44,883 nt of DNA from Actinomycetota bacterium. Lineage in GTDB: Bacteria; Actinomycetota; Acidimicrobiia; Acidimicrobiales; JAJPHE01. Numbering within the stretch: position 1 is the first letter of the stretch; each line of letters opens with the position of its first letter. Both the position numbers and the translations under genes were made by a program. The DNA is taken from NCBI GenBank assembly GCA_021325435.1, contig JAJPHE010000047.1, positions 1-44,883 on the forward strand. Reading direction: 5' to 3'. Below, one piece after another: positions 1-44,883 of the stretch. The notes beneath the pieces are model-generated. The model was not told the origin of the DNA. It ran no database searches and was given only the letters and a program-made list of their open reading frames with translations.

Positions 1-28
1 CTCCCGGGTCGGACTGCCCCCTGCTTCC

Positions 29-1114
29 TCAGGCCGCTGCGACGGCCCAAAGGCGGAGTCCTTTCACCTCCGCACGGTTGGATGGCGCCTCGTGGCGCAC
101 GGGGTTGTTGGACCAGATCTGCTTCCAATGCTCCTTGGGGAATCCGGCGAAGGCCAACAGGTCGGGGGCCATGTCGACCAGCATCGCTGTGGCGTCACCG
201 AAGCGGTCGGCGAGTTGGTCGACCACCCGGGCGTGCTGGGCCCAGACCTGGGTGGCGTCGGGCTGCTCGAAGATGGTGCGCACCAGGGTGGCGAACATCG
301 CCTGGGACGCCTTGGGCACCCGGGTCAACAGGTTGCGCATGGCGTGGGTCCGGCACCGCTGCCAGGTAGCCCCGGGCAGGACGGCCTCGATGGCGCCCTT
401 GAGGCCCTCGTGGGCGTCGGAGACCACCAGGGCCACCCCGGACAGGCCGCGGGCCACCAGAGAGCGAAGGAACGCGAGCCATCCCGCCCCGTCCTCGGTG
501 GTGATCACGTCGACGCCGAGGATCTCCCGGTTGCCGTTGGCGTTGACTCCGGTGGCGATCACCACCGCCACGTTCACGATCCGGCCGCCCTCGCGCACCT
601 TCTGGGTGAGGGCGTCCATCCACAGGTAGGTGTAAGGCCCGGCGTCGAGTGGCCGGCTGCGGAACGCCTCCACCTGGGCATCCAGGGTCTTGGCCATCTC
701 GGAGACCTGGGACTTGGAGATCCCGTCGATGCCCATGGCCCTCACCACGTCGTAGACCCGGCGGGTCGACACCCCCTCCAGGTAGCACTGGGCCACCACC
801 TGAGTCAGGGCCTGCTCGGCCCGGCGACGGGGCTCGAGCAGCCACCCCGGGTAGTAGCTGCCGTGGCGCAACTTGGGGACGGCGAGCTCGATGGTGCCCG
901 CCCGGGTGTCCCAGTCCCGCAGCCGGTAGCCGTTGCGGGAGTTCACCCGACCGTCGGTCACCTCCCCGTAGCCGGCCCCGCAGGCCGCCTGGGCCTCGGC
1001 GCCCATCAAGACCTCGGCGAACGTCTCGACCATCTCGGCCAGCAGATCGCCGCCGTCCTCCTCGAGGTGCTTCACCAGCCACGCCCGCAGGTCCATAGTG
1101 TTGGGGACTGCCAC
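29..1114 (-). pseudogene. IS256-family (Mutator-type) transposase, C-terminally broken
   Basis: The 361-residue frame starts at GTG 1114 behind GAGAGGAG. It matches the IS256 DDE transposases: an N-terminal helical region, then the first catalytic Asp in LWMDALTQKV and the second in VVSDAHEGLKGA, followed by the family's C-W-x-H-x-x-R-N region (WQRCRTHAMRNLL). Homology runs to EHWKQIWSNNP (about residue 339, near base 97). There the family normally continues NPxERLNKEIRRRTDVVG, carrying the third catalytic residue, Glu, and about 60 more residues. Here it switches to an unrelated tail and stops at 29. The last catalytic Glu is therefore missing and the product is probably dead. The cause (deletion, recombination with another copy, or an assembly join) cannot be told from this window because only about 95 bases remain beyond the break. 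Confidence 0.85.
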
Positions 1115-1244
1115 CGCATCTCCTCTCAGTTCGTCTCTCGCAGGACTTCTGAGATTGATGCGGTGGTCGTCGCGTATGGGGGATGCTCAGCGCCGGCGCC
1201 GGCTCACCCCGTACACCACTCAGGTGGACTCAAACTGACACTGC
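1115..1244 (-). mobile_element. 5' flank and probable outer end of the IS256-type element
   Basis: This is the non-coding stretch ahead of the transposase start. On the minus strand the outermost part reads GTGTCAGTTTGAGTCCACC (about 1226-1244), a plausible terminal inverted repeat. It also holds a GCGCCGGCGC palindrome near 1191-1200. The matching inverted repeat and the target duplication lie beyond the left edge or are deleted, so the exact boundary is inferred. Confidence 0.4.
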
Positions 1245-1350
1245 GCGCCGGGTCTAATCGCTGGTCGATGCCGTCCGGGGTTGGCCGGTCCCTGTCACCG
1301 GGTAGCAGCCATGAGAGACCTACAAGGCGACGGAGAGAGGGGTATCTCTC

Positions 1351-1926
1351 ATGGCACGAGATCTATCCGGCAAGAAGGTGGCGTTCCTTACCGCCAACGA
1401 GGGCGTCGAGCAGGTCGAGCTCACTCGCCCCTGGAAGGCAGTGGAAGGCTCGGGCGGGCGGCCGGTACTGGTCGCACCCGAGTCGGGCCAGGTGCAGGCC
1501 TTCAACCACCTCGACCGGGCCGACACCTTCAAGGTCGATCAGACGACCGCCCAGCTGCGGGTGGACGACTTTGACGCCGTCGTGCTTCCTGGTGGCGTGG
1601 CCAACCCTGACCAGCTGCGCCAGGACGAGGCGGCGGTGACCTTCCTGCGCCAGATGGTGGAGGCGGGCAAGCCGATCGCTGTCATCTGCCACGGTCCGTG
1701 GACGCTCGTGGAGGCCGACGTCGTGCGGGAACGCACGCTGACCTCCTGGCCCAGCCTCAAGACGGACATCCGTAATGCCGGCGGGCAGTGGACGGACCAG
1801 CAGGTGGTGGTGTGCGAAGGCGGACCCAACGTGATCATCAGCAGCCGCAAGCCCGACGACCTGGACGCCTTCTGCACCAAGCTCGTCGAGGTCTTCGAGC
1901 GCCAGCCTGCGGGCAAGGCCGCCTAG
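1351..1926 (+). CDS. DJ-1/PfpI family protein (type 1 glutamine amidotransferase-like)
   Basis: This 191-residue protein has the single-domain DJ-1/PfpI (YhbO-like) fold. It starts at ATG 1351 after a GAGAGAGGGG stretch. The N-terminal strand KKVAFLTANEGVE, the glycine loop VVLPGGVANPDQLR and the nucleophile elbow AVICHGPWTL (Cys about residue 113) are all present. The Cys-His pair is the usual PfpI active site. Family members are described as stress proteins, with glyoxalase/deglycase or weak peptidase activity; which applies here cannot be read from sequence. It stands alone, convergent with the next gene across a strong hairpin. Confidence 0.9.
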   Translation: MARDLSGKKVAFLTANEGVEQVELTRPWKAVEGSGGRPVLVAPESGQVQAFNHLDRADTFKVDQTTAQLRVDDFDAVVLPGGVANPDQLRQDEAAVTFLRQMVEAGKPIAVICHGPWTLVEADVVRERTLTSWPSLKTDIRNAGGQWTDQQVVVCEGGPNVIISSRKPDDLDAFCTKLVEVFERQPAGKAA

Positions 1927-1931
1927 CGCGT

Positions 1932-1967
1932 TCGGGCTCGTCGGGCTCAATGGCCCGGCGAGCCCGA
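1932..1967. terminator. Bidirectional hairpin terminator
   Basis: Arms TCGGGCTCG (1932-1940) and CGAGCCCGA (1959-1967) pair perfectly. After one T-G mismatch the inner CGGG/CCCG pairs continue, giving a 14-step stem around an 8-base loop. It sits between two convergent stop codons (1926 and 1976). There is no long T-run. Confidence 0.65.
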
Positions 1968-1975
1968 GAGGCGGA

Positions 1976-2380
1976 TCAGGCCGGCGGGCCCTCCCCGGGA
2001 GACGGCAGCCGGCTCAGGACCTCGGACTCGTCTGGGCCGGCCTCGGGGCCGTACTTGACCGTGAGGGTCCCCCGGGCCGAGCACGATGGACACCGCAACG
2101 CCACCACCAAGGACATGTCGGCCGGGTCCGACGCCCCTTCGGTCCTCACGTTCCGCTCGCTCTCGAACTGGTCGGCGTCGGCGGTCTGGCCGCACTGTCG
2201 GCAGGTGAGACGCCCCCCAGCCGTCACGACCATCTGGGCGGTGAACCCCTCCGTCTCGAGGGCCCTGACCACCTCCTCCACGGTGGTCGCCCCGCTGGCG
2301 TACTCGAGCGGCGAGCTGGGCTGGGGGGTGCCGTCCCGTTCTGGAGCCGTCACCTGCACCGCCGGGCAATAGTCATCCAC
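1976..2380 (-). CDS. Zinc-ribbon hypothetical protein
   Basis: This is a 134-residue protein starting at GTG 2380. A helical segment (about residues 30-50, TTVEEVVRALETEGF) is followed by a CRQC pair and later a CPSC pair spaced about 38 residues apart. That is the pattern of a four-cysteine zinc ribbon. The C-terminus is Pro/Glu-rich. The specific family was not recognised. A nucleic-acid or protein-binding role is only inferred from the ribbon. The gene is convergent with the DJ-1 gene and diverges from the mycothiol-type enzyme at 2466. Confidence 0.7.
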   Translation of the reverse strand: MDDYCPAVQVTAPERDGTPQPSSPLEYASGATTVEEVVRALETEGFTAQMVVTAGGRLTCRQCGQTADADQFESERNVRTEGASDPADMSLVVALRCPSCSARGTLTVKYGPEAGPDESEVLSRLPSPGEGPPA

Positions 2381-2465
2381 GCCGGCCTACCCGGCCGAGG
2401 CCGGGGACGAAACCGGTGGACCAGCCCTCTGGACCAGTCCTCGTCTCCGGCGGTATGCATCCCTC

Positions 2466-3200
2466 GTGCGTCTCAGCCCCAGCTCCTACCTCGACCACCT
2501 CCGGGCGGACTGCGAGGCCATGGGCCGGCCCCCCGGTGACCTCGGGGCCGCCGTGGCCGGCTGCCCGGGCTGGGACGTGGCCGAGCTCATCCGCCACACG
2601 GGACTGATCCACCGCTGGGTCACGACCATGGTGTCCCAGCACGCCGAGGAGCGGCTCTCCAGAAGAGAGCTGCCCGAGCCTCCGGAGCGCGGCACCCTGG
2701 TGGAGTGGTTCCGACAGGGGGCCGGCGAGCTGTGCGACACCCTGGAGGGGGCGGGCACCGACAGCCCGGTGTGGAACTGGACCCCACACGAGCCGAGGAC
2801 GACCGCCTTCTGGTACCGGCGCATGGCCCAGGAGACAGCCGTGCACCGTTGGGACGCCGAGGCGGCCGCCGGCTCGCCGCCGCCCATCGACCCGGAGCTG
2901 GCGGTGGACGGCATCGCCGAGATGTTCGAGGTGCACCTGCCCCTGCTGGCCGGGCGCGGCGGGGTCGACCTGGGTGGCTCACTGCACGTGCACGCCACCG
3001 ATGCCGACGGAGAATGGACTCTGCGCCCCGACGGCCAGGTGCCCTCGGTCGAGACCGGTCATGCCAAGGGGGACGCCGCGGTACGGGGACCGGCGTCGGC
3101 TTTGCTTCTTGCCCTCTGGGGCCGTGGCACCGTCGACCAGTTGGAGGTTTGCGGCGAGGCGGCCATCTTCACCCGTTGGCGCGACCAGGTCGCCCTCTGA
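2466..3200 (+). CDS. Maleylpyruvate isomerase family / mycothiol-dependent enzyme (DinB-like)
   Basis: This 244-residue protein starts at GTG 2466. The N-terminal four-helix DinB-like domain is evident from CPGWDVAELIRHTGLIHRWV, the usual location of the first metal-binding His. The second motif, HRWDAEAAAG (about residues 128-137), carries the His/Asp expected of the family. The C-terminal part (about 160-244) is the smaller SCP2-like MDMPI_C domain, ending with a VCGEAAIFTRWRDQV stretch. The family includes mycothiol-dependent isomerases and S-transferases of actinobacteria. The substrate is unknown. Confidence 0.85.
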   Translation: MRLSPSSYLDHLRADCEAMGRPPGDLGAAVAGCPGWDVAELIRHTGLIHRWVTTMVSQHAEERLSRRELPEPPERGTLVEWFRQGAGELCDTLEGAGTDSPVWNWTPHEPRTTAFWYRRMAQETAVHRWDAEAAAGSPPPIDPELAVDGIAEMFEVHLPLLAGRGGVDLGGSLHVHATDADGEWTLRPDGQVPSVETGHAKGDAAVRGPASALLLALWGRGTVDQLEVCGEAAIFTRWRDQVAL

Positions 3201-3244
3201 GCCGGCGCCGGTCGATTCGGCGGTCGGTGCGCCGGGAAGATGAC

Positions 3245-3691
3245 ATGGCGGAGATGCAAGCGGACCCCATCCCCGAGCTGAAGTCCCTCGATGAGCTGGT
3301 CGACCTCGCCCAGCAGAAGCAGGACCTCTACGTGCGCTGGTCGCACGGCCCTGAGGTCGACCTCCACGAGGCCACCAGCCGCGACGAACTCACCGGAGCG
3401 GCGCTGCCGGGCTTGTGCGCCAACCCGTTGGCCGTCGAGCCCTGGTGGGGAGACCGGCCCCTGCGGATGTGGGTGGCCCGGCGGCTCTACGACTATCGGC
3501 ATCTGAGGGATGAGCACCCGGGCGTGCGTCCGTGGGTCCTGCAGGGCGTCGAGCTCGGACGTGGTCCGGACAACGAGCCGGTGGTCGACGACGTCACCCC
3601 GGTGGCGTGGCTGTCCGACGAGGTGGTGGCCGAGGCGGTGGCGGCGGTCGAGGACGCCACCGAGGACTGGGGCTCCCTCCGCCGGTCGTGA
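3245..3691 (+). CDS. DUF6098 family protein
   Basis: This protein has 148 residues from ATG 3245. Recognisable family features are the SLDELVDLAQQ start, YVRWSHGPEVDL, the NPLAVEPWW motif, a RPWVLQG strand, and RGPDNEPVV then VAWLSDEVVAEA near the end. The family is common in actinobacteria and has no established function. The stop overlaps the GTG start of the PAS protein by 4 bases (GTGA), so the two are probably co-translated. Confidence 0.75.
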   Translation: MAEMQADPIPELKSLDELVDLAQQKQDLYVRWSHGPEVDLHEATSRDELTGAALPGLCANPLAVEPWWGDRPLRMWVARRLYDYRHLRDEHPGVRPWVLQGVELGRGPDNEPVVDDVTPVAWLSDEVVAEAVAAVEDATEDWGSLRRS

Positions 3692-4146
3692 GCCCGCTCG
3701 GGATGTCCGACGCGGAGCTGGCCGCCGCCGCGGTGCGGGCCGTTCCCGACGCAGTCGTCGTGGTCGACCGCAACGGCATCATCCAGCTGTGGAACTCAGG
3801 CGCCGCCCGGATCTTCGGCTGGGCCGAGGATCAGGCGGTGGGCCGGTCGCTGGACCTCATCGTGCCCGAGCGGCTCCGTCAACGGCACTGGGAGGGGTTC
3901 CACCACGCCGTGGCCACCGGCACCACCCGTTACGGCGCCGACTCTCTGCTCGCCGTGCCGGCGGTGCGGGCCGACGGGGAACAGATCTCAGTCGAGTTCA
4001 CCGTGGCCTTCATCACCCCACCCGGAGAGGACGCAGCCGGCGGCATGGTCGCCGTCCTACGCGACGTCACCGAGCGTCGCCGGGCGGAGCGTGAGTTGCG
4101 GTCGCGCCTGGCCGAGCTGGAGAAGGCCGCCGAGGCTCAGCGGTAG
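3688..4146 (+). CDS. Stand-alone PAS domain protein
   Basis: This is a protein of about 152 residues. It is assigned to GTG 3688, which overlaps the preceding stop; ATG 3703 is the alternative. A single PAS/PAC module fills it: AVPDAVVVVDRNGII, then the WNSGAARIFGW helix and GRSLDLIVPERLRQRHWEG, ending in VLRDVTERRRAERELRSRL and a short coiled coil. No kinase, GGDEF or cyclase output domain follows. It may act by binding a partner, or it may be the remnant of a longer sensor. Its stop overlaps the convergent peptidase gene's stop by 10 bases. Confidence 0.85.
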   Translation: MSPLGMSDAELAAAAVRAVPDAVVVVDRNGIIQLWNSGAARIFGWAEDQAVGRSLDLIVPERLRQRHWEGFHHAVATGTTRYGADSLLAVPAVRADGEQISVEFTVAFITPPGEDAAGGMVAVLRDVTERRRAERELRSRLAELEKAAEAQR

Positions 4147-4838
4147 GCGGAGGCCGACGACACGAGGGACTGGAACAGGGCCAGGTGCTCGGGGCGGTGG
4201 CGGAGCAGCTCGGGATGCCACTGGACGCCCACGACGTTGCGGCGGCCGACGGCCTCGATCCCTTCGACGGTACCGTCCTCGGCGTAGGCGGTAGCCACGG
4301 CGCCGGGGCCCAGCGCCCCGCTCGCCTGGTGGTGCAATGAGTTGACCTCGACCTCCTCCACGCCGATCCAGTTGGCGAGGGTGGAGCCAGGTCCGACCTT
4401 CACCCGGTGAATGGCCTGGTTGTAACGAGCCATGTCGAAGTGGTCGTCCAGGTGCTGGACCAGCGCCCCGCCCAGGGCCACGCCGAGAACCTGGGCCCCC
4501 CGACAGATGGCCAGGGTGGGGTGGTCGCGCTGGACGGCTTCGCGGCACACGGCCAGGTCCAACCGGTCCCGTGCCGGGTCGGTGGCCCCGGTCTTCGGAT
4601 GGCGCTCCTCCCCGTAGCTGGAGGGGTCCACGTCGTCGCCGCCGGTGACGACCAGCCCGTCGACCCGGTCGAGCAGGACGGCGGCGTCCTCGGGATCGAC
4701 CATGGGGAGCAGGACGGGTATCCCCCCGGCCTTGCGCACGGCCTTGACGTAGGAGGCGTTGGCCACGTGGTGCAACACGCTGGTGCCGGCTTCTTCGACC
4801 AGGCGGAGGTGGGCGGTGATGCCGATGAGGGGTCGCAC
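4137..4838 (-). CDS. Gamma-glutamyl-gamma-aminobutyrate hydrolase family peptidase (PuuD-like)
   Basis: This 233-residue class I glutamine amidotransferase-type peptidase starts at GTG 4838, two bases after the stop of the glutamine synthetase-like gene. Motifs are RPLIGITAHL at the start, VVTGGDDVDPSSYGEE, the nucleophile elbow AICRGAQVLGVALGG (Cys), VNSLHHQA and the catalytic His-Glu in VGVQWHPE. PuuD hydrolyses gamma-glutamyl-GABA in putrescine breakdown. The coupled ligase upstream fits a gamma-glutamylation pathway, but aldehyde dehydrogenase and oxidase partners are not in the window, so the exact substrate is inferred. Confidence 0.88.
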   Translation of the reverse strand: MRPLIGITAHLRLVEEAGTSVLHHVANASYVKAVRKAGGIPVLLPMVDPEDAAVLLDRVDGLVVTGGDDVDPSSYGEERHPKTGATDPARDRLDLAVCREAVQRDHPTLAICRGAQVLGVALGGALVQHLDDHFDMARYNQAIHRVKVGPGSTLANWIGVEEVEVNSLHHQASGALGPGAVATAYAEDGTVEGIEAVGRRNVVGVQWHPELLRHRPEHLALFQSLVSSASAYR

Positions 4839-4840
4839 GA

Positions 4841-6217
4841 TCAGACGACCTCGAAATAGCGGTTTAGCTCCCAATCCGTCACCGACTCCGCCTGGGCGTC
4901 GCCTCCGGTGGTGTTGAACATCAGCCACTCCCACCGCCGGCTCTGGACCCAATGGTTCACCATCTCGTAGCCGAGGACGTCGGTCAGCCCCTTGTCCTCC
5001 TCGAGGGCGTCAGCCGACTTGTTGACGGTGTTCGGCAGGTAGGGGTAGCCGGCCGGCAGTCCCCAGGCCACGACCCTCAGCTCCGGCGGAGGCTCGAGCT
5101 CGTTCTCGATTCCCACCACGCCACCGGCCAGGATGGCCGCCAGCGCCAGGTAGGGGTTGAGGTCGGCCGCTCCGACCCGGTGCTCGACCCGCGCCACCTT
5201 CGGATCGCGGGAGATGACCCGGAGGGCGACCGACTTGTTCTCTTCCGCCCAGCTGACGACCAGCGGGGCGGCGGCGAAGCCGACCATCCTCCGGTAGGAG
5301 TTGACGGTGGGCGTGAGCATGGAATGGGCGCCCGGCATGGTCGCCATGAGGCCGCCGATCCAGTGACGCATGATCTTGGAGCGACCGTCGGGTGCGGCGG
5401 CGTCGTAGAAGGCCGGGCGGGTGCCCTTGGTGATCGAGTGATGGATGTGCATGCCATTGCCGTAGCCGTCGGTGGGACGAGCCATGAAGGTCACGGAATG
5501 GCCCAGGTCGTAGGCGGCTTCGCGCATGGCCTGTCGGGTGCGCACGGTCCAGTCCGCCGCCACCACTGGGTCGGCCGGCTCGAGGTTGATCTCGAACTGG
5601 CCGGGGGCGGCCTCGGCGCTCCATGCCTCCCAGGGGATCCCCATCCCATCCAGCCTCCTCACGACCTCGTCCATGAAGTCGGCCATGCGGTGGGCGTCGT
5701 GGGTGAGATAGCCGAGGGGAGCGGGGACGCCGATGGGCGTCAGGTCGCGGTAGCCCTTCGCCTTGGCCTCGGCGTAGCTCTCGGCGAAGACCATGCCCTC
5801 GATCTCGAAGGCGGCCCGGGCGGCCAGCCCGTGGGTCCGGAGCCGCTCGGTGACCCTGCGGAGAACGCTGCGGGGGCAGACGCTCAGGGGCTCACCGTCG
5901 ACGTCCACGAAGTCGACTAGGCAGGAGGCCATGCCGGGCCGGTTGGGACTGACGATCAGGGTCGACAGGTCGGGCCGCTGGTGGATGTCGCCGAGGCACT
6001 CCTGACGCCAGTCGCCCCACCAGCCGAAATGGGGAGTGCCGCCGACGTCGTAGGCGAAGGCGATGTCGGAGATGGCCGGCCCGAGCGGGAGCGACCGCTC
6101 GAACTTGGTCCGGCTGAGGTGCTTCCCGAGGACGAGCCCTTCGGGGCTCAGCCCCTCGGTGCGCACGGTGGTGATGCCCTGCCCGTCGAGCCACGAGCGG
6201 AGCTGCTCGCCCTTCAT
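4841..6217 (-). CDS. Glutamine synthetase family protein (gamma-glutamylpolyamine synthetase-like)
   Basis: This 458-residue type I glutamine synthetase fold protein starts at ATG 6217, overlapping the preceding stop as ATGA. Metal- and ATP-site motifs are present: AAFEIEGMVF (Glu ligand), APGQFEINLEP, the MHIHHSITK histidine loop (the HxHxS-type ATP/metal segment), then NSYRRMVG and RVEHRVGAADLNPYLALAA. It is close in layout to PuuA-like enzymes that ligate glutamate to amines, rather than to GlnA. No adenylylation-site loop is obvious. The PuuD-like peptidase follows two bases later. Confidence 0.88.
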   Translation of the reverse strand: MKGEQLRSWLDGQGITTVRTEGLSPEGLVLGKHLSRTKFERSLPLGPAISDIAFAYDVGGTPHFGWWGDWRQECLGDIHQRPDLSTLIVSPNRPGMASCLVDFVDVDGEPLSVCPRSVLRRVTERLRTHGLAARAAFEIEGMVFAESYAEAKAKGYRDLTPIGVPAPLGYLTHDAHRMADFMDEVVRRLDGMGIPWEAWSAEAAPGQFEINLEPADPVVAADWTVRTRQAMREAAYDLGHSVTFMARPTDGYGNGMHIHHSITKGTRPAFYDAAAPDGRSKIMRHWIGGLMATMPGAHSMLTPTVNSYRRMVGFAAAPLVVSWAEENKSVALRVISRDPKVARVEHRVGAADLNPYLALAAILAGGVVGIENELEPPPELRVVAWGLPAGYPYLPNTVNKSADALEEDKGLTDVLGYEMVNHWVQSRRWEWLMFNTTGGDAQAESVTDWELNRYFEVV

Positions 6218-6855
6218 CGCCCATCCCCCATGGTCCAGGCGATCGAGCGCCCGGTCAGGACGGAGCCGTGCTCGAAGGAACCGACGGCGAAGACCTTGCC
6301 GTTGAGGTAGTCCTCGCCGAGGATCGAGTTGCCCGAGAAGACGGACTTGAGGTTGTCGGCACTCCCGTGGACCTCGTACTCCGGCTCACCCGGCTGTCCG
6401 AACTGGGCTTCGGAGCCGTCGTCGGTGCAAACGACCCGCAGGGACGCAGGCATCCGCGGCCAGTCCTTGGCGAACTCCCAAAATGCGGCCGCCTCCTCTC
6501 GCCAGGAGCGCAGGGGCGGTTCGAGGACCGACGCGACCCCGAGGGCGAAGAGCGGGTGACGGGCCACCCCCTTCACCTTCGGCTTCGGAGCGTGGGGGCC
6601 GCTCATGTTGTTCCAATCGAGGGTGATCACCACGCCGGCGTCCTTGGCCACGCCCCTTCCCAGCTCGACGGTGCCCCGTCGGAACCGGACCGTCACCGAC
6701 TGGGGGTCCTGCGAGGACTTGAGGGCCAGGACGCCCTTCATGCGGGCCAGGCGACGGGAGAGCTTGGGATGAGCGGCGGCCCGCTTCAGGGTGGCGCCGA
6801 CCCCCTTCACCACCGGCGGGGCGTCATCCTCCAGGACGAATACGGGCGACGGCAT
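6214..6855 (-). CDS. SCP2-like (sterol-carrier-type) protein
   Basis: This is a 213-residue protein. ATG 6855 was chosen over the in-frame ATG at 6897 because GGGAGGA lies just upstream. The stretch SVTVRFRRGTVELGRG followed by AGVVITLDW resembles the strand pair of SCP2-domain proteins. A second strand motif, YLNGKVFAVGSFEHGSVLTG, lies near the end. The family call is moderate; no catalytic residues are evident. It is the first gene of a three-gene operon with the glutamine synthetase-like ligase and the PuuD-like peptidase, so it may bind a hydrophobic amine or acyl substrate (inference). Confidence 0.6.
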   Translation of the reverse strand: MPSPVFVLEDDAPPVVKGVGATLKRAAAHPKLSRRLARMKGVLALKSSQDPQSVTVRFRRGTVELGRGVAKDAGVVITLDWNNMSGPHAPKPKVKGVARHPLFALGVASVLEPPLRSWREEAAAFWEFAKDWPRMPASLRVVCTDDGSEAQFGQPGEPEYEVHGSADNLKSVFSGNSILGEDYLNGKVFAVGSFEHGSVLTGRSIAWTMGDGR

Positions 6856-6927
6856 CGAGTGTTCCTCCCTGTCGCGGCTGGCCGCGGCCATCAGCATGCC
6901 ACCGGGGAACCGGCTACCGCCGACTGC

Positions 6928-7602
6928 TCAGAGGTGGTGCTCGCCCGGGTCGGTCTGCTGGTCTGCCTCGCCGGTCGCTCCGAGGAGGGCGAAGATCGCG
7001 TCGCGCGCCTCGAGAAGGCGGTCGCGGACGTCTCGCAGCGTGTCGCGGCTCAGACTGCCGCTGGCGGCCGCCCCCTCGACGTCCTCCACGAAGGCCTCGA
7101 GATCCGACCGCAGCGCCTTCATGCCGAGTCGGTCGGCGCCACCCCCGTCGTCGCCCCTGGTGCGGTTGGCGCGTTCCTCGTGGCGAGCCTGGCGGGTCGC
7201 CCACCGCTGCTCGCGCCGAGCGTCTTTCATGGCGTGGCGCAACTCCTCGCGCAACCCCCGCACCGAGTGACGGACCTCGTCGCGGATCGATGTCGCCACC
7301 AACCGCGCCGACTCCACCGCCCTCTCCTGCAGCTCGCTCAGCTCGGCCCGCCGGGCGTCGAGCTCGGCCCGCCCGGCATCGGTGAGTCGGTAGACCTTCT
7401 TGCCGTCGATCATCTCGTGCTCGACCAGTCCCTCCTCCTCGAGCGACGACAGCCGCGGGTAGACGGTGCCCGCCGAGGGCGTGTACATGCCGAGCAGCCG
7501 GTCCTCCACCATTCGGATCAGCTCGTATCCGTGCCGGGGCTCCTCTTCGAGCAGCATCAGCAGGAACAGCCGAAGGCCCCCGTGGGCGAAGACCCGGTTC
7601 AT
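6928..7602 (-). CDS. PadR family transcriptional regulator
   Basis: This 224-residue protein starts at ATG 7602, overlapping the DUF4097 stop (ATGA). The PadR winged helix covers about residues 1-85: LRLFLLMLLEEEPRHGYELI, then YTPSAGTVYPRLSSLEEEGL (recognition helix and wing), VYRLTDAGRAEL. A long charged helical region follows (KDARREQRWATRQARHEER) with a final helical C-terminal dimerisation segment. PadR proteins are usually repressors of their own operon. The palindromes at 8408-8445 are the likely operator. Confidence 0.92.
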   Translation of the reverse strand: MNRVFAHGGLRLFLLMLLEEEPRHGYELIRMVEDRLLGMYTPSAGTVYPRLSSLEEEGLVEHEMIDGKKVYRLTDAGRAELDARRAELSELQERAVESARLVATSIRDEVRHSVRGLREELRHAMKDARREQRWATRQARHEERANRTRGDDGGGADRLGMKALRSDLEAFVEDVEGAAASGSLSRDTLRDVRDRLLEARDAIFALLGATGEADQQTDPGEHHL

Positions 7603-8378
7603 GGCGTGGGCACCGGCTCTCGCAGCAGGACCGCCAGCCGTCCAGAAACGCTGTCGACCCGGAGAGACCCGTCGCCGCTGCCGAGGACCGCCCGCCGGCA
7701 CCCGCGCTGTCTGCGGGACCGGTCGGCGGGAAGGTCCACCCTCCCGCTAATGGTGGCGGCATCGACGGTCAGGTCGGCCTCAGGGGAAAGGACGATGGCG
7801 ACGTCACCCGAGACCGTCCGACAGCGGTAACGACCCCCTCGCTGGGATTCGAGATCGACCGCCACGTCACCGGAGGTCGAGAGAACCGACAGGTCGCGCA
7901 GGTGGCCACCGGCCACCCCGATCGGCCCGGAGACGGAGTCGACCCGCAGGGCCCCGCCCACCCCCTCCATGTCCACCCGGCCCGAGACGGTGTGGGCGGT
8001 CAGTTCGCCGGAGACGTAACCCCAGGTCACCGAGCCGCTGACCGTCGTGGTGGTGACGGCGGCGGCGATGCCGGCCACCACCGTCGGGGCGGAGACGGAG
8101 CGGGTTCGTACCGCGGTGCCGGGCGGGCAGGTGACCGCCACCGCGGCCCGTGGTCCTCGGCGCAGGCCCCAGAGCTCGCTCACCTGCCGGACCGCCAGCC
8201 GGCCGCCTTCCAGGCTCACGTCCACCGGAGGCCCGGCCAGCCACTCGACCTCGAGGCGGCCGGGCCCCGCGCTGCCGGCCACCATGATCTCCCCACCGAC
8301 CAGCTGAACCTCGACCGAGTCCACCTCGTCGAGGTCGATGGTCAATCGGCCCTCGTCACTTCCGACCGTGCGCTTCAC
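7599..8378 (-). CDS. DUF4097 beta-strand repeat protein
   Basis: This protein has 259 residues from GTG 8378, which has GGAGGGG five bases upstream; the in-frame GTG at 8396 lies too close to the predicted transcription start. The sequence is a run of short strand repeats of the type TVSGSVTWGYVSGELTAHTV, VDSVSGPIGV, LSTSGDVAVDL, RTVSGDVAI and DSVSGRLAVLL, the right-handed beta-helix pattern of DUF4097 (putative adhesin). There is no signal peptide or membrane anchor. DUF4097-PadR pairs are frequent in actinobacteria and function is unknown. Confidence 0.88.
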   Translation of the reverse strand: MKRTVGSDEGRLTIDLDEVDSVEVQLVGGEIMVAGSAGPGRLEVEWLAGPPVDVSLEGGRLAVRQVSELWGLRRGPRAAVAVTCPPGTAVRTRSVSAPTVVAGIAAAVTTTTVSGSVTWGYVSGELTAHTVSGRVDMEGVGGALRVDSVSGPIGVAGGHLRDLSVLSTSGDVAVDLESQRGGRYRCRTVSGDVAIVLSPEADLTVDAATISGRVDLPADRSRRQRGCRRAVLGSGDGSLRVDSVSGRLAVLLREPVPTP

Positions 8379-8406
8379 GGGCCCCTCCCGGCTCACCAGG
8401 AGTCAC

Positions 8407-8445
8407 ACGATATATCGCGTTAAGCCAGTGTCAAGATATATCTTG
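8407..8445 (-). promoter_or_regulatory. DUF4097-padR promoter with two palindromic operator sites
   Basis: On the minus strand TTGACA (8434-8429), 16 bases, then TATCGT (8412-8407) form a -35/-10 pair. Two perfect palindromes overlap these boxes: CAAGATATATCTTG at 8432-8445 and CGATATATCG at 8408-8417, with centres 26 bases apart. Both share the ATATAT core, in otherwise GC-rich DNA. This is the arrangement of an auto-repressed promoter bound by the PadR protein encoded in the operon (binding is inferred). Confidence 0.7.
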
Positions 8446-8506
8446 TTGACCGGACCGGGGGTCGGCGGGGGCTGGTGGCCCGGCCGACGCCGGTCGACGC
8501 AGGCCG

Positions 8507-9721
8507 TCAGGACGCGGCCTTCTCCAGGATGTGCACGGCGCAGGCCGACCCCAGCCCGATGACATGGGTGAGGCCGACCTTGGCCTCGGGCACCTGCCGG
8601 TCTCCGGCCTCTCCCCGCAGATGGGTCGCCACCTCGTAGAGATTGGCGACGCCGGTAGCGCCCAGCGGGTGGCCCTTGGAGATCAGTCCACCGGAGACGT
8701 TCACCGGGGTCCGCCCGTCGCGCCGGGGAGCACCGGAGTCGATGAAGTCACCGGCCCCGCCTGGCTCGCAGAGGCGGAGGTTGTCGTAGTGGAGCAGCTC
8801 GGCGGTGGCGAAGCAGTCGTGCAGCTCGACCAGGTCGAGATCCTGGGGGCTGACGCCCGCCTTTTCGTAGGCGGCGTCGGCCGCGTTGCGGGTGAGGGTG
8901 TTCACGTCGGGCTGCACCTGACCCCGCTCCGTCCAGGGATCGGAGGTCAGGACCGAAGCGGAGATCTTCACCGCCCGCTTGCGTTGCTCGTCCGACAGGC
9001 TGGCCAGCTTCTCCCCCGACACCAGGACGACGGCGGCCGCACCATCTCCGGTCGGGCAGCACATGAGCAGGGTGTTGGGGTAGGCGACCATCTCCGCCGC
9101 CTTGATCTCCTCGAGGCTGAACGCCTTCTGGTACTGGGCGAGGGGGTTCAGCACCGAGTGAGCGTGGTTCTTCTCCGCCACCTTGGCGAACTGCTCGAAG
9201 GTGACCCCGTCGTTCTCGTAGGCGTACTCCATGCCGGCCTGGGCGAAGACGCCGGGCATCACCCCGGTGCCGAGGATGCCTTCGGGTGACATGACCGCCC
9301 CGTAACGGCCCGAGGGCTCGTACACGTTCGGGCCCTCCTTGGACCGCCCAGCCGAACCGAGCAGTCCGGCCTTGCCCATGACCTCGACGCCCACGGCGAG
9401 GCCCATGTCCGCCTCGCCGGACTTGATGGCCATGTACACCGTGCGGACGGCCGTGGCCCCGGTGGCGCAGGCATTGGCCACGTTGTAGACGGGGATACCC
9501 GTCTGCCCGATCTGCTTCTGGATGCGCTGGCCGACCATGCCGCCGGCCTCAGCGAGGTTGCCGACGGCCATGACCTGCATGTCGTGGATCTTCACGTCGC
9601 CGTCGGAGAGGGCGGCCAGAGCCGCCTCGGATCCCAGGTCGACCACGTCGCGGCCCGGGTACCGACCGAACTTCGTCATGGACGCGCCGAGGATCCAGAC
9701 GTCGTCGCTGCTCTTGGCCAT
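8507..9721 (-). CDS. Thiolase family protein (SCP-x / lipid-transfer type)
   Basis: This 404-residue protein starts at ATG 9721 with AGGAGG six bases upstream. The thiolase fold is clear: VYNVANACATGATAV carries the nucleophile Cys, VELHDCFATAEL is in the middle, and the C-terminal GGLISKGHPLGATGVAN holds the active-site His. The final Cys is in GLGSACAVHILE. This subgroup acts in side-chain shortening of sterols and branched acyl-CoAs and usually needs a DUF35 partner, encoded here just upstream (9747-10142). The substrate is unassigned. Confidence 0.9.
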   Translation of the reverse strand: MAKSSDDVWILGASMTKFGRYPGRDVVDLGSEAALAALSDGDVKIHDMQVMAVGNLAEAGGMVGQRIQKQIGQTGIPVYNVANACATGATAVRTVYMAIKSGEADMGLAVGVEVMGKAGLLGSAGRSKEGPNVYEPSGRYGAVMSPEGILGTGVMPGVFAQAGMEYAYENDGVTFEQFAKVAEKNHAHSVLNPLAQYQKAFSLEEIKAAEMVAYPNTLLMCCPTGDGAAAVVLVSGEKLASLSDEQRKRAVKISASVLTSDPWTERGQVQPDVNTLTRNAADAAYEKAGVSPQDLDLVELHDCFATAELLHYDNLRLCEPGGAGDFIDSGAPRRDGRTPVNVSGGLISKGHPLGATGVANLYEVATHLRGEAGDRQVPEAKVGLTHVIGLGSACAVHILEKAAS

Positions 9722-9746
9722 CTCTGCCTCCTCTACTCGGGCTCGG

Positions 9747-10142
9747 CTAAGCCGGGGCGAAGCCGAACGCCACCGCTTCGGTTCCCTGGTCGTCGGTGCC
9801 GACGCTGTAGGTCACCAGCCGCACCGGCATGCCCAGCGTGACTTGCTCGGGGGCGGGCTCGACGTCTACGAGATTGCTCTTGACCGAACCGCCGCCGTCC
9901 AGGTCCACCACCGCCGACACGTAAGGCACCTTCACCCCCGGCGCCGCCCGCTGGACGATGGTGAAGGTGCGGACCTTTCCCTGTCCGGCCAGGGGCCGAC
10001 GGTCGAAATCGGTGCCACCGCACCGGGCGCAGGCGTTGCGCCGATCGAAGTAGAGCGCCCCACAGGACGAGCACGACTTCGCCACCAAGCGGGGCTCGTC
10101 GCCCAGCTCCAGGTAATCTACGATCGGAACGGTCGTTGACAT
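9747..10142 (-). CDS. Zn-ribbon/OB-fold protein (DUF35, thiolase or hydratase partner)
   Basis: This 131-residue protein has the rubredoxin-like zinc ribbon CSSCGALYFDRRNACARC (about residues 23-41) followed by an OB-fold with KVRTFTIVQRAAPGVKVPY. DUF35 proteins bind acyl-CoA and complex with thiolases, MaoC-like hydratases or aldolases in steroid and lipid breakdown. It lies 25 bases upstream of the thiolase on the same strand, so the two form an operon. Confidence 0.9.
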   Translation of the reverse strand: MSTTVPIVDYLELGDEPRLVAKSCSSCGALYFDRRNACARCGGTDFDRRPLAGQGKVRTFTIVQRAAPGVKVPYVSAVVDLDGGGSVKSNLVDVEPAPEQVTLGMPVRLVTYSVGTDDQGTEAVAFGFAPA

Positions 10143-10423
10143 CGCTGCCGGTGAACCTCCTGGTTGCCGGGCCGAGGCTAGCCCAGGTCGTTCCGAACCG
10201 ACCCGGCCGTCACCGGCCCCAGTACCGGCCCCCGGGCTCGACGGCGCCCCCGCCCAATATCTTGGTGGCGCGCCGCCGCCGCTGGGTATGGGGCGGCCAG
10301 AGAATTCCCTTGGCCATCGACCTCCAGCCCCCCCGCGCTTCGGAATCGTCCGGACCCGATCAACCGGTCCGGGTGGAGCGCGCCGCCGACGCCACGCCGC
10401 CTCCCCCCCGGCACGGAGTCTTC

Positions 10424-12838
10424 GTGACCTGGCTGGTCCTGTGGGTCCTGGCCGGCGTGCTGGTGGCGATTCGCGTCACCCGCTGGGCCCGCACGGTGTG
10501 GGCCCGGGTGGAGCCCCAGCTCAGGGCAGAAGCTCGCGCCGCCGCCGCCCGGGCCGCGGTGGTCGGAGCGGCCATTGCTCGGGCCGTGGCGGCCGCCGCT
10601 GCCGAGTTCGCCCGACGAACGCTCGTCTTCTGCCGGCGGCACTGGCCTACCGTCCGGCGCCGGTCATCGATTCTGGCCCGGGCAGTGGCCCGACTCTCGG
10701 CTGCCGCCCTGGTATGGATGGTGGCGGCGTCGTGGCTGGCCGTCGTGCGGACCCGACGCACGCTGTCGCGGTTGGTTCGACGGCTCGCCGCCCCCGCCAG
10801 AGGTGGTCAGCCCCTCGGCCGCCGCCTGGGCGTCGCCGGGCTGGCCATCGTCACCTTGGTCGTCGCCGGGGTCGGCGGCCTGGCCGCCGCCGTGGTCTCA
10901 GGGTCGTACGCGGCGGTGGGCGTGATCGGAGTGACGGCCCGGTTGCGACCCGGTCACATTCAGCTGCCCGCCCTGGCGCAACGATCGGTCATGTACGCGG
11001 CGGACGGCAGCGTGGTCGCCGTCCTCCATGGCGACGCCAACCGCGTGACCGTTCCCCTGTCCCACATGTCGCCCACCGTGATCGACGCCGTTGTCGACAC
11101 CGAAGACGCCGGCTTCTGGCACCACGGAGCCGTCGATGCTCGAGCGGTCGTGCGGGCCATGGCCGCCAACCTCACCGCCGGTCGGGTCCGACAGGGCGGC
11201 TCCACCATCCCCGAGCAGCTGGTCAAGAACACGCTCTACGACCCCGGCCACAGCTTCGTGGGCAAAGCCAAGGAGATGCTGCTAGCCGACCGTCTGGAAC
11301 GTCGCCTGGGCCGGTCGCGCACGCTCGAGAGATACCTGAACACCGTCTATTTCGGCGAGGGCGCATACGGCGTGGAAGCGGCGGCCGAGACGTTCTTCGG
11401 CACCACGGCCGGTCGGCTCGACGCCGCCCAAGCGGCCCTGCTGGCGGGGATGATCCAGGACCCCTCGGGTTACGACCCCTTGCACCACCCGGCGGCGGCC
11501 CGGGGCAGGCGGGCGACGGTGCTGTCGCTGATGGTCGCCCACCATCACCTGAGCGCCGCCGCGGCGCAGACGGCGGCTGTCGCGTCGCTCCCGACTCAGG
11601 TGAACCTGCCGCCGCCCGTACACGACTACTTCTCGGCCGCCGTCCAGAACGAGCTCCTGTCCGACCCGCGCCTGGGCCGGACCTACCAGGACCGCTACCG
11701 GATGCTGTTCCAGGGTGGCCTGCAGATCCACACCACCCTCGACCCCAACCTGCAGCGCGACGCCGAAGCGGCTGTGGCCGCCGGCATCCCCGCCGGATAT
11801 CACCTGACCGCCGCCCTGGCCGCCATCGACCCGTCCACCGGTGACGTGCGGGCGGTGGTCGGCGGCCCGGATTTCGGCGCCTCGCAGTTCGACGCCGCCC
11901 TGGCCGGGGCCGGGCGGCAGCCGGGCTCCTCGTTCAAGGTCTTCACCCTGGTGACCGCCCTCGAGCAGGGGCACTCGATCAACGACGTGATCGACGGGTC
12001 GACCCCCTGTTCGATCCCGAATCCGGGTGGCACGCCCAACCCGTGGACGCCGGCGAACTACGAGGGCGAGGCCTTCGGGCCGATCACCCTCGCCGAGGCC
12101 ACCGCCAAGTCGGTCAACTGCGCCTACGCCCGCCTGGCTCTGAAGGTCGGCCTGGGCGAGGTGGCCCACACGGCCCACGCCATGGGGATCACCTCCCACC
12201 TCGCGGTGGTGCCGTCCATGACCCTCGGCACCAACGACGTCACCCCGCTGCAGATGGCCTCCGCCTACGCGACCCTCGCCGACGACGGTGTGCACCACCG
12301 GCCCCACCTCGTCCAGGAGGTCCAGGCCCCGGACGGAAGAGTGATCATCGGCCCCTCGAACACGGCCAGCCGGGTCATCAGCCAGCAGATCGCCCGCGAG
12401 ACCACCCAGGCTCTCCAGCAGGTGGTCCTCTCGGGCACCGGCACGGCGGCCGCCCTGCCCGGACGCCAGGTGGCCGGCAAGACCGGTACGGCCGAGAACT
12501 ACCAGGACGCCTGGTTCGTGGGCTACACGCCCCAGCTGGCGACGGCGGTGTGGATGGGCAACCCGACCGGGGAGGTCCCCATGGTCGGAGTGCAGGGCAT
12601 CAACGTGGTCGGAGGCTCCTTCCCGGCCCATCTCTGGGCGGACTTCATGGCTCGGGCCCTGGCCTCGGCCCCCGCCGTCGACTTCCCGGCTCCCGACCCG
12701 ACCCAGGTACCCCGGCCCACGTTCATCTCCGGACCCGGATCCTCCTTCGGGTCGGTGCCGGTCCCCGGCGGCGGATCGTCGCCCCCGGTCACCACCTGGT
12801 GCTGGTCCTCGTGCGGGAGACCTGGCAAGCACCACTAA
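10424..12838 (+). CDS. Class A penicillin-binding protein (transglycosylase/transpeptidase)
   Basis: This is a bifunctional peptidoglycan synthase. A helical, Ala/Arg-rich N-terminus with hydrophobic segments (FVTWLVLWVLAGVLVAI and GVAGLAIVTLVVAGVGG) leads into the GT51 domain: EDAGFWHHGAVDARAV, GGSTIPEQLVKN and YLNTVYFGEGAYGVEAAAE. The transpeptidase has SSFK (about base 11927), SVNCAY and KTGTAENYQDAWFVGY. Start choice is uncertain. The frame is open from TTG 10136, but that overlaps the divergent DUF35 start. GTG 10424 has GGAG five bases upstream and is used here; GTG 10265 and 10373 are alternatives. The C-terminus is Pro/Gly/Ser-rich. Confidence 0.9.
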   Translation: MTWLVLWVLAGVLVAIRVTRWARTVWARVEPQLRAEARAAAARAAVVGAAIARAVAAAAAEFARRTLVFCRRHWPTVRRRSSILARAVARLSAAALVWMVAASWLAVVRTRRTLSRLVRRLAAPARGGQPLGRRLGVAGLAIVTLVVAGVGGLAAAVVSGSYAAVGVIGVTARLRPGHIQLPALAQRSVMYAADGSVVAVLHGDANRVTVPLSHMSPTVIDAVVDTEDAGFWHHGAVDARAVVRAMAANLTAGRVRQGGSTIPEQLVKNTLYDPGHSFVGKAKEMLLADRLERRLGRSRTLERYLNTVYFGEGAYGVEAAAETFFGTTAGRLDAAQAALLAGMIQDPSGYDPLHHPAAARGRRATVLSLMVAHHHLSAAAAQTAAVASLPTQVNLPPPVHDYFSAAVQNELLSDPRLGRTYQDRYRMLFQGGLQIHTTLDPNLQRDAEAAVAAGIPAGYHLTAALAAIDPSTGDVRAVVGGPDFGASQFDAALAGAGRQPGSSFKVFTLVTALEQGHSINDVIDGSTPCSIPNPGGTPNPWTPANYEGEAFGPITLAEATAKSVNCAYARLALKVGLGEVAHTAHAMGITSHLAVVPSMTLGTNDVTPLQMASAYATLADDGVHHRPHLVQEVQAPDGRVIIGPSNTASRVISQQIARETTQALQQVVLSGTGTAAALPGRQVAGKTGTAENYQDAWFVGYTPQLATAVWMGNPTGEVPMVGVQGINVVGGSFPAHLWADFMARALASAPAVDFPAPDPTQVPRPTFISGPGSSFGSVPVPGGGSSPPVTTWCWSSCGRPGKHH

Positions 12839-12839
12839 C

Positions 12840-12854
12840 CGGACGATCCGTCCG
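12840..12854 (+). terminator. Small hairpin after the PBP gene
   Basis: CGGACG-ATC-CGTCCG starts two bases after the PBP stop codon and is followed by TTTCT. The stem is short, so it may be a weak intrinsic terminator. Confidence 0.45.
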
Positions 12855-12880
12855 TTTCTGGGACCAGTTTTCTCCTGCAT

Positions 12881-12895
12881 CCAGGTCGCACCTGG
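12881..12895. promoter_or_regulatory. Palindrome upstream of the nickel/cobalt transporter
   Basis: CCAGGT-CGC-ACCTGG is a perfect 6-base inverted repeat about 40 bases before the transporter start (12938). Its place suggests an operator, possibly for a metal regulator, but no regulator gene lies nearby. Confidence 0.35.
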
Positions 12896-12937
12896 GATAC
12901 GGTGGCTCGCACGGCCAGGGCACAAGGAGCGGCGGCT

Positions 12938-14065
12938 GTGGCGCACCCGAACTCACGCCTCGCGACCCTCAGGCAGTCGCTCTCCCCCCGCGAATGGCGG
13001 CGGGTCGGGGCCATGGCCGCCCTCATCGCCGCCCTGCACATCATCGGGTGGGGCGTCATGGTGCTGGTCGTGATGCCCCACCACTACCGCCTGCTCGGAC
13101 TCGGTGTGGGTGTCACCGCCTACACCCTGGGCATGCGACACGCCTTCGACGCCGACCACATCTCGGCCATCGACAACACCACCAGGAAGCTGATGGCAGA
13201 AGGCCAACGGCCCCTCTCGGTGGGGCTGTTCTTCTCGTTGGGACACTCCAGCGTCGTGTTCGGTCTGGCGGTGGCACTGACCTTCGCCGCCCGGACTCTC
13301 CTCCACCAGGTGGGCTCCTCCGGTTCCTCGCTCCATCGGGTCACCTCCACGGTGGGGACCATGGTCTCCGGGGGGTTCCTCTACGCCATTGCCGCCATCA
13401 ACCTCGTCATCCTCGCCGGCATCGTGCGGATCTTCTCGGAGATGCGCAGGGGGGTCTTCGACGAGGCCGAGCTCGAGCGCCAACTCGACTCCCGCGGGAT
13501 GATGAACCGCTTCTTCGGCCGCCTCATGAGGACGGTGCGGGCACCGTGGCACATGTACCCGATCGGCGTCCTGTTCGGCCTGGGCTTCGACACCGCCAGC
13601 GAGGTGGCGCTGCTCGCCCTGGCCGGGGGGGCGGCGTCGACCGGGTTGCCCTTCTACGCCATCCTCTGCCTGCCGGTCCTGTTCGCCGCCGGCATGACCC
13701 TGTTCGACACCATCGACGGCTCGTTCATGAACTTCGCCTACGGATGGGCGTTCTCGCGGCCGGTGCGCAAGGTCTATTACAACGTCGTCATCACCGGCCT
13801 GTCCGTGGCCGTGGCCTTCCTGATCGGAACCCTGGAGCTGCTGTCCGTGTTGGCCAACCAGCTCCGCCTGCACGGAGGCCTCTGGTCCTACGCCGCCGGC
13901 TTCAACCTCAACGCTGCCGGGTTCTTCATCGTGGGCATGTTCGTCGTCACCTGGCTGGCCGCCCTCGCCTTCTGGAGGGTCGCCCGGGTCGAGGAGAGGT
14001 GGGGGCCGCCCGCCGTGGCGGCGATGGACCTCGAGGAGCCGGTGACGGTCGGCGCCGCCACCTGA
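12938..14065 (+). CDS. NiCoT family nickel/cobalt transporter
   Basis: This protein has 375 residues from GTG 12938, eight bases after AAGGAG; an upstream in-frame GTG at 12902 lacks a ribosome site. It is a membrane permease with about eight hydrophobic segments. The NiCoT signature RHAFDADHISAIDN (the H-x4-D-H metal-selectivity motif of helix II) is intact. LGFDTASEVALLAL and GMTLFDTIDGSFMNFAY are two further conserved family motifs. It imports Ni2+ and/or Co2+ by secondary transport, and sequence alone does not settle which. No B12 or metal-enzyme genes lie beside it. Confidence 0.93.
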   Translation: MAHPNSRLATLRQSLSPREWRRVGAMAALIAALHIIGWGVMVLVVMPHHYRLLGLGVGVTAYTLGMRHAFDADHISAIDNTTRKLMAEGQRPLSVGLFFSLGHSSVVFGLAVALTFAARTLLHQVGSSGSSLHRVTSTVGTMVSGGFLYAIAAINLVILAGIVRIFSEMRRGVFDEAELERQLDSRGMMNRFFGRLMRTVRAPWHMYPIGVLFGLGFDTASEVALLALAGGAASTGLPFYAILCLPVLFAAGMTLFDTIDGSFMNFAYGWAFSRPVRKVYYNVVITGLSVAVAFLIGTLELLSVLANQLRLHGGLWSYAAGFNLNAAGFFIVGMFVVTWLAALAFWRVARVEERWGPPAVAAMDLEEPVTVGAAT

Positions 14066-14071
14066 CCCGAC

Positions 14072-15607
14072 TCAGTCGGCCGCGGGCACCGGCTGGGGAG
14101 GCGGGGGTCCGACGTAGCGGGCGCTGGGCCGGATGATGCGGTTGTCGGCGGCCTGCTCGAGGATGTGGGCGCACCAGCCGATCACCCGGCTGGCGGCGAA
14201 GGTCGGGGTGAAGAGGCTGCGCTCGAGGCCGCACTGCTCCATGACCACCCCGGCGTAGAACTCGACGTTGGTGTGGAGCTCTCGACCGGGCTTCAACTCG
14301 GCGAGGACGGTGAGGATGGTGCGCTCGACGCTCTCGGCGAACTCCACCAGCGGGCCGCCGAAGGAGCGGGCGATGTCGCGCAGCATGGCCGAGCGGGGGT
14401 CGTAGGTCCGGTAGACGGGGTGGCCGAAGCCCATGATCCGCTCACCGCGGGCCACCGCGTCACGCACCCATGCCTCGGTGCGGCTCGGATCCCCGATGGC
14501 GTCGAGGGTGTCCAGGGCGCGGCTCGGCGCGCCACCGTGCAGCGGGCCCGACAACGACCCGATGGCGGCGACCACCGCCGACCCGAGGTCCGCCCCGGTG
14601 GACGTCACCACCCGGGCGGTGAACGTCGACGCGTTGAAGCCGTGGTCGATGGTCGAGATCTGATAGCTCTCGATGGCACGGCAGCGCCGGTCGTCGGGTG
14701 CCTCCCCGGACAGCATGTAGAGGTAGTTGGCGGTGTGACCCAGCCTTTCGTCCGGTGCCACCGGCTCGAGGCCCCGCGCCATCCGGGCCAGGGCGGCGAT
14801 GGCCGTCGGCGTGACCGCCGCTACCCGCAGCGCATTGCTGGTGAGCTCCTCCGGGCCGGCATCGATGGACGGCCGGAAGCCCTCCTCGGCGGCGAGCAGG
14901 GACAGGACGGTGCGCAGGCCCATCAACGGGCCATCCGAAGCGCGGGCGACGGCGGGCAGGGCCCGCATGACCGCATCGGGCAGCTGGCGCAGCGCAGCCA
15001 CCCGAGCCCGGAACGCCCGCTGCTCGGAGGGGTCCGGAAGCTCGCCGAAGGTCAGCAGATACCAGACGTCCTCGAGCGATCTCTTCTCGGCCAGCTCGAC
15101 GGCGGAGTACTGGCGGTAGTGGTAAAAGCCCTCGAGGCCCCGCACGTCCCCCACTGACGTCTCGGCCACCACCACGCCCTTCAGCCCCCGGGGCACGTCG
15201 GTGAACGATCCGGCCACCGGCCTCAGCTGGGCGATTCCCATGAGGTCGCGCATGGACACGACGCCTTTGACCTCGTCGCCGGCGACGACCGGTATGTGGC
15301 GGTAGCGGCGGTCGGCCAGGCTCGTCCAGGCTTCAGCCACCTCGACGTCGGGGCCGACGCAGTCCGGTCGGGGGGTCATCCAGGCCCCCACCAGGGACTG
15401 TTCGGGCTGGGCGCCGGCGGCGGCCGCCCGCACCAGGTCGCGCTCGGTGAGGATGCCGAGGGGCCTCCCGCCCTCCACCACGACCACCGAGCCCACCCCA
15501 GCCCCGCTCATCGTCTCCCCCGCCGCCCGCAAGGTGTCGTCGGTGCGAGCGGTTACCGCCGGACTGGTCATCAGCTCTGCCACCGTCCGGATCGTCTGAG
15601 TCCCCAT
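14072..15607 (-). CDS. Citrate synthase with N-terminal CBS-domain pair
   Basis: This 511-residue fusion starts at ATG 15607 (GTG 15610 is also possible) behind AGGGAGG. Residues about 5-125 are two CBS motifs (VGSVVVVEGGRPLGILTERD; YRHIPVVAGDEVKGVVSMRD), normally adenine-nucleotide sensors. Residues about 140-505 are a citrate synthase: GPLHGGAPSRAL and MGFGHPVYRTYDPR supply the two active-site histidines. The usual catalytic Asp of NVDFY reads Glu (LHTNVEFYAG). The C-terminal IGWCAHILEQ and RPSARYVGPP are typical. It is divergent from a second citrate synthase fused to a DNA-binding domain. It may be a citrate or 2-methylcitrate synthase. Confidence 0.9.
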   Translation of the reverse strand: MGTQTIRTVAELMTSPAVTARTDDTLRAAGETMSGAGVGSVVVVEGGRPLGILTERDLVRAAAAGAQPEQSLVGAWMTPRPDCVGPDVEVAEAWTSLADRRYRHIPVVAGDEVKGVVSMRDLMGIAQLRPVAGSFTDVPRGLKGVVVAETSVGDVRGLEGFYHYRQYSAVELAEKRSLEDVWYLLTFGELPDPSEQRAFRARVAALRQLPDAVMRALPAVARASDGPLMGLRTVLSLLAAEEGFRPSIDAGPEELTSNALRVAAVTPTAIAALARMARGLEPVAPDERLGHTANYLYMLSGEAPDDRRCRAIESYQISTIDHGFNASTFTARVVTSTGADLGSAVVAAIGSLSGPLHGGAPSRALDTLDAIGDPSRTEAWVRDAVARGERIMGFGHPVYRTYDPRSAMLRDIARSFGGPLVEFAESVERTILTVLAELKPGRELHTNVEFYAGVVMEQCGLERSLFTPTFAASRVIGWCAHILEQAADNRIIRPSARYVGPPPPQPVPAAD

Positions 15608-15633
15608 CACAACCTCCCTGACGTTCGCTCCGA

Positions 15634-15663
15634 ATGATCCTCAGGATGATCGAGGTTGTCAAT
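15634..15663 (-). promoter_or_regulatory. Probable promoter/operator between the divergent citrate synthases
   Basis: On the minus strand TTGACA (15663-15658), 17 bases and GATCAT (15640-15635) form a candidate promoter for the CBS-citrate synthase. The palindrome ATCCT-C-AGGAT (15637-15647) overlaps the -10 box and would be a natural target for the helix-turn-helix domain of the divergent protein. Both assignments are inferred from position and symmetry. Confidence 0.4.
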
Positions 15664-15692
15664 GTTGATCCACTGTCAACTACCATGAGTAG

Positions 15693-16958
15693 ATGGTCGA
15701 TGGAAGCCACTGGATGACCTCGACCGAGGCGGCGGCCAAGCTCGGCGTGAAGCCCCAGACCCTCTACGCCTATGTGAGCCGAGGCCTGTTGAGCAGCCAT
15801 CCCGCCCCCGGGGGCCGGGCCAGCCGCTTCGACCGAGCCGAGGTCGAGCGGCTGCTCGCCCGCCCCCGCGTGGGGGCCAGGGCCGGCGTGCTCGAGATCG
15901 TGGTCGACACCGAGCTGACTCTCATCGACCCGATCGGACGGCTCTACTACCGCGGGGTCGACGCCACCTGGGCGTGTGGTCATCGCAGCTATGAGTGGGT
16001 GGCCGAATGGCTTTGGACGGCCCTACGCGACGAGCCGCCGACCTGGCAGGCGACGCCGGCGGCGCTGAGGGTGGGATCGGCGGCCCAGGACGCTCTGCCG
16101 AAAGGCGCATCCCTCGTCGAGCGCATGCGGGTCGTCGCCGCCGCCGTGGGCACGGTCGACCCTCTGCGCCACGACCGGCGTCCGGAGGCGGTGGTGGCCA
16201 CCGGCCGGGCCCTGATCGCCGCCTTGGTCGACTCCCTGCCCGGCCCGTCGTCGGACGCCGTCCTACGGCTGGGCTCGCGCCGGCGGGAGGCGTCCGTGGC
16301 CGCCCGGCTCTGGTCGCGCCTCACCGGTGCCGAGGCGACGCCGGCCCGCCTCCGGGCCATGAACGCCGCCCTGGCCTTGATGGCCGACCACGAGCTGGCC
16401 GCGTCGACCCTCGCCGCGCGGGCGGCCGCATCCACCTGGGCTGACCCCTACCTGGTCGTGATGGCCGGGCTGGGCGCCATCGGCGGGCCGCTGCACGGGG
16501 GGACCTCGGAGGCGATGATGTCCCTCTTCAGCGACGTGGCTGACGGGGTGCCCGCCGACGAGGCCCTGGGCGAGCGGTTGCGCACCGCCGGCTCCGTGCC
16601 CGGCTTCGGTCACCCCGTCTACACCGGCCCGGACCCGAGGGCCACCGCCCTGCTGGCCGCCCTGCGCCAATCGCGCCCCCCCGCCGAGCGGTGGCGCACC
16701 GTCCAGGCCGTTCTCGACGTCATGGGCGGGCGCCCGTCGCCTCCGCCCAACGTCGACTTCGCCCTGGCCGCCATGGCCCACGCTTACGGCATGGGGCGCG
16801 GCGCCGCCGAGGCCATTGCCGCCTTGGCCCGGTGCGCCGGCTGGATCGCCCACGCCATCGAGGAGTATCCGCACCGACTCCGGTTCCGCCCCCGGGCCGC
16901 CTACGTCGGCCCCAGCCCCTCTCTGCGGGCGGAAGGAGCGGCGGACGACCCAGGGTGA
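15693..16958 (+). CDS. Citrate synthase with N-terminal helix-turn-helix (MerR/excisionase-type) domain
   Basis: This 421-residue protein begins at ATG 15693. Residues about 8-55 are a DNA-binding domain of the excisionase/MerR type: TSTEAAAKLGVKPQTLYAYV, then RGLLSSHPAPGGRASRFDRA. Residues 70-410 are citrate synthase: GRLYYRGVDA, IGGPLHGGTSEAMM, GFGHPVYTGPDPRA and PPNVDFALAAMA, with both His and the Asp in place. This architecture is known in actinobacteria. The physical link of a metabolic enzyme to a DNA-binding domain suggests a metabolite-responsive regulator, perhaps of its divergent neighbour. Confidence 0.9.
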   Translation: MVDGSHWMTSTEAAAKLGVKPQTLYAYVSRGLLSSHPAPGGRASRFDRAEVERLLARPRVGARAGVLEIVVDTELTLIDPIGRLYYRGVDATWACGHRSYEWVAEWLWTALRDEPPTWQATPAALRVGSAAQDALPKGASLVERMRVVAAAVGTVDPLRHDRRPEAVVATGRALIAALVDSLPGPSSDAVLRLGSRRREASVAARLWSRLTGAEATPARLRAMNAALALMADHELAASTLAARAAASTWADPYLVVMAGLGAIGGPLHGGTSEAMMSLFSDVADGVPADEALGERLRTAGSVPGFGHPVYTGPDPRATALLAALRQSRPPAERWRTVQAVLDVMGGRPSPPPNVDFALAAMAHAYGMGRGAAEAIAALARCAGWIAHAIEEYPHRLRFRPRAAYVGPSPSLRAEGAADDPG

Positions 16959-16968
16959 CCCGGGCGGC

Positions 16969-18072
16969 TCACCCAGCCCGGATCTCGCCCTCCTCCAGCT
17001 GCATCCGCTCGTATTCGGTGCCGGTGTCCTCGAACGTCTCGAACTGCAGCACGCCGAGCTCACCGAACTTCTGGCGCAGCCAGCCGTCACCAGCGTCGAG
17101 CAGGCCCAGCTTCTTTAGGTTGGGCACGATCTTGGAGAACAGGACCTTGCGGAACTCCATCTGGACCGGGTTGTGCAGCATGATCTCGCTGCATTCACGC
17201 ACCGGCAGACCCAGCTCCTCCCACACCTCCTGGCTGAGGAACCGGTCGCGCATGCGCAAGGCCGCCTCGTAGCAGAACTCCTGGCGCTCGCGGATTTCGG
17301 CCCCGGTCAGGTCGCGGTACGCCTCCTGGAGGGAAAGGACGCCGAACCCGACGTGGCGGGCCTCGTCCGACATCACGTACCGGGTGATCTGCTTGAGGAG
17401 GGGATCGGGGCTCATCTGGTACTGGAAGCCGAAGGCGGCCAGAGCCAGGCCCTCGATCATGATCTGCATTCCGAGGTAGGTGAAGTCCCACCGCGGATCG
17501 GAGACCACCGCGTCGAGCAGGTCGCGCAGATGCACGTTGATGGGGAACTCCCACTCGAGCTTCTCGCGCAGGTACTTGGAGTACACCTCGACGTGGCGGG
17601 CCTCGTCCATCACCTGGGTCGCCGCGTAGTACTTGGCGTCGATCCACGGGACCGACTGCACGATCTTCGCCGTGCACACGAGGGCGCCCTGCTCCCCGTG
17701 CATGAACTGGGAGAGGGTCCAGGCGATGCTGGCGTGACCGAGCCGGGCCCGCTCCTCGGCGTTCAGCTTCCCCAACGGTCCCTCGTCGGTGGCACCCAGC
17801 GTGTTGAGCGGGTTGTTCGGATCGCGGGCCAGGTCGATCTGGCCTCCCACCGACCAGTCGATGTCAGTCTGGGCGTCCCACTGGGAGTGCTTCGCCTTCT
17901 CGTAGAGCTTGTCCAGGGCGGGACGGGCGCCCTTCTCGTAGTCCCACGTGAAGGCGGTGGGGAAGGCGCTCTCGACCTCTCGGATGGCTTCGCGCTTCTC
18001 CGCCTCGGAGACGGTGCGCGACAGCTCCTCGATGTCTCCGGAGCGGATCTCAGCGGGGTCCACGACGGCCAC
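16969..18072 (-). CDS. Ferritin-like diiron oxygenase/oxidase family protein
   Basis: This 367-residue protein starts at GTG 18072, with GAGGAGG upstream. It has the repeated carboxylate motifs of a four-helix diiron site: SQFMHGEQGALVC, then VMDEARHVEVYSKYL, IMIEGLALAAFGF and VMSDEARHVGFGVLS (two E-x-x-H ligand pairs). It resembles ribonucleotide-reductase-R2-like and AurF-like oxygenases of actinobacteria and has no obvious radical Tyr that can be assigned with confidence. An acyl-CoA synthetase is encoded 136 bases upstream on the same strand, so the substrate may be an activated acid (inference). Confidence 0.8.
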   Translation of the reverse strand: MAVVDPAEIRSGDIEELSRTVSEAEKREAIREVESAFPTAFTWDYEKGARPALDKLYEKAKHSQWDAQTDIDWSVGGQIDLARDPNNPLNTLGATDEGPLGKLNAEERARLGHASIAWTLSQFMHGEQGALVCTAKIVQSVPWIDAKYYAATQVMDEARHVEVYSKYLREKLEWEFPINVHLRDLLDAVVSDPRWDFTYLGMQIMIEGLALAAFGFQYQMSPDPLLKQITRYVMSDEARHVGFGVLSLQEAYRDLTGAEIRERQEFCYEAALRMRDRFLSQEVWEELGLPVRECSEIMLHNPVQMEFRKVLFSKIVPNLKKLGLLDAGDGWLRQKFGELGVLQFETFEDTGTEYERMQLEEGEIRAG

Positions 18073-18152
18073 ACCAGCCTCCTCGTCGATGGCGCCAGCG
18101 GTCGCGGCGCGTCTCCAACTTAGGGAAATCTAGGCGGAGACTGACATGACCG

Positions 18153-18162
18153 TCACCGGTGA
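18153..18162. repeat. Short palindrome upstream of the diiron gene
   Basis: TCACCGGTGA is a perfect 10-base palindrome in the 136-base gap between the acyl-CoA synthetase stop (18209) and the diiron gene start. It could be an operator, but such short GC-rich palindromes also arise by chance. Confidence 0.25.
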
Positions 18163-18208
18163 TGGGCTCCCGGTCGGTATCGCCCGCTATGTCGGCTCCG
18201 TCGACCCC

Positions 18209-19771
18209 TCAGTGAACCCGGCGCTCCCCTGCTCCCCAGTAGCGGGCTCGCAGGACCTTCTTGTCGGCCTTGCCCACCGGGGTCAGAGGCAGGGCATCGA
18301 CGAAGTCGACCGACTTGGGCGCCTGTATCGGCCCTTTGCGCTCACGGACCAGCGCGACCAGCTCCTCGGCCTGGGCCGCGCCACCCGGTCTCAGAACCAC
18401 GAGGGCCTTGACCGCCTCCCCCCATTTGTCGTCGGGCACTCCGATCACCGCGGCAGCCGACACCGCCGGGTGGGTGCTGAGGACGTCTTCGATCTCGCGG
18501 GGGAAGATGTTGAACCCCCCGCTCACGATCATGTCCTTCTTGCGGTCGACGATGGTGTAGAAGCCGTCGTCGCCCCGCACGGCCACGTCACCGGTCCGCA
18601 ACCAGCCCCCGGCCAGGGTGGTGTCGGTGAGCTCGGGCTGCTTCCAGTAGCCGGCCATGACCCCCTGGCCCTGGACGCAGATCTCCCCCGGCTCCCCGTC
18701 GGGCACGGGCTGGTCGTCGTCGCCGAGGACCGCGACGCGCACCCCGGGAATCGGCCGGCCGCACGAGGCCAGTCGGTCGAGATCGTGGCGGAGATGGTCG
18801 GACTTCCACAAGGAGGTGGTTATGCCGGCGCACTCGGTCTGCCCGTACAGCTGGCAGAAGACGGGACCGATCCGGTCGATCGCCTCGGCCAACCTGCTGG
18901 GCGAGATTGGGGAGGCCCCGTACATGACGGTGGCGAGGGTGGAGAGGTCGGCCCCATCGAGATCGGGATGGTCGAGTACGGCGTAGATCATGGTGGGCAC
19001 CAACAGCGCCAGCGAGGCCCGATGGGCGCTCACCCCGGCCAGCCACGCTCCGGGGTCGAATCCCCGTTGGAGGACGACGGTGCCCCCCGCCATCAGGGTC
19101 GGGACGATGAGCATGCCGGCTGCGTGAGAGATCGGGGCGCAGGCCAGGTAACGACGCTCCGCTGGCAGGTCCCATCCCAGCGCCACCCCGTACACCATCT
19201 GCACCAGGGCCCGCTCCGGCAGCATCACGGCCTTGGGCACGCCTGTCGTGCCGCCGGTGTACAGCAGATAGCCGATGTCCTCCGGGCCGTGGGGACCCGG
19301 CCCCAGCCCCGAGGGATCCACGGAAGGAGCGGCGACGGAGATGTCCTCTCCGACCCCGGCCGGACCGAAGGTGAAGACGGCCTCGACGCTGGCAGCCCGC
19401 TCCAGGAGCTCTCCGGCCCGCTCCGAGTAGGCCGGGTCGACGAACAGGTAGCGCAGCTCGGCGTCGTCGCAGGCGTACAGGTGGTCCTCGAGGGATCCCA
19501 GCGGGTGGAGGGCGGTGTAGCGGCCACCGGACAGCGGCGCCGCCGTCTGGGCCAGCCACACCTCGGGCCGGTTGGGAGACAGGACGCCCACGCCGTCCCC
19601 GGGCTGCAGTCCCCGCGAGCGCAGCAAGGCCACCCAGCCTGCGAGGAGCCCGGCCACCCGGCGGTAGCTGAGCTGGCGGCCGTCCTGCTCGAAGGCCACC
19701 CGGTCGGGGAAGCGCTCGAGGACACTGACCACCAGCTCGCTGTAGGTGGTGGGGCGGTGCAGGTCACTCAT
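18209..19771 (-). CDS. Acyl-CoA synthetase (AMP-forming, FadD-like)
   Basis: This 520-residue class I adenylate-forming enzyme uses ATG 19771; in-frame ATGs at 19822 and 19831 are possible but would run into the promoter region of the divergent STAS gene. Motifs in order are YLLYTGGTTGVPKAVML (P-loop-like A3), QLYGQTECAGI (A5), GWLRTGDVAV (A7), then DRKKDMIVSGGFNIFPREIE (A8) and the terminal TPVGKADKKVLR with the catalytic Lys (A10). It activates a carboxylic acid as acyl-AMP and then acyl-CoA. Chain length cannot be inferred. Confidence 0.92.
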   Translation of the reverse strand: MSDLHRPTTYSELVVSVLERFPDRVAFEQDGRQLSYRRVAGLLAGWVALLRSRGLQPGDGVGVLSPNRPEVWLAQTAAPLSGGRYTALHPLGSLEDHLYACDDAELRYLFVDPAYSERAGELLERAASVEAVFTFGPAGVGEDISVAAPSVDPSGLGPGPHGPEDIGYLLYTGGTTGVPKAVMLPERALVQMVYGVALGWDLPAERRYLACAPISHAAGMLIVPTLMAGGTVVLQRGFDPGAWLAGVSAHRASLALLVPTMIYAVLDHPDLDGADLSTLATVMYGASPISPSRLAEAIDRIGPVFCQLYGQTECAGITTSLWKSDHLRHDLDRLASCGRPIPGVRVAVLGDDDQPVPDGEPGEICVQGQGVMAGYWKQPELTDTTLAGGWLRTGDVAVRGDDGFYTIVDRKKDMIVSGGFNIFPREIEDVLSTHPAVSAAAVIGVPDDKWGEAVKALVVLRPGGAAQAEELVALVRERKGPIQAPKSVDFVDALPLTPVGKADKKVLRARYWGAGERRVH

Positions 19772-19876
19772 CGCCTCGGCGACCGTACCAGCCGGCGCGC
19801 TGTAACGGCCGGGCCCGGTCATACGATTCATTAGTCGGTGCCGCCGCGGACCTGCCGCGCAAGCCGGGGAAGGACC

Positions 19877-20182
19877 ATGGAGCTGCTGACCGTGGAGGTC
19901 GAGGATCGCTCCGACCCGGTCATAGTGCGCGTCAGGGGCGAAGCCGACATCGCCACCGCCGCCGATCTCGCCGACGGCCTGTCTGTGGTGGGCGCCAAGA
20001 GGCCCGCCCTGGTCGTTCTTGAGCTCTCCGAGCTGGCCTTCATCGACTGCTCGGGAGTGGATGCCATCCTGGGCGCTCGGCATTCACTGGCCGAGGCCGG
20101 CTCCGATCTCGTCTTGCGCTGCCCCACCCCGGCCGTGGCTCGGGTGCTCGACCTGCTGTCCGTCGATTACGTGACGAGCTGA
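19877..20182 (+). CDS. STAS domain protein (anti-sigma factor antagonist-like)
   Basis: This protein has 101 residues from ATG 19877 after GGGAAGG. It is a single STAS fold: VIVRVRGEADIATAADLADGL, then VLELSELAFIDCSGVDAILG, where the Asp-Cys-Ser-Gly is the SpoIIAA-type phosphorylation loop with the acceptor Ser. No partner RsbW-like kinase or sigma factor is adjacent. It is convergent with the next gene (3-base gap). Confidence 0.88.
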   Translation: MELLTVEVEDRSDPVIVRVRGEADIATAADLADGLSVVGAKRPALVVLELSELAFIDCSGVDAILGARHSLAEAGSDLVLRCPTPAVARVLDLLSVDYVTS

Positions 20183-20185
20183 GCG

Positions 20186-20524
20186 TCAGAGGCCCGGCGT
20201 GGCCAGCACGTCGAGCTGGGCTGAGGTATCCCCGTCGGTCAGGTGGAGCTGGAGGCGCCCCCGGGCCCGCCGGAGCTCGACGACCACGTTGCGGCACTCG
20301 GCCACCCACCGCTCGATGGTTGCCGCCGCCGCGTCGGCCCAGTCGGCCGACGGCAGGGAGACCTCGATGGCAAACGGACTTCCGGCGCACAGGAACCGGC
20401 CGGGCAGCTGGACGTCGTCAGACAGGACACAATCCAGGATCAGGATCCCCATCCGCTGCTCGGAGAAGAGGACCCGGCTGCGCACGCGGGTCGTCTGCGC
20501 ATCTGATGAACGGTCTCGACGCAT
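20186..20524 (-). CDS. Hypothetical protein
   Basis: This is a 112-residue frame from ATG 20524; a start at GTG 20488 is also possible. It was not assigned to a family. The predicted strand-rich core (GILILDCVLSDDVQLPG; NVVVELRRARGRLQLHL) and normal codon use suggest it is real rather than a shadow. There are no membrane segments or cysteine clusters. It lies between the STAS gene and an excisionase-like gene. Confidence 0.5.
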   Translation of the reverse strand: MRRDRSSDAQTTRVRSRVLFSEQRMGILILDCVLSDDVQLPGRFLCAGSPFAIEVSLPSADWADAAAATIERWVAECRNVVVELRRARGRLQLHLTDGDTSAQLDVLATPGL

Positions 20525-20577
20525 GGGTCGACGGTGGCAGACGCCGCCGGCCCAGGGAAGAGGACCAAAGTCCTTCC

Positions 20578-20826
20578 CTAATCTGGTTGGTGGCCGTCGC
20601 CGCTTTCCACCACGGCGGGATAGAGGTGGGCCAGCTCACCCGGCTTGATGCGGGCCGACTCGACGAAAGCGTCCACGTCAGCCCGTTTCACCCGGATGAC
20701 CCGACCGAAGCGGTAGGCGGCGAGTTGGCCCTCGTCGATGACCCGGTAGAGCGTGCGCAACGTGATACCTAGGTAGTTGGCAGCATCCTTCGTGCCCATC
20801 CAACCACTCTCGTTGTCCTTCGCCAC
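20578..20826 (-). CDS. Excisionase-family helix-turn-helix DNA-binding protein
   Basis: This 82-residue protein starts at GTG 20826. It has the MerR-like winged helix of excisionase-type proteins: GTKDAANYLGITLRTLYRVI, then EGQLAAYRFGRVIRVKRADV and DAFVESARI. Despite the family name these are common chromosomal regulators (BldC-like) and no integrase or attachment site is next to it. Targets are unknown. Confidence 0.85.
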   Translation of the reverse strand: MAKDNESGWMGTKDAANYLGITLRTLYRVIDEGQLAAYRFGRVIRVKRADVDAFVESARIKPGELAHLYPAVVESGDGHQPD

Positions 20827-20909
20827 ACTCTGATGCTACTCCGCTGGCGACATTTGGGGGCGGACCATTCTGGCCACCCGACGGCCGGGGACTGTGCTGT
20901 GCTTCGGGC

Positions 20910-21368
20910 GTGCCCCGCCTCCTGGTCGTGCACCACACGTCGTCCCCGACCCTGCACTCGATGTACGAGGCGGTCATGGAGGGCGCCCACGACCCGGCCA
21001 TCGACGGGATCGAGGTCGTAGCCCGCCCGGCCCTGGTGGCGTCGGCGTCAGAGGTGCTCGAGGCGGACGGTTACCTGCTGGGGACCCCGGCCAACATCGG
21101 GTACATGTCGGGCGCCTTGAAGCACTTCTTCGATCAGATCTACTACCCGTGCCTCGAAGCCACGGCCCGCCGGCCCTACGGGGTCTACGTGCACGGCAAC
21201 AGCGACACCGCCGGAGCGGTGAAGGCGATCGAGTCCATCGCCACCGGCCTGGGGTGGCGGCGGGTCCAAAAGGTGGTGGCCGTCGTGGGCCCTCCCTCCC
21301 GCCAAGAGCTGGACGCCTGTCGAGAGCTTGGAGCCGCCGTCGCCGCCGGCCTCCTGCTGGACTCCTGA
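20910..21368 (+). CDS. Flavodoxin-like NAD(P)H-dependent oxidoreductase
   Basis: This 152-residue protein starts at GTG 20910. The phosphate-binding loop VVHHTSSPTLHSMYEA and the FMN-contact region LLGTPANIGYMSGALKHFFD are typical of the NADPH-dependent FMN reductase/flavodoxin family. VYVHGNSDTAGAVKAIE follows. It is a likely electron carrier or quinone/FMN reductase. It stands alone and is convergent with carbonic anhydrase. Confidence 0.85.
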   Translation: MPRLLVVHHTSSPTLHSMYEAVMEGAHDPAIDGIEVVARPALVASASEVLEADGYLLGTPANIGYMSGALKHFFDQIYYPCLEATARRPYGVYVHGNSDTAGAVKAIESIATGLGWRRVQKVVAVVGPPSRQELDACRELGAAVAAGLLLDS

Positions 21369-21370
21369 GC

Positions 21371-21865
21371 TCAGCTCCCTTCGGTCACCTCGATCAGCTC
21401 GCCGGTGGCCACGTCGAACACGAAGCCTCGGGCCGACTTGCTGACCAACCACGGGCACGCCGCCAGCCGTTCGAGGGAGGTGCGCACATCGGCAAAGGGA
21501 TCGGAGAAGCCTCCCGGCTGCCAGTCAGGCCGCTGCCCCGTCTCGCGCTCGAGGTCGGCGAGCAGGCTTCCGTCGTCGACCTTCTGCATGCCGCAGTCGG
21601 TGTGGTGGACGAGGATGGTCTGGCGGGTGCCGAGCGCCCGCTGGCTCAACACCAGCGAGCGGATCACGTCGTCGGTCACCGTCCCCCCGGCGGTGCGGAG
21701 GATGTGGGCGTCCCCAACGGCCAGTCCCAGCATGCCGAACAAGTCGAGGCGGGCGTCCATGCACGCCACCACCGCCAGCTGCCGGCGGGGCGCCGCCGCC
21801 AGCGACGAGCCGGAGAAGCGGTCGCGGTAGGCGCGCGCAGCGGTGAGGATCTCGTCGTCTGTCAC
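21371..21865 (-). CDS. Beta-carbonic anhydrase
   Basis: This protein has 164 residues from GTG 21865. Zinc and catalytic residues are in AVVACMDARLDLF (Cys, Asp, Arg) and ILVHHTDCGM (His, Cys), with ILRTAGGTVTDDVIRSL between them. It matches the short actinobacterial/mycobacterial Rv1284-like group. It interconverts CO2 and bicarbonate in the cytoplasm. Confidence 0.92.
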   Translation of the reverse strand: MTDDEILTAARAYRDRFSGSSLAAAPRRQLAVVACMDARLDLFGMLGLAVGDAHILRTAGGTVTDDVIRSLVLSQRALGTRQTILVHHTDCGMQKVDDGSLLADLERETGQRPDWQPGGFSDPFADVRTSLERLAACPWLVSKSARGFVFDVATGELIEVTEGS

Positions 21866-21940
21866 GGCGGCATTCTCGCGGAGGTCGGAGGCCGGCCCGC
21901 AAGGTGGTCGGCGGTCCACCCAAAAAGGGGCAACCGCAAT

Positions 21941-22016
21941 TGGAGCGGACGACGGGATTCGAACCCGCGACCCTCACCTTGGCAAGGTGATGCTCTACCA
22001 ACTGAGCCACGTCCGC
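21941..22016 (-). tRNA. tRNA-Gly (anticodon GCC)
   Basis: On the minus strand the gene begins GCGGACG and ends CGTCCGC-T-CCA, so the CCA is encoded. The D-arm is GCTCAGTTGGTAGAGC, the anticodon stem is TCACC/GGTGA with loop TTGCCAA (anticodon GCC), and the T-arm is GCGGGTTCGAATCCCGT. All stems pair. Confidence 0.97.
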
Positions 22017-22066
22017 GTGTCGGCCCCACCCTACCAGCAGGTCTGGCGCGCCCGGCAGCCCGACGG

Positions 22067-22516
22067 TCAGGCCGGGCCCTGGGTTCCGGTGTGGCCGAAG
22101 CCACCCTCGCCCCGTTCGCTGTCGGGCAGCTGGTGCACCGCCCGGAACGACGCCTGCTCCACGGACTGGATGACCAGCTGGGCGATCCGGTCGCCCCGCC
22201 GGACGTGGAAGGGCGTGTCAGGGTCGGTGTTCACCAGGATGACCTGGATCTGGCCCCGGTAGCCGGAGTCGATCAGGCCCGGTGTGTTCAGACAGGTGAC
22301 CCCATGGCGCGCCGCCAACCCGCTGCGGGGCTGCACAAAGCCGGCGTAGCCGTCCGGGATGGCGACGGCCAGCCCGGTAGGCACCAGGGCCCGCCCCCCG
22401 CCTGGGGCCAGGGTCACCTCGGCGGCCGCCACCAGGTCGGCGCCGGCGTCGCCCGGGCGGGCGTAGGACGGAAGGGGAACGTCCGGGTCCAGCCGCACCA
22501 CCTCGACCTCGATCAC
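22067..22516 (-). CDS. dut: dUTP diphosphatase
   Basis: This 149-residue trimeric-type dUTPase starts at GTG 22516. All five motifs are present: ARPGDAGADL (I), PRSGLAARHG (II), GLIDSGYRG (III, with the catalytic Asp), RGDRIAQLVI (IV) and GEGGFGHTG (V, the C-terminal Gly-rich arm that closes over the nucleotide). It hydrolyses dUTP to dUMP, keeping uracil out of DNA. Divergent from orn with a 41-base gap. Confidence 0.96.
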   Translation of the reverse strand: MIEVEVVRLDPDVPLPSYARPGDAGADLVAAAEVTLAPGGGRALVPTGLAVAIPDGYAGFVQPRSGLAARHGVTCLNTPGLIDSGYRGQIQVILVNTDPDTPFHVRRGDRIAQLVIQSVEQASFRAVHQLPDSERGEGGFGHTGTQGPA

Positions 22517-22557
22517 CCCGGCACTGTAGGGGGCGGCCTCCAATAGCATCGCTCGTC

Positions 22558-23091
22558 GTGCTGGCCTGGTTGGACCTCGAGATGACCGGTCTCGACCCCA
22601 CCCGCGACGTGATCGTGGAGATCGCCAGCCTGATCACCGACGACGACCTGACCGTGCTGGCGGAGGGGCCCGACCTCGTGATCCACGTCGAAGAGGACCG
22701 CCTCGGGGCCATGGCCCCGGTCGTGGTCGAGATGCACCGCCGCAGCGGGCTGCTCGACGCCATCCGGTCGTCCACCGTCGGACTGGAGGAGGCAACCGCG
22801 TCCACCATCCAGTTCTTCTCGGAGCACCTCAAGGCGGCCGAGGGTCCGCTGTGTGGTAACTCCATCGGCACCGACCGGCGGTTCCTCGCCGTCCACATGC
22901 CGGAGCTGGAACGCTTCTTCCACTACCGCTCGATCGACGTCTCGACGGTCAAGGAGCTGTGCCGGCGGTGGTACCCCGAGGCGCTAGCGGCCGCCCCCCA
23001 CAAGAAGGGTGGCCACCGGGCCTTGGACGACATCCGCGAGAGCGTGGAGGAGCTGAAGCACTACCGCCAGGCCATCTTTCGCCCCCGTTGA
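22558..23091 (+). CDS. orn: Oligoribonuclease
   Basis: This 177-residue DEDDh exonuclease starts at GTG 22558. Exo I is LAWLDLEMTGLDPTRDVI (Asp, Glu), Exo II is LCGNSIGTDRRFL (Asp) and Exo III is KKGGHRALDDIRESV (His, Asp). It degrades 2-5 nt RNA and linear pGpG to mononucleotides and is highly conserved in actinobacteria. Confidence 0.96.
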   Translation: MLAWLDLEMTGLDPTRDVIVEIASLITDDDLTVLAEGPDLVIHVEEDRLGAMAPVVVEMHRRSGLLDAIRSSTVGLEEATASTIQFFSEHLKAAEGPLCGNSIGTDRRFLAVHMPELERFFHYRSIDVSTVKELCRRWYPEALAAAPHKKGGHRALDDIRESVEELKHYRQAIFRPR

Positions 23092-23109
23092 CCGGTCAGG
23101 AGGCGGGGG

Positions 23110-24144
23110 TCAGAGCTCGTCGGCCCAGGACCGGACCTGCTCCAGGACCCGGACCGGGTCGGCGCCGACCGGCGTGATGCTGAGAACAGTGACGCCGGCT
23201 TCCTTCATGGCGGCCATCCGCTCACGCACGTATCCGGGCGGACCGACCAGCGAGGTCTTCTCCAGCAGCTCGGGGGGGACGGCAGCCGCCGCCTTGTCCT
23301 TCTTCCCCGACAGGTAGAGGTCCTGGATGGTCGCGGCCTCGTCCTCGTAGCCGTAGCGGCGGGCCAGATCGTTGTAGAAGTTGCGGCCGCGGGCGCCCAT
23401 GCCCCCGACGTACAGCGCCACCATGGGCCGGGCCGCGTCGCGCAGCCCCTCGAGTCCGTCTCCGATGGCCACCATGCCGCCGGCCACGACCTCCAGTGGC
23501 CCTAGCTCGGCCGAGCGGTTGGCCGCCCCCTTGGCCAGCGACTCCCCCCAGACCTCGCCGGCCTTCTCGGGCACGAAGAGGATCGGCATCCAGCCGTCGG
23601 CGACCTCGGCGGTCATCTCGACGTTCTTCGGTCCGAGGGACGCCACGTAGATGGGCACGGAGGGTCGTACGGGGTGGGTGATCATCTTGAGGGGCTTGCC
23701 CAGCCCGGTGCCCTGCTCCGGAGGGAGCGGCAGGTTGTAGATACCGTCGTGGGTGAGGACCCCCCGCCGCCATGCCGTCCGGCAGATCTCGATGATCTCG
23801 CGGGTGCGCTGCAGCGGGCGGTCGTAGGGGACACCGTGCCAGCCCTCGATCACCTGCGGACCGGAGGCGCCGATGCCGAGGATGGCCCGGCCGTCGGAGA
23901 TGTAGTCGAGCCCGGCGGCGGTCTGGGCCAGCAGGGTCGGCGTACGCGAGTAGATCGGCAGGATCCCCGATCCGATCTGGACTCGCTCGGTCCGCGCCGC
24001 CAGGTAGCCCATCATCGTCGGGGCGTCGAAGCCGTAGGCCTCGGCCACCCAGACGATGTCGAGACCAGCCTTCTCCAGCTCGACGACCCGGTCGGCTGCT
24101 TCCTTGAAGCCGCCGGCGTAAGAGACCTGCATGCTGAGCCGCAC
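23110..24144 (-). CDS. LLM-class F420-dependent oxidoreductase
   Basis: This protein has 344 residues. GTG 24144 was chosen because it gives the family's normal start, (V)RLSMQVSYAGGF. It is a luciferase-like TIM barrel with GLDIVWVAEAYGFDAP, RTERVQIGSGILPIYSRTP and AILGIGASGPQVIEGW, the segments that line the F420 pocket. It probably oxidises or reduces a small carbonyl or acyl substrate with F420. Divergent from the AMP-ligase with a strong palindrome between them. Confidence 0.88.
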   Translation of the reverse strand: MRLSMQVSYAGGFKEAADRVVELEKAGLDIVWVAEAYGFDAPTMMGYLAARTERVQIGSGILPIYSRTPTLLAQTAAGLDYISDGRAILGIGASGPQVIEGWHGVPYDRPLQRTREIIEICRTAWRRGVLTHDGIYNLPLPPEQGTGLGKPLKMITHPVRPSVPIYVASLGPKNVEMTAEVADGWMPILFVPEKAGEVWGESLAKGAANRSAELGPLEVVAGGMVAIGDGLEGLRDAARPMVALYVGGMGARGRNFYNDLARRYGYEDEAATIQDLYLSGKKDKAAAAVPPELLEKTSLVGPPGYVRERMAAMKEAGVTVLSITPVGADPVRVLEQVRSWADEL

Positions 24145-24211
24145 GGAACCCCCCGAGAACCCGATGGTGGGCAGCCGCCACCATGTCGGCCGAGCGCTCA
24201 TCCTCCCGCCG

Positions 24212-24229
24212 CTTGACCGTGCGGTCAAG
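24212..24229. promoter_or_regulatory. TetR-type operator palindrome
   Basis: CTTGACCG-TG-CGGTCAAG is a perfect 8-base inverted repeat with a 2-base centre. It lies in the intergenic region shared by the divergent F420 oxidoreductase (start 24144) and acyl-CoA synthetase (start 24275). The TTGACCG/CGGTCAA half-sites are those commonly bound by TetR-family repressors of fatty acid and acyl-CoA genes. No TetR gene is present in the window. Confidence 0.6.
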
Positions 24230-24274
24230 ACCGCGGCCTATCCTCATCCGATCCCGCAGGAGGAGGCCGGTCCC

Positions 24275-25993
24275 GTGAGCGACAGCCAGAGCCAACCGAC
24301 GATGAGCCTCGAAGAGGCCAACGCCATCCTCACCGCCCCGGGCCAGATGTTCGAGATCGGCCAGGAGACCGTCAGGGGGATCCCCACCCGGGTGTGGAAG
24401 AGCGCCCCGCCGACGTTGGCCGCGGTCCTGGAACTGTCACGAGCCCACGGCGACAAGACGTTCCTCGTCTACGAGGACGAGAGAACGACGTTCGAGGAGC
24501 ACTACCGCCAGGCCGCTGCTCTCGCCGGGGCGTTGATCGAGCGCTACGGGGTGGGGCCCGGTGATCGGGTGGCGATTGCCATGCGTAACTTCCCCGAGTG
24601 GGCGGTGGCGTTCTGGGCGACGGCCGCGGCCGGTGCCGTGGTCGTGCCGCTCAACGCATGGTGGACCGCTGACGAGCTCACCTACGGCCTCGAAGACTCC
24701 GGATCGAAGGTCCTGTTCGCCGACTGGGAGCGCCTCGAGCGGCTTGCCGAGGACCTCCCCCGCCTGGACATCAGCACGGTGGTCGCCCGGGCCGAGGACG
24801 AGATTCCGGCGGGGACCGACCGCTTCGAGCAGGTGGTAGCCGAAGCCGAGCCGGTTACCTCCCTGCCCGACACGGGCGTCGGCCCGGAGGACGACGCCAC
24901 CATCTTCTACACGTCCGGCACGACCGGGCGTCCCAAGGGCGCCGTCGGAACCCATCGGAACATCTGCACCAACCTCATGAGCCTGTTCTTCGTGGCGGCG
25001 AGGGGTGGGCTGCGGGCCAAGGGGCCCGACGCCGCACCGGCCGAGCCGGGCGGGGGCCGCCAGAACGCCTACCTGCTGTCGGTGCCCCTGTTCCACGCCA
25101 CCGGCTGCCACTCCATCCTGGTGGCCAACACGGCTGCCGGCGGCAAGCTGGTGATGATGCACCGGTGGAACCCCGAGCGGGCTCTCGAGCTCATCGAGCG
25201 GGAGCAGATCACGACGTTCGGGGGGGTGCCGGCCATGGTCATGCAGGTACTCGACTCCCCCGACTTCGACAAGCGTGACACCTCCAGCGTGACCAGCATC
25301 GGTTACGGCGGGGCCCCCGCCCCCCCTGAGCTGGTGCGGCGGATCAAGCAGCACTTCCCGGTGGGGCAGCCGTCGAACGGCTACGGCCTGACCGAGACGT
25401 CCTCGGTCACCACCATGAACAGCGGTGATGACTACGTGCGCAGGCCCGACAGCGTCGGCCCCCCGGTGCCCGTCGTGGAGGTGAAGGTGGTCGACGACGA
25501 GGGCCGAGAGCTACCCGTCGGGGCGGTGGGCGAGCTCTGGATCAAAGGCCCCAACGTGGTCCGGGGCTACTGGAACAAGCCGGAGGCCACGGCCGAGACC
25601 TTCACCGACGGGTGGCTCCACAGCGGCGACGTCGCCCGCATCGACGAGGACGGCTTCGTCTACATCGTCGACCGGGCCAAGGACATGGTGATCCGGGGGG
25701 GCGAGAACGTCTACTGCGTGGAGGTGGAGGCGGTCCTCTACGAGCACCCTGCCGTGGCTGACGCCGCCGTGATCGGCATACCGCACGAGGTGCTCGGGGA
25801 GGAGGTCGGCGCCGTCGTTCAGCTGCGCCCCGGCGCCACCGCCACCGAGGAGGAGCTGAGGCGCCACGTCGCCACCAAGCTGGCGGCGTTCAAGGTGCCG
25901 GTGAAGATCTGGTTCCGCGACGAGGAGCTGCCCCGCAACCCCGCCGGCAAGATCCTCAAGCGCGAGCTCAAAGCCGAGCTGATCGGGTCCTGA
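24275..25993 (+). CDS. Class I adenylate-forming acyl-CoA synthetase
   Basis: This 572-residue enzyme starts at GTG 24275 with AGGAGG about 12 bases upstream (ATG 24302 is the alternative). Motifs in order are ATIFYTSGTTGRPKGAV (A3), NGYGLTETSS (A5), GWLHSGDVARI (A7), VDRAKDMVIRGGENVYCVEV (A8) and RNPAGKILKRELK (A10 Lys). It activates a carboxylic acid to its CoA ester. Its divergent pairing with an F420 oxidoreductase around one operator suggests a shared degradation pathway. Confidence 0.93.
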   Translation: MSDSQSQPTMSLEEANAILTAPGQMFEIGQETVRGIPTRVWKSAPPTLAAVLELSRAHGDKTFLVYEDERTTFEEHYRQAAALAGALIERYGVGPGDRVAIAMRNFPEWAVAFWATAAAGAVVVPLNAWWTADELTYGLEDSGSKVLFADWERLERLAEDLPRLDISTVVARAEDEIPAGTDRFEQVVAEAEPVTSLPDTGVGPEDDATIFYTSGTTGRPKGAVGTHRNICTNLMSLFFVAARGGLRAKGPDAAPAEPGGGRQNAYLLSVPLFHATGCHSILVANTAAGGKLVMMHRWNPERALELIEREQITTFGGVPAMVMQVLDSPDFDKRDTSSVTSIGYGGAPAPPELVRRIKQHFPVGQPSNGYGLTETSSVTTMNSGDDYVRRPDSVGPPVPVVEVKVVDDEGRELPVGAVGELWIKGPNVVRGYWNKPEATAETFTDGWLHSGDVARIDEDGFVYIVDRAKDMVIRGGENVYCVEVEAVLYEHPAVADAAVIGIPHEVLGEEVGAVVQLRPGATATEEELRRHVATKLAAFKVPVKIWFRDEELPRNPAGKILKRELKAELIGS

Positions 25994-25997
25994 ATCA

Positions 25998-26028
25998 GAT
26001 GGAGCCCGGGCCGGGCCCGGGCTCCATC
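25998..26028. terminator. Bidirectional hairpin terminator
   Basis: GATGGAGCCCGGG (25998-26010) pairs perfectly with CCCGGGCTCCATC (26016-26028) around CCGGG. It lies between the convergent acyl-CoA synthetase and peroxiredoxin genes. Confidence 0.8.
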
Positions 26029-26057
26029 ATTCACAACTGCGCCGTTCCGGCGGCTGC

Positions 26058-26717
26058 TCAGCTGGGCTGAGGAACGATGCGGATGTAGGGCTTGGGCTCC
26101 TTCCACCCGTCGGGGAACAGCTTCTTGGCATCGTCGTTGCTGACGGCGCCACCGATGACGACGTCCTCGCCCGGCTTCCAGTTCACCGGGGTGGCGACCT
26201 TGTGCTTCGACGTGAGCTGGAGGGCGTCGAGGGCCCGCAGGACCTCGTCGAAGTTCCGTCCCACACTCATCGGGTAGATGAGGACGAGCTTGATCAGCTT
26301 GTCGGGCCCGATGACGAAGACGTTGCGGACGGTCTGGTTGTCGGCCGGGGTGCGCGACTTGGGGTCGCCCGACACGTCCGCCGGCAGCATCCCGTAGGCC
26401 TTGGCCACCTTGAAGTCGGCATCGGCGATCATCGGGTAGGTGACCTTGGCCCCCTGGGTCTCCTCGATGTCCTTGGCCCATTCCTTGTGGTCGTTGACCG
26501 GGTCCACTGAGAGGCCGATGATCTTGACGCCGCGCTTGTCGAACTCGGGCTTGATCTTGGCCATGTAGCCGAGCTCGGTGGTGCAGATCGGCGTGAAGTC
26601 CTTGGGATGGGAGAAGAGGACTCCCCAGCTGTCTCCCAGCCACTCGTGGAACTTGATGGTTCCCTCGGTGGTCTCGGCGGTGAAGTCGGGAGCGGTGTCG
26701 CCGATCTTCAGGGTCAT
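26058..26717 (-). CDS. 1-Cys peroxiredoxin (Prx6 type)
   Basis: This 219-residue protein starts at ATG 26717 with GTAGGAG upstream. The peroxidatic Cys lies in SHPKDFTPICTTELG (P-x3-T-x2-C). The second Cys typical of 2-Cys enzymes is absent, and the long C-terminal dimer domain (PVNWKPGEDVVIGG and PYIRIVPQP) is the Prx6 signature. It reduces peroxides and peroxynitrite in the cytoplasm. Confidence 0.95.
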   Translation of the reverse strand: MTLKIGDTAPDFTAETTEGTIKFHEWLGDSWGVLFSHPKDFTPICTTELGYMAKIKPEFDKRGVKIIGLSVDPVNDHKEWAKDIEETQGAKVTYPMIADADFKVAKAYGMLPADVSGDPKSRTPADNQTVRNVFVIGPDKLIKLVLIYPMSVGRNFDEVLRALDALQLTSKHKVATPVNWKPGEDVVIGGAVSNDDAKKLFPDGWKEPKPYIRIVPQPS

Positions 26718-26870
26718 ATGGCGGTTCTCCTACGCTTAGCCGTGCTTTCGGTCGCGCACGTTAGCCCGTGGCAGAGCAATTGTCGACTTGTCTGATCGGC
26801 TTTTGCGGGAATCCGCTTCGCCGGTCGGCGGAGGCGGGCAGGGCAGGGCGGATTGTTGGGTGGGCCTGGT

Positions 26871-26876
26871 TATACT
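26871..26876 (+). promoter_or_regulatory. Probable -10 box of the mycofactocin operon
   Basis: TATACT preceded by GGT stands out in the GC-rich 229-base gap between the divergent peroxiredoxin and mftA starts, 70 bases before the mftA ATG. No strong -35 box is seen at the expected distance. The long leader could hold regulatory structure, but none was recognised. Confidence 0.45.
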
Positions 26877-26946
26877 CGCCGGCCGGATCCCATCCGGGTT
26901 CCGCCGTCCGCGCCGCCGGTCGACGCCGGCACTGCTGGAGGAGTCG

Positions 26947-27084
26947 ATGCCCGACACCGCTGCCCACACCTCCGTGGCCGAGGCCGACACCGGCCGAATC
27001 GACCCTGTCGAGGAGGCCGAGCTCGTCGAGGACGAGCTGCTCGTCGAGGAGATCTCCATCGACGGCATGTGCGGCGTCTACTAG
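26947..27084 (+). CDS. mftA: Mycofactocin precursor peptide
   Basis: This 45-residue peptide starts at ATG 26947 after GGAGGAG. The leader is acidic (VEEAELVEDELLVEEIS), and the C-terminus ends in the invariant IDGMCGVY. The terminal Val-Tyr is the substrate: MftC decarboxylates the Tyr and cross-links it to Val, and MftE then releases the modified dipeptide as the start of the mycofactocin core. It is the first gene of the 17-gene island. Confidence 0.97.
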   Translation: MPDTAAHTSVAEADTGRIDPVEEAELVEDELLVEEISIDGMCGVY

Positions 27085-27103
27085 GCCCACCCCCCTCCCA
27101 CCC

Positions 27104-27397
27104 ATGCCGGCGAGGACCGACGAGGCTCGGGGCACATTCGAGCTCGCCAACGCCTACCAGCTCGATGACCGGGTAGCCATCCGCCCGGAGCCCTTCGGGG
27201 CCCTGGCCTACCACTACGGCAACCGCCGCCTCGTCTTCCTCCGAGCTCCCGAGCTGGTCGAACTCGTCCGCATCCTGGCCGACCATCCCTCGGCCGAGGC
27301 GGCCATGGCCGCGGCGGGCATCCCGGACAGGAGAAGGGCCGCCTTCGGGCGGGCGTTGGCCTCGCTCGAGGCCGCCGAGGTGATCCGTGCCCGCTGA
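27104..27397 (+). CDS. mftB: Mycofactocin peptide chaperone (RRE protein)
   Basis: This 97-residue PqqD-like RiPP-recognition protein starts at ATG 27104. It has NAYQLDDRVAIRPEPFGALAY, then NRRLVFLRAPELVELV and a C-terminal three-helix part. It binds the MftA leader and hands it to MftC. Its end overlaps the mftC GTG start by 11 bases. Confidence 0.93.
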   Translation: MPARTDEARGTFELANAYQLDDRVAIRPEPFGALAYHYGNRRLVFLRAPELVELVRILADHPSAEAAMAAAGIPDRRRAAFGRALASLEAAEVIRAR

Positions 27398-28526
27398 GCG
27401 TGGCGCCAGCCGTTCGCTGGCCACCGAGATGAAAGCCGGCCTCGACGCGCCCATCTGCCTCACGTGGGAGATGACCTACGGCTGCAACCTGGCCTGCGTC
27501 CACTGCCTTTCCAGCTCGGGCCGGCGCGACCCGGCGGAGCTGACCACCGCCGAGGCCCGGGCCGTCATCGACGAGCTGGCCCGGATACAGGTCTTCTACG
27601 TGAACATCGGCGGAGGCGAGCCCACCATCCGGCCCGACTTCTTCTCCCTGGTGGAGTACGCGGTCGGCCACGGCGTCGGGGTGAAGTTCTCCACCAACGG
27701 CACCCGGATCACCCCTGACCGGGCCCGCTATCTGGCGGGGCTGGACTACGTGGACGTGCAGATCAGCATCGACGGCGCCACCGCTGCCACCAACGATCTC
27801 ATCCGGGGCGACGGCTCGTATGCCGCCGCCAGGCAGGCCATGGACCACCTGGCCGCCGCCGGGTTCGGCGCCTTCAAGATCAGCGTGGTGGTCACCAGGC
27901 ACAACGTCGCCGAGCTCGACGGCCTCGAATCGCTCGCCGCCGCCTACGGCGCCCAGCTTCGGCTCACCCGGCTGAGGCCCTCCGGCCGGGGGGCCGACAG
28001 CTGGGCCTACTTGCACCCCACCGCCGAGCAGCAGCGCCGTCTCTACCGCTGGCTGCTCGAACGGCCCCATGTGCTCACCGGGGACTCGTTCTTCCACCTG
28101 TCCGCCCTGGGCGAGGCCCTGCCCGGGCTGAATCTGTGCGGGGCGGGCCGGGTCGTGTGTCTCATCGACCCGGTCGGGGACGTGTACGCCTGCCCGTTCG
28201 TTCTCCACCCGGAGTTCCGAGCCGGCAGCGTGCGTGACCCCGGCGGGTTTGGCCGGATCTGGCGTGAGTCCGAGCTGTTCACCGGACTGCGCTCACCGAC
28301 CAGTGCCGGCGCCTGCTCCACCTGCGGCTCGTTCGATGCCTGTCAGGGCGGGTGCATGGCCGCCAAGTTCTTCACCGGCATCCCCCTCGACGGCCCCGAC
28401 CCGGAATGCGTCTTCGGTCACGGGGAGCTGGCCCTCGCCGGGGTGGCCCCCGGCTCCGCCCCCGCTCCGGGCCCCGGCCACTCGCGGCCCTCCCCGGTCT
28501 CGGTCCGACTCGGCCGCCGGGCCTGA
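27387..28526 (+). CDS. mftC: Mycofactocin radical SAM maturase
   Basis: This protein has 379 residues from GTG 27387. The radical-SAM cluster motif CNLACVHC (C-x3-C-x2-C) lies near residue 32, with GGGEPT for SAM binding. The SPASM region has clustered cysteines (LNLCGAGRVVC, YACPF, CSTCGSFDACQGGC) for auxiliary 4Fe-4S clusters. MftC catalyses the Tyr decarboxylation and Val-Tyr C-C bond formation on MftA. The C-terminal Pro/Gly-rich tail of about 25 residues lies beyond the family core. Confidence 0.97.
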   Translation: MPAERGASRSLATEMKAGLDAPICLTWEMTYGCNLACVHCLSSSGRRDPAELTTAEARAVIDELARIQVFYVNIGGGEPTIRPDFFSLVEYAVGHGVGVKFSTNGTRITPDRARYLAGLDYVDVQISIDGATAATNDLIRGDGSYAAARQAMDHLAAAGFGAFKISVVVTRHNVAELDGLESLAAAYGAQLRLTRLRPSGRGADSWAYLHPTAEQQRRLYRWLLERPHVLTGDSFFHLSALGEALPGLNLCGAGRVVCLIDPVGDVYACPFVLHPEFRAGSVRDPGGFGRIWRESELFTGLRSPTSAGACSTCGSFDACQGGCMAAKFFTGIPLDGPDPECVFGHGELALAGVAPGSAPAPGPGHSRPSPVSVRLGRRA

Positions 28527-28532
28527 ACCCCG

Positions 28533-30500
28533 CTGAGCGCGCTCCTCACCACCGTCGACCTCGGGCCCCGCCCGGCCCGCAACCGCGTGGTGTTCGGGCC
28601 CCACGAGACGAACCTGGCCCGCCGGCGCTCGGTGTCGGACCGGCACGTGGCCTACTACCGGCGGCGGGCGGCGGGCGGCGCCGGGGTCATCGTCGTGGAA
28701 GAGGCCTCCGTCCACCCGAGCGACTGGCCCTACGAGCGTTGCCCTCTCGCCTCGGAGTCGGCGGAGGGCTGGGCGGCGGTGGCGGCCGCCTGCCGCGACG
28801 AGGGGGCGCTCGCCCTGGCGGCCCTCGGGCACGCCGGGGGTCAGGGCTCGAGCGCCTACAGCCAGGCTCCGCTGTGGGCGCCGTCGCGGGTGCCGGAGGT
28901 CTCCACCCGTGAGGTACCCAAATGGATGGAGGCCTCAGAGATCGCCGAGGTGGTGGAGGCCTTCGGCGCCGCCGCCGCCCTGGCGACGGCGGCGGGCATG
29001 GACGGCGTGGAGGTGAACGCCGGCCAGTTCAGCCTGGTGCGCCAGTTCCTCTCCGGTCTCACCAACCACCGCCAGGACGAATGGGGCCAGGACAAGACCC
29101 TCTTCGCCCGCCAGATCCTCGAGGCGGTACGGGCCGCGGTGAGCCCATCGACCATCGTGGGCCTACGCCTGTCCTGTGACGAAATGGCTCCCTGGGCCGG
29201 TTTGGTTCCGAGCTCGGCGATCGAGGTGGCAGGGTCACTGTCGGCCCTCGTCGACTACGTGACGGTGGTGCGCGGCTCGATCTACACCGCCTCGGCGACC
29301 CGCCCCGACGGGCACACCCCTCCGGGATTCAACATCGATCTCGCCGGCGAGGTGCGCTCCGCCCTCCCGTCGACGACCAAGGTCGTGGCCCAAGGGTCGA
29401 TCGTCGACGTCGGTCAGGCCGAGGACGTGGTGGCGGGCGGCCGGGCCGACCTGGTCGAGATGACCCGGGCCCAGATCGCCGACCCCGACCTGGTCGCCAA
29501 GATCCAAGCCGGTCAGCCCGACCGGGTGCGGCCCTGCATCCTCTGCAACCAGGCATGCCAGGTGCGCGACGTCCGCAACCCGATAGTGAGCTGTGTGGGA
29601 GAGCCTCGCTCGGGCCACGAATGGGAGGATCCCCCTACCGAGCAGGCGACCACCGCACCCGTCGACGTGCTGGTCGTCGGCGCCGGTCCGGCCGGGCTCG
29701 AGTGCGCCCGCGTCGCCGCGGCCAACGGGCACCGGGTGCAGGTGGCCGACGCCCGGGCCAGGCCCGGCGGCATGATCCGAGTCGCCGCCGCCGGGTCGGG
29801 CAGGGAGCGCCTGGCGGCTCTGGCCGACTGGCTGGAGGCGGAGTGCGGGCGCCTGGGGGTGGGTTTGCAGACCGGGCGTTCGGTCACAGCAGAGGATATT
29901 GAGCGGTTCTCCGGCCACGTCGTGTTGGCCACCGGGTCCGTTGCCGGGTGGAGGGCCTATGAGGTCGACCCGGGCGCGGCGGTGTTGTCGGCGGCCGACG
30001 TCCTCGAAGAGGTGAACGACGGCCGGGACCCGCTTCCCCGGGGCCCCGTCGCGGCTTGGGATCCCATCGGAGGGCCCATCGCCATCTCCATCGCCGAGCT
30101 TCTCGCCGGAAGGGGCCGGACCGTCAGTCTCGTCACTCCCGACCTCATTCCTGGCAACGAGCTGTCGCGTTCGGGCGATCTTGCACCCGCCAACACCCGG
30201 CTGCAGGCTGAGGGCGTGGCCCTCGAACGACGCTCGTTGTTGCGCGCCGTCCACAGCGGCCACCTGACGGTGGAGGACCGGTTCAGCGGGGAGCGACGCG
30301 ACATCGCCGCCGTCGCCCTCGTCGACTGTGGCTACCGGCTGCCCGACGATCGCCTCTGGAAGGCATGCGGGGAGACCCCGACCCGGGTCGGTGACGCGGT
30401 GGCGCCGCGGTCCGTCTACGAGGCGGTGCTGGAGGGGCGGCGGGCCGCCCTCGCCGTCGGCGCCTCCTCGCTGAGCCGCCACTCGGTGCCGGCGCCGTGA
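28533..30500 (+). CDS. Mycofactocin-system FadH/OYE-family oxidoreductase 1
   Basis: This is a 655-residue FMN/4Fe-4S/FAD enzyme of the 2,4-dienoyl-CoA reductase type. The N-terminal barrel strand TTVDLGPRPARNRVVFGPHE aligns with the family start, but no ATG, GTG or TTG lies ahead of it. The only plausible initiator is CTG 28533, six bases after the mftC stop and in the same frame (see findings). The iron-sulfur motif CILCNQACQVRDVRNPIVSC (C-x2-C-x3-C-x11-C) is intact, and the FAD site is VLVVGAGPAGLECARVAAAN. It probably passes hydride between NAD(P)H, flavins and an unknown substrate. Stop overlaps the next start by 4 bases. Confidence 0.85.
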   Translation: MSALLTTVDLGPRPARNRVVFGPHETNLARRRSVSDRHVAYYRRRAAGGAGVIVVEEASVHPSDWPYERCPLASESAEGWAAVAAACRDEGALALAALGHAGGQGSSAYSQAPLWAPSRVPEVSTREVPKWMEASEIAEVVEAFGAAAALATAAGMDGVEVNAGQFSLVRQFLSGLTNHRQDEWGQDKTLFARQILEAVRAAVSPSTIVGLRLSCDEMAPWAGLVPSSAIEVAGSLSALVDYVTVVRGSIYTASATRPDGHTPPGFNIDLAGEVRSALPSTTKVVAQGSIVDVGQAEDVVAGGRADLVEMTRAQIADPDLVAKIQAGQPDRVRPCILCNQACQVRDVRNPIVSCVGEPRSGHEWEDPPTEQATTAPVDVLVVGAGPAGLECARVAAANGHRVQVADARARPGGMIRVAAAGSGRERLAALADWLEAECGRLGVGLQTGRSVTAEDIERFSGHVVLATGSVAGWRAYEVDPGAAVLSAADVLEEVNDGRDPLPRGPVAAWDPIGGPIAISIAELLAGRGRTVSLVTPDLIPGNELSRSGDLAPANTRLQAEGVALERRSLLRAVHSGHLTVEDRFSGERRDIAAVALVDCGYRLPDDRLWKACGETPTRVGDAVAPRSVYEAVLEGRRAALAVGASSLSRHSVPAP

Positions 30501-32452
30501 GCACCCGGTACCGGCTGCTGTTCTCGCCGTTGCGGATCGGCCCGGTCGTCGTGCCCAACCGCATCGTCTTCTCCGCCCACCTGACCAACTACGCGGAGGA
30601 CGGGCTTCCCTCCGAGCAGCACCCGGCCTACTACGCGGCCCGGGCGGCAGGCGGAGCGGGGCTGATCATCACTGAGGAGCACTCGGTCCATCCCACCGAC
30701 TGGCCGTACGAGAAGCTGATCCACGGCTACCAGCCGGCGGTGGTGCCCGGCTACCGTCGGATCACCGAGGCCGTGCACCGGCACGGCACCCCGATCTTAG
30801 CCCAGATCAACCACAACGGGGGCCAGGCATCCGGCATGTACACCCGCCTGCCGGTGTGGGCGCCCTCCCCGGTCGCCGACCCGCTCTTCCGCGAAGTCCC
30901 CAAGGAGGTCGACCGGTCGGAGATCGCCGAGATAGTCGCCGGCTACGCCACCGTCGCCGCACACTGTCGGGCGGGCGGCTTCGACGGCATCGAGCTGCAG
31001 TGCTCGCACAGCTCGATCGTGCGAGGCTTCCTGTCGCCGGCGACCAACCGACGCACCGACTCCTACGGCGGCATGCTGGAGAACCGGGCCCGGCTCCTGC
31101 TCGAGATCACCGCTGCCGTCCGCGAGGAGATCGGGCCGTCTCTCGCCCTCGGAGTCCGGCTCTGCGGCGACGAGCTGATCGAGGGCGGCTCGACGATCGA
31201 GGATGCGGTGGAGGTTGCCCGCCTGGTCGAGGAGCAGGGCATGGTGGACTACGTCAACACCTCGATCGGGGTGGCCACCGCCTCGCTGTTCATGATCGAG
31301 GCGTCCATGCACGTCCCCCCGGGGTACGCGTTGTTCATCCCGTCCGCCATCCGCAAAGCGGTCGACCTCCCCGTGGTCGGGGTGGGCAGATTCAAGGATC
31401 CCCTGCAGGCCGAGCGAGCCCTCGAGGAGGGTCATTGCGACCTGGTCGGGGTGGTCCGGGGACAGATCGCCGACGCCGACTTCGCCGCCAAAGCGCGGGC
31501 CGGGCGGGCCGAGGAGATCAGGCTGTGCCTCTCCTGCAACCAGGAGTGTGTCGGCCGGATGGGGCTCAACCGGTGGTTGGGCTGCATCGAGAACCCGCGC
31601 ACCGGCCGCGAGAGCCTTCCCGGAGCGATTGACGCTGGCCGCCCGCGCCGGGTCGTGGTGGTGGGGGCGGGCCCGGCCGGGCTGCAAGCCGCCATCGCCG
31701 CCGCCCGCCAGGGCCACCACGTCGTCGTGCTCGAGCGTCAGTCGGAGGCGGGGGGCCAGGCCCGCCTGGCCGCCGCCGTTCCCAACCGGGCCGAGTTCGG
31801 TGACATCGTCCGCAACCAGCTGTGTGAGGCGGGGGCGCTCGGAGTGGAGATCCGCTACCGAGTCGAGGCCGACGCCGGGGTGGTCACGTCCCTGCGGCCG
31901 GACGCGGTGGTGGTGGCCACTGGAGCCGAGCCGGCTCTCCCCTACTGGGTGCCGGCCGAGGACGCTCGCTCGGTTCGGGTGGCCGACGTGCGCCATGTGA
32001 TCGAGGGCGGCGCCTCCCCCGAGGGCTCCGTCGTGGTCATCGACGAGCTCGGATTCCACCAGGCCACGAGCGTCGCCGAGCTTCTCGCCGACCGCGGCTG
32101 CCGGGTTGAGGTGGTAACCCCCGGAATGGTGGTCGGCCAGGATCTCGGCATCACCCTGGATCTCGAGAACTGGAACATCCGGGCGGCGGCCAAGGGGATC
32201 GCCCAGAGCACGGATCTGGTCCCCATGGGGATCGAGGGTGACGAGCTGGTGCTGTTGCACCATCCGACCGGCGCCCACCAGCGCCGCCGGTGTGACTGGG
32301 TCGTGCTGGCGGTCCCCCCGGCGCCCGCAGAAGGCCTCTACCACGAGCTGCGGGCGGCGGGGATGGTCGTGCAGCGGGTCGGCGACTGCGTCGCCCCACG
32401 TCGGGCTCACGCCGCCGTGGTCGAAGGCGACCGGGTCGGAGCCTCGCTGTGA
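30497..32452 (+). CDS. Mycofactocin-system FadH/OYE-family oxidoreductase 2
   Basis: This 651-residue protein starts at GTG 30497 (GTGA overlap). The OYE barrel begins LFSPLRIGPVVVPNRIVFSA and includes HNGGQASGMYTRLPVW, ATNRRTDSYGGMLENRARL and the FMN phosphate region. The iron-sulfur motif is CLSCNQECVGRMGLNRWLGC, and the FAD/NAD(P) domain starts VVVVGAGPAGLQAAIAAARQ. It is a paralogue of the preceding gene, and tandem copies of the two types are typical of extended mycofactocin loci. Role in electron transfer toward ETF is inferred from context. Confidence 0.9.
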   Translation: MSTRYRLLFSPLRIGPVVVPNRIVFSAHLTNYAEDGLPSEQHPAYYAARAAGGAGLIITEEHSVHPTDWPYEKLIHGYQPAVVPGYRRITEAVHRHGTPILAQINHNGGQASGMYTRLPVWAPSPVADPLFREVPKEVDRSEIAEIVAGYATVAAHCRAGGFDGIELQCSHSSIVRGFLSPATNRRTDSYGGMLENRARLLLEITAAVREEIGPSLALGVRLCGDELIEGGSTIEDAVEVARLVEEQGMVDYVNTSIGVATASLFMIEASMHVPPGYALFIPSAIRKAVDLPVVGVGRFKDPLQAERALEEGHCDLVGVVRGQIADADFAAKARAGRAEEIRLCLSCNQECVGRMGLNRWLGCIENPRTGRESLPGAIDAGRPRRVVVVGAGPAGLQAAIAAARQGHHVVVLERQSEAGGQARLAAAVPNRAEFGDIVRNQLCEAGALGVEIRYRVEADAGVVTSLRPDAVVVATGAEPALPYWVPAEDARSVRVADVRHVIEGGASPEGSVVVIDELGFHQATSVAELLADRGCRVEVVTPGMVVGQDLGITLDLENWNIRAAAKGIAQSTDLVPMGIEGDELVLLHHPTGAHQRRRCDWVVLAVPPAPAEGLYHELRAAGMVVQRVGDCVAPRRAHAAVVEGDRVGASL

Positions 32453-33357
32453 TCGCGGTCGTGGTCGTGAGAGGAGGAGCGCTGCCGGCCGGAGCGGACG
32501 AGACCGTGGCCGAGGCGGGGGGCCGGGCCCTGCTCATCGGGGACGGCACGGCGGCGGCGGCGGCCGACCTGCGGGCCGAGGTCCGCCAGGTGGAGATCGT
32601 CGAGGCCGGCCCGTTCGCGCCCGGCGCCTGGTCGGCGGGCCTGGCCGCCCGGCTGGCGCGCGAGCAGCTGGTCCTGCTGCCGGCCTCACCTGACGGTCGC
32701 GACCTGGCCCCTCGGCTGGCCCACACCCTCGGCCGGCCGTTGCTGGCCGGGGCCCTCGAGGTCTCGGCCCAGCGGGCGGTCCTGGCCCGGCAGGGCGGCC
32801 TCGTCGCTGAGGAGCACCCCATTGCCGGCCCGGCGGTGGTCACCCTGGTGCCGGGCGTGCGGGGCGTCGAGCCCTTGCCGGCGGGCTACCGACCCCCCGA
32901 ACCTGGCGTCGTGACGTTGAGTCCCGGGGCGGCGGGCGTCCACGACGCCGAGGTGGTCGAGGTGAGCCCCCCGGACCCCTCCACCATGGACCTGGCCGAG
33001 GCCCCCTTCATCCTGGCCGGTGGGGCCGGCCTCGGCTCCGAGGAAGCGTTCCGGACCCTCGAGAAGGTGGCGGGGGCGCTCGGAGCGTCGATGGGGGCGA
33101 CCCGGGTGGTGACCGACTTCGGCTGGGTCCCGTTCGAACGCCAGATCGGCACGACCGGGGTGGCCGTCGACCCGGAGGTGTACGTGGCCTTCGGCATCTC
33201 CGGCGCCGTCCAGCACACCTCGGGGCTAGGCGACCCCGAACACATCATCGCCGTCAACACCGACCCCAGCTGCCCGATGATGGCCATGGCCGAGGTGGCC
33301 ATCGTGTCCGACGCCCCCGCCGTGCTCACCGAGCTGGCGGCAAGGCTCGAAGCATGA
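32449..33357 (+). CDS. Mycofactocin-associated electron transfer flavoprotein, alpha subunit
   Basis: This 302-residue protein starts at GTG 32449 (GTGA overlap). The N-terminal half is shortened and divergent. The C-terminal FAD domain is good: FILAGGAGLGSEEAFRTLEK, TRVVTDFGWVPFERQIGTTG, VAFGISGAVQHTSG and IIAVNTDPSCPM, matching the ETF-alpha signature. It would bind FAD and form a heterodimer with the ETF beta encoded at 34955. Confidence 0.9.
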   Translation: MIAVVVVRGGALPAGADETVAEAGGRALLIGDGTAAAAADLRAEVRQVEIVEAGPFAPGAWSAGLAARLAREQLVLLPASPDGRDLAPRLAHTLGRPLLAGALEVSAQRAVLARQGGLVAEEHPIAGPAVVTLVPGVRGVEPLPAGYRPPEPGVVTLSPGAAGVHDAEVVEVSPPDPSTMDLAEAPFILAGGAGLGSEEAFRTLEKVAGALGASMGATRVVTDFGWVPFERQIGTTGVAVDPEVYVAFGISGAVQHTSGLGDPEHIIAVNTDPSCPMMAMAEVAIVSDAPAVLTELAARLEA

Positions 33358-34661
33358 GCCCCCAGACCTTCGACGCCGTGGTCGTCGGCGCGGGCCCGGC
33401 CGGGTCGGCGGCGGCCCTCGAGATCGCCCGAGCTGGACGGTCTGTGGCCCTCATCGAGCGGGGTCCGTTCCCCGGCGCCAAGAACATGTTCGGTGGAGTC
33501 GTCTACGGACGGATCCTCGACACCCTCGTGCCCGGATGGTGGGAGCAGGCCCCCGTCCAGCGGTGGGTCACCCGCCGGGCGACGATGGTCATGACACCGA
33601 CGCAGGCCCTCACCATCGACTACCGGACCGACAGCTGGTCGCGCCCGCCGTACAACGGGGCGACCGTCTACCGCGCCGACTTCGATCCGTGGCTGGCCGG
33701 GCTGGCCCAGGACGCCGGGGCCGAGCTCATCTGCTCGACGACGGTGACCGGGCTGATCCGGGAGGCGTCGGGCCGGGTCAGGGGGGTGCGCACCGACCGC
33801 CCGGACGGGGAGATCACCGCCCAGGTGGTGCTGGCCTGTGATGGGGTCAACTCCTTCCTCGCCAAGGAGGCCGGCCTCTACCCCCACGCCGACCCCGGCC
33901 ATTTCACCTTGGGCGTGAAGGAGGTGCTCGCCCTGCCCCGCGAGGAGATCGACACCCGCTTCGGACTGAGCGGTCTCGAAGGGGCCGACTTCGAGATCAT
34001 GGGCTGCACGGGCGATATCCCGGGCGGGGGGTTCCTCTACACCAATCTCGACACCCTCTCGGTCGGCGTCGTGCTCCGGCTGACCGGCCTGACGAAGTCC
34101 GGTCGCCGCCCCGAGGAGGTCATCGCCGGGATGAAGTCGCACCCGGTGATCGCCCCTCTCGTGGCCGGGGCCGAGCTGAAGGAGTACTCCGGCCATCTCA
34201 TCCCGGAAGGCGGCTACGACGCCATGCCCCAGCTGTCCGGGGACGGAATCCTCGTGGCCGGGGACGCCGCCGCCCTCACCCTCGCCGCGGGCATCTGGCT
34301 CGAGGGGGTCAACTTCGCCATCGGCTCAGGAGCAGCGGCGGGGGCCACCGCGGCGGACGCCCTGGCCAAGGGGGACACCGGCCCGGCCGCCCTCTCCGCC
34401 TACCGGAGGCGCCTGGAGGGCAACTTCGTGCTGGCCGACCACCGCAAGCTGCGACGGGCACCCGACTTCATCCTGTCCGAGCGGGTGCAGCACCGTTACC
34501 CGGCGATGGTGTGCGGCCTGGTGGAGGACCTGTACACCGTCACCAACCCCCAGCCGAAACCGGGCGGCCTGCGCGCCGCCCGCCGCCAGATGCGCAAGGC
34601 GGGGGTCACCCTCTGGGACCTGGCCCGCGACGGTTGGACGGCGTGGAGGACGTTCGGTTGA
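33354..34661 (+). CDS. FixC-like FAD oxidoreductase (ETF:quinone oxidoreductase type)
   Basis: This protein has 435 residues from ATG 33354 (ATGA overlap). The Rossmann start is VVVGAGPAGSAAALEIARAG. KNMFGGVVYGRILDTLVPGW and GDAAALTLAAGIWLEGVNFA are FixC/ETF-QO hallmarks. With the adjacent FixX-type ferredoxin it should accept electrons from ETF and deliver them to membrane quinone. No transmembrane helix is predicted; membrane contact would be monotopic as in ETF-QO. Confidence 0.92.
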   Translation: MSPQTFDAVVVGAGPAGSAAALEIARAGRSVALIERGPFPGAKNMFGGVVYGRILDTLVPGWWEQAPVQRWVTRRATMVMTPTQALTIDYRTDSWSRPPYNGATVYRADFDPWLAGLAQDAGAELICSTTVTGLIREASGRVRGVRTDRPDGEITAQVVLACDGVNSFLAKEAGLYPHADPGHFTLGVKEVLALPREEIDTRFGLSGLEGADFEIMGCTGDIPGGGFLYTNLDTLSVGVVLRLTGLTKSGRRPEEVIAGMKSHPVIAPLVAGAELKEYSGHLIPEGGYDAMPQLSGDGILVAGDAAALTLAAGIWLEGVNFAIGSGAAAGATAADALAKGDTGPAALSAYRRRLEGNFVLADHRKLRRAPDFILSERVQHRYPAMVCGLVEDLYTVTNPQPKPGGLRAARRQMRKAGVTLWDLARDGWTAWRTFG

Positions 34662-34951
34662 GCGCGCTGTCGCAGGTCGGCTTCGAGGACCGAATGGCCA
34701 CGGTCGAGTTCCGGGTGGCGCCGGACGCCCACATCGTCGTGGACGGCGACCAGTGCCGGGGCTGCACCACCCGTGAGTGCGTGACGGCCTGTCCGGCGCA
34801 CCTGTTCGTGCCCACCGCCGACGGCGGCATCCTCTTCAACTACGAGGAGTGCTTCGAGTGCGGCACCTGCTACATGGTCTGCAACCGCGCCGGCGCCATC
34901 AGCTGGCGCTATCCGGAAGGCGGCTGCGGGGTCGTCTTCCGGCGGGGGTAG
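34658..34951 (+). CDS. FixX-like ferredoxin
   Basis: This protein has 97 residues from TTG 34658, which overlaps the FixC-like stop (TTGA). ATG 34694 is an alternative, but the extra N-terminus (SQVGFEDRMATVEFRV) matches the FixX layout. Cysteines: CRGCTTRECVTACP and CFECGTCYMVC. The second run supplies one 4Fe-4S cluster in the family; the first also looks cluster-competent here, so a 2[4Fe-4S] state is possible. Confidence 0.9.
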   Translation: MSALSQVGFEDRMATVEFRVAPDAHIVVDGDQCRGCTTRECVTACPAHLFVPTADGGILFNYEECFECGTCYMVCNRAGAISWRYPEGGCGVVFRRG

Positions 34952-34954
34952 CCG

Positions 34955-35785
34955 GTGCCCACCGTCGCCGCCGCCGTGAAGTGGGTGGACCGCCGCCCGG
35001 AGGTCGACCCCCTGACCGGTGCCGTCACCACCGACGCCCGAACCTCGGGGATGTCGGAAGCCGACCGGGCCGCGGTGGAGTGGGCTCTCCGGTTGGGCGA
35101 GCGCTGGAGCTGGGAGACTCTCGTCGTCACGGCCGGCCCCCCGATCGCCGAGTCGGTCCTTCGGGACTCGCTGGCGGCCGGCGTCGACCGGGCGGTGCGG
35201 GTCGACTGCCGGGCCGACCTTCCCAGTCCACGGGTGGCGGCCGCCCTCGCCCCGGCTCTCTCGGCCGTTGATGTCGTCGTCTGCGGGGACTGGAGCCTCG
35301 ACCGGGGGTCGGGCTCGGTGCCCGCGTTCCTGGCCGCTGACCTGGGCGCCGCTCAGGCTCTGGGGGTGGTGGCGATCGAACCAGCCGGCCCCGCCATCGT
35401 CGATGCGGAGCGGCGCCTCGACGGCGGGCGGCGCGAGCGTCTCCGGGTGACGGCCCCGGCCGTGATCTCGGTGGAGGGAGCGAGCGCCCGGCTGCGGCGA
35501 GCGTCCCTCAGCGGTGTGCGGGCGGCCCAGCGGGCACCGCTCACCACCATGGCGGGACCCGAGAATGGAGACCACGGTGGCGGCGCCCTGCGCCGAGGAC
35601 CGCTCCGGCCCCGCCCCAAGGTCCTGCCCCCGCCCGACCCGTCCCTTCCCCCCCGGGACCGGATCCTGGCCCTGACCGGATCGCTCGTCGAGCGGACCCC
35701 CCCGCAGCGGTGGGCCCTCGAGCCGTCGCAGGCCGCCGAGCGCATCATCGACCAGCTGCGGGCGTGGGGAGTCGGTGCCCAGTGA
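34955..35785 (+). CDS. Mycofactocin-associated electron transfer flavoprotein, beta subunit
   Basis: This 276-residue protein starts at GTG 34955, three bases after the FixX-like stop. It has the ETF-beta shape: VAAAVKWVDRRPEVDPLTGA, then WALRLGERWSWETLVVTAGP and VVVCGDWSLDRGSGSVPAFL. The end carries a Pro/Arg-rich linker (about residues 205-235) before a final helix, RWALEPSQAAERIIDQLRAW. Partner of the ETF alpha at 32449; the two are split by the FixC/FixX genes. Confidence 0.9.
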   Translation: MPTVAAAVKWVDRRPEVDPLTGAVTTDARTSGMSEADRAAVEWALRLGERWSWETLVVTAGPPIAESVLRDSLAAGVDRAVRVDCRADLPSPRVAAALAPALSAVDVVVCGDWSLDRGSGSVPAFLAADLGAAQALGVVAIEPAGPAIVDAERRLDGGRRERLRVTAPAVISVEGASARLRRASLSGVRAAQRAPLTTMAGPENGDHGGGALRRGPLRPRPKVLPPPDPSLPPRDRILALTGSLVERTPPQRWALEPSQAAERIIDQLRAWGVGAQ

Positions 35786-36483
35786 CCGTCGCCCGCCTCG
35801 CCGAGCTGTGCTGGACGGACCTGACGGGGGACGGGCCGCCGATCCTCGCAATACCGCTTGGGGCCACCGAGCAGCACGGACCCCACCTGCCCCTCGGAAC
35901 CGACACGTTGGTCGCCGAGGCTCTGGCGGGACGGCTGGCGGCCCACCGGACCGACGTGGTGGTGGCTCCCCCGCTCCCCTACGGCTCGAGCGGGGAGCAC
36001 TCCGGTTTTCCCGGCACCATCTCGATGGGAGCCGAGGCCCTCGAGCACGTGGTGGTCGAGTTGGTGCGCTCGGCCGACGCCTTCTCCGGAGCCGTTCTGG
36101 TGTCCGGCCACGGCGGCAACGCCGACCCCTTGGCCCGGGCCGTGGCCCGCCTCCGCCGCGAGGGACGACGGGCGGTGGCGTGGTGGCCCCAGGCCCGCTG
36201 CCTGCCCGCCGACGCCGATGCCCACGCCGGGCGGACCGAGACGTCACTGGTGCTGGCCCTGGCGCCCGAGCAGGTGAGGACCGCCGCGGCCCGCCCCGGC
36301 GAGCGGCGGCCATTGCCGGAGATCCTGCCGACGCTGCGGCGGGAGGGAGTGGCGAGCGTGGCCCCCAACGGGGTGCTCGGGGATCCCTCCGGCGCCACCG
36401 CGGCCGAGGGCGAGGCGATCCTCGCCGGGCTGGCTGCCGACCTGATGGGCAGGGTCGCCGACGAGTTCGGAGGTCAGCGATGA
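35782..36483 (+). CDS. mftE: Mycofactocin peptidase (creatininase family)
   Basis: This protein has 233 residues from GTG 35782 (GTGA overlap with ETF beta). Creatininase metal-site motifs are present: PLGATEQHGPHLPLGTD, GEHSGFPGTISMG, LVSGHGGNADP and ADAHAGRTETSLVL. MftE cuts the MftC-modified precursor before the Val-Tyr-derived lactam, releasing AHDP and leaving the leader. It overlaps the SDR start (ATGA). Confidence 0.95.
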   Translation: MTVARLAELCWTDLTGDGPPILAIPLGATEQHGPHLPLGTDTLVAEALAGRLAAHRTDVVVAPPLPYGSSGEHSGFPGTISMGAEALEHVVVELVRSADAFSGAVLVSGHGGNADPLARAVARLRREGRRAVAWWPQARCLPADADAHAGRTETSLVLALAPEQVRTAAARPGERRPLPEILPTLRREGVASVAPNGVLGDPSGATAAEGEAILAGLAADLMGRVADEFGGQR

Positions 36484-37268
36484 CGGACGGGCCGGTGGCG
36501 GTGGTGACCGGGGCCGCCCGCGGCATCGGGGAGGCCGTGGCCAGGTCCCTGGCGGATGCCGGCTGGCGACTGGTCCTCGTTGACGTCTGCGACGACGACC
36601 CAGCCCTCGCCTATCCCCTCGCCACCCGGAAGCAGCTGGACCAGGTGGCCGCCGCCACCGGCGGCCTGGCGGTCGTCGGCGACGTCCGGTCCCAGTCCGA
36701 CCTCGATGCGTCCGTCCGGCAGGCGACGGAGCGCTTCGGCCGGCTCGACGCCGCGGTGGCCGCCGCCGGGGTGATGGCGGGCGGCCGGACGGCCTGGGAG
36801 ACGCCGGAGGAGGCATGGCGAGCGGTCATGGCCGTCAACGTCGAGGGCGTCTGGCGCCTGGCCCGGGCGGCCGTTCCGGCCCTGCTGGCCCGGCCCCGCC
36901 CCCGCTCCGGTCGGTTCGTGGCCATCTCGTCGGTGGCCGGCATGTCGGGCATGCCGTTGCTGGCCGCCTACTCGGCGGCCAAGCACGCCGTCGTCGGGCT
37001 GGTGCGCAGCCTGGCGGCCGAGCTCGGGCCCGAGGGGATCACCGCCAACGTGGTCTCTCCGGGGTCCACCACCACGGCGATGCTGGAAGCCAGCGCCCTC
37101 GTCTACGACCTGGCTGACACGACTTCGTTCGTGCAGCACCACCTGATCCCCCGGCTGATCGAGCCGGCGGAGGTGGCGGCCATGGTGGCCTGGCTGGTGG
37201 GCCCGGCCAGCTCGGCGGTGACGGGCGCGGTGCTGCCGGTCGACGCGGGGATGTCGGCCTCCACATGA
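36480..37268 (+). CDS. Mycofactocin-coupled SDR-family oxidoreductase
   Basis: This 262-residue short-chain dehydrogenase starts at ATG 36480. The cofactor loop is VVTGAARGIGEAVARSLADA and the catalytic set is SSVAG then YSAAKHA. The insertion DDDPALAYPLATRKQLDQVA after the second strand is the mark of the mycofactocin-coupled SDR subfamily, whose NADH is held tightly and is reoxidised by mycofactocin. The substrate alcohol is unknown. Confidence 0.95.
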   Translation: MTDGPVAVVTGAARGIGEAVARSLADAGWRLVLVDVCDDDPALAYPLATRKQLDQVAAATGGLAVVGDVRSQSDLDASVRQATERFGRLDAAVAAAGVMAGGRTAWETPEEAWRAVMAVNVEGVWRLARAAVPALLARPRPRSGRFVAISSVAGMSGMPLLAAYSAAKHAVVGLVRSLAAELGPEGITANVVSPGSTTTAMLEASALVYDLADTTSFVQHHLIPRLIEPAEVAAMVAWLVGPASSAVTGAVLPVDAGMSAST

Positions 37269-37283
37269 CACGATGAGCCCGCC

Positions 37284-38246
37284 ATGAGCGCTGCCAGCTT
37301 CGCCGACCGCAGCCTTCCGGAGGAGCTGCGCCGCATGGTCGTGGGGCGCCAGCGTGAGGTGGAGGTGGTGGTGGCGGCCCTGGCCGCCGGGCGCCACGTC
37401 CTGCTCGAGGGCCCTCCGGGCACCGGGAAATCGACCCTGCTCCGGGCGGTCGCCCACGTCGCCGGCGTCGGCTTCGAGTTCGTGGAGGGCAACGCCGAGC
37501 TGACACCGGCGCGCCTCGTCGGCCACCACGACCCCAGCCGCGTCATGTCGGAGGGCTACACCGACGCCATCTTCGTGGACGGCCCCCTCGCCTCGGCCAT
37601 GCGCTCGGGGTCCCTCCTCTACATCGAGGAGATCAACCGGGTCCCGGAAGAGACCCTCAACGTGTTGATCACCGTCATGTCCGAGGCCGAGCTGAACGTG
37701 CCCCGCCTGGGCCGGTTGGCCGCCGCCGACGGCTTCCGGCTGGTGGCCGCCATGAACCCCTTCGACGCGGTGGGCACCGCCCGCATCTCCTCGGCTATCT
37801 ACGACCGGACCTGCCGGGTGCTCATGGGCTACCAGGGCGCCGGGGACGAGGTGGAGATCGTGTCGCGCGAGGTCGGCGACGCCGACCCTGAATGGGTCGC
37901 CAACGTGGTCGAGGTGGTGCGCCTCACCCGCCAGCACCCCGATGTTCGGGTGGGTTCGTCGGTGCGCGGGGCGGTGGACACCGTGCTGGTGGCCGGCAGC
38001 CTGGCCCGCCTGCGGGGATCGACACCTGAGGACCCCTCGGTCGGCCTCGACGCCGCCCAGGCCGGCTTGTCCGGGCGCATCCGTCTCCACGAGGGATCGG
38101 CGCGCACGGCCGAGGAGATCGTCACCGAGCTGTGGCGTCAGGTCTTCACCGCCGACGGCTCGCCCCGTGCGGCGACCGCCTCCGCCGGAGAGCCGGGCGG
38201 CCCCCCGGGTGACGGCCAGGGAAAAGCCCCGCCCCCTCCCGGCTGA
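37284..38246 (+). CDS. MoxR-family AAA ATPase
   Basis: This protein has 320 residues from ATG 37284. Walker A is GPPGTGKSTLL, Walker B is SLLYIEEINRVPEE and sensor I is VAAMNPFDAV. The C-terminus is a Pro/Gly-rich tail (about residues 290-320) not common in the family, and the stop codon lies in the loop of a 10-bp hairpin. MoxR proteins work with VWA partners to load metals or assemble complexes. The partner follows at 38351. Confidence 0.93.
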   Translation: MSAASFADRSLPEELRRMVVGRQREVEVVVAALAAGRHVLLEGPPGTGKSTLLRAVAHVAGVGFEFVEGNAELTPARLVGHHDPSRVMSEGYTDAIFVDGPLASAMRSGSLLYIEEINRVPEETLNVLITVMSEAELNVPRLGRLAAADGFRLVAAMNPFDAVGTARISSAIYDRTCRVLMGYQGAGDEVEIVSREVGDADPEWVANVVEVVRLTRQHPDVRVGSSVRGAVDTVLVAGSLARLRGSTPEDPSVGLDAAQAGLSGRIRLHEGSARTAEEIVTELWRQVFTADGSPRAATASAGEPGGPPGDGQGKAPPPPG

Positions 38247-38259
38247 AACCCGGGAGGGG
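38233..38259 (+). other. Hairpin spanning the moxR stop codon
   Basis: CCCCTCCCGG (38233-38242) pairs perfectly with CCGGGAGGGG (38250-38259); the moxR TGA is in the 7-base loop. There is no T-run, so it is more likely an mRNA stability or attenuation element inside the operon than a terminator. Confidence 0.5.
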
Positions 38260-38350
38260 CTCTCCACCCGCCGCACGCGATCCGGCCAACGGCGAGCCCC
38301 GGCCGGCGACGACCTCTCGACGGGAGCTGGCCTCCCGTTCGTCGAGCTTC

Positions 38351-39181
38351 GTGCGCATCTCCCCGGCGGTGGGCACCCTGGACGACGCCGCCTTCGACGA
38401 GGAGCTGGCGTCGGACCCCGATGTGGCCCTCGGGCTGCTGGCCGACATGGCTTCGGCCACCGACCCGCAGCTGCGCCAGCTGGCCCGGCGACTGGCCGGA
38501 CGGGTGCTGGTCCACCTGGCGCGGGGCGGCCCGGCCCGGGCCGGCGGCGTCGGGCGGCTGCGGGTGGCCCCCATGCAGGACGGCGGCGATGTTGACTTCG
38601 ACTCGAGCATGGACGCCCTCCTCGGCGCCGCCGCCCGACGATCGAGTCCGTCCCTCACCGACCTGCGGGCCCGGCAGTGGGCCCGCCCCACCACCGGGTT
38701 GTGCCTGCTGGTCGACCGCAGCGGCTCGATGGGCGGGCGCCGCCTCGCCACCGCGGCGTTGGCCGCCGCCGCCGTGGCCTTTCGCGCCCCGGGGGACTAC
38801 TCGGTCGTCACCTTCGCCGAAGAGGTGACGCTGGTGAAGGGCCAAGACGAGGAGCGCCCCGTCGAGGCCGTCGTCGACGACATCCTCGCCCTGCGGGGCA
38901 GGGGAACGACGAACCTCGCCGCCGCCCTCGACGAAGGGCGGGCCCAGCTGTCGCGGTCGCGGGCAACGCACCGGGGGATGCTGTTGATCTCGGACTGCCG
39001 GGCCAACACCGGCGCCGACCCGCTGCTGGCCGCCCGGGCCGTGGACCGGCTCATGATCCTGGCCCCAGCCGGAGACTCCGCCGAAGCGCGGGCCTTGGCC
39101 GACGCGGTCGGCGGCCGTTGCGTCGAGATCTCCGGCCCGTCCTCGGTCCCCGCCGGCCTGGCCGCCCTGGTCGGCAGTTGA
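38351..39181 (+). CDS. VWA domain protein (CoxE-like, MoxR partner)
   Basis: This 276-residue protein is assigned from GTG 38351. The frame is open upstream to 38246 without ATG, GTG or TTG, and CTG 38327 is possible. A helical N-terminal half (DVALGLLADMASATDPQLRQ) is followed by a von Willebrand A domain with a complete MIDAS: LLVDRSGSMGG (D-x-S-x-S), GRGTTNLAAAL (Thr) and LLISDCRANTG (Asp). It would bind a divalent metal and a client protein chosen by MoxR. The stop overlaps the mftF start (TTGA). Confidence 0.88.
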   Translation: MRISPAVGTLDDAAFDEELASDPDVALGLLADMASATDPQLRQLARRLAGRVLVHLARGGPARAGGVGRLRVAPMQDGGDVDFDSSMDALLGAAARRSSPSLTDLRARQWARPTTGLCLLVDRSGSMGGRRLATAALAAAAVAFRAPGDYSVVTFAEEVTLVKGQDEERPVEAVVDDILALRGRGTTNLAAALDEGRAQLSRSRATHRGMLLISDCRANTGADPLLAARAVDRLMILAPAGDSAEARALADAVGGRCVEISGPSSVPAGLAALVGS

Positions 39182-40686
39182 CCTTTCCGCCGGGCACGTC
39201 CCCGCCCCCCGACGGGCACGACGCCGGCTTCCCCGAGGGCTTCGCCATCGTCCTCGCCGCCGACACCAGGGTGACCGACGGCGGGCGGGTGCTCATCGGC
39301 GGCTCGCCCATCCGGATCCTGCGCCTCACCCCCTCCGGGGCCGAGGTGGTGCGGCGATGGTCCGGCCCCGAAGGCGGGCCGGTGCCGGGGGCGGCCGCGG
39401 CCACCCGCCTCGCCCGCCGGCTCCTCGACGCCGGAATGGCCCACCCCCGTCCCGGGCATCCCCGGCTCGGAGCTGCCGACGTGACCGTGGTCATCCCCGT
39501 GCGCGACCAGCCAGGCCCGTTGACGCAGCTGTTGGACGGGCTGACCGGTCACCCCGACCGTCCGGACATCGTCATCGTCGACGACGGGTCCGCCGACTCC
39601 GGGGCCGTCGCCCGCATCGCCGGGCGCTTCGGGGCGAGGTTGCTCAGGCTGGAGGCCTCATTGGGGCCCGGCGCCGCCCGCAACCGCGGGTGGAAGACGG
39701 CCACGACGGCCGCGATCGCCTTTCTCGACGCCGACTGCTCGGTGGTCGGTCCGTGGCTCGACGGGCTGCTCGGCCACCTGAACGACCCCTGCGTCGCCCT
39801 CTGCGCCCCCCGGGTCGTCGCCGTGCGCGGTGACGCGCCGGGGTGGCTGGCCGCCTATGAGACCTTCCGCTCGCCGTTGGACCTGGGCCCGGTGGAGGCA
39901 CCGGTCCGGCCCCGGGGCCGGGTGGCCTACCTACCGGCCGCCGCTCTGCTCGCCCGCCGATCCGCCCTAGAGGCGATCGGCGGGTACGACGAGTCCCTCA
40001 GCGTCGGGGAAGACGTCGACCTGGTGTGGAGACTGGTGAGCGCCGGTTGGGTGGTCCGCTACGAGCCCGCCGTCGAGGTGGGTCACATCTGCCGTCCGTC
40101 AATCACCTCGTGGCTTGCTCAACGGGTCCGCTACGGCACCTCGGCGGCGGCGCTCGACCAGCGCCACCCCGGCGCGGTGGCGCCGCTGACCGTCGGAGGG
40201 TGGAGCGCCCTGTCGTGGGGCCTGGCCGGGGTCGGCCTGCCGCGGCTGGCGGCGGCGGTGGCGACGGGTACGACCCTGGCTCTCCCCCGCCGGCTGCGTG
40301 GTCTGGAGCACCCCTGGCGGGAGGGGCTACGCCTCGCCGGCTTCGGTCATCTGGCCGCCGGTCGTGTGGTCGCCGACGCCGTCCGCCGGGCGTGGTGGCC
40401 GCCCGCCCTGGTCGCCGGGGCCGTCTCACGCCGAATGCGGCGGGGCGTGATGGCCGCCGCCGTGCTCCCTCCCCTTCTGGAATGGGCGACAGGTCAGCGG
40501 CCCCTCGACCCCGCCCGGTGGGCGGCGCTCAGGTTGGCCGACGACCTCGCCTACGGCACTGGGGTGTGGTGGGGGTCGGCCCGGTGCGGCCGGTGGGGCG
40601 CCCTGCGACCGGATCTTGCCAACTGGCCGGGGCGGTCCCCGGCTGTCGAACGCCTGGATTGGCGAGGCCCGCAACCGGGGACTTGA
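39178..40686 (+). CDS. mftF: Mycofactocin glycosyltransferase
   Basis: This protein has 502 residues from TTG 39178. The first about 70 residues are the PqqD-like start that MftF proteins share (ADTRVTDGGRVLIGGSPIRIL). The GT2 domain then follows: VTVVIPVRDQPGPLTQLLDG, VIVDDGSADSG, the donor site FLDADC and GYDESLSVGEDVDLVWRL. MftF adds beta-1,4-linked glucose units to the cofactor. The C-terminal part has hydrophobic segments. Confidence 0.93.
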   Translation: MTFPPGTSPPPDGHDAGFPEGFAIVLAADTRVTDGGRVLIGGSPIRILRLTPSGAEVVRRWSGPEGGPVPGAAAATRLARRLLDAGMAHPRPGHPRLGAADVTVVIPVRDQPGPLTQLLDGLTGHPDRPDIVIVDDGSADSGAVARIAGRFGARLLRLEASLGPGAARNRGWKTATTAAIAFLDADCSVVGPWLDGLLGHLNDPCVALCAPRVVAVRGDAPGWLAAYETFRSPLDLGPVEAPVRPRGRVAYLPAAALLARRSALEAIGGYDESLSVGEDVDLVWRLVSAGWVVRYEPAVEVGHICRPSITSWLAQRVRYGTSAAALDQRHPGAVAPLTVGGWSALSWGLAGVGLPRLAAAVATGTTLALPRRLRGLEHPWREGLRLAGFGHLAAGRVVADAVRRAWWPPALVAGAVSRRMRRGVMAAAVLPPLLEWATGQRPLDPARWAALRLADDLAYGTGVWWGSARCGRWGALRPDLANWPGRSPAVERLDWRGPQPGT

Positions 40687-40726
40687 CGGTGACTAGGGTC
40701 CGCGACAGGACGCCCAGGAGGACTCT

Positions 40727-41224
40727 GTGACCCTCACCATCCGGAGAACCAGGCCCCGGGGGCACCCGGCGGGGAACGGCGCCGAAGTGGTGCACCTCCT
40801 CGACCGCCTGGTCCGCAACGTCGAGCACGGCCGGTTCGAGCGAGCGCTTTCGGCCCTGACGGCGGCCGCCGCGGTCGTCACCGGCACCGAGATCTTTCTC
40901 GAGCACGACAGCGCCAGCTTCTCCAACCGGATGATGTGGGTTCCGATCGCCCTCACCCCACTGGTGACGGCGGCCGGCATCGGCGGCGTGTTCAGCAAGC
41001 GCATCGCCAAGACGGCGCTGCCGGCGGTCTCCGCCGTCGTCGTGGCCAACGGCCTGCAGGGCACCTACCTGCACATGCGAGGAATCGGCGAACGACCGGG
41101 CGGCTGGCGGCTGCCCCGCTACAACATCGAGATGGGCCCGCCTCTGTTGGCGCCGCTGCTGTTCACCATGGTCGGGGGGATGGGGATCCTCGCCGCCATC
41201 CTCCGTCGTGAGGCCCGAGGTTGA
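40727..41224 (+). CDS. Small integral membrane protein
   Basis: This protein has 165 residues from GTG 40727. It has three or four hydrophobic segments (LSALTAAAAVVTGTEIFL; VPIALTPLVTAAGIGGVF; LPAVSAVVVANGLQG; LLAPLLFTMVGGMGILAAIL). The family was not recognised. It overlaps the next gene by 4 bases (TTGA) and is probably a membrane anchor or quinone-site subunit of the dehydrogenase encoded by the two following genes (inference). Confidence 0.75.
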   Translation: MTLTIRRTRPRGHPAGNGAEVVHLLDRLVRNVEHGRFERALSALTAAAAVVTGTEIFLEHDSASFSNRMMWVPIALTPLVTAAGIGGVFSKRIAKTALPAVSAVVVANGLQGTYLHMRGIGERPGGWRLPRYNIEMGPPLLAPLLFTMVGGMGILAAILRREARG

Positions 41225-41889
41225 GCGTCGATCCCGATCTCGCCCACCCGGCAGGCCGCCCCCGCTACCCCGGCTACAACGTCCTCGACCAGGCCAGACA
41301 CTGGGACGACGTCACCAAAGGGGTGGTCCTGGGACGGCTCGGACCGCCCCCGCCCATCCGCTTCTTCTCGCCGGACGAAGAGGCCATCGTCCGCCCGCTG
41401 GTCGACCGCCTGCTCGGAATGGACGAGGAGCCACGGGTGCCCGTGGTCGAGATGCTCGACGCCCAGTTGACCGAACGGATCGGGCCGGGCTACCGCCACG
41501 ACGACATGCCCGACGACTGGGACGCGTGGAAGAAGAGCCTCAAGGCTCTCGACGACGAGTCCCGCCACGTCTACGCCGCCGGCTTTGCCGATCTGACCCC
41601 GGGTCAGCAGCGGGACATCCTCCAGAAGGTCCAGGACACCGACGGTGACTGGCGCGGCCTGCCCGCCGCCAAGCTGTGGACGCTCTGGATGCGCAGCGTC
41701 TGCCAGCACTTCTACGCCCACCCCTGGGCGTGGAACGAGATCGGCTTCGGCGGGCCGGCGTACCCGCGGGGCTACAAGGACCACACCCTGAAGTCGAGCC
41801 GTGAGCCCTGGGAGGTCGCCGAGGTGGACGCCTTCGACCCCGAGCCCTGGGCCCAGCGGGTTGAGAAGGCCAAGCGCCGCCAGCAGTGA
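41221..41889 (+). CDS. Gluconate 2-dehydrogenase subunit 3-like protein
   Basis: This protein has 222 residues from TTG 41221. FFSPDEEAIVRPLVDRLLGM, then VVEMLDAQLTERIGP, and the tail end AHPWAWNEIGFGGPAYPRGY agree with the GA2DH small subunit (subunit 3). That family forms a complex with a GMC flavoprotein, exactly the next gene. There is no signal peptide of the usual Tat type. Confidence 0.85.
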   Translation: MSVDPDLAHPAGRPRYPGYNVLDQARHWDDVTKGVVLGRLGPPPPIRFFSPDEEAIVRPLVDRLLGMDEEPRVPVVEMLDAQLTERIGPGYRHDDMPDDWDAWKKSLKALDDESRHVYAAGFADLTPGQQRDILQKVQDTDGDWRGLPAAKLWTLWMRSVCQHFYAHPWAWNEIGFGGPAYPRGYKDHTLKSSREPWEVAEVDAFDPEPWAQRVEKAKRRQQ

Positions 41890-43517
41890 ACCGGGTTCGG
41901 CGGCGAAACGAATCGGCCTGGCTCATCCCCAAAGGTGACGAGCGGACCAACCACCGCCTCAGAGCGGACATGCGCCGCTTCGAGGACGCCGACGAGGTCG
42001 ACGTTGCCGTCGTTGGCTGCGGCGCCGGCGGCGGGGTCCTCACCCAGCGCCTGGCCCGGGCCGGATGGAAGGTGGTGGCCTTCGACGCCGGCCCCTTCTG
42101 GGATCCGGACGCCGACTGGGTCAGCGACGAGGCCGGCTCCCACCACCTCTACTGGACCGAGCCCCGTGTCATTGGGGGCGACGACCCCGTGCCCCTCGGC
42201 AACAACAACTCCGGGCGGGGTGTCGGCGGCTCCATGGTTCATTTCGCCGGGTACGCACCCCGCTTCCATCCGTCGGACTTCCGCACCTACAGCACCGACG
42301 GCGTCGGGTTCGACTGGCCCATCTGCTACGACGACCTGGAGCCCTACTACCGCCAGATGGAGGAGGAGCTGCCGGTCGCGGGCCAACGGTGGCCCTGGGG
42401 CAAGCCCCACAGCTATCCGCACTCACCCCACCCCCTCGGCGTGGACGGCGAGCTGTTCCTTCTCGGCTGCCAACGGCTAGGCATCGATGCCCGCGTCGGC
42501 CCGGTGGCCATCACCAACGGCCGGTTCGGCAACCGCCCGCACTGCATCTACCGGGGCTTCTGCCTGCAAGGGTGCAAGGTCAACGCCAAGGCATCGCCCC
42601 TCATCACCCACGTGCCCGATGCCCTCGCCCACGGCGCCGAGATCCGTCCCAACAGCTTCGTCAGCCGGGTGGCGATCGGCGAGGACGGGCGGGCGGCGGG
42701 CGTCGTGTACTGGAAGGACGGCAAGGAGCGCTTCCAGCGGGCCCGGGCGGTGGCGGTGGCCGGCTACTCGATCGAGACGCCCCGGCTCCTCCTCAACTCG
42801 GCGTGCGAGCGATTCCCCGACGGCCTGTGCAACGACCACGACCTGGTGGGCCGCTTCGTCATGGTGCAAGGGGCCGCCCAGACGGCGGGCCGGTTCGAGC
42901 ACGAGGTACGGATGTACAAGACCCCCCCGCCCGGAGTATCGACCGAGGCGTTCTACGAGACGGACGAGACCCGCGGCGCCAAGCGGGGGTTCTCCATCCA
43001 GACGGTGGCGCCGCTACCCATCGCCTGGGCTGAGCACGTGGCGTCGGAGGGGCACTGGGGCCACGTACTGCGCGAGTACATGAAGGACTACATCCACTGG
43101 GCGAGCCTCGGGGTTCTGTGCGAGTTCCTGCCCCTCGCCCACAACCGGGTCGTCCTCGCCGACGAGACCGACCGCCACGGCCTACCGGTCGCCAAGTTCC
43201 TCTACAGCCAGTGTGACAACGACAAGGCCCTGATGAAGGCGGGCACCCAGGCGATGAAAGAGATCCTCGCCGCTGCCGAGGCCGACGACACGGTAACCAT
43301 CAACCGTTACGCCCACCTGGTCGGGGGATGCCGAATGTCAGCCGACGAACGGTCGGGCGTCGTCGACCACACGCTGCGCACCTTCGCCGTGCCGAACCTC
43401 TACATCACCGACGGCAGCGTGCTTCCGACCCAGGGGGCCGCCAACCCGGCGCTGACCATCATGGCTCTCGCTGCCCGGGCCGCGGACCACCTGATCGCCA
43501 CCGGGGGCCGTTCCTGA
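41886..43517 (+). CDS. GMC-family FAD oxidoreductase (gluconate 2-dehydrogenase-like)
   Basis: This 543-residue flavoprotein starts at GTG 41886 (GTGA overlap). The FAD site is VAVVGCGAGGGVLTQRLARA and the GMC signature GRGVGGSMVHFAGYAPRF follows. The cysteine-bearing GFCLQGCKVNAK is seen in the gluconate dehydrogenase group. The C-terminal HLVGGCRMSAD and ITDGSVLPTQGAANPALTI supply the catalytic His region. It is closer to GA2DH large subunits than to MftG. The physiological alcohol or sugar substrate is unknown. Confidence 0.92.
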   Translation: MNRVRRRNESAWLIPKGDERTNHRLRADMRRFEDADEVDVAVVGCGAGGGVLTQRLARAGWKVVAFDAGPFWDPDADWVSDEAGSHHLYWTEPRVIGGDDPVPLGNNNSGRGVGGSMVHFAGYAPRFHPSDFRTYSTDGVGFDWPICYDDLEPYYRQMEEELPVAGQRWPWGKPHSYPHSPHPLGVDGELFLLGCQRLGIDARVGPVAITNGRFGNRPHCIYRGFCLQGCKVNAKASPLITHVPDALAHGAEIRPNSFVSRVAIGEDGRAAGVVYWKDGKERFQRARAVAVAGYSIETPRLLLNSACERFPDGLCNDHDLVGRFVMVQGAAQTAGRFEHEVRMYKTPPPGVSTEAFYETDETRGAKRGFSIQTVAPLPIAWAEHVASEGHWGHVLREYMKDYIHWASLGVLCEFLPLAHNRVVLADETDRHGLPVAKFLYSQCDNDKALMKAGTQAMKEILAAAEADDTVTINRYAHLVGGCRMSADERSGVVDHTLRTFAVPNLYITDGSVLPTQGAANPALTIMALAARAADHLIATGGRS

Positions 43518-43528
43518 CCGGACGCGGT

Positions 43529-43556
43529 CGAGGGGCGGCCCTAGGGCCGCCCCTCG
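43529..43556. terminator. Perfect palindromic terminator closing the mycofactocin island
   Basis: The 28-base palindrome consists of CGAGGGGCGGCCC (43529-43541), TA, then GGGCCGCCCCTCG (43544-43556). It is placed between the convergent GMC and DUF6458 genes and should stop transcription from both sides. Confidence 0.85.
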
Positions 43557-43575
43557 GCTTCCACACGGAACCTGA

Positions 43576-43824
43576 TCAGTCGACGTAGGTGTCGCGCACC
43601 ACCCGGCGACGAACGGGCGCGCCGTCGTCGACGTAAGTCGTCCGGCGCACACCGCCCCAACCCCCGAAGCCGGTGACCATCAGGGCCACCAGCAGCCCGA
43701 TGCCGCCCACCACCATGAGGATGATGCCGATGGTGTTGATGTTGAACCCGCTGGTCGTGACATGAACCGCAAAGGCCAAAATGGCTCCGATGGCGATGAG
43801 TAGAACGCTCACACCGATGCCCAT
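43576..43824 (-). CDS. DUF6458 family membrane protein
   Basis: This 82-residue protein starts at ATG 43824 with the strong ribosome site AGGAGGTGA. It has two membrane helices (VSVLLIAIGAILAFAVHV and TIGIILMVVGGIGLLVALMV) and a short basic C-terminus with TTYVDDGAPVRRRVVRDTYV. This family is widespread in actinobacteria and has no known function. Confidence 0.88.
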   Translation of the reverse strand: MGIGVSVLLIAIGAILAFAVHVTTSGFNINTIGIILMVVGGIGLLVALMVTGFGGWGGVRRTTYVDDGAPVRRRVVRDTYVD

Positions 43825-43830
43825 CTGAGT

Positions 43831-43840
43831 TCACCTCCTG
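43831..43840 (-). promoter_or_regulatory. Near-perfect Shine-Dalgarno site of the DUF6458 gene
   Basis: CAGGAGGTGA on the minus strand matches the 16S anti-SD fully and lies six bases ahead of the start codon. This supports the start choice and suggests high expression. Confidence 0.7.
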
Positions 43841-43909
43841 GTCACCGGCGACAGCCGCCGGATACTGGGAGGACCTTTCCCTCAGTGGGCCCGACCTATG
43901 CGTGACCGG

Positions 43910-44809
43910 TCAGTCACCGCTCGTAGCCGGCTCGTAGGCGAGCGTGGTCTGGGTTCGTCCCCGCAGGCCCAATTCGCCCGCCACCGACCACCGCCTCTCC
44001 TCGGTGCTCGCTCGAGCGATCGCCTCCTCGCTGGCGAGTACCCGTCCCAGCGTCCGCTTGGCCTCCTCGGTCAGCCGGGCGGCTTCGTTCACCGGGTCGC
44101 CGATGACCGTGTACTCGAGGCGCTCGGCGGTGCCGACGTTTCCGGCGACGACATCACCGGAGGAGACGCCTATCCCCGCGTCGAGGCTGACGACGCCCGT
44201 GGCTGCCAGCACCAGCAGCTCGCGGCGCAGCGTCCGCGCCGCCCGCAGGGCCCGGTCGGCGTGATCCGGCTGGTCCACCGGCGCACCGAACACACAGAGG
44301 GCGCCGTCACCTTCGAACTTGTTGACCCATCCGCCCTCGGCGGCGACAACCCGGACCACCACGTCGAAGAAGGAGTTGAGCGCCGCCATCACCCTCTCGG
44401 GCGACTGCGACTGGGCCAGGCCGGTCGATCCCACCAGGTCGACGAACAGCACGCTGGCCTCACGCCGCTCGCCGCCGAGGCTGATGTCACCGTGGCGCGC
44501 CTTGGTCAAGGCCTCTCTAGCCACCTCGGCTCCCACGTGTCGGCCAAACAGGTCCTGCAGCTGCTGTCGGTCGCGCAGCCCGTCGAGCATGCGGTTGAAT
44601 CCGGCCTGGAGCATCCCGATCTGGCCGGCGTGGCTCACGACCACGTCCGAGCTCAAATCGCCTTGCTCGACCCGCTCCAGCGCCCTTCTCAGGTCCCCTA
44701 GCGGCTCGGCGATCGAGCGGGCCGACGCCGCCGTGACCAGGCCGCCGGCCATCAGGCCGATGGCCGCCAGGACGATTATCGGCATCTCTGACAGGGCGGC
44801 TGTTGTCAA
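43910..44809 (-). CDS. HAMP/class III adenylate-guanylate cyclase, N-terminus missing at the window edge
   Basis: The recovered frame has one membrane helix (IIVLAAIGLMAGGLVTAA), a HAMP domain (SIAEPLGDLRRALERVEQGD) and a class III cyclase domain (SVLFVDLVGSTGLAQSQSPE with metal-binding Asp; WVNKFEGDGALCVFG; AGNVGTAERLEYTVIGDPVN). Family proteins of this type (Rv1318c-like) usually begin with about six membrane helices. Here only the last is seen, TTG 44809 is the first available start, and the frame stays open but turns hydrophilic to the right edge. It is therefore a partial or truncated gene; whether the product is functional is uncertain. Confidence 0.85.
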   Translation of the reverse strand: MTTAALSEMPIIVLAAIGLMAGGLVTAASARSIAEPLGDLRRALERVEQGDLSSDVVVSHAGQIGMLQAGFNRMLDGLRDRQQLQDLFGRHVGAEVAREALTKARHGDISLGGERREASVLFVDLVGSTGLAQSQSPERVMAALNSFFDVVVRVVAAEGGWVNKFEGDGALCVFGAPVDQPDHADRALRAARTLRRELLVLAATGVVSLDAGIGVSSGDVVAGNVGTAERLEYTVIGDPVNEAARLTEEAKRTLGRVLASEEAIARASTEERRWSVAGELGLRGRTQTTLAYEPATSGD

Positions 44810-44883
44810 GGGATGGGTGCGAGGTTGTTTGCGGGGTTGACCAGGGCTGATGTCGGGGAGCTCCTGTTCGCGGGGCGCGCGCC

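Follow-up and report, generated by a model that had tools for sequence, protein, structure and literature searches.

Citrate synthase gates the entry of carbon into the TCA cycle. In Bacillus subtilis, the LysR-type regulator CitR represses the divergent citA gene, an arrangement that we take to be the functional analogue of the circuit proposed here, as both pair a CitA-type secondary citrate synthase with a divergent, dedicated regulator. However, CitR is unrelated to citrate synthase, whereas the candidate regulator at our locus is itself a citrate synthase paralogue. Enzyme-derived or bifunctional regulators ('trigger enzymes') such as PutA, BirA, and NadR provide a second parallel, combining a DNA-binding domain and an enzyme domain that retains its active site with a near single-target regulon, but to our knowledge none of the three is built upon citrate synthase. 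In the mostly open literature that we searched, we did not find a helix-turn-helix (HTH)-fused citrate synthase described as a DNA-binding regulator.

A related arrangement has been reported in Streptomyces coelicolor, where SCO5831 and SCO5832 (citA3/citA4) are described as putative citrate synthases and MtrA binds in vitro within the sco5831-sco5832 intergenic region (PMC12323332). As at our locus, two citrate synthase-like genes share one intergenic region, and the HTH-fused form appears to be common in that genus. The accessible part of the published description mentions neither an HTH nor a TCAAYNTTGA element, and does not cast either protein as a regulator (PMC12323332). SCO5831 and SCO5832 are, by inference, most likely the orthologous pair.

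Here we describe a divergent pair in which one citrate synthase is fused to tandem CBS domains (CBS-CS) and the other to an N-terminal HTH (HTH-CS). From comparison of orthologous loci, we consider it likely that HTH-CS acts as a transcription factor derived from an enzyme and dedicated to nearly a single target, the gene of a secondary citrate-forming enzyme, and that it is autoregulated in most lineages.

Results

The window, by which we mean the whole 44,883-nucleotide stretch analysed, is contig C151, one of the 160 contigs of a 4.0 Mb genome whose nearest relatives by protein comparison include an Acidimicrobiales MAG. An earlier note on this DNA had described two divergent citrate synthase genes with an 82-base gap, and an open reading frame check reproduced both genes and their spacing. 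CBS-CS, the predicted target, lies on the minus strand (15610-14072; 512 amino acids, GTG start), while HTH-CS, the predicted regulator, lies on the plus strand (15693-16958; 421 amino acids). A third citrate synthase in this genome is apparently divided between contigs C89 and C3. The genes that flank the pair within 10136-20083, encoding a bifunctional penicillin-binding protein, a NicO nickel transporter, a weakly matched AurF-like diiron N-oxygenase, and an AMP-binding acyl-CoA ligase, look unrelated.

Both domain fusions read by the note were recovered with Pfam. CBS-CS matched CBS (PF00571) in two stretches and Citrate_synt (PF00285) at 370.7 bits (gathering threshold 27), and therefore has the two domains of a CBS-pair nucleotide sensor, with nucleotide binding itself only predicted. 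The best PDB match for its catalytic domain was B. subtilis CitA (2c6x, 320 bits), with which it shares a glutamate in place of the catalytic aspartate (NVEFY). The same position is a glutamate (NVE[FYWL]) in every complete CitA-type partner of HTH-CS (partners in L036-L118). Among NCBIfam models, CBS-CS exceeded the cut-off for the subfamily PRK12350 alone (336.6 versus 332), and neither CBS-CS nor HTH-CS reached the cut-off of any citrate synthase equivalog, including GltA, CitZ, and PrpC.

HTH-CS combines a BldC/MerR-like HTH (residues ~7-57) with a citrate synthase domain (residues ~70-408). Its N-terminus matched HTH_17 (PF12728; 1.2e-9, 38.8 bits against a gathering threshold of 27) and MerR_1 (5.9e-6, 26.7 versus 21.6 bits), and the remainder matched Citrate_synt (PF00285) at 198.7 bits (threshold 27). 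BldC and MerR-type proteins resemble HTH-CS in their HTH family and, as predicted for HTH-CS, in using DNA with multiple half-sites, and BldC (6ama) was the best, albeit weak (E 0.14), PDB sequence match of the HTH. HTH-CS differs from BldC in that its HTH is fused to an enzyme, and at 25.5 bits it falls below the NCBIfam HTH_BldC cut-off of 77, outside the BldC family proper. Seven catalytic or substrate-binding residues, including H268, H307, D355, R316, R380, and R399, were conserved in 55-56 of 56 HTH-CS proteins, with the catalytic aspartate retained in all 56. In contrast, the loop around the catalytic histidine, GPLHGG, is fixed in the partners and drifts in HTH-CS. The fusion forms one clade in our tree (support 1.0) and, as read from this tree, is of single origin. 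A Foldseek search with an AlphaFold model of HTH-CS (mean pLDDT 81, built from 8 sequences, in which the position of the HTH relative to the citrate synthase dimer is untrustworthy) returned the citrate synthase fold, matching citrate and methylcitrate synthases. None of the PDB citrate synthase matches listed carried a DNA-binding annotation.

Reading the HTH-CS upstream regions side by side gave a consensus, TCAAYNTTGA-N4-8-TCAA. In the window this operator-like element is TCAATGTTGATCCACTGTCAA (15659-15679, plus strand), with half-sites TCAA, TTGA, and TCAA. The core motif occurred within 250 bases upstream in 47 of 56 HTH-CS loci, compared to 0.025 expected from Markov shuffles, and 44 of those 47 also had the third half-site. 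Five of the nine core-less loci carried variants with 0-1 mismatches to the core, and the Embleya and Nonomuraea loci, which lay outside the motif-defining set, both had the core. These two came from annotated plasmid records, which gave no gene names at the matching positions. Conservation of this kind implies that some protein binds the element; it does not by itself single out HTH-CS, which we presume to be the binder.

The element is placed where a bound protein could affect both genes. The predicted CBS-CS promoter (15634-15662, minus strand) consists of a -35 box TTGACA (15662-15657), a 17-nt spacer, and a -10 box GATCAT (15639-15634), with the -35 box overlapping the left half-site. On the plus strand, a putative HTH-CS -10 box, TACCAT (15681-15686), begins 1 nt past the element, and because the ATG start codon follows 6 nt downstream, the HTH-CS transcript is probably leaderless. 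Across the 47 core-containing loci, the left half-site read on the minus strand as TTGACA or TTGATA, a -35 box for the target, in 30, and a -10-like hexamer lay 16-18 nt from it in 37, versus 3.1% of control positions, a contrast that is overstated since the control was lenient and mostly GC-rich coding DNA. In 31 of the 47, a plus-strand -10-like hexamer lay at the third half-site or just beyond it. This predicted geometry favours repression of the target together with autoregulation.

The earlier note had called for a survey of how widely the pair is conserved. Of 59 relatives, about a quarter carried HTH-CS, as did roughly 40 of the 396 genomes in a phylum-wide sample, and in most cases it lay beside a divergent citrate synthase. 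Loci in which the pair is broken were informative. In Actinopolymorpha (L035/L177), the two genes converge, and the genome has a single copy of the element, upstream of the partner citrate synthase. In another genome (L096 in G132), the genes stand 1 kb apart, and only the partner has the element. HTH-CS and its partner are unlinked in G006, with the element at both. The partner is also unlinked in G236, from a Streptomyces-like genus, where it lacks the element and HTH-CS retains it. In two further Streptomyces-like genomes, G081 and G247 (L085 and L086), HTH-CS sits beside a GTPase-like gene with neither citrate synthase partner nor operator. Mostly, then, the element stays with the target gene when the pair is split. 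Given these exceptions, HTH-CS may have another role in G081, G247, and G236.

These loci bear on whether HTH-CS could instead be chiefly a catalytically active isozyme of citrate synthase or 2-methylcitrate synthase, with an HTH that serves self-feedback or is vestigial and a partner that is incidentally controlled through shared promoter DNA. The invariance of all catalytic and oxaloacetate-binding residues fits such an isozyme, as do the two Streptomyces-like genomes with HTH-CS but without operator or partner. Incidental control through shared DNA, however, does not explain an operator at the partner only (L035 and L096) or at both of two unlinked genes (G006), and drift in the GPLHGG loop of HTH-CS would be expected if ligand binding outweighs turnover. 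On balance, we judge a primarily catalytic role to be unlikely.

If a regulator with a broad regulon were responsible, the element should recur throughout the genome. The 4.0 Mb home genome contained exactly one match, at this locus, compared to 0 in the control. Among genomes that encode HTH-CS, a strict pattern matched 17 of 37, compared to 1 of 35 among those that lack it. In most HTH-CS genomes that the strict pattern missed, a wider pattern matched at the HTH-CS locus, nearly always as the sole genomic match. At CBS-CS loci of relatives without HTH-CS, the element was absent from all 16 that had usable upstream DNA. The few off-locus matches (in G044, G168, G006, G018, and G014) were considered as signs of a global regulon and set aside, because the genes near them are unrelated and the matches appear to be due to chance.

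It is therefore very unlikely that the element is the site of MtrA, GlnR, CRP, or a similar global regulator, for which recurrence would be expected rather than one copy in most genomes, restricted to those with HTH-CS. MtrA binding between the two S. coelicolor genes speaks for such a regulator (PMC12323332), as does a study cited by title in PMC11076491, according to which three Saccharopolyspora citrate synthase genes respond to GlnR, DasR, and CRP. The published MtrA site, TTGACTTAACTGTCCA, does not match the element, though, and an exact copy is absent from our loci. As MtrA binds in vitro near the site in S. coelicolor, other regulators would nonetheless be expected to act at this intergenic region as well.

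At the sequence level, then, a conserved, predicted operator lies at both the target and the putative regulator's own gene and is restricted to genomes that encode HTH-CS, which is the pattern of a dedicated local regulator. That this previously unremarked motif accompanies the pair in many Actinobacteria strongly suggests that HTH-CS turns the partner gene, and usually its own gene, on and off. Comparative evidence thus lends strong support to the proposal in the earlier note that an HTH-bearing enzyme uses the intergenic region to control the gene divergent from its own, but moves the site to 15659-15679, away from the palindrome that the note had chosen.

CBS domains occurred in just 7 of the ~45 citrate synthase partners seen, and we rejected the idea that the circuit requires them, since CBS-less partners are the majority. 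The nucleotide-sensing element of the note's model is accordingly not the conserved feature, and CBS-CS stands alone in the 16 operator-less relatives. At four loci (L097, L098, L110, and L112), a small open reading frame lies between the operator and a CitA-type citrate synthase, on the citrate synthase strand. Its product at L097 is a cupin (PF07883, E 2.4e-15), which suggests a cupin-citrate synthase operon in these lineages.

At six loci, the partner is not a citrate synthase of this family at all. The gene divergent from HTH-CS encodes an HMGL-like enzyme of ~407-425 amino acids in Nonomuraea, in G071, in G099, and in two species of Actinomadura, with the element between the genes. The HMGL-like protein of G135 is of another type, with 30% identity to these enzymes, and the element is retained there as well. 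The HMGL-like partners (L037, L038, L084, L094, L116, and L223) thus comprise two subfamilies, matching PF00682 at 146.6 and 79.5 bits; the L223 protein is 88% identical to that of L037. All fell under every NCBIfam equivalog cut-off, the best model being the homocitrate synthase nifV, also below its cut-off. Re-citrate synthase is related to HMGL-like homocitrate and isopropylmalate synthases (PMC12016533). The HMGL-like partners share the DRE-TIM superfamily with Re-citrate and homocitrate synthases, while their substrate is only predicted, and identification as Re-type citrate synthases is attractive but unproven.

The non-homologous neighbour at six loci weakens a further suggestion of the earlier note, in which the two polypeptides form a mixed hetero-oligomer and their pairing reflects stoichiometry instead of transcriptional control. 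Citrate synthase is obligately dimeric, its subunits share an active site, and the glutamate of the partners and the aspartate of HTH-CS at the catalytic acid could complement each other. Against this, the DNA element is kept where the partner is unlinked or convergent, and many relatives have CBS-CS without HTH-CS, leaving a mixed oligomer with an even slighter chance than a global regulator.

The palindrome ATCCTcAGGAT (15637-15647) exists and overlaps a plausible CBS-CS -10 box, as the note had stated, but it has next to no prospect of being the operator: the 106 perfect 5-N-5 palindromes in the window amount to 0.19 per 82 bases, a chance level, and of the 56 orthologous upstream regions, only that in the window contains the sequence, with the other 55 lacking it. 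The note had named such a lack of conservation beforehand as part of its refutation.

Discussion

Our preferred reading, HTH-CS as a dedicated transcription factor, leads to a simple mechanism. The HTH of HTH-CS would bind the TCAAYNTTGA-N4-8-TCAA operator and thereby control the divergent gene for a citrate-forming enzyme, here CBS-CS, and in most lineages also its own. A dimer seated on the element would block the -35 box of the target and occlude RNA polymerase. Repression, rather than activation, is the likely default because the left half-site coincides with the target -35 box and the HTH-CS -10 box often follows the right end.

The intact active site, with which catalysis may persist, would most likely serve as a sensor for oxaloacetate, acetyl-CoA, or citrate. 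Citrate synthase undergoes a known open/closed domain movement, and ligand-driven movement of this kind would alter how far apart the dimer's two HTHs stand or how tightly they bind. More tentatively, and with somewhat less confidence than would make it probable, we propose that a citrate synthase has been turned into the transcription factor of its own pathway, with oxaloacetate, acetyl-CoA, or citrate sensed at the still-intact active site and closure of the domains governing how the protein binds DNA at a single dedicated operator. The circuit would then follow the reaction and not an enzyme fold, because its target has been swapped twice between citrate synthases of the Si type and HMGL-like enzymes, possibly of the Re-citrate synthase type, with regulator and operator kept.

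If correct, a citrate synthase paralogue that regulates from one operator would add a new scaffold to the enzyme-derived transcription factors, and would explain the paired 'extra' citrate synthases of the citA3/citA4 type in Streptomyces and other Actinobacteria. It could also provide a genetically encoded sensor of acetyl-CoA, oxaloacetate, or citrate with a defined operator of ~21 bp. Finally, the swap to a non-homologous target gives the HMGL-like group a testable function, and its members are candidate aerobic Re-citrate or homocitrate synthases.
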